Source of the DNA: a virus
DNA length: 24,030 nucleotides
Strand: one strand, 5' to 3'
Virus record (IMG/VR): IMGVR_UViG_3300034062_003835
Coordinates: 1-24,030 of that record
The notes beneath the pieces are model-generated. The model was not told where the DNA came from. It made no database searches and worked only from the letters and a program-made list of their open reading frames with translations. The position numbers and the translations under genes are program-made. Positions 1 to 24,030 of the stretch are shown here, in pieces; the stretch's first letter is position 1; every line of letters starts with the position of its first letter.

Positions 1-13
1 GTTGGCGGCAAGG

Positions 14-295
14 CTAAGACACGACATCATAAGTCTGTTCAAAGATGGACTGTTTACAAGGATATAGTTTACGCCAATCTGTTGGAAACGGTTCGACAAT
101 TAAGTAATCACCAATTGAACATTCCATTTCACCTTCAAGCGTTGGTATTTTCAAAATTGGCTGTTTGTTTTCGTCCCAATCGTGCAATACGTTGCCTTGA
201 ATTGATTTTGCCCAATTGTAAACCATATCCTTGTTTTGGTTAGTGAATTGAACAGCCTCTATTTCAATAGGCTTTTTTCTAAATTTCTGTATCAT
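14..295 (-). CDS. Small conserved phage protein (RKKPxxIEAVQ / YPCKxxIFExTY type)
   Basis: A 93-aa protein of a type found in many phages. It has the recognisable N-terminal block RKKPIEIEAVQ (residues 6-16) and the C-terminal blocks GDYLI (62-66) and YPCKQSIFEQTY (78-89). Other members typically carry a GDWII...F.PCKPDIFE.TYE ending. The biochemical role of the family is not known to me. There is no signal peptide or membrane segment. The ATG at 295 is the only good start, and the gene ends 14 bases before the window edge. It is the last gene seen in the minus-strand unit that starts at 2464. The match is by motif memory, not by search. Confidence 0.85.
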   Translation of the reverse strand: MIQKFRKKPIEIEAVQFTNQNKDMVYNWAKSIQGNVLHDWDENKQPILKIPTLEGEMECSIGDYLIVEPFPTDWRKLYPCKQSIFEQTYDVVS

Positions 296-298
296 AAT

Positions 299-373
299 TT
301 AATCATTTCCACAAAAAAACCACGCCACCAAAAAGTGTTTAGCTTTATTCAAGGTTTCTCCTTCGTTTTTCAT
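299..373 (-). CDS. Possible 24-aa small ORF
   Basis: A short ATG-initiated frame fills most of the 89-base gap between the genes ending at 385 and starting at 295. The product starts MKNEGETLNKAKHF and ends in a short aromatic stretch, AWFFCGND. Its stop lies only 3 bases before the next ATG, matching the tight packing of this unit. The upstream sequence contains GAAGGAG, but this lies inside the frame, so it does not support this start. It may simply be spacer. No function can be assigned. Confidence 0.2.
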   Translation of the reverse strand: MKNEGETLNKAKHFLVAWFFCGND

Positions 374-384
374 AATGTTGTGCG

Positions 385-735
385 TTATCGTTTTTCCTTC
401 TTTTCCCGCTCCACAAAAAACACCACACCCTTTAACTCGGCTTTTTCCAACAAGCCATTGGTTAGCTTCATGTATGCCATGATGTTGGCTACCCGTTCCA
501 AAATAAAGTCAATGGTCAGGGCTTGTTCCACAGTTAGGTCATGCTTACGTCCATACTGCCCCGCCTCTTCAATGACGCTATTTCCCGCAATTAAAAACGC
601 GTCATGTACTAAGTTGTAACCCCACTTGGTGGAGTTGAGATAATCCGTTGCATCCTTCATTGGCGGGTCGGCCACCCATTTCTTAGCCGTTGCCGCCTTG
701 TGCAATTCAACAACTATGTCGTTTATGTGTTTCAT
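385..735 (-). CDS. Hypothetical phage protein, helical
   Basis: A 116-aa soluble protein, rich in predicted helix and ending in a strongly charged tail (VEREKKEKR). I do not recognise the family. The start at 735 is chosen because its ATG overlaps the TGA of the glycosyltransferase gene as ATGA, the junction used repeatedly here. An upstream in-frame ATG at 792 would give 135 aa but would overlap the glycosyltransferase by 61 bases. The protein has no membrane segment and no catalytic motif that I can see. Its place in a unit with a sugar transferase gives no firm hint of role. Confidence 0.7.
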   Translation of the reverse strand: MKHINDIVVELHKAATAKKWVADPPMKDATDYLNSTKWGYNLVHDAFLIAGNSVIEEAGQYGRKHDLTVEQALTIDFILERVANIMAYMKLTNGLLEKAELKGVVFFVEREKKEKR

Positions 736-1595
736 TTGTTCAACCGAATAAATTTTGACTTCATTAATTGGTGCGACTTTAACGGCGGCCATGTGCCATG
801 CACCGCTTTATGTGCTGCGCTTAATACCGCGTCATAGGCTTGGTACTGCCGCTTGAATGCCGCGTTGGTTTCGCCATATAACCCCAACACGCGCACGCCT
901 GCGTTAATGGCTTCGCCTGCAGTAGACCAACCCTTCCACCCAATGTTAAATACAATCGGTTCGGGTGTTCCCGCAGCTTCGCATGGCAGCAAGCCCAACT
1001 GCGCAAAGGCTACGTTAAAAGCTAATTCATCGGGGAAGGTGTTGCCCCAAACTCTGCCTTTGAAAGCGGGTATAAAGTTCTCCCGCGCTTGCTCAAAAAA
1101 CTTGTCTGTGGTTTCGCTTTTGGTCCAAACCAAAAGCGATGAGTTTATTTCTGGAAGTAGCGCGCCTTCGGGAATGGTATAGGTTTTGCGGACGTCCGGC
1201 AAAGCCATCCATTGGCATTTCCATTTCTCCGCTTCCACGGGCGTAAATTCGTTGGACACCGCGCCGATTTCCCCAAACATGGCAGCCACGTCTTCCAATG
1301 GGCCACAAGCGATGCCGTCAACGTCCAAGTAAATAGTGCGCTCGTATGGCGTGTAAAGGTTTAGGTGCAGCTTGGCTTTGCCAGGTGCGAATTTGCCGTT
1401 GTCGGTGTAATGGTCGGCGGGGCAGGTAATGTAGCTAACGCCCTTTGAGTACATAGGCTGCAAGTACATCCCCGACGTAACAATGGTGATAGGCAGGTCA
1501 TGGGAGTAGTGGCGTATGCTGGTAACAAGGTTTTCTGCCCAATGTTGGTAGGTTCGGTTACTGCCAACCAAAAGTAAAAGTATTCCGGTGGTCAT
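732..1595 (-). CDS. Glycosyltransferase, GT-A fold (GT8-like)
   Basis: A 287-aa protein predicted to move a sugar from a nucleotide-sugar donor. The N-terminus (MTTGILLLLVGSN) looks like a first beta strand of a nucleotide-binding fold, not a cleaved signal. The key motif is YLDVDGI at residues 89-95: a DxD metal and nucleotide-sugar binding motif preceded by the typical K.......Y..YERTIYLD stretch of GT8-like enzymes. A later PDELAFNVA (around 205) matches the acceptor-side region of such enzymes. Its ATG overlaps the previous stop (ATGA), and its own stop overlaps the next ATG. In phages such enzymes may modify virion proteins, DNA or host glycans; the acceptor here is unknown. Confidence 0.75.
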   Translation of the reverse strand: MTTGILLLLVGSNRTYQHWAENLVTSIRHYSHDLPITIVTSGMYLQPMYSKGVSYITCPADHYTDNGKFAPGKAKLHLNLYTPYERTIYLDVDGIACGPLEDVAAMFGEIGAVSNEFTPVEAEKWKCQWMALPDVRKTYTIPEGALLPEINSSLLVWTKSETTDKFFEQARENFIPAFKGRVWGNTFPDELAFNVAFAQLGLLPCEAAGTPEPIVFNIGWKGWSTAGEAINAGVRVLGLYGETNAAFKRQYQAYDAVLSAAHKAVHGTWPPLKSHQLMKSKFIRLNK

Positions 1596-1921
1596 AATAT
1601 CGGTTTTGCTTGTTTTGCAGTTGCGCCCGTAACGCTGTAAACGTGGGCGTTTGCGTGTATGTCAAGTAGCTTTATCATCACATCGTTGTGCGTGGAATAG
1701 TGGCTAAGATATGCCATTTCCTCGTTATCTACCAACCATTTAACATTCTTTAATACTTCGCTTATGTAGATTGAAATTGCCTGTTTTGACTGCCGTAACA
1801 TTTGGTCAGGTTCACCAACGCCTGGCGGTAGTATCCCAAGCGATGCGTTATAGATTTCGCTAATGCACATATCAAAAGCGAGCGCATGGCGGGTGGTTAG
1901 TTTGGTTAGTTGGTGTTTCAT
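1592..1921 (-). CDS. Hypothetical protein
   Basis: A 109-aa protein with no family that I recognise. It appears largely helical (QSKQAISIYISEVLKNVKWL near the middle) and has no predicted membrane span or metal motif. Both ends use ATGA junctions: the start overlaps the stop of the gene at 1918, and the stop overlaps the start of the glycosyltransferase. This indicates translational coupling within one operon. Function unknown. Confidence 0.7.
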   Translation of the reverse strand: MKHQLTKLTTRHALAFDMCISEIYNASLGILPPGVGEPDQMLRQSKQAISIYISEVLKNVKWLVDNEEMAYLSHYSTHNDVMIKLLDIHANAHVYSVTGATAKQAKPIL

Positions 1922-2160
1922 GGTAGTGGGGGTAGGGGTGTAATAAAGTAATCGTAATCTTCTCTATTATTCACGATACAAAGTTCTCCTGTTTTATGGC
2001 ACTTTAAAGTAAGTCCACAATGGTCTTCTAATACTGTAAACTTATCTACATAATGTTGCCCATTTGGCCCGCATATTACAATATCACCTGCGTTAAAAGC
2101 ACCTTGACTAACTGCCTTTTTGCAAGATTTAGTCTTTTCCATATTGCTCATTTTACTCAT
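1918..2160 (-). CDS. Small hypothetical protein, cysteine-containing beta-rich
   Basis: An 80-aa protein. The middle, FNAGDIVICGPNGQHYVDKF, reads like a small beta-barrel (SH3- or KOW-like), and four cysteines are spread through the chain. The start at 2160 overlaps the stop of the upstream gene by 8 bases; in-frame ATGs at 2151 and 2142 are alternatives. A longer frame reaching back to 2280 was not used because it would run antiparallel to good coding sequence of the upstream gene. No function is proposed. Confidence 0.6.
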   Translation of the reverse strand: MSKMSNMEKTKSCKKAVSQGAFNAGDIVICGPNGQHYVDKFTVLEDHCGLTLKCHKTGELCIVNNREDYDYFITPLPPLP

Positions 2161-2464
2161 TCCAAAACATTGACATTTCGCGCTTTGGTGCATCCATATC
2201 CTTTTGAGATATAAACGCCCTGCCATATACTTCAATCGGTGGCCATGCACTTTCTTCGCCCATGAAATAAAGAACATCATTCCAAAACTTTCTTTTTTGG
2301 AGGTTGTCTATGCACAAGACAGAACACTCAAACGCATCCCGCATGGTGGTTACGTCTTCGTCAGGTTCGCCGCTTGCCTCCAATATGGGTGCATATTCCT
2401 TAAGCGCAAGTTCCGCGTAGGGCTGGGGCATTTCCGCTAGCCATTGTGTGATTGGTTTTTTCAT
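2153..2464 (-). CDS. Small conserved phage protein (LxEMPQPYxELAL type)
   Basis: A 103-aa acidic protein with the opening ITQWLAEMPQPYAELAL. This resembles the EWLEELPEPYRSQAL opening of a common but uncharacterised Bacteroidetes phage protein, followed by an AF.......FW block near residues 44-62 (AFECSV...KFWNDV). The match supports the ATG at 2464 as the true start. It is the first gene after the terminator at 2520-2544 and sits directly behind a near-consensus promoter, so the transcript may have no 5' leader. Function unknown. Confidence 0.75.
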   Translation of the reverse strand: MKKPITQWLAEMPQPYAELALKEYAPILEASGEPDEDVTTMRDAFECSVLCIDNLQKRKFWNDVLYFMGEESAWPPIEVYGRAFISQKDMDAPKREMSMFWNE

Positions 2465-2468
2465 GAAG

Positions 2469-2499
2469 CAAAGTTACACCACCGCCCCTTCCCTCCAAA
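2469..2499 (-). promoter_or_regulatory. Bacteroidetes-type promoter (TTTG-N19-TAACTTTG)
   Basis: On the minus strand TTTG (2499-2496) is followed by exactly 19 bases and then TAACTTTG (2476-2469), which fits the -33/-7 consensus of Bacteroidetes. It lies between a terminator and the first gene of the next unit. Only four bases separate the -7 box from the ATG at 2464, so the expected transcription start is at or very near the start codon. Confidence 0.6.
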
Positions 2500-2514
2500 C
2501 TCCTTAACTTTTTT

Positions 2515-2544
2515 TAACGAAAAAAGGGGGCATTAAACCCCCTT
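2515..2544 (-). terminator. Rho-independent terminator
   Basis: A perfect 7-bp stem, AAGGGGG/CCCCCTT (2524-2530 with 2538-2544), has a 7-base loop. On the minus strand it runs straight into a T-tract. It lies 26 bases after the stop of the 176-aa gene and closes that transcript before the next promoter. Confidence 0.85.
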
Positions 2545-2569
2545 ATTCGTGTGTGTCCGTTATTCCTAA

Positions 2570-3100
2570 TTAGGAGAAAACCCCAGCAGGTGCGTTGTAT
2601 AGTGTGGGGAAGTCGTTAGGGTTACTCTCCCACATAAACGACACATTGTAAAGCTGAAACTCAGCGTCAATGTTAGACGCTGGCATAGCCATTGCCCGCA
2701 CGTCAGCGTAAGCCAAACGGATTTCGCTTTCGTTAGGGTTGTGCCACCCGATACCGCCGAAGGTCTGCGTGTTTAGGATTTCATAGAAGCTGTCGTTAGA
2801 CGCGTTCACGTTGGCATCTGTCAACGCCAAAGTGTGGTTGAGCTTCATGAGGATTTCCTCTGGGCCTCTTTCGCGTGGGTTAGCCGCGTTTTCGGCTTCG
2901 GGATTGGCATATTGACCTTTGATGTTTTTAATGATAACAACATCGTTGGCCGCCAGTTTCGCTGCCCATTCTGCGGGGTCGGTGGGGTCAATAAAGGTTA
3001 CGCCTTGCGCTAAAACGAAGACATCACCGATGCCGCGTACGCGCAATTCACCACATTGGTTCTCGCTGTAGGCGGGGAGTGCATTTAAACAATAAGACAT
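2570..3100 (-). CDS. Putative abundant virion structural protein
   Basis: A 176-aa acidic protein without signal peptide or membrane span. I do not recognise the family with certainty. It reads like a compact beta/alpha structural subunit (GDVFVLAQGVTFIDP early; FYEILNTQTFGGIGW in the middle; FQLYNVSFMWESNP late). It is the only gene here flanked by its own promoter-like box (3139-3146) and a strong terminator (2515-2544). That arrangement suggests high independent expression, as for a major tail-tube or capsid-associated protein. It directly follows the gpF-like head protein gene. Naming it major tail or head protein would be an inference from position and expression signals only. Confidence 0.6.
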   Translation of the reverse strand: MSYCLNALPAYSENQCGELRVRGIGDVFVLAQGVTFIDPTDPAEWAAKLAANDVVIIKNIKGQYANPEAENAANPRERGPEEILMKLNHTLALTDANVNASNDSFYEILNTQTFGGIGWHNPNESEIRLAYADVRAMAMPASNIDAEFQLYNVSFMWESNPNDFPTLYNAPAGVFS

Positions 3101-3138
3101 TTTTTTTGATTTTAAGGATTAACGTTAAACACTAAGGA

Positions 3139-3172
3139 CAAATTTAACATTTTTTAAGATACAAATTACAAT
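3139..3172 (-). promoter_or_regulatory. Possible promoter of the 176-aa gene
   Basis: In the 71-base gap before the ATG at 3100 the minus strand has TAAATTTG (3146-3139), an exact TAnnTTTG box. Upstream candidates for the -33 element are ATTG (22-base spacing) and TTTG (15-base spacing); neither is ideal. The implied 5' leader is about 33 bases. The box is part of a 19-bp element repeated next to the tape measure gene. Confidence 0.4.
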
Positions 3173-4065
3173 TACGCGTCGGGGGCGTCATCGGTAATAT
3201 ACCCCTTCCTGCGCGCGCGCGTAAGCACGTCTTCCGGAACTAACGCCGTAGCAATCGGAACAAGTAAGTGGTTGCAGTTGTAGCCACCTCGCAGCGAAAA
3301 TATAGTGTCCGCCGTAGTCGCTCTGTTTTTCCCGTCCCAATCCAAAGTGGCCCATTGCCGAATTTCCTCGGTATGGTACACCTTGCCTTTCCTGTGCAAA
3401 CAAAATTCGCGGGAATCCAAAGTGTTCACGCCGGCATACTCATAAAATTCAAAGCCCATTGCATCACCTACTGCAGTCATGTACTGCGCATGGCCAACCG
3501 CGAAAATGTCCTTGGCGTTTTGCTTGGCGTAGCGCTCCATCCTGCCCTGAAAATCCTCGCTCCCTTCAATGTTTTGCCGTACGTTTCGGATCACATCTGT
3601 GAATTTTTCTGAACGCGCCACCGCATTGTTTAGGATTTCGCGGAAGCTGGGTAATGCTGTGTCTACCGCGCCTTGGGTAAGTAGCCTTGTTGCGTTTGTT
3701 TTTGCGTTGGCTAAGATAGCGTTGGCGGCGTCTGTAATGTTTGGAGTTATGCCGTAGGTGTCAAAAAGCCTTATGGTCATTTCCGCCATGAGGTCATATC
3801 CTCCAAGGTACTCCCGCAAAAATTCGCGGTATTTTGGGGATAGGTAGGCCGCGCGTAGGTCGTTGATAATAGTTTCAATCTGCCCAAAGTTTGCCGTGCT
3901 GGTTATTACGCTTCCGTCTGGGTTTAGCGCAAGGCTTGACAGGCTGCCAATAATGCGGTCGAACGCTTCACGCTGCACGCGCATAGTGCCCTTGGACAAG
4001 GCAGCAGGAAAGTTGTCAATACCTTCCTGCAAGTCCTTAATTATTTGGTTTTGCTCCCGCGTCAT
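3172..4065 (-). CDS. Phage head morphogenesis protein, Mu gpF-like (minor head protein)
   Basis: A 297-aa protein. The N-terminal two thirds are helical. The C-terminal third has the layout of the Phage_Mu_F / SPP1 gp7 family: AQYMTAVGDAMGFEFYEYAG, LDSREFCLHRKGKVYH (216-231), then GGYNCNHLLVPIA (260-272). The Cys and His residues at 222, 224, 231, 264 and 266 are those expected of this domain. Such proteins associate with the portal and may be ejected with DNA. The start overlaps the previous stop (ATGA). It is odd that it follows the tail-tip genes; usually it lies next to the portal gene, which is not in this window. Confidence 0.8.
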   Translation of the reverse strand: MTREQNQIIKDLQEGIDNFPAALSKGTMRVQREAFDRIIGSLSSLALNPDGSVITSTANFGQIETIINDLRAAYLSPKYREFLREYLGGYDLMAEMTIRLFDTYGITPNITDAANAILANAKTNATRLLTQGAVDTALPSFREILNNAVARSEKFTDVIRNVRQNIEGSEDFQGRMERYAKQNAKDIFAVGHAQYMTAVGDAMGFEFYEYAGVNTLDSREFCLHRKGKVYHTEEIRQWATLDWDGKNRATTADTIFSLRGGYNCNHLLVPIATALVPEDVLTRARRKGYITDDAPDA

Positions 4066-5939
4066 CGCGTGTTACGTAGGTTATCTTGATTGCGGAATTG
4101 CACCTCGGTTGTTGCGCGCGCTAATTCGTAGCTGTCCGACCAATCCGGTTGATACTCGGATATCCGCATCACGCGTACACCATCAACTCGGCAGTCGCTG
4201 TGGGCTAAGGCTGTGCTTAACACCATGTGGTAGTAAGCTGGGGCTGGCCCTTGGTTGAAGTCCGCCACTCTTAAGCCGTCATGGTATGGGTTGTTTCCGA
4301 TACCGCGACCTGATTTGAACACGGACAAGCTGTTGTCGCGTAGCGTTTGGTTAATTATCCGCGCCGTGTTCCGCGTGAAGTTTCGGTATAGCGGGTCAAA
4401 CTCATAGTTTAATCCGTAGGCGTTGGAATCGTTCCGGTAGGAAATCTCCGTAGTACATCCTTGTGGGCATAACTTGAAACACTCGCTAAGGGCGTAGTAA
4501 GGCGTAGACACCTCGCAAACCGACAAGGACACCGAAGTGATGCAGCCGTATAAGTTAAGATCGTTGAATGAAACCGAAAACGTATCATATGCTTGGTCGG
4601 CCGTAAAGCTAAAGGTGTATGTTCCGCTGCTGCTGCTGGCGGGAATGTTGCCAATGGGGGTGTATGATACCTCAAATAAACCCACCCCAATTTCGGCAAA
4701 ATTTCCAATACCCGTTGTAACTCCGCAAACATCAATGCTTACGCAATATTCACGGCCAACTTCCAATGGACAAGCCAAAAGCGTAAACATTCCTGCAAAC
4801 GGCCCTACCGCCTCGGTATAACAAGCCCCACAACACTCACCCTCGCACGGGTCAAAAAGCCCATCGCTGCCACTCCAATTTACTTCGGGGTTCTCAAAGT
4901 TAGGGTCAAATATCAACTCCCCCTCACATTCGGGCGGGTTGCCCTCGTCAATTAAAGCCAAACGTACGCATCCACATTCCTCTGTAAAATCCGCCCATGT
5001 GCCTTGATAAACCACGTTCCCCGTAAACATAGCGGTGTCGCTGGCCGAATCGCCATAAGTTATAGTTTGGCCGCCTAACACGTTGCCCGCAAGGTCAAGG
5101 GCTACCAAAGAATAGGAATCGTTTACTTCGTAGATTTCCAAAGCCGAAAAATCTATTGTGCCCGAAAAGTCCACGGACACGTCAATCTGAAAAATATTAA
5201 GCGGTGCAGTTGGCTCACCCCAAACGTAAAACTCAAAATCCCCTGCGCTGGCGATGGTATAGGTTGCTAATGGGCCACTCGGACCAGGTACTACAATGTC
5301 AAAACTACCATAGTTATACTGGCTTACCCTCAAGGTAACCCTGTTCCATTTTCCGCTCGCCAACATTGGTTGGGTAGCGTTCCTAAAGGTTATTGTGGTA
5401 GGGCCGCCACCAGCGTAAGTAGCGGTATTAATTAGTGGTGAGTTTTGCAAAAAGATTGACCAACCTGCCGTGGTGGCAAACACATAAGTAATTACATAGT
5501 TTTGGCCTATGCCCGTGAATATGTCCGCGTTTAAACTTAGCTGTGTTGCACTATCCCGCGCCGTAATCCATGCGCTTTGCCCCGTGTCGCTATTGAAAAC
5601 TAATGCCTGTTGTGGTACAGCCCCAACACCCGCTGGGAAAGCCGCCCCGCTATCAATGAGTTTATTCGCTGCTACACCCGTAACCGCCGCCCCTCTGTAT
5701 GCTTGTAGCAAATACCTATTTAATCCCACCTCACTCGCTTTCCATTGCACGTTGACAGGATCGTTCAACTCCGCCACCTGACACCAGTTAGCGCCAAACA
5801 CGCGGCACTTACCTAATATCTTGTCGTACAGCGTTACTTCCTCATCCGTGAAATTATCCGCTATGCTTTCGCGGTTAGGCTCTACCAACCGAAAAACAAC
5901 AGGCTGGTAATCCAATAATCTTATGTCCCTACGTGGCAT
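4062..5939 (-). CDS. Tail tip / adhesin-like structural protein, cysteine-rich
   Basis: A 625-aa multi-domain protein, mostly beta. Residues 94-140 form a module (LIDSGAAF ... DSATQLSLNADIF) that recurs in phage structural proteins. Residues about 150-280 look like a jelly-roll, carbohydrate-binding-type sandwich. A cysteine-rich segment (about 320-410; EECGC, CEGECCGAC) and a second sandwich follow, then a C-terminal region rich in N, R and Y (FDPLYRNFTRNT). These features fit a virion surface protein that may bind host glycans. It sits between another large tail protein and the gpF-like gene, with an ATGA junction to the latter. I cannot assign an exact position in the tail. Confidence 0.6.
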   Translation of the reverse strand: MPRRDIRLLDYQPVVFRLVEPNRESIADNFTDEEVTLYDKILGKCRVFGANWCQVAELNDPVNVQWKASEVGLNRYLLQAYRGAAVTGVAANKLIDSGAAFPAGVGAVPQQALVFNSDTGQSAWITARDSATQLSLNADIFTGIGQNYVITYVFATTAGWSIFLQNSPLINTATYAGGGPTTITFRNATQPMLASGKWNRVTLRVSQYNYGSFDIVVPGPSGPLATYTIASAGDFEFYVWGEPTAPLNIFQIDVSVDFSGTIDFSALEIYEVNDSYSLVALDLAGNVLGGQTITYGDSASDTAMFTGNVVYQGTWADFTEECGCVRLALIDEGNPPECEGELIFDPNFENPEVNWSGSDGLFDPCEGECCGACYTEAVGPFAGMFTLLACPLEVGREYCVSIDVCGVTTGIGNFAEIGVGLFEVSYTPIGNIPASSSSGTYTFSFTADQAYDTFSVSFNDLNLYGCITSVSLSVCEVSTPYYALSECFKLCPQGCTTEISYRNDSNAYGLNYEFDPLYRNFTRNTARIINQTLRDNSLSVFKSGRGIGNNPYHDGLRVADFNQGPAPAYYHMVLSTALAHSDCRVDGVRVMRISEYQPDWSDSYELARATTEVQFRNQDNLRNTR

Positions 5940-5940
5940 C

Positions 5941-8316
5941 TTATTCGTTTAGTAAGTTGTTACTTTGATTGTAATTTCTCTGAAATACCCCAGATGAATC
6001 CCCGCTGCTTATATTCCGCGTTATGTCCTTTGCCCTCGCGGTTATGTACTTGTTAGGGCCAAAGGATATGCGCACACCAACATAAGGATTGGACTTAATT
6101 AAATCCCATTGGTCTTGCTCAATATGTCCGGTGAAATCGTCTAAAACAGCTTCAACATTGTTGGGGTCTGATGTAGCAATAACCTTATTATTTTCCGGCG
6201 TAGACATCACCCTAAAGAATGTTCTACTTGCAGCACGCCCAGCATCATTAAAAATATATGGACCTTGTTGGTATGGCGTATCATAAAGCCTCCACCTCAT
6301 TTGAGGTGTAAGTGGCGAAGCGGGATAGGTTATTGGGCTAAACGCATAAGAACACAACACCACCTGCACATAATCCCCAGAGGCCAAATTAAAGGTGGCA
6401 TCTAAGACAATGGGAAAACTTACAAACGCACCGGGTGGGATTTGAAAAAGCCCTAATGAAACCTGATTAATGAAAACGTTTGAGCTGTCATATTGTTGCA
6501 TTGCTATGCCAAATAAACCGGGGTTTACTTGTGAAAATTGACCCTGATTATACACGTTTAGCACGGCTCTAAATCCATAAAGCCCACCCGAGGCAGGCGG
6601 AACAGTAAACCTTCCATTGACTGGGTTATAATCCCCCGAGTTGCTTGCTGGCGTTTGTGCGTCTTCTGGAAACTTTATGATTTCGTTGTGCCAATAACCC
6701 TGCGAAGAATTAAAAGGATTAACTGCTGGCTGGCCTCCGCCTGTCAGGTCGGGTGTTAAGTAATTGTTTACGCCTCCTGCCCAAGTTAGCCCTACATTGA
6801 AATCCACCGCCGTTGCAGCACCTATTGTTAGCACCGTGTTTGGTATTCTCATGATGTGGCTTTGCACCACCTTCATGTTTGAAATATCGGTATTATATGC
6901 CGCAATATTTGGAAATCCTGCTGCTGGGTTTGGCGCGTCAGTTAAAAAGTATCTCGCTTCGTTTAGCGTGTCAAAACAAACGAAAAACACTTCTTGGTCA
7001 AGTTCATCGTCATTCTCAAAAATAGTGTAGTTATCACCACCAAAGAATATGTTTTGCTCTACGTTTATAATGTCATCTGGGATAGCCACCGGACCTGTTG
7101 CACACGCCAATCCGGTAGTATAATTTACAGCCAGCATATTAGGCCCAACATTCTGTGAAGGAAATCCCCTGTTTGCATCATCTTCGATAACAAAAGGCGT
7201 AGCCAAACCAGTTCGCCTACCGCGCATTAATGCAAAAGGATTTAACTCATGCCCGCCTCTTAATTGAATAGGCAGCACCCTTTTAATACTGTTGGAGGAT
7301 ATTATTAGGGTGTTCATTCTTAGGTCTAATGTTACATCCTCTTTCGCATCGCTTCCGGTTGTGTAACTTTCCCTAAGGTGGTATATAGCACCCTGCTGCG
7401 GAATAAATCCCCTGTCCTGTCTACTACAACCTACGTCAATCTTGTTGTAAAGTATAGATTTGTCCAGCCCCTCTACTAATTCCTCTGCCTCAATAATAGG
7501 GTTTTGACCTTGGCGGACAAAGAAGTCATAAGGCTCAATCCTAATAATGGGGTTAGCCCCGTCATCTTCTACGGAAAACCAAATGTTAAATATTTTGTGG
7601 AGGTCAGAAAACAAGTCATCCCAAGATATTCTTGGACTTTGCCCAACGCCCGGCAGCCTTATTTGGTGTCCAGAGAAAATACCAGTAAACGCAAAGAAGT
7701 TAGCAGGGTTCGTATAGTCGAAAAAATCCGAACGAAAGCCAACCCTTCCATCCGTCATAAAGTCAATTAAAAACTTTAATACGTCATAGGTATAATATCC
7801 CTGCGCGGGTGGTATTGTTATCGTTCCAAGTGGTCCGCCAGTGTAGCTATTATTCGTGTTAAGGTAATTTGTTACCTCAAAAAATGAAAAGTTATTTACA
7901 GGTAGTGCGGGAATCACAAATCCATTGATAGAGGTTTGCACTCCAAGTTGGGTTTCCACCTTTCTGTTAGCTTCGATTAACCCAAAAAAACCAAGGTCCG
8001 TAAGTTCGCATACAGCCTCGCGCTTAATCATGTCAAACTGGATGTTTTCAGTTTTTATCTCGCCCGAAAATATCCGCGTCCAAACACCTGTTGTGGGGTC
8101 TTGTGTGCTAATTTGAACAGGAAGCCTTACATAAAGTGCGCTTCTATATGACCGCCTAACATAATCATGTGCATCTCCAATTAGAGTTATGCTTCCGGTT
8201 ATTTCGGTTAGAAATCCCTTTAGTTCATCACTTCGGAATATCCTTTCCTCTAATTCTGGAAGCCCCTGCGCTTCATTGGTAAACTCTTGATTGTCGATTA
8301 TTATGCGGACGTTCAT
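5941..8316 (-). CDS. Large tail-tip / baseplate hub-like protein
   Basis: A 791-aa protein lying directly after the tape measure gene, the usual place of distal-tail and tail-associated proteins. The N-terminus (MNVRIIIDN ... LTEITGSITLIGDAHDYV ... RIFSGEIK) resembles a hub-type beta fold; the C-terminal half (from about residue 570) looks like a beta-sandwich. The ATG at 8316, 10 bases after the tape measure stop, is chosen over an upstream in-frame ATG at 8628. The longer version would add about 104 residues of low-complexity R/T/W-rich sequence lying over the end of the tape measure gene. No enzymatic motif is visible. Confidence 0.6.
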   Translation of the reverse strand: MNVRIIIDNQEFTNEAQGLPELEERIFRSDELKGFLTEITGSITLIGDAHDYVRRSYRSALYVRLPVQISTQDPTTGVWTRIFSGEIKTENIQFDMIKREAVCELTDLGFFGLIEANRKVETQLGVQTSINGFVIPALPVNNFSFFEVTNYLNTNNSYTGGPLGTITIPPAQGYYTYDVLKFLIDFMTDGRVGFRSDFFDYTNPANFFAFTGIFSGHQIRLPGVGQSPRISWDDLFSDLHKIFNIWFSVEDDGANPIIRIEPYDFFVRQGQNPIIEAEELVEGLDKSILYNKIDVGCSRQDRGFIPQQGAIYHLRESYTTGSDAKEDVTLDLRMNTLIISSNSIKRVLPIQLRGGHELNPFALMRGRRTGLATPFVIEDDANRGFPSQNVGPNMLAVNYTTGLACATGPVAIPDDIINVEQNIFFGGDNYTIFENDDELDQEVFFVCFDTLNEARYFLTDAPNPAAGFPNIAAYNTDISNMKVVQSHIMRIPNTVLTIGAATAVDFNVGLTWAGGVNNYLTPDLTGGGQPAVNPFNSSQGYWHNEIIKFPEDAQTPASNSGDYNPVNGRFTVPPASGGLYGFRAVLNVYNQGQFSQVNPGLFGIAMQQYDSSNVFINQVSLGLFQIPPGAFVSFPIVLDATFNLASGDYVQVVLCSYAFSPITYPASPLTPQMRWRLYDTPYQQGPYIFNDAGRAASRTFFRVMSTPENNKVIATSDPNNVEAVLDDFTGHIEQDQWDLIKSNPYVGVRISFGPNKYITARAKDITRNISSGDSSGVFQRNYNQSNNLLNE

Positions 8317-8326
8317 AGCCGCTAAG

Positions 8327-10930
8327 TTACGAATAATAACGCTTCCTGCTTTGCCGCTTGGGGTTGGTGTTTTCCACAATTGCCTCCAACGCGCCCGTCT
8401 GCCTGCGGGCTTGGGAGTACAACCTAAAGTCATCGAAGCCAGCCACACTTTGCCCCGTGATACCAAAGGCTTCCATGCGTGCTGCTGCTGCGCTCGCGGC
8501 TTGTTCCTCCAGCTGTGGGATAACGTAGTTTCTGAAGATATAGTCGTCCAAATTCCCGTCAATCCATGCCCGTGCCATGCCGGGGTACTTGGCGTTCTTG
8601 TCTGTTGGTATAATTGCCTCCCCCTCATTCGCCATGATTGGTATGGTGTCTATGCCGCGCGGGTTTCCTCCACGTTCCAAATATGGCGTTCCAGTATTAT
8701 AGCTTTCCATTTCTGGAACTTCGGGAGCTTGTGCCTGCGATATGGTTTGAGCCAACCCTGCAAAGATTGACGTTATAGAAGCGGTTATAGTTGCAATTTG
8801 AGCAATCAAAGCGATAGGTGATAGCGCAGGCCCGCTGCTTATTGCCTTAATAGCGTTTGCAATTGCCACGCCTTTTGATATGGCAATTTCTGCAAGCCCA
8901 ACAAACTTTTGAAACTCTACAAACGCCGAACTATTACGCCCTGTTATGGACATGATGTTTGTTAGGGTTTCGCCGAATAGTTGCGTGCTTTGGATAATGA
9001 GTTGTTGGCGCTCCTGTATTTGCCTTTCTCTTGACTCATCTAATGCTTTTTGCGCTTGGTCTGCCGCCTCAATCGCTGCAAGTTCTTTTTCAAACTCCGA
9101 CTTTCTAAACGCTTCGGCTTCTTCAGCCGCCTTTCGGTTATCTTCTTCTTGCTTAATCCGTGCCAATTCCGCGTACTTGTCGCGTATGGCCTGCTCCTCC
9201 ATGCCTTCGGCTTCCATTAGCGCACGCCGTGCCGCCGCAAAACGCCTACCCTCCTCGGTCATATCGTTTGCGTGCTGCTGCGCAAGTTCAATATCCTTCC
9301 TGTATTTTTCTTGAACCGCCAATAATTCGCGCTCCATTTCACCTAATGACGCCTCCAATAAATCCATGTTGGCCTGCCTTACTGCCGCCTCTACATCGTC
9401 AAGCATTTTTAATCTTTCGTCGTGGGCTTTTTTAGCTTCCGCACTCACCGCCGCGCCTTCCTCTTTGGCAGCCTGCGCCGCCGCCTTAGCCATACGCGCG
9501 CGCACCGCCTTAATCTCATTCTCAAATACCTGCACCATTTGCATGTTCCCCGCAAACTGCTTTTTCCATTCTTCAAGCTGTTTGATTTGGTCTTCATCGC
9601 CCAACTTGGAAAGCTGTTCACGTAGGTTGCCGACAATGTCCACTACATTAGAATCATTGGACAATATCCCAATGGTTTCAAGTGCGCTTCCCACCATACG
9701 CGCCAAGCCGCCTACCGCGTTGGCAATTACGTTAAAGACTTCTGCGACAAATCCGCCACCGTCTCGCACCTCATTAAACCACGCTATAAGGCGTTGGCCC
9801 GTTTGCACCGCCGGAATAATTGCATTATCAACAAGCAGCCTTAAAACCGCCGCAATGATTTTTATTGGAATAAGTGTCGCATTAACCACGCCTCTAAGCA
9901 CCGTAAACAAGCCCGTCATTTTACGCCCACCTTCCTCGGATTTTCCAAACGCGTTAAATAAATCCACCAACGCCGAACCAATATCCATCAAAGGCTTGAA
10001 ATTATCCCGCGCAATCTGCATAAGTTGCTCAAACACCGCGCCCCAATCAAACGCCTTTAGCAAATCACCACCCGCATCCACAAGTTTCTCGTAGGTAGGT
10101 GCAAGTTTTTGGCCTAATAACACTTGGAAATTGGCAAATTGTGCGCTTAAAACCTTTTGCTTATTCGACAAGCTGTCAATGGTTCTACCCATATCACCCT
10201 GTTGAATACCCGTTTGCTTGTAAATCAAAGCCTGCGCCGCCAATACTTTGTTCTGCGGGGTAAGGGCTTCTTTGGTGCTGGATATAATACCCATTTTAAA
10301 CGCCTCCTGCCTCAATGATGCATCATCCAACATGACACCATAGGCGCGTATAGGCTCGGTTTCGCCGCGTAGGGCTGCACCTATCGCGTTAATCGCCTCC
10401 TCCGGCGAAGTGTTGTTAAACGATGAAAGGTCGGCGGCCAATTCAGTAAGCCCAATGCTAAAGCCTGACAAGTCATCCCCACTTAGCCCCGCGCTCTTTC
10501 CGAAAATCGCAAAGGTGGAAGCCGCGTCTAATGCTTGTTGTTTACTTTGTCCAAGCCTTTCCGCTGCCGTGTCTGCCCATGCCTCCAATTCATCCGCGCT
10601 GCTTCCGAAAATAACCCCAACCTTACTAAGCGTTTCCCCCAAATCCGCCGCCGCGTCAATGCTGGCCTTTGTAAATTGTATGATTTCCTGCGCTCCAAAC
10701 GCTACTCCCATAGTAGCCGCAAATGATGTCAGCTGCGCCTTCATGCTACCAAACGCGCCGCCCGTTTGCTTTGCACCCTGCTGAATTTCGGAAAAGGCTT
10801 TTTTACCATCCTTTGCGGTAGTCTTCAACTCCTTATCCATCGCGTCTAACCGCGCGGTCAATTCACGTATTTCCGTTTGCGCTTGTCCGGTTTGGAGTTC
10901 AAACCGCGCTATAATATTATCTATGGCCAT
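8327..10930 (-). CDS. Tape measure protein
   Basis: An 867-aa tail length-determining protein. A coiled coil near the N-terminus (about 10-50) is followed by the conserved tape-measure core (about 100-290), including LAADLSSFNNTSPEEAINAI and GETEPIRAYG. Then come a hydrophobic stretch (about 340-430), a long charged coiled coil (about 480-640; A/E/K/R-rich), a second hydrophobic alanine- and isoleucine-rich segment (about 680-740), and a glycine/proline-rich tail with GTPYLERGGNPRGIDTIPI. Using the family rule of about 0.15 nm per residue, the tail would be roughly 130 nm (inference). It follows the chaperone genes but is separated from them by two plus-strand genes. A TAnnTTTG box lies 4 bases before its ATG. 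Confidence 0.93.
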   Translation of the reverse strand: MAIDNIIARFELQTGQAQTEIRELTARLDAMDKELKTTAKDGKKAFSEIQQGAKQTGGAFGSMKAQLTSFAATMGVAFGAQEIIQFTKASIDAAADLGETLSKVGVIFGSSADELEAWADTAAERLGQSKQQALDAASTFAIFGKSAGLSGDDLSGFSIGLTELAADLSSFNNTSPEEAINAIGAALRGETEPIRAYGVMLDDASLRQEAFKMGIISSTKEALTPQNKVLAAQALIYKQTGIQQGDMGRTIDSLSNKQKVLSAQFANFQVLLGQKLAPTYEKLVDAGGDLLKAFDWGAVFEQLMQIARDNFKPLMDIGSALVDLFNAFGKSEEGGRKMTGLFTVLRGVVNATLIPIKIIAAVLRLLVDNAIIPAVQTGQRLIAWFNEVRDGGGFVAEVFNVIANAVGGLARMVGSALETIGILSNDSNVVDIVGNLREQLSKLGDEDQIKQLEEWKKQFAGNMQMVQVFENEIKAVRARMAKAAAQAAKEEGAAVSAEAKKAHDERLKMLDDVEAAVRQANMDLLEASLGEMERELLAVQEKYRKDIELAQQHANDMTEEGRRFAAARRALMEAEGMEEQAIRDKYAELARIKQEEDNRKAAEEAEAFRKSEFEKELAAIEAADQAQKALDESRERQIQERQQLIIQSTQLFGETLTNIMSITGRNSSAFVEFQKFVGLAEIAISKGVAIANAIKAISSGPALSPIALIAQIATITASITSIFAGLAQTISQAQAPEVPEMESYNTGTPYLERGGNPRGIDTIPIMANEGEAIIPTDKNAKYPGMARAWIDGNLDDYIFRNYVIPQLEEQAASAAAARMEAFGITGQSVAGFDDFRLYSQARRQTGALEAIVENTNPKRQSRKRYYS

Positions 10931-10934
10931 ATAG

Positions 10935-10953
10935 CAAATTTAACGATTTTTAA
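10935..10953 (-). promoter_or_regulatory. TAnnTTTG box immediately before the tape measure start
   Basis: Minus-strand TAAATTTG (10942-10935) ends four bases before the ATG at 10930. It is part of a 19-bp element (10935-10953) matching 17 of 19 positions with one at 3139-3157. No TTTG lies at the expected -33 distance, so promoter activity is uncertain; but the tape measure needs a signal of its own because plus-strand genes separate it from the genes upstream. Confidence 0.3.
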
Positions 10954-10973
10954 CACATTACGGGGCGCGGGCT

Positions 10974-11005
10974 ATTGCACAGCAAGCCACTGCCATATAC
11001 CTTTG
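10974..11005 (+). promoter_or_regulatory. Promoter-like sequence for the plus-strand gene pair
   Basis: ATTG (10974-10977), 20 bases, then TACCTTTG (10998-11005) matches the Bacteroidetes TAnnTTTG promoter with one mismatch in the -33 box. It faces the two plus-strand genes, with the first ATG at 11027. This gives the inserted pair its own transcription start opposite to the surrounding operon. Confidence 0.45.
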
Positions 11006-11026
11006 CTTAAACTAGAAACGAAAACC

Positions 11027-11341
11027 ATGAAAATCATATTGCCATTAATTAGCCCATCGTTTGATGATAATAGGCTATCAAAAAAAGTACAAGAAGATTT
11101 TGACAAGGGATGTCAAATTTATATCTATAAAGATGAACAAAGCTGGGAAATTGATGAAGAGTCTCACGCATTTTCGTTGTGGATTGAATACGGAAAAGAC
11201 AAACAAAAAACTTTAATGTTTTGTGCTGATTTGAATGATTTAGAAATGTTTGCTAATTCATTGCTCAAAAGCATTGAAATGTTAAGACGTGATTATTCAG
11301 AAGTTTTAAAAGAGAAAATTAAAAGCGGTGCGCTTCTTTAG
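11027..11341 (+). CDS. Hypothetical plus-strand accessory protein
   Basis: A 104-aa soluble acidic protein of unknown family. It opens MKIILPLISPSFDD and has an alternating strand pattern (CQIYIYKDEQSW ... FSLWIEYGKDKQKTLMFCAD) followed by a C-terminal helix (LEMFANSLLKSIEMLRRDY). This is a convincing protein pattern, unlike the shadow frames around it. It is one of only two clear plus-strand genes, is visibly more AT-rich than the tail genes beside it, and has its own promoter-like box. Its position between chaperone and tape measure is characteristic of an added accessory gene (moron), possibly acting in host takeover or superinfection exclusion, but this is conjecture. The ATG at 11027 is preferred over earlier in-frame positions, which overlap the promoter. 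Confidence 0.7.
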   Translation: MKIILPLISPSFDDNRLSKKVQEDFDKGCQIYIYKDEQSWEIDEESHAFSLWIEYGKDKQKTLMFCADLNDLEMFANSLLKSIEMLRRDYSEVLKEKIKSGALL

Positions 11342-11392
11342 GCTTTCATACAAACCCAATATAAACGAAACAATACTATACACCAAGTTCTC

Positions 11393-11728
11393 ATGGACTT
11401 AAAAACCCGCATTTACTACGCCGTGTGCGATGCCGCCGGAACCCTTGGTGGAGACACCCGCAAATACACCATTAAGGGCGCGGCCATGTACTTCATGAAC
11501 CGCTACTTAGGTTGTAATAACCATTCACTTGTTACCCCACACACCTATCTACTGGGCGGCATTTGCCAATCTGAACTTCAAAAGTTTCGAAATAAATTAA
11601 CCAACAACCCATACTTAATTTCCGATTTATGCACAGCCAATGAGTTGCTCTTCACTTTGGAAAAGCACTACCTGCAAAACGGCAGACGGCCATTATCGCC
11701 GTTTACTCCGAGCCTTCGCCTGCGCTAA
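11393..11728 (+). CDS. Hypothetical plus-strand accessory protein
   Basis: A 111-aa protein of unknown family with five cysteines and a mixed helical pattern (LKTRIYYAVCDAAGTLGG; YTIKGAAMYFMNRYLGC; LQKFRNKLTNNPYLISDL). It follows the first plus-strand gene by 51 bases and is probably cotranscribed with it. Its last 36 bases overlap, tail to tail, the end of the minus-strand frameshift extension at 11693. The basic, proline-rich C-terminus (SPFTPSLRLR) is dictated partly by that antisense overlap. No catalytic motif is seen. Confidence 0.65.
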   Translation: MDLKTRIYYAVCDAAGTLGGDTRKYTIKGAAMYFMNRYLGCNNHSLVTPHTYLLGGICQSELQKFRNKLTNNPYLISDLCTANELLFTLEKHYLQNGRRPLSPFTPSLRLR

Positions 11729-11971
11729 TTCAGCCTCAGCTTTTTCGTTTTCTTTCGCCTTGCGCTTGTAGGCCACCAGCACGTCATCAATAGTGCCGTC
11801 CAATAGCAATCGGTACGCACTTAAATCCCCGCCAGCCAGTATTAAGAGGAACTCTTTGTAGCTTTGTTCTTGGCGAAAAATCCGCCCCCTGATTTCAACG
11901 TCTTGAAGTCGCTTAACCTTGCGTCGCTCTCCTGCAACATCCGCTCCGCCACCGCCGCCAATGCTTGCCAA
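11693..11971 (-). CDS. Tail-assembly chaperone extension, probably made by -1 frameshift
   Basis: This frame lies in the -1 phase relative to the 224-aa gene upstream and overlaps its 3' end by about 130 bases. It contains no ATG; the earliest usable codon is a TTG at 11971. The protein-like part starts around IFRQEQSYKEFLLILAGGDL and ends in a charged helix rich in K, E and A, closing KARSKRR. Tail-assembly chaperones (lambda gpG/gpGT) are made in just this way, from a frame overlap directly before the tape measure gene. The fusion would carry about 66-70 extra residues. A separate TTG-started protein or a sequencing slip is possible. Confidence 0.55.
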   Translation of the reverse strand: MASIGGGGGADVAGERRKVKRLQDVEIRGRIFRQEQSYKEFLLILAGGDLSAYRLLLDGTIDDVLVAYKRKAKENEKAEAELAQAKARSKRR

Positions 11972-12516
11972 TGCGATGCTAATTGCTCGAAGTTGGGAAT
12001 ATACGCTGCTAAGCCAATCTTCAAAAAAAAACCATGGTCTGTGATGTGGCCGCGCAAAACCGCCACCTTCTCCTCATGGATTTGCTTGTCGAACTTAGCG
12101 GGGTCTTCGTCATCCCTAATTAGGCACACCGCCCCGATGTCGCATAGCACCCGCGTGTGGATAGGCAGTTCCTTATGGCGGAACTTAATCTCATCAATGA
12201 GGTAGCCTATCTCCTTTTTAGCCTGCACCTGCGTTGCCTCCCTTGGGCTTAACAGATCCGCGTAAGCCTTTTCCAACAATTCCACAAACACCCCTTGGTC
12301 TTCATCGCTTAACCGCGCTTGGTGTTCTTGAATGTGGGTTTGCAGTATTAAATAACGCTCGTTTGGTATGTCCTGCGCCACAGGGAACTTATAGTACGCG
12401 TGCTCACCCTCTTTGAATAACAACTCCAGCTTATCCTTGTAGTTAGGAAAGCTAAAGTTTGGCATAGCCGCCGCATACGCGCGGGGGAATGCCCTGTAAA
12501 GCAACCGGAAAATCAT
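11842..12516 (-). CDS. Putative tail-assembly chaperone (gpG-like)
   Basis: A 224-aa, mainly helical protein. The ATG at 12516 overlaps the previous stop (ATGA); a longer frame back to 12699 runs over the membrane protein gene in another phase and reads as low-complexity W/G/C-rich sequence, so it is rejected. A second in-frame ATG gives the start MPNFSFPNYKDK. The last residues (KSGGGFFAKNKATKSSS) fall off in quality, while the overlapping -1 frame keeps a protein-like pattern. This is the signature of a chaperone whose ribosome shifts frame near 11875-11890. Position upstream of the tape measure gene agrees. Sequence similarity to known chaperones could not be judged. Confidence 0.6.
   Translation of the reverse strand: MIFRLLYRAFPRAYAAAMPNFSFPNYKDKLELLFKEGEHAYYKFPVAQDIPNERYLILQTHIQEHQARLSDEDQGVFVELLEKAYADLLSPREATQVQAKKEIGYLIDEIKFRHKELPIHTRVLCDIGAVCLIRDDEDPAKFDKQIHEEKVAVLRGHITDHGFFLKIGLAAYIPNFEQLASHWQALAAVAERMLQESDARLSDFKTLKSGGGFFAKNKATKSSS
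11875..11890 (-). promoter_or_regulatory. Candidate -1 ribosomal frameshift site
   Basis: In the zero frame of the 224-aa gene the minus strand reads TCA GGG GGC GGA TTT TTC GCC. Two near-slippery heptamers occur in register: A GGG GGC (11890-11884) and A TTT TTC (11881-11875). Both allow two tRNAs to slip back one base with a single mismatch and would enter the open -1 frame that ends at 11693. Neither is a perfect X XXY YYZ heptamer, so the exact site is uncertain. Confidence 0.4.
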
Positions 12517-12851
12517 TTGGCCGACACTCCAACCATTAACGCCGCCAGCACCATAGCCGCGCAGCCGTGCAGCACAATCGCCACCATACCAAACGGCAGC
12601 ACCAGCGTACCCGCATCTTGAAATATCGCGTGCATCTGCCACACGCAATGCACAAACCCAGCAAGGACACCCCACCAAAAAGCATTGCAGTACACGCATC
12701 CAATCAAGGGCTTGTAAACATGCTTCGGCAGGGCTTCCCGCAGGTACCTATCCAATGGTTCTAAAATCATTCCCTCCCAGCGCGCAATGTAAACGGCCAT
12801 AGCCATTATCGCAGCAGCCAAGGAAAACAATCCAATGTTCAGTAAAGTCAT
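12513..12851 (-). CDS. Small membrane protein, DUF1360-like
   Basis: A 112-aa integral membrane protein. Predicted spans are about residues 4-23, 56-72 and 84-107. Between the first two lies GCVYCNAFWWGVLAG, a C-x-x-C-x-x-F-W motif typical of DUF1360 proteins (usually CP.C.GFW.G), which occur in phages of Bacteroidetes. Its role is unknown; a holin-like or virion-entry role are both possible. The start overlaps the preceding stop (ATGA), and the stop overlaps the chaperone start in the same manner. Confidence 0.65.
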   Translation of the reverse strand: MTLLNIGLFSLAAAIMAMAVYIARWEGMILEPLDRYLREALPKHVYKPLIGCVYCNAFWWGVLAGFVHCVWQMHAIFQDAGTLVLPFGMVAIVLHGCAAMVLAALMVGVSAK

Positions 12852-13222
12852 GTTAAAGGTGTTAGTGTTTGGTTATTCGGCGAAGTGTTCGTCCTAACAA
12901 AGTTAAGCAAAAAACAATCATACGAATTACCATCCACTTGAATAGGCTGCGTGTCATACAGGCTATCCCCATCCAACGTCATCCATATTCGATACACGTT
13001 GGCAGGGTTTACGCGTTGCAGATCCGTTGGGTCTACCGCCACCACCAAGGTATTATCAACCACTACTTGCACGCTGCTTACATAACCCGTTGCAAGGTTT
13101 TCCAAGTAGACGCGGTATGTACCCGCGCCTGTGGCTAATCCTAAGGTTATTGTAGTACCCGCCGCGCAGCTTGGCATGGCCAAACATTCGGCGGGCGTAC
13201 ATGAGGCTAAGCAGCTACTCAT
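12848..13222 (-). CDS. Small beta-rich phage protein with cysteine-rich N-terminus
   Basis: A 124-aa protein. Cysteines at positions 4, 8, 13 and 19 (MSSCLASCTPAECLAMPSC) are followed by alternating beta segments (TYRVYLENLATGY, SSVQVVVDNTLVVAV). The latter look like a single immunoglobulin-like or tail-accessory domain. The ATG at 13222 overlaps the TAG of the small gene before it and is preferred to an upstream in-frame ATG at 13276. The stop shares ATGA with the membrane protein gene. A minor virion or fibre-accessory protein is the most natural guess in this setting; I do not recognise the family. Confidence 0.65.
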   Translation of the reverse strand: MSSCLASCTPAECLAMPSCAAGTTITLGLATGAGTYRVYLENLATGYVSSVQVVVDNTLVVAVDPTDLQRVNPANVYRIWMTLDGDSLYDTQPIQVDGNSYDCFLLNFVRTNTSPNNQTLTPLT

Positions 13223-13385
13223 TGGGCGGCGTGTTTGGCGTTTGGCTTGCCTCCAATGTGGCCACCGCTTGCACATACTCGCTTACGTCTTCGTAAGCCG
13301 TTCCGTTTTGGCCGTCGATAATGATTGGCCAACCGTTCGGAATTTCCGGACGGTTGGGTTCAGCCCATGTTATTTGTTTAGGCAT
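13215..13385 (-). CDS. Small conserved-looking phage protein (56 aa)
   Basis: A 56-aa product beginning MPKQITWAEPNRPEIPNGW and containing PIIIDGQNGTAYEDVSEYVQA. It overlaps the end of the fibre-like gene by 16 bases, and its stop overlaps the next ATG, so it sits in the translational coupling chain. Its codons are regular and its pattern acidic and protein-like, although short. Function unknown; a small tail-accessory protein is plausible from the position. Confidence 0.65.
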   Translation of the reverse strand: MPKQITWAEPNRPEIPNGWPIIIDGQNGTAYEDVSEYVQAVATLEASQTPNTPPNE

Positions 13386-14737
13386 AGCTTGGCAAATTGT
13401 AAGGTTTCGGATGACGTTGTTACGTTCATCTGGGTGGTAATGACGAAATAATAGGTCAGGTTAGGGTTAAAGGTTATAGGCGTAGTGCTAACCAATGATT
13501 GGGTGTTAAGGTTGCCTAAAACAGCACCCGCAGCATTTACATCCCTCGGAACAACCAAACCAACGCTGTTTCTGAAATACCTAAACATAAAAGGAAAGGA
13601 CGTGTTGGAGTTAAACCCACTTCCATATTCCAGCACCTTAACCGGGCTTCCCGTCAAGTTGTTGGCCGTGTTTATGTAAATTCGGATTGTAGACGAATGC
13701 CCCGCAGCCCCCTTGCTTAAATTAAAGTGCAATTCATACATCGCGCCAACCAAGTTTTTTGCCCCCTGCACCAGCAGGTTGGTGGGGTAAATAGTTTCCG
13801 CGCTTGTATTGATAATCGTTACAGGGCTTCCTTGGGTGGCCAAGGTTTCAAAATCTTGTGCTATAACGGGCGTTGGTACAAATATCTTACCATCTGTACC
13901 TATTGTAGCATTGTTGCCGGGGTCGCTTGAAATAGGCGGAGCAATCACGCCAGCGGGAACAGGAAACAGCGTTGTTACAGGGTTAGCACCGCCAAACAAA
14001 AACTGATACACGGGGTTTGAACCGCCAGCGATGCGGTTGGCGAAGTATTTAATAACCAGCCTATCCGTCGCTAAAAAATCTCCGTTGTTTACGAGGCAGT
14101 TGGCCGTAAACTGCGTGTATGCGCTTGTGGAAATAGGCGGCGTTACATTGGAGGTCCCTATCAAGGTTTCCGTTCCGCCCGCATTCCTGTGGTAAACCTC
14201 AAAATAAAACTCGGCCGTTCCGCTTCCGCTTACGCGGCGTATTTCTCCCGTAGTCGTTATTGTTACAACACCCGGATTTCCCACAAACACGCCCGGCGCG
14301 CTGACCAATGCGCCCGCCGCTTGGCCAAAAGCCGTTATCGCACCCGTGCTTACATCAACCGCAGGGTTATCGTATGAAGGATCAACCGTGCTTATCACCA
14401 GCTTGGTATAGCCCACCACGTCCGAAGCCGCGGTAGTTGCATAAAATGCCGCGTTCGCAGGCGCAGGCGGTACATATATTTTTAAATCGCTTCCAAGGGT
14501 GGCCGTGTTCAGCGCGTCCGTAGAAATCGGCGAAATAATCCAGTTTAAAACTTGGTTAAGCGGGGTTAGTATCCCTGCGAAAAAATCGCCAAAGTTGCTT
14601 ACATAAGTTTTCCACCCTGTGTTGGTTTGAAGGTTTGGGTTTCCCTGCCCCTCCCACGTTTGCCTAACAAGGTAGTCATTCGTACTATTTGCCGCGTTTA
14701 CGTTTTCGGGCAGTTGATTTATTCGTTTTTGGCTCAT
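13370..14737 (-). CDS. Tail fibre / receptor-binding-like structural protein
   Basis: A 455-aa beta-rich protein. The N-terminal block KRINQLPENVNAANSTNDYL resembles the start of phage fibre and needle-type proteins (the KISELP......... pattern). Two copies of a short motif divide the chain: ISTDALNTATLGSDLKIYVP (71-90) and ISSDPGNNATIGTDGKIFVP (270-289). Each is followed by a beta-sandwich-like segment. Such repeats commonly mark segment boundaries in trimeric fibres. The sequence is rich in N, T, G and A with few cysteines. It begins with an ATGA overlap after the 221-aa gene. The call is by architecture, not by a known family. Confidence 0.55.
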   Translation of the reverse strand: MSQKRINQLPENVNAANSTNDYLVRQTWEGQGNPNLQTNTGWKTYVSNFGDFFAGILTPLNQVLNWIISPISTDALNTATLGSDLKIYVPPAPANAAFYATTAASDVVGYTKLVISTVDPSYDNPAVDVSTGAITAFGQAAGALVSAPGVFVGNPGVVTITTTGEIRRVSGSGTAEFYFEVYHRNAGGTETLIGTSNVTPPISTSAYTQFTANCLVNNGDFLATDRLVIKYFANRIAGGSNPVYQFLFGGANPVTTLFPVPAGVIAPPISSDPGNNATIGTDGKIFVPTPVIAQDFETLATQGSPVTIINTSAETIYPTNLLVQGAKNLVGAMYELHFNLSKGAAGHSSTIRIYINTANNLTGSPVKVLEYGSGFNSNTSFPFMFRYFRNSVGLVVPRDVNAAGAVLGNLNTQSLVSTTPITFNPNLTYYFVITTQMNVTTSSETLQFAKLCLNK

Positions 14738-15399
14738 ATCGAAGGTAGTATGTAATCGCCACTTGGGCTAATTGTTAATGCTTCACCCAATGGGCTTGTG
14801 GTTAATATTCCTGCTGGCAAAATAACGCGGTTACGCGTCTTGCACGCGTACTGAACGAAACATTCCTCGCGCCCAATCAACACCACGTTTAGGTCTATGT
14901 AAACCGCCACGTGGTCTAACCGCTGCACGGGGATGTTTGCGTAGATTTCCAACACTTCGCGCGTGTTAGTGTTCACGGCGGTGGCCTCGGTAAACGCTCG
15001 GGAAATCCCCAACACTTGCCGAAGCTGTGGCATAGTAGCCCGTACTAATGCAGCCCGCATATTTTGCGCTAATATCTCTGGGCTTTGCGGCGCGTCATCA
15101 TCGTAGACTTTTCGGCCACTCCACGCGTAAAAGCGCACGGGTATAGTTTGCCGGATGATGCGGTCGTTCTCGCGCGGGCTTTCAAGGTCTTCCGTGGTGG
15201 TTTCGCCGTTACGCATAAACCAAGCCACCCCGTTTTTAGGGTCTTGCTCGCTCACGCTGACGGCATTATCCCTGCCAATGTAGTAAACCGGAAACTCCCG
15301 CTCATCCTTGTTCACCAATTCGCATAAGCCATAGGCGTTGCTTATTAACCCCGTGGCCTCTACGCTTGGCAATAATTCGGAAATGACCTCTGCAATCAT
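14734..15399 (-). CDS. Tail terminator-like / neck protein (putative)
   Basis: A 221-aa protein after the tail completion gene. It shows the outline of small tail-terminator proteins: an early strand pair (FPVYYIGRDNAVSVS), TIPVRFYAWSG, a central helix (SPEILAQNMRAALVRATM) and late strands (VAVYIDLNVVLIGREECF). Its size is somewhat larger than lambda gpU-like proteins. The identification rests on gene order (tail completion, then terminator) and secondary-structure impression, so it is tentative. The stop overlaps the start of the fibre-like gene (ATGA). Confidence 0.45.
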   Translation of the reverse strand: MIAEVISELLPSVEATGLISNAYGLCELVNKDEREFPVYYIGRDNAVSVSEQDPKNGVAWFMRNGETTTEDLESPRENDRIIRQTIPVRFYAWSGRKVYDDDAPQSPEILAQNMRAALVRATMPQLRQVLGISRAFTEATAVNTNTREVLEIYANIPVQRLDHVAVYIDLNVVLIGREECFVQYACKTRNRVILPAGILTTSPLGEALTISPSGDYILPSI

Positions 15400-15415
15400 G
15401 GGTTAAAGGTACAAA

Positions 15416-15982
15416 TTATTTAAAGGCGTTGTTCCATAGCCGCGAAATCCTATCGCGGTGGTTTACCTTTTCGTTGATGCTTAGCTTAAACGCGTTGGGG
15501 TATCGTTCCAATAATCCCTGCACCTTCCCCGATGGATTGTCCACCCCTGCCTTAATTGCGAATAGTGCTACCATACGCGTCGGCTCGGTCAATAATGTTG
15601 GCCTAACTGCACCTGCCAAAAACGCGCGGTTAAAGTTTCCAAAAAGGAACAGGTTAAATTTACCCCCACGCCCTGCACGCTGCTTAAATTGCCGATAGCC
15701 CCCCGCAAAATACGTGGACTTATGCGGTTTGCCATTCTTAAACTTCTTTTGGCCTGTCTTTCCTATGGCTGGCAGCTTCTTTGGTGATGCCTCCATGGTG
15801 TTTATATATGTTGGCCTTGTGCTATAATTGCCAATGGGTCGGCCTCGGTCATCCAATCCATCCGTAAATATCCGGTCGGCCTGCTCGGTTATGGTTTGGC
15901 TCACCTGACTAACAAACGCACGCCCATTCTGCAAGTCTTCGGCGTTCTTCTTTAGTTTGTTTATATACTGCTGAATAGTCAT
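15416..15982 (-). CDS. Tail completion / head-tail joining-like protein
   Basis: A 188-aa basic protein. It begins with a helix (IQQYINKLKKNAEDLQNG), then IFTDGLDDRGRPIGNYS, and a K/R/G-rich centre (FAGGYRQFKQRAGRGG). This pattern is like HK97 gp10 / Mu gpG-type virion morphogenesis proteins, which close the tail top and join it to the head. The ATG at 15982 is preferred because it forms an ATGA junction with a tiny leader frame; an ATG two codons upstream (15988) is nearly equivalent. The longest frame (from 16066) would run through a terminator hairpin and reads hydrophobic, and is rejected. Confidence 0.6.
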   Translation of the reverse strand: MTIQQYINKLKKNAEDLQNGRAFVSQVSQTITEQADRIFTDGLDDRGRPIGNYSTRPTYINTMEASPKKLPAIGKTGQKKFKNGKPHKSTYFAGGYRQFKQRAGRGGKFNLFLFGNFNRAFLAGAVRPTLLTEPTRMVALFAIKAGVDNPSGKVQGLLERYPNAFKLSINEKVNHRDRISRLWNNAFK

Positions 15983-16056
15983 GGCCATACCCAAAGGTAC
16001 AAAAAAAGCGGGGCTGTTACACCCCGCCAAAACGCATAAAACAAAACAAAAACCAT
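15979..16056 (-). CDS. Possible 25-aa hydrophobic leader peptide
   Basis: A tiny frame starting MVFVLFYAFWRG and ending LYLWVWP spans the terminator-like hairpin at 16001-16027. Its TGA overlaps the ATG of the tail completion gene as ATGA. It could be a leader peptide, a very small membrane peptide, or chance. Translation through the hairpin would prevent its folding, so an attenuation-type arrangement is conceivable. Confidence 0.25.
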   Translation of the reverse strand: MVFVLFYAFWRGVTAPLFLYLWVWP

Positions 16057-16071
16057 GAACACCCAAAGGTA
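15989..16071 (-). repeat. Exact 11-bp direct repeat TACCTTTGGGT, copies 72 bases apart
   Basis: TACCTTTGGGT occurs on the minus strand at 16071-16061 and again at 15999-15989. Each copy includes a TAnnTTTG box and each is followed shortly by an ATG (16056 and 15988/15982). The terminator-like hairpin lies between them. The pair may be a duplicated promoter or start region. Confidence 0.6.
16001..16027 (-). terminator. Terminator-like hairpin with the motif TGTAACAG as its loop
   Basis: The minus strand has a perfect 6-bp stem, GCGGGG/CCCCGC (16027-16022 with 16013-16008), followed by seven T residues (16007-16001). It has the form of a rho-independent terminator after the gene ending at 16073. 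The 8-base loop is exactly TGTAACAG, the motif of the 20444-20812 array. Confidence 0.75.
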
Positions 16072-16072
16072 A

Positions 16073-16357
16073 CTATTTTTTTAATGCTGCCCTGCGACTT
16101 ATGATTAGTTCGTTTTCCAAGAACAGGGTGTACTCAATAAAACAAAAGTCGTCCTGAATGTCCAGCCGCGATATACTTGAAAATAGCCGCCTAATTTGAG
16201 CGTTGCTTATCTTGGTTTCGGTCGTGGCTTTGTGTTCCAGCCATGCGCAATACACCACCAGCTTGTCCAGCGCACCTATCCGCGTTTCCTTATGGAAGTC
16301 CTGCCGCAGCTTCTTACGCTCGGCGTAGTTTTCGCTTAGCAAAGTGTACCTATTCAT
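16073..16357 (-). CDS. Small helical hypothetical protein
   Basis: A 94-aa, strongly helical, charged protein (ENYAERKKLRQDFHKETR early; TKISNAQIRRLFSSISRL in the middle). I do not recognise the family. Its ATG lies inside the last codons of the DUF3310 gene (8-base overlap), so the two are coupled. The stop is followed by the leader and terminator at 16001-16071. It may be a regulatory or accessory protein, but nothing in the sequence decides this. Confidence 0.65.
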   Translation of the reverse strand: MNRYTLLSENYAERKKLRQDFHKETRIGALDKLVVYCAWLEHKATTETKISNAQIRRLFSSISRLDIQDDFCFIEYTLFLENELIISRRAALKK

Positions 16358-16559
16358 TTTCGCGGTTTTGAATTTCGCGATTTAAATACCATGCAGCTTT
16401 GCGTAGGTCTTCCAGCGTTTCGCCCTTTTTTCCGGCACGGGAAAGGTACTTAACCACATTGCCAAGGTTAAAGCCTAAATCCCATGCTTCGATAACCTTA
16501 ATCGCTTCGTATGGGTTTTCGCCGCCGCCGTAGTGGTTAGGGTGGTTTACTTGTTCCAT
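16350..16559 (-). CDS. DUF3310 family protein
   Basis: A 69-aa protein matching the DUF3310 signature almost end to end: VNHPNHYGGGENPYEAIKVI, then EAWDLGFNLGNVVKYLSRAG, then LEDLRKAAWYLNREI. The family is very common in phages and is sometimes fused to nucleotide-metabolism enzymes, but its biochemical role is unproved. The ATG at 16559 lies one base after the stop of the upstream gene. Short length is normal for the stand-alone form. Confidence 0.9.
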   Translation of the reverse strand: MEQVNHPNHYGGGENPYEAIKVIEAWDLGFNLGNVVKYLSRAGKKGETLEDLRKAAWYLNREIQNRENE

Positions 16560-16560
16560 G

Positions 16561-17169
16561 TTAAAGGTTTTCGATTTCGGTTTTAACCTCGCTCCAATAA
16601 AAAATGTCTTCCAACTGGCTTGGGTTTAATGCCTCCAGCACTTCGTTAGCCGCTTGTCTTGCACAAGACTTAGCAATGGAAATATCGGTGTCGGTGGTTA
16701 GCGTGTAAAACTTGGTGATTAATTGCTTTGCTTTTTCTTTCGGTGTCATGTTTTTGGTGTTGGGTTTGTATGAGGGTTGCGATAAATTTTTTAAAATCAA
16801 TTCAAACACTTCATGGCTTTCATTTTCTGCCCAACTAATTATTTCTTCTTCCAAGTCCATGTTGTAATTGTGCTTCTCTAATGAATGGTGCATAAGTTCG
16901 TGAAATACACCTCCATAGGTTTCATAGTTATCTGCACACCTTTGAAGATTAATAAATACAAATCTTTCATCTCTAAACTTGTAGTCTTTGTCATCTTTAG
17001 GTACATAATTAGCCAATCCCCAAATGTAGGCATCATCCTTAGTATTTTGATAAATCATGCAGTCTTTGTTTTTCAACCCATGCATTTCTTCAACACCAAA
17101 GTGTGCAAAGATTTCACAAGGATTTTCACCTAATAAAAGCGTATAAGTATCTCTTTTTATTTCTATCAT
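16561..17169 (-). CDS. HExxH metallopeptidase-like domain fused to a small phage helical domain
   Basis: A 202-aa protein from the ATG at 17169. An upstream GTG at 17226 would give 221 aa but overlaps a promoter-like sequence. Residues about 1-130 contain GGVFHELMHHSLEKH: an HExxH zinc motif, with acidic residues of LEEEIISWAEN about 15-25 residues later that could supply the third ligand as in ImmA/IrrE-type peptidases. From about residue 141 (MTPKEKAKQLITKFY ... YWSEVKTEIENL) it matches a small stand-alone protein common in Bacteroidetes phages. The first part is clearly more AT-rich than the second, suggesting that a foreign domain joined a resident gene. Active peptidase or antirepressor-cleaving roles are conjecture. 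Confidence 0.65.
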   Translation of the reverse strand: MIEIKRDTYTLLLGENPCEIFAHFGVEEMHGLKNKDCMIYQNTKDDAYIWGLANYVPKDDKDYKFRDERFVFINLQRCADNYETYGGVFHELMHHSLEKHNYNMDLEEEIISWAENESHEVFELILKNLSQPSYKPNTKNMTPKEKAKQLITKFYTLTTDTDISIAKSCARQAANEVLEALNPSQLEDIFYWSEVKTEIENL

Positions 17170-17183
17170 ATAATTAAAACATG

Positions 17184-17213
17184 ATATAACAGCACATACG
17201 CTCGATTTGTCAA
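17184..17213 (-). promoter_or_regulatory. Sigma-70-like promoter sequence
   Basis: On the minus strand TTGACA (17213-17208) is followed by 18 bases and TTATAT (17189-17184), 14 bases before the ATG at 17169. This resembles a Proteobacteria or Firmicutes promoter and not the TAnnTTTG type seen elsewhere. It stands before the AT-rich peptidase-like domain and may have come with it. It could also be chance in AT-rich DNA. Confidence 0.3.
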
Positions 17214-17244
17214 TATTTTGTGTCACTTTTGTGTCTGCGGCACG

Positions 17245-17514
17245 TTACTTCGGATTCCACATCCACATTATACCTGCGACCACGCCTGCAACTAAACAAC
17301 ACAAAGCCAACACAACCGCCTGCCAACCTAAGACCGCCGTGCGCTGCTCTATCGTGGCCTTGTTGCTGTGCTGCTCAACCCACCTAACCACATTATCCGT
17401 AGCCGTGCAGCGCATCTGCAACCGCCCGTATTCATCTACCCAATACTTTAGCTGCGCTCTTCCGCTGGTGTCCTGCTTTACCACAAAACGCTCGCGAAGT
17501 TCCTTAAAAACCAA
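17245..17514 (-). CDS. Spanin- or Rz-like single-span membrane protein, start unclear
   Basis: The product has about 89 aa from a TTG at 17514. A soluble part (FKELRERFVVKQDTSGRAQL; later EQHSNKATIEQRTAVLGW) precedes one C-terminal membrane span (VVLALCCLVAGVVAGIMWMW). The protein pattern continues upstream of the TTG in the same frame (RDTLHLRDTL) until a TGA, with no ATG available. An ATG at 17551 lies in a different phase and would need a shift. The upstream repeats of RDTL are typical of Bacteroidetes phage spanin-like proteins, which normally have a signal or lipobox before them. The N-terminus therefore seems lost or frameshifted, next to the tRNA-like gene. Lysis function is inferred only from style. 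Confidence 0.5.
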   Translation of the reverse strand: MVFKELRERFVVKQDTSGRAQLKYWVDEYGRLQMRCTATDNVVRWVEQHSNKATIEQRTAVLGWQAVVLALCCLVAGVVAGIMWMWNPK

Positions 17515-17570
17515 GGTATCGCGCAGGTGCAGTGTATCGCGTGTATTTCATGGTTTGCGTTTTTAAAAAG

Positions 17571-17662
17571 TAGTCAGGACAGGACTCGAACCTGTAGACA
17601 AGGCATCTCACCTATATGGGCTGGCGTTGCTACCATGCGTTTACCAATTTCGCCACCTGACT
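17571..17662 (-). tRNA. Leu-type tRNA-like gene with abnormal anticodon region
   Basis: The minus strand carries a perfect 7-bp acceptor stem AGTCAGG/CCTGACT with A as discriminator, a Leu-type D arm (TGGCGAAATTGGTAAACGC) and a perfect T arm (ACAGG-TTCGAGT-CCTGT). Length is 92 bases without CCA. The 40 bases between the D and T arms contain no 5-bp stem with 7-base loop, so an anticodon cannot be assigned. Two 3-bp hairpins (TGG/CCA and AGG/CCT) are the best there. A Leu identity fits the D arm and A73. It may be a degenerate tRNA, a tRNA-like element or an attachment site. Confidence 0.6.
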
Positions 17663-17733
17663 ATGTAAACTCCACCATTGCTGGCAAAGTCAATCCAACA
17701 GTACTAGCATTGGAGGGGTACTCTGCGAAATTA

Positions 17734-17763
17734 AACCATTTCGTTGGTATCACCAAAATGGTT
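17734..17763. other. Imperfect stem-loop after the terminase gene
   Basis: AACCATT pairs with AATGGTT on the outside and TTGGT with ACCAA on the inside, around a 3-base loop, with a small unpaired step. It lies 18 bases after the terminase stop and before the tRNA-like gene. There is no strong T-tract, so it may be a processing signal or weak terminator. Confidence 0.35.
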
Positions 17764-17780
17764 AACACCTTTTAACACGC

Positions 17781-19097
17781 TCACCGCTCAACCCACCCCG
17801 CATTGTTGGCCTGCAAGTCGTACCTAAGCGCGTCCAACGCATCCGCGCGCTGATGCACATTCGCCCGGCTGCTCTTGTCTATCTCTGCCCCGTTTTTCGC
17901 CTTCACAAACTCGCAATCCATTATCAACGTGGCACACTTCGAGCTTATCTTAATATCCGGAAACTTCGCAAATATCGCATTGCACAACCGCCTGCTTTCA
18001 ACCAATGGCGGATTTGACGACGGCACGTTCATTTTATTGTACCCCACCCGTAAGTACTGCGCTACCTCAGTCCAATAATTCACGCCCGGCCGACTTATCA
18101 CCGACTGCGCCCGCCCGCTGGCATCGCCTGTAACATAGTATAAATTCCGCTCCGCCGCTTGGGGTGTCCGCCTACGGATTTCCTCGCATAAGGCTTGGAT
18201 ATACGTTCTGCTGCCAACTTCTGTGTCCCTTAACACTACCTCGTCGAAATAATGCACCCATGCCTGTCTACCACCGCCGCCGCGCTGCGCTAAAACCGCG
18301 ACAAATGGCGATACGTTGAAGTCAATGGACACGTAAACGGGTAGGTCCGGCACATACTCAACCTTACCCACGTGCCGCGTCCGGTCAAAAGCATAAAGCC
18401 AATTTCGCCCCGACATGGTTACACGCTTGGCCAATACCTCCCTGTCAAACCAAAGGTCATCATATCGCTCCCTTAGCCCCTCCACGTAACCTTCAGGCAG
18501 GTTCGCCGCATTGTCGTAGGTAGTGCTTATCACATGGGGTATCGGGTTTTCCCCATAAATAAGGTTGTCCATTCCGGGGTTATTCGCAGGCGGTGTCATT
18601 GTCCATAGCGTGTTTGGGGTCGCGCTGCCCGACATACGCCCAAGCACCACGTTTAGGCTCTCAACAGGTGCGTCCTGTACCTCATCCCCCCAGCACCAGC
18701 CTAACTCAATACCGCGGATCATTGTTTCAATACTAAACACAATGACCTGCGCACCATTGGCAAACGACCAAACGCCGTCGTGCCTATCGAACTTGGACTT
18801 GTAGCCGAAAAACCTTTCGGGGTCTTTTCCGGTAACGTAATACACGCCTCTATGCAGGCCATAATAATCCAGCACCTTTATGAACTCCGACAAGGTTGCT
18901 TGGTTCAACTGCTTGTTAGTATTCGAGAATATCCCGCCCTTTTCGTTTGGGCGCGACAGGATGTTACGCAAAGCCCAATGACTGCCCGTTATCGTCTTAC
19001 CTCCCCTAATCCCCCCAACAAACGCAAAAAGCCTATACTTTAGGCTTTCGGTTAAGGTTTCATTCTGCTTAAGGTTTAGTATAAGGTCATTCAGCAT
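17781..19097 (-). CDS. terL: Terminase large subunit
   Basis: A 438-aa DNA-packaging motor and nuclease, of usual family length. The N-terminal ATPase has Walker A GGIRGGKT (28-35) and Walker B WCWGDE (134-139; D138, E139), with a coupling-type SGSATPNTLWTMTPP segment after it. The C-terminal RNase H-like nuclease has acidic residues at D259 (VSIDFNVSP), D325 (TGDASGR) and D419/D422 (HQRADALDALRY). All key residues are present, so the protein looks active. The start overlaps the end of the small-subunit candidate by 11 bases. It would dock on a portal, whose gene is not in this window. Confidence 0.97.
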   Translation of the reverse strand: MLNDLILNLKQNETLTESLKYRLFAFVGGIRGGKTITGSHWALRNILSRPNEKGGIFSNTNKQLNQATLSEFIKVLDYYGLHRGVYYVTGKDPERFFGYKSKFDRHDGVWSFANGAQVIVFSIETMIRGIELGWCWGDEVQDAPVESLNVVLGRMSGSATPNTLWTMTPPANNPGMDNLIYGENPIPHVISTTYDNAANLPEGYVEGLRERYDDLWFDREVLAKRVTMSGRNWLYAFDRTRHVGKVEYVPDLPVYVSIDFNVSPFVAVLAQRGGGGRQAWVHYFDEVVLRDTEVGSRTYIQALCEEIRRRTPQAAERNLYYVTGDASGRAQSVISRPGVNYWTEVAQYLRVGYNKMNVPSSNPPLVESRRLCNAIFAKFPDIKISSKCATLIMDCEFVKAKNGAEIDKSSRANVHQRADALDALRYDLQANNAGWVER

Positions 19098-19437
19098 TCG
19101 GCGCGTGTACTTTAAAAATGATTTCGCTTGGCATCTTGGCTCGGTCAGCGTTGGGGTTTAGCCCGTCTACCTCCAACATATCTACCAATGTCCTTGCAGC
19201 GGTTACGCGTGCCAATTCCGAACGGCCGCGCTCGGTTACAAATCTCAATGTGTTCTTAGCGCGTTCCCTGTCGGTTAGTAAATGGTCTTCCCATACGCCC
19301 GGCTCGGACTTCAATAAGGCAACCAATTCAGAAATAGAACAAGGGCCACCCTTTGCTGCCGTCCTCCCAGCGGCTGCAATCAGGTCGCCCTTGCATACTG
19401 CCGACCACACTATGGCATAAGCCTCACGCGCGGTCAT
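19087..19437 (-). CDS. terS: Putative terminase small subunit
   Basis: A 116-aa protein directly before terL, overlapping it by 11 bases. It is helical, with DRERAKNTLRFVTERGRSELARVTAARTLVDML in the centre and a short C-terminal strand (EIIFKVH), an outline compatible with small terminases that bind the packaging site and oligomerise. No classical helix-turn-helix is obvious, and the call depends mainly on position. It follows the SSB-tail protein by only 5 bases. Confidence 0.6.
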   Translation of the reverse strand: MTAREAYAIVWSAVCKGDLIAAAGRTAAKGGPCSISELVALLKSEPGVWEDHLLTDRERAKNTLRFVTERGRSELARVTAARTLVDMLEVDGLNPNADRAKMPSEIIFKVHAPNAE

Positions 19438-19442
19438 ATTCT

Positions 19443-19802
19443 TTAAAATGGTAATCCCCCGTCATCCACCACTTGGGCGGTTACTACCGCATCATGGATG
19501 TACTCGTTACGCTTGTCCACCACGGGTGCCTGTGCAGGCGCGGCGGCATCCTTCACGTAAGTATTTAGCTTCAATGTGTGAGTGCTGTACTTGCCCGGCT
19601 CTTTCATGGGGATAGCTTCAAGTTTTAAAACTTTGTGGGTAACACCCGCCTTGTCCGTCCATTCGCGGATTTGTGCTTCGCTTTGACCTTGTGCGGCCTC
19701 TCCCAAAATTGCCCTTAAATCGGTCAGGTCAAGCTCAATGCTTACCACCTGACCAATTTTCGTTTGTCTGATTGCGGCTTGCCCGCAGTACATTTTTGCC
19801 AT
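19443..19802 (-). CDS. Protein with SSB-like acidic C-terminal tail
   Basis: A 119-aa protein. The body is beta-rich (MYCGQAAIRQTKIGQVVSIE; TYVKDAAAP later). A flexible P/A/V-rich linker ends in VVDDGGLPF. An acidic tail finishing in L/I-P-F is the hallmark of bacterial single-stranded DNA binding proteins (DDDIPF in E. coli), used to recruit replication and repair partners. The body does not show a clear OB-fold signature that I can confirm, so it may be a divergent SSB or another protein borrowing the tail. It lies between the VRR-NUC nuclease group and the terminase genes. Confidence 0.55.
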   Translation of the reverse strand: MAKMYCGQAAIRQTKIGQVVSIELDLTDLRAILGEAAQGQSEAQIREWTDKAGVTHKVLKLEAIPMKEPGKYSTHTLKLNTYVKDAAAPAQAPVVDKRNEYIHDAVVTAQVVDDGGLPF

Positions 19803-19825
19803 GATTTCGTGTGTTTCGGTTTATA

Positions 19826-20047
19826 TTAGTTGGAAACAAAGTTAAGGTTTTTTACTTTGCGTACCAAGGTTTCTTTAAAATTCCATTCCAGCATGAAGCC
19901 AGCGTGAGCCAGCACCCCCGTTTCCTGCGCGTGCCTCATGGCCGCGTCTATCTCTTCGCTGCTTACCTTGTACCAATGGTCAAACTCCATCGCCTCGATG
20001 TTTCTTAAACCCTTTTGGTAGGCTTCAACGCTTATTTCTTCATCCAT
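19826..20047 (-). CDS. Small hypothetical protein
   Basis: A 73-aa acidic protein beginning MDEEISVEAYQKGLRNIEAM and containing VSSEEIDAAMRHAQETGVLA. The ATG at 20047 overlaps the last 16 bases of the nuclease gene; a longer frame to 20116 would overlap it by 85 bases and is rejected. Family unknown. It is coupled to the nuclease, so a partner or accessory role is possible but not shown. Confidence 0.6.
   Translation of the reverse strand: MDEEISVEAYQKGLRNIEAMEFDHWYKVSSEEIDAAMRHAQETGVLAHAGFMLEWNFKETLVRKVKNLNFVSN
19837..19867 (-). promoter_or_regulatory. Weak internal promoter-like sequence
   Basis: Minus-strand TTGG (19867-19864), 19 bases, then TAACTTTG (19844-19837) approximates the Bacteroidetes promoter. 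It overlaps the end of the 73-aa gene and precedes the SSB-tail gene at 19802 with a leader of about 28 bases. One mismatch in the -33 box and its location in coding sequence leave it uncertain. Confidence 0.25.
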
Positions 20048-20376
20048 GGGGATATGACTTTTTGAAAATCCTCTAACGAATATACGACATGGATTTGAGT
20101 TCCCCTCGCACCCCAAAAGCGATTTAAGTTTTTTTGACTTTGGGATAGCCTCCCGCCGGGTGCTTTCACCTCAATCGGCACAAAGTAATTAAAGCCGATA
20201 TGCACGATTAAATCGGGTGCGCCGGGCATCAACCCTAACGCCGCCATTCTTCCGGCCTCCTGTGCGCTCCTTTTGCCCTCATTTGGGATGTGGATGAGGT
20301 CAGCTGCTCTCGCTGGGTAGGTAGTCTGCCACCACTTGACTATTTCCGCTTGGATGTGGTCTTCTTGCCTTTTCAT
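20032..20376 (-). CDS. VRR-NUC domain nuclease
   Basis: A 114-aa single-domain nuclease. The family signature is clear: HIPNEGKRS (29-37), then GLMPGAPDLIV (48-58) and IEVKAPGGRLSQSQ (68-81). The PD...ExK catalytic set is D55, E69 and K71, with Q81 as the usual following glutamine. Stand-alone viral VRR-NUC proteins of this length are common and are thought to cut branched or flapped DNA in replication, recombination or packaging. It is the first gene after the TGTAACAG array, so it probably begins the second transcription unit. No TAnnTTTG box was found at the usual distance from its ATG. Confidence 0.9.
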   Translation of the reverse strand: MKRQEDHIQAEIVKWWQTTYPARAADLIHIPNEGKRSAQEAGRMAALGLMPGAPDLIVHIGFNYFVPIEVKAPGGRLSQSQKNLNRFWGARGTQIHVVYSLEDFQKVISPWMKK

Positions 20377-20453
20377 AAACTATGCGTTATTTTCGGTTTT
20401 TGTTCGGCCACCAAATAAAACAAATTTTTCCATTCCACCAAATTGTAACAGAT

Positions 20454-20480
20454 TGTAACAGATAAAAAAAATCTGTTACA
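20454..20480. repeat. Inverted motif pair 1
   Basis: Perfect 10-bp arms TGTAACAGAT (20454-20463) and ATCTGTTACA (20471-20480) around seven A residues. A further direct copy of the 10-mer abuts it on the left (20444-20453). Confidence 0.85.
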
Positions 20481-20563
20481 GCCTACAACCCCCGTCTTTA
20501 CTATATAATATAATACTCTGTAACAGGTAACAGAAAAAAGTATTAAAGGTTATATGAAAAGGG

Positions 20564-20582
20564 TTACAACTATATGTTGTAA
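20564..20582. repeat. Perfect 7-bp inverted repeat
   Basis: TTACAAC (20564-20570) and GTTGTAA (20576-20582) flank TATAT. The arms share the core TTACA/TGTAA with the 8-mer array but in the reverse arrangement. It lies in the AT-rich stretch and could be a hairpin or a degenerate binding site. Confidence 0.6.
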
Positions 20583-20720
20583 GATATATACTCTAATAGA
20601 CTTTTAATAATAAATGGTAAAATTTGGTACTTTCAATACCCCTATTTTTTATATAGTTTTTGAAATGTCGATATCTGTTACAGAAACGCGGGAAACGCCC
20701 GTGGGAGTAGGGCTGTAGCG

Positions 20721-20747
20721 TGTAACAGTGAAAAAATATCTGTTACA
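20721..20747. repeat. Inverted motif pair 2
   Basis: TGTAACAG (20721-20728) and CTGTTACA (20740-20747) flank an 11-base A/T-rich spacer. The centre lies about 64 bases from that of pair 3, close to six helical turns. Confidence 0.85.
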
Positions 20748-20784
20748 AAACCCTTGTAACGCATTGAGGCTGCGGGGCTTGGAG

Positions 20785-20812
20785 TGTAACAGTAAAAAAA
20801 CACACTGTTACA
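20785..20812. repeat. Inverted motif pair 3
   Basis: Perfect 9-bp arms TGTAACAGT (20785-20793) and ACTGTTACA (20804-20812) flank a 10-base spacer beginning with seven A residues. The layout is the same as in pairs 1 and 2. Confidence 0.85.
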
Positions 20813-20816
20813 AACT

Positions 20817-20908
20817 TTTATCGGAAAAAAGCGGGGTAAAATATGGCGGAAAATGGGCGTAAAAGGCTGTGGTGCAATGGTTTGCGATTGGCAATTTATC
20901 GGAAAAAA
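20817..20908 (+). repeat. 14-bp direct repeat
   Basis: TTTATCGGAAAAAA occurs at 20817-20830 and again at 20895-20908, each followed by a GCGG within two bases. The second copy lies inside the doubtful plus-strand frame, which argues that the area is control sequence and not coding. Confidence 0.6.
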
Positions 20909-21113
20909 CGCGGTGGTGTGTAAATTTAAAATTGACAAAAACAGGCTGTTGAAAAAAAATGAAAAAAAGTGCAAAAATCGTTTGAAACTTTCACCGAAAA
21001 TACAGGGGTTGGATATGCACCCCCTAAAAGTTGTAACCATTACCCATAAAACGAGTAAGCAAAATAGGGCTATTATAAGCCGGGTTTATGGGTTGCTGGC
21101 AAAAGATAAATAA
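20853..21113 (+). CDS. Doubtful 86-aa plus-strand ORF
   Basis: A frame beginning MGVKGCGAMVCDWQF, with a K-rich middle from homopolymer A tracts and a more protein-like end (VVTITHKTSKQNRAIISRVY). It faces against all nearby genes and has no promoter-like box or clear ribosome site. It includes one copy of the 14-bp direct repeat. The K-rich part could simply reflect A-rich noncoding DNA. I list it because nothing else fills the space; a small DNA-binding regulator acting on the nearby array is imaginable but unsupported. Confidence 0.2.
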   Translation: MGVKGCGAMVCDWQFIGKNAVVCKFKIDKNRLLKKNEKKCKNRLKLSPKIQGLDMHPLKVVTITHKTSKQNRAIISRVYGLLAKDK

Positions 21114-21162
21114 AACTTATATGTGGCGAGGCGTGCCAAAGGGTAAACTATATTATAGGCCA

Positions 21163-21186
21163 CAAAAAAGCCCCATTGAAGGGGCT
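21163..21186 (-). terminator. Rho-independent terminator after the methyltransferase gene
   Basis: On the minus strand AGCCCC (21186-21181), a 6-base loop and GGGGCT (21174-21169) form a perfect GC-rich stem followed by T residues. It lies 22 bases past the stop at 21208 and ends the replication/modification unit. There is no T-tract on the plus strand. Confidence 0.85.
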
Positions 21187-21207
21187 GGAAAGTGGGGGTG
21201 GGGTGGG

Positions 21208-21795
21208 TTACTTTTTACGGCTTCCCTTCCACTTGGCAATCGCTAAACCGCGATTATCGGTGGTGTTAATGATGACCACGTCATACCACTCCCGAAGCCA
21301 TGCGCAAAACGCTGCTACGTCTGCGATATGGATAGCGTCATGGAAGATATAAGTGGTGTTGGGGTTTCCGCAGATGCGCTCGTAGCGTTGAAACTCATCC
21401 CGCTGCCGCTTAAACTCGTGGACGCTGTCAAAGAAGATAATATCTGCCTTGGGTAGCTTTGGCGCGAGTGCGATGCTATCGCCGACGTACACGGTTACAT
21501 TGGGCGGCATTGGTGGCAATTCCGGAGCGATGTCCACGACATGGATGTCCAAGCCTGATGCAGCTAATTGAGTGGTTGTAGCCCCCCGAAAACATCCCAC
21601 TTCGATAATGGTTTTGGCCTTGGTGTTGGCGGCGATAGCGAGGATAAGCTGTGCTATTTCGGGTTCGCTTGACCAAATCGCAGGGCGGTTGGTGGCGGGG
21701 TCTGCGGGGCGGTAGCCTTGCGGCGCAGCTGGATCGATTTTAACCCGCGTTGCGATGTCTGCGTCTTGTTCTATGGCTGGTTTTTTCTTGGCCAT
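21208..21795 (-). CDS. Class I SAM-dependent methyltransferase-like protein (CmcI / Methyltransf_24 type)
   Basis: A 195-aa protein with a Rossmann methyltransferase core. Motif I is IIEVGCFRGATT (63-74), the end of strand 2 is HVVD (85-88), and GDSIAL (105-110) follows. The segment FFDSVHEFKRQRDEF (121-135) gives the D..H.......D metal-site pattern of the CmcI/cephalosporin hydroxylase-like branch, and HDA (152-154) follows. That branch often methylates sugars or small molecules (for example rhamnosyl O-methyltransferases), so an O-methyltransferase acting on glycans is a reasonable inference beside the sugar-related gene at 21806. The first 25 residues are a charged extension. The start lies 10 bases after the previous stop. 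Confidence 0.75.
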   Translation of the reverse strand: MAKKKPAIEQDADIATRVKIDPAAPQGYRPADPATNRPAIWSSEPEIAQLILAIAANTKAKTIIEVGCFRGATTTQLAASGLDIHVVDIAPELPPMPPNVTVYVGDSIALAPKLPKADIIFFDSVHEFKRQRDEFQRYERICGNPNTTYIFHDAIHIADVAAFCAWLREWYDVVIINTTDNRGLAIAKWKGSRKK

Positions 21796-21805
21796 TATAT
21801 TTGAA

Positions 21806-22375
21806 TTATTGGTTACAAAGTGTAGAGGTGTTGTCCCTAAACCATTGCACGTTTATCCCGTGCTTTTGGAAAAGTTCCACCAACAGGGCGGTGTGCTTTC
21901 GCACGTACTCATGGTTCACCATGTCTGGGTACATTTCAGAGCCGCTTGGAGTGTTGTCCACTCCGATAAGGATTAGCTTGGTAGCCCCATGCGAAACGGC
22001 GTAGAACATGGCTAAATGCAGTATTGACCAAAAGTTCGGGTATAGTGCCTTGGTGTCGCGGTTTACAGCGGAAATAACGAAGTTTTCAATCCACTCCAAT
22101 GGCATTTCTTTGCGCTCTATTGTTTGGCGGTATTGGCCATTTTTAATCCAATGTGGTGTGCGGTGGTTTGTTCCTTCGAAGGAAGGGTAGCAGGCAATGG
22201 TGCGTTCGGGAAAAAACCCGGTCAGCTTGAACATATCGATAACTACGTCATGGCCCGACATGGCGAAATCGGTGTGAAATGCGAGGGCAGCTTGGTTTAG
22301 GCCGATTGTAGTGCCGTCTACAAGGTGCAGGTGTTGGTATGCGGAAGGGTGTTTCCCGATAATGGTTGTGGTCAT
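21806..22375 (-). CDS. DUF115 / GT42-like Rossmann protein (sugar-related)
   Basis: A 189-aa protein. The pattern LHLAMFYAVSHGATKLILIGVDNT (about 119-142) is the core seen in DUF115 and GT42 sialyltransferase-like proteins (A...GA..I.LIGVD), preceded by a short strand with GHDVVIDMF (41-49). It is short for an active sialyltransferase (normally about 250-300 aa), so it may be a reduced relative of unknown substrate. The start overlaps the DnaN stop (ATGA). With the methyltransferase after it, it suggests a small modification cassette attached to the replication genes. Confidence 0.5.
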   Translation of the reverse strand: MTTTIIGKHPSAYQHLHLVDGTTIGLNQAALAFHTDFAMSGHDVVIDMFKLTGFFPERTIACYPSFEGTNHRTPHWIKNGQYRQTIERKEMPLEWIENFVISAVNRDTKALYPNFWSILHLAMFYAVSHGATKLILIGVDNTPSGSEMYPDMVNHEYVRKHTALLVELFQKHGINVQWFRDNTSTLCNQ

Positions 22376-23370
22376 GCTAAAATTATAGGCATTAATAAAA
22401 ACTCTGCGTTTTTGGATTTGATAATAAGCGGGCGGTTTGGTTCGCCGTGGGCTATGGTTATGCTTGGGGTTTCGATGGTGCGCAGGATGTCGGCCAAAAA
22501 GCGGCCATTCACGCCGATTTGTTTTGGTCCGGAAGGTAGGGTAAAGCCCTCGCTTGCCTCTTTGTTTAAGTCTATGTCAAACGCGGTTAGGCATTGTTTC
22601 TCGAAGTCAAAAATAATGAGGTTGGTAGCGTTGTTGGCGTATGGCAGTAGCCTGCGAATAGCAGTCGAAAGTTCGGCGGCGTCCGCTTGGAACTCGGCAT
22701 GGTGGGAAGGGAAAACGGCTTGGTATTTCGGGTAGTTACCGGAAATCAACCGCGCGTAAATAGTAGCGTTAAATGCTTCTATTTTGATGTGGTTGTCTGC
22801 TTGGGTAACGGCAAAGTTTGACCGGATAAAGTCTTGGGTTAAGCGAATGGGCTTAACGGGTATAATGATGCCTGACAAGGGGTGGTCTTGGCTAATTTTG
22901 GCGAGGCGGGTGGCGTCTGTGGCTGCGATTTCGTTTTCGCCGAAGTATATCCCGGACATGACAGGGCGTAGGTCGTCTTTACCCACCATGTTTGAGCAGT
23001 ATTGCTTGGCCGATGCGAAAACATCCGAGGAAACCTGCATAGGTGTGCCGGAAATGGAAGGTGCAGCCGGAAATTCGTCTGCAGGATAGCAAGGCATTTT
23101 GTATTTGCCTTTGCCGGTTTTTAGCAGGATGTACCCTTCATGCTGGGTGATGGTTGGGTTTTCGATTTGTTTTAAAGCTGCGATTAGCGCGGATGCGTTT
23201 ACTTGGCAGTTGAGCTCGCTGGGTAGCGGCGCGACAATGTGCGTTTGTAAATCTGTTGCCTCGACTTGGTTATTACGGAAGCAAAGGTTTTGCGTTGCAG
23301 GGATTGTTGTTGGGCTGGTGGCCTTTGCTACGTTTGATAGTAGGCTGGTAATGTCGTTTGTGGTGTTCAT
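22372..23370 (-). CDS. dnaN: DNA polymerase III beta subunit (sliding clamp), phage-encoded
   Basis: A 332-aa protein with the triplicated clamp layout, slightly shorter than the usual 365-375 aa. Recognisable blocks are NCQVNASALIAALKQI (end of domain 1), KYKMPCYPADEFPAAP, then LRPVMSGIYFGENEIAATDATRLAK in domain 2, and the ending FLLMPIILA, like the MPM.L end of host clamps. It would encircle DNA and hold the polymerase at the fork; phages usually borrow the host clamp, so its presence is notable. It follows the primase gene by 13 bases. Confidence 0.92.
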   Translation of the reverse strand: MNTTNDITSLLSNVAKATSPTTIPATQNLCFRNNQVEATDLQTHIVAPLPSELNCQVNASALIAALKQIENPTITQHEGYILLKTGKGKYKMPCYPADEFPAAPSISGTPMQVSSDVFASAKQYCSNMVGKDDLRPVMSGIYFGENEIAATDATRLAKISQDHPLSGIIIPVKPIRLTQDFIRSNFAVTQADNHIKIEAFNATIYARLISGNYPKYQAVFPSHHAEFQADAAELSTAIRRLLPYANNATNLIIFDFEKQCLTAFDIDLNKEASEGFTLPSGPKQIGVNGRFLADILRTIETPSITIAHGEPNRPLIIKSKNAEFLLMPIILA

Positions 23371-23383
23371 GGTGTAGTGGCGT

Positions 23384-24030
23384 TTAATTCGGTAAAGTTA
23401 AAAAATCTTCGTTAGTTAAAGTGTTATAGGGTGTTAAACCGGGCAAGGCCACTTCGCGGCCAATTAAACCAAGGTCAGCGGAATTAACCAAAGACACCTT
23501 CCACATTCGCTTCACCATTGTTCCGGTTCGCTTTAAGTTTTGCTCAAAGCCTAAAGACGTCAGCACGCGCCCAATTTGCTGGGGGTTGACTTGATCAACT
23601 CGGTACTTCATTTTCATGAGCGCGAGTATTTCCGATGAGGATAAATACTCCACTTTTTGGCCGATTTGGGGAAGGTCTACGATTAAGGAAACAAGGTCTT
23701 GGGCGGCGGATGTTACCGCATAGGCAGCGGACACCATGTTAAGAAACTTCATTTCCTCACGTGTAAGGTGGTGTGGTTTGCGAAGTTCCTCGGTGTCTGC
23801 CTTGGTGTATTCAGTTACAAGCTGCGACCAAAGGGCTTCCCTGTCTATTTTTTCCATGCCTTTTTGGTCGATTTCGGTAATGGTCATGGGTACAAAACGG
23901 CGGTTTCCTGTGGGGTCGTCAATGATTTGCGTTTCGTTTGACGTGCCAATCCAAGAAGCGATGCGCTGGAGCTTCTCGGTGGTGGCAGCGTAGGGTAAGC
24001 GGATTGTAACGTAATCCAAGGAAAGCACCT
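23384..24030 (-). CDS. VirE-type primase/helicase, C-terminal part (cut by window edge)
   Basis: The visible 215 or so residues are the end of a larger protein whose start lies beyond 24030. The segment LQRIASWIGTSN, followed by DDPTGNRRFVP, is the signature of virulence-associated E / D5-like helicases (R.ASF.GT.N....L.D.TGNRRFW), part of the AAA+ ATPase. After it come a helical region and a winged-helix-like C-terminus (SSSEILALMKMKYRVDQVNP ... IGRVLTSLGF). Walker motifs and any primase domain would lie outside the window. It starts the replication group that includes dnaN. Confidence 0.85.
   Translation of the reverse strand, partial: VLSLDYVTIRLPYAATTEKLQRIASWIGTSNETQIIDDPTGNRRFVPMTITEIDQKGMEKIDREALWSQLVTEYTKADTEELRKPHHLTREEMKFLNMVSAAYAVTSAAQDLVSLIVDLPQIGQKVEYLSSSEILALMKMKYRVDQVNPQQIGRVLTSLGFEQNLKRTGTMVKRMWKVSLVNSADLGLIGREVALPGLTPYNTLTNEDFLTLPN

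Follow-up and report, generated by a model that had tools for sequence, protein, structure and literature searches.

The 831-nt gap at positions 20377-21207 of the window (the whole IMG/VR record of 24,030 bases analyzed here) houses an array of TGTAACAG boxes that is very probably a replication origin. The preferred reading, to which a probability of about 0.85 is assigned, is that of a phage origin whose boxes are bound by a VapE-type helicase that melts the AT-rich core and starts two forks. The observations that bear on it are (i) the box array, (ii) its bipartite layout, (iii) its conservation, (iv) a GC-skew minimum inside it, (v) the presence of a vapE gene, and (vi) arrays at the vapE stop codon of homologues. 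From these we infer binding, stoichiometry, melting, and a bidirectional start: several copies of the VapE-type AAA+ primase-helicase would bind the boxes via a C-terminal winged-helix domain, probably with one helicase ring per cluster, the helicase would melt the AT-rich core between the clusters, and two replication forks would start from the melted core.

The box array and its genomic setting

The window holds ten exact copies of TGTAACAG, nine of which cluster at 20444-20812, while the chance expectation is 0.68 copies for the whole window and ten copies were reached in 0 of 100 shuffles (Table 1). Spacers of 11, 11, and 12 nt separate the halves of the inverted pairs 20454/20473, 20721/20740, and 20785/20805, respectively, and the pitch of the repeats is 64-65 nt. 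Four exact boxes on one side and five on the other flank a gap of 148 nt with 77% AT, which shrinks to 141 nt with 78% AT (vs 53% in the window) when the near-copy GGTAACAG at 20526, overlapping box 20519, is counted. An earlier note on this DNA had reported nine exact 8-mers, three inverted pairs with spacers of 11-12 bases, an overlap with AT-rich DNA, and a terminated replication unit on one side; the first three are confirmed by these counts, as is the last by a terminator-like hairpin on the - strand. The comparison of motif frequency with shuffled sequence that it had proposed is the one given above.

Table 1. Features of the array and of the surrounding replication unit
Feature	Position	Strand	Evidence or composition
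Outlying tenth TGTAACAG copy	16014	-	
VRR-NUC nuclease gene, first after the putative origin	20032..20376	-	PF08774 2.6e-6
Nine TGTAACAG copies in the gap	20444+, 20454+, 20473-, 20519+, 20675-, 20721+, 20740-, 20785+, 20805-		
Left iteron cluster	20444..20533		boxes 20444+, 20454+, 20473-, 20519+, overlapping near-copy 20526+
AT-rich core, candidate unwinding element	20534..20674		78% AT
Right iteron cluster	20675..20812		boxes 20675-, 20721+, 20740-, 20785+, 20805-
Terminator-like hairpin closing the replication unit	21169..21186	-	
Methyltransferase-like gene, last of the replication unit	21208..21795	-	weak Methyltransf_24 match, below cut-off
189-aa gene between vapE and the putative origin	21806..22375	-	conserved in relatives
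DNA polymerase sliding clamp (beta type), between vapE and the putative origin	22372..23370	-	phrog_947 1.7e-55; DNA_pol3_beta domains
VapE-type primase-helicase, C-terminal 214 residues, candidate initiator	23384..24028	-	PF05272 5e-15

Two further repeat features were observed. The outlying TGTAACAG copy forms the loop of a terminator-like hairpin (GCGGGG-TGTAACAG-CCCCGC-TTTTTTT, 16008-16033, - strand) that precedes a 216-aa gene and is identical in seven of seven genomes, even where the gene itself shows no more than 62% similarity. Another exact repeat, TTTATCGGAAAAAA, lies to the right of the array at 20817-20830 and 20895-20908, 78 nt apart, and is kept in relatives.

Among the window's genes are one for a large terminase and a series of late genes, and the terminase genes begin ~0.9 kb beyond the VRR-NUC nuclease gene. 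Family searches with the 189-aa gene gave no match, while a scan of viral contigs for close relatives of the beta-type clamp returned the window's own family only. Rfam gave zero matches in the window, and the DnaA box TTWTNCACA is absent from the gap, which therefore lacks the mark of a DnaA-dependent origin.

Conservation and GC skew

Close relatives comprise six contigs with large terminases 98-100% identical to that of the window. When the same gap is inspected in them, as the earlier note had suggested, all six are found to keep the array, with nine boxes in the same order at nearly the same spacing plus one outlying copy each. Neither outcome that the note had named as grounds for dropping its reading, a motif equally frequent elsewhere in the genome or its absence from this gap in close relatives, is seen: outside the gap, each close-relative genome holds a single copy, and the near-complete genomes G003 (~40.0 kb) and G002 (37.7 kb) hold none beyond these. 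The end of the G003 contig repeats 687 bp of its beginning at 93% identity, and the G002 contig closes at a different point. Comparison of four distinct strains shows variation at 1 of 79 positions within boxes and at 54 of 364 between them (p = 2e-4). The sole variable box position sits in the double site 20519/20526, where strain G005 reads TGTAACAT-GTAACAG, such that the exact copy is displaced by 7 nt and the double site is retained. In phages whose large terminase is 63% identical, the upstream region differs and the array is missing; it is thus the replication module, rather than the terminase, that the array accompanies.

Cumulative GC skew, a check also named in the earlier note, has its minimum in the array in the window (at 20518, with the main genes of both flanks on the - strand) and in both near-complete relatives. 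When the G003 and G002 sequences are circularized for the calculation, each has its detrended minimum within the array at a distance of 109 bp from the array center, and not one block shuffle out of 2000 yields so large a skew amplitude. Skew at third positions differs between the genes on the two sides of the array (p = 0.007 and 0.001 for G003 and G002, respectively). A skew switch is a classical sign of a bidirectional origin, and because the minimum lies inside the array despite the near-unidirectional arrangement of genes in both genomes, the array is very probably where replication begins. A switch at the array is found in only 9 of 19 other VapE loci and is not a general rule, so the skew argument is specific to the window's phage family; the plain skew minimum lies off the array in most other array-bearing phages.

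Arrays in other phages and the candidate initiator

Eighty VapE loci were gathered, five of which belong to the window's family while the remainder encode proteins 27-32% identical to those of that family; a mixed VapE alignment was rejected as a scan query because it was too divergent. In most loci outside the family, the top-repeated 7-mer of the 4-14 kb locus forms a non-coding array that starts no more than ~120 nt beyond where the vapE match ends. Of the 68 VapE loci with enough sequence, 54 (19 of 25 after redundancy removal) contain five or more copies of one 7-mer within the first 450 nt past the stop codon; among control windows, the figure is 17 of 4558. Between the copies lies a gap of usually ~100-160 nt, the AT content of which exceeds that of the locus in nearly all cases, and the iteron is lineage-specific (TGTAGTA, TGACAAC, TGGTAAG, GTAAAGG, TGACTAC, and others). 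Named phages with a fitting layout include Streptococcus phage Sfi21 (annotated origin, AGTAAC), Enterococcus phiFL4A (TGGATAC), and the Flavobacterium phages mumin (GGTAACC) and lotta (TGGAACA); in Staphylococcus PI-Sepi-HH2, a D5-type gene is followed by seven ATAAGAC copies. A clear array is absent from the gaps inspected in Cellulophaga phi46:1 and Nonlabens P12024L. The G071 protein was discarded as a VapE member, having clustered by single linkage only; it is actually a T7-type primase-helicase.

The VapE ORF of the window is cut off by the record end and constitutes the C-terminal part of a 761-aa VapE-type protein (PF05272), of which a full-length homologue is known. Searched against the PDB, a profile of 37 VapE sequences has a single strong hit, entry 7pds (“Similar to D. 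nodosus vapE”, E = 1.4e-17). The predicted structure of the 761-aa homologue (mean pLDDT 79) has as its best fold match the same entry, the SaPI initiator PriRep1 with dsDNA (E = 3.6e-15), and the model ends in an apparent winged helix at ~residues 650-728 (~23486-23722 of the window). The VapE-type primase-helicase is thus the likely initiator. The putative origin lies 2.55 kb from vapE, with the clamp and two other genes intervening. Iteron identity covaries with the VapE C-terminal domain at a partial r of 0.14 and with the rest of the protein at 0.20, so the covariation is not localized. The closely related VapE pairs L281/L282, L288/L308, and L285/L289 have a near-identical C-terminal wing (GKPVKC or GKSVKC) and different iterons (TGTAGTA/TTACTAC or TGGTAAG). 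Such pairs hint that very few residues may switch iteron specificity, although the covariation test does not localize.

The TGTAACAG box is found well beyond the window's family. The compound query TGTAACAG-N(1-5)-TGTAACAG-N(9-17)-CTGTTACA, with 24 fixed bases, has 34 matching stretches among viral contigs and 10 among genome contigs, while the expectation, roughly estimated for uniform base composition, is less than one in each set. Unrelated phages of ~29-61% GC carry arrays of 5-13 boxes that mostly flank an AT-rich gap, and their helicases are of the VapE, D5, DUF5906, or PrimPol/DUF3987 type. In the loci L051 and L083, most sites are spaced by 75-78 nt; these two were excluded because they probably represent a different type of repeat, and the 3-site genome matches L201, L202, L203, L204, L207, L208, and L209, which may reflect chance or short inverted repeats, were left out. 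Gram-positive-type prophages (G009, G014, G018, and G069; L182-L190, L252-L254) have two TGTAACAG arrays, separated by ~20-24 kb; the first is close to the integrase end, the second precedes HNH/terminase genes, and neither adjoins the D5-type helicase gene. A literature search by the motif (TGTAACAG or CTGTTACA) returned unrelated work only among the matches listed.

Alternative readings and relation to known origins

Of the two functions that the earlier note had proposed, binding sites for an initiator or for a dimeric regulator, the former is supported, on sequence grounds, by the skew minimum, the two clusters around an AT-rich core, the layout of VapE loci, and the Sfi21 origin, while the latter may be a second function of the array. 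An operator proper, on whose inverted pairs a phage repressor or activator would control a - strand promoter in the gap for the VRR-NUC gene, terminase genes, and late unit, is improbable. The late-unit promoter must lie in the gap on that strand, a distance of 68 nt separates the array from the VRR-NUC start downstream of it, the two-turn spacing of the dyad pairs would fit binding by a dimeric regulator, and six promoter-like matches occur in the gap vs 3.1 expected by chance, one of them overlapping boxes (20479-20452, - strand); however, the Bacteroidota promoter consensus TAnnTTTG was sought in the gap and is absent, and an operator leaves unexplained the skew minimum, the clusters around the AT-rich core, and the homologous arrays at the vapE stop codon. 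On the strength of these three features and of the annotated Sfi21 origin, an origin is favored over a regulator. The proximity of the terminase genes, ~1 kb downstream, and the arrays near terminase genes in other phages would suit a pac or cos site, where the boxes would recruit the small terminase subunit and cleavage would begin; this is very improbable, given that the array is missing from phages whose large terminase is 63% identical, that the arrays of homologues follow vapE, and that the G003 and G002 contigs close at differing points, both outside the array.

An origin whose boxes are read by a protein other than VapE, i.e., a phage factor or host protein that loads the helicase, is unlikely, although its probability overlaps that of the preferred reading. 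The same box and layout accompany VapE, D5, DUF5906, or DUF3987/PrimPol helicases, near-alike arrays occur in G009 (D5) and G075 (VapE), and some phages carry two arrays away from the helicase gene; VapE as the sole reader of TGTAACAG is therefore not firm. Against a separate reader, the box changes by lineage among VapE relatives, unlike the site of a conserved host protein, the gap lacks a DnaA box, and the VapE-type helicase is the family common to most array-bearing groups, among which a shared small DNA-binding family was looked for and not found. Binding by VapE, the preferred reading, has against it the lack of specificity of the covariation for the C-terminal domain, the skew switch in only about half of the VapE phages compared, and the distance of the array from vapE.

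In a wider sense, it is possible, if doubtful, that tailed phages with VapE/D5/PrimPol-type helicases generally use the two-sided iteron origin that has been described as exclusive to PICIs, with iterons switched by lineage and TGTAACAG as one iteron type that phages from different host phyla share despite quite different helicases. If so, phages and satellites would fall into replication compatibility groups defined by such a shared iteron type. The occurrence of the layout in many ordinary phages bears on the exchange of replication modules between the two. A probable origin is hereby assigned to a phage family known from metagenomes only, and an origin-finding rule for VapE-type phages suggests itself, namely the most repeated 7-mer after vapE. 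Since a cloned Sfi21-type origin can block phage growth (PMC6356513), such a rule could point to decoy elements. Homologous initiators with lineage-specific iterons are also well suited to testing how origins are read by AAA+ helicases.

In PICI origins, which lie 3′ of the gene for the initiator, an AT-rich region separates two iteron sets (PMC6092414), and SaPI Rep recognizes iterons just 3′ of its own gene via its C-terminal domain (PMC7581432). The likeness to the present case extends to the protein: their initiator is a self-loading AAA+ helicase, and the VapE of the window's family is a PF05272 member with PriRep1 (7pds) as its best fold match and a predicted C-terminal winged helix for DNA binding. 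An origin immediately 3′ of the initiator gene is seen in most homologous loci but not here, where three genes intervene. Other differences from PICIs and SaPIs are that the boxes are partly inverted pairs, that a sliding clamp gene lies between initiator gene and array, and that the carrier is a tailed phage with its own structural genes; a PICI satellite was rejected on account of the large terminase and late genes and of relatives that are ~40-kb phage genomes.

In Sfi21, non-coding iterons flank an AT-rich stretch after a putative primase gene at the annotated origin (NC_000872), a 302-bp non-coding region that confers phage-encoded resistance (PMC6356513). The window has the same non-coding iterons around AT-rich DNA downstream of a primase/helicase gene, though not directly downstream as in Sfi21, and its iteron is TGTAACAG instead of AGTAAC. 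In lambda-type origins, the O iterons lie within gene O itself, to one side of the AT-rich stretch, and are bound by a non-helicase initiator. Phage iterons adjoin AT-rich DNA in both, whereas the present array is non-coding and two-sided. As an origin, the array belongs with the PICI/Sfi21 layout, from which it departs by its distance from the initiator gene.
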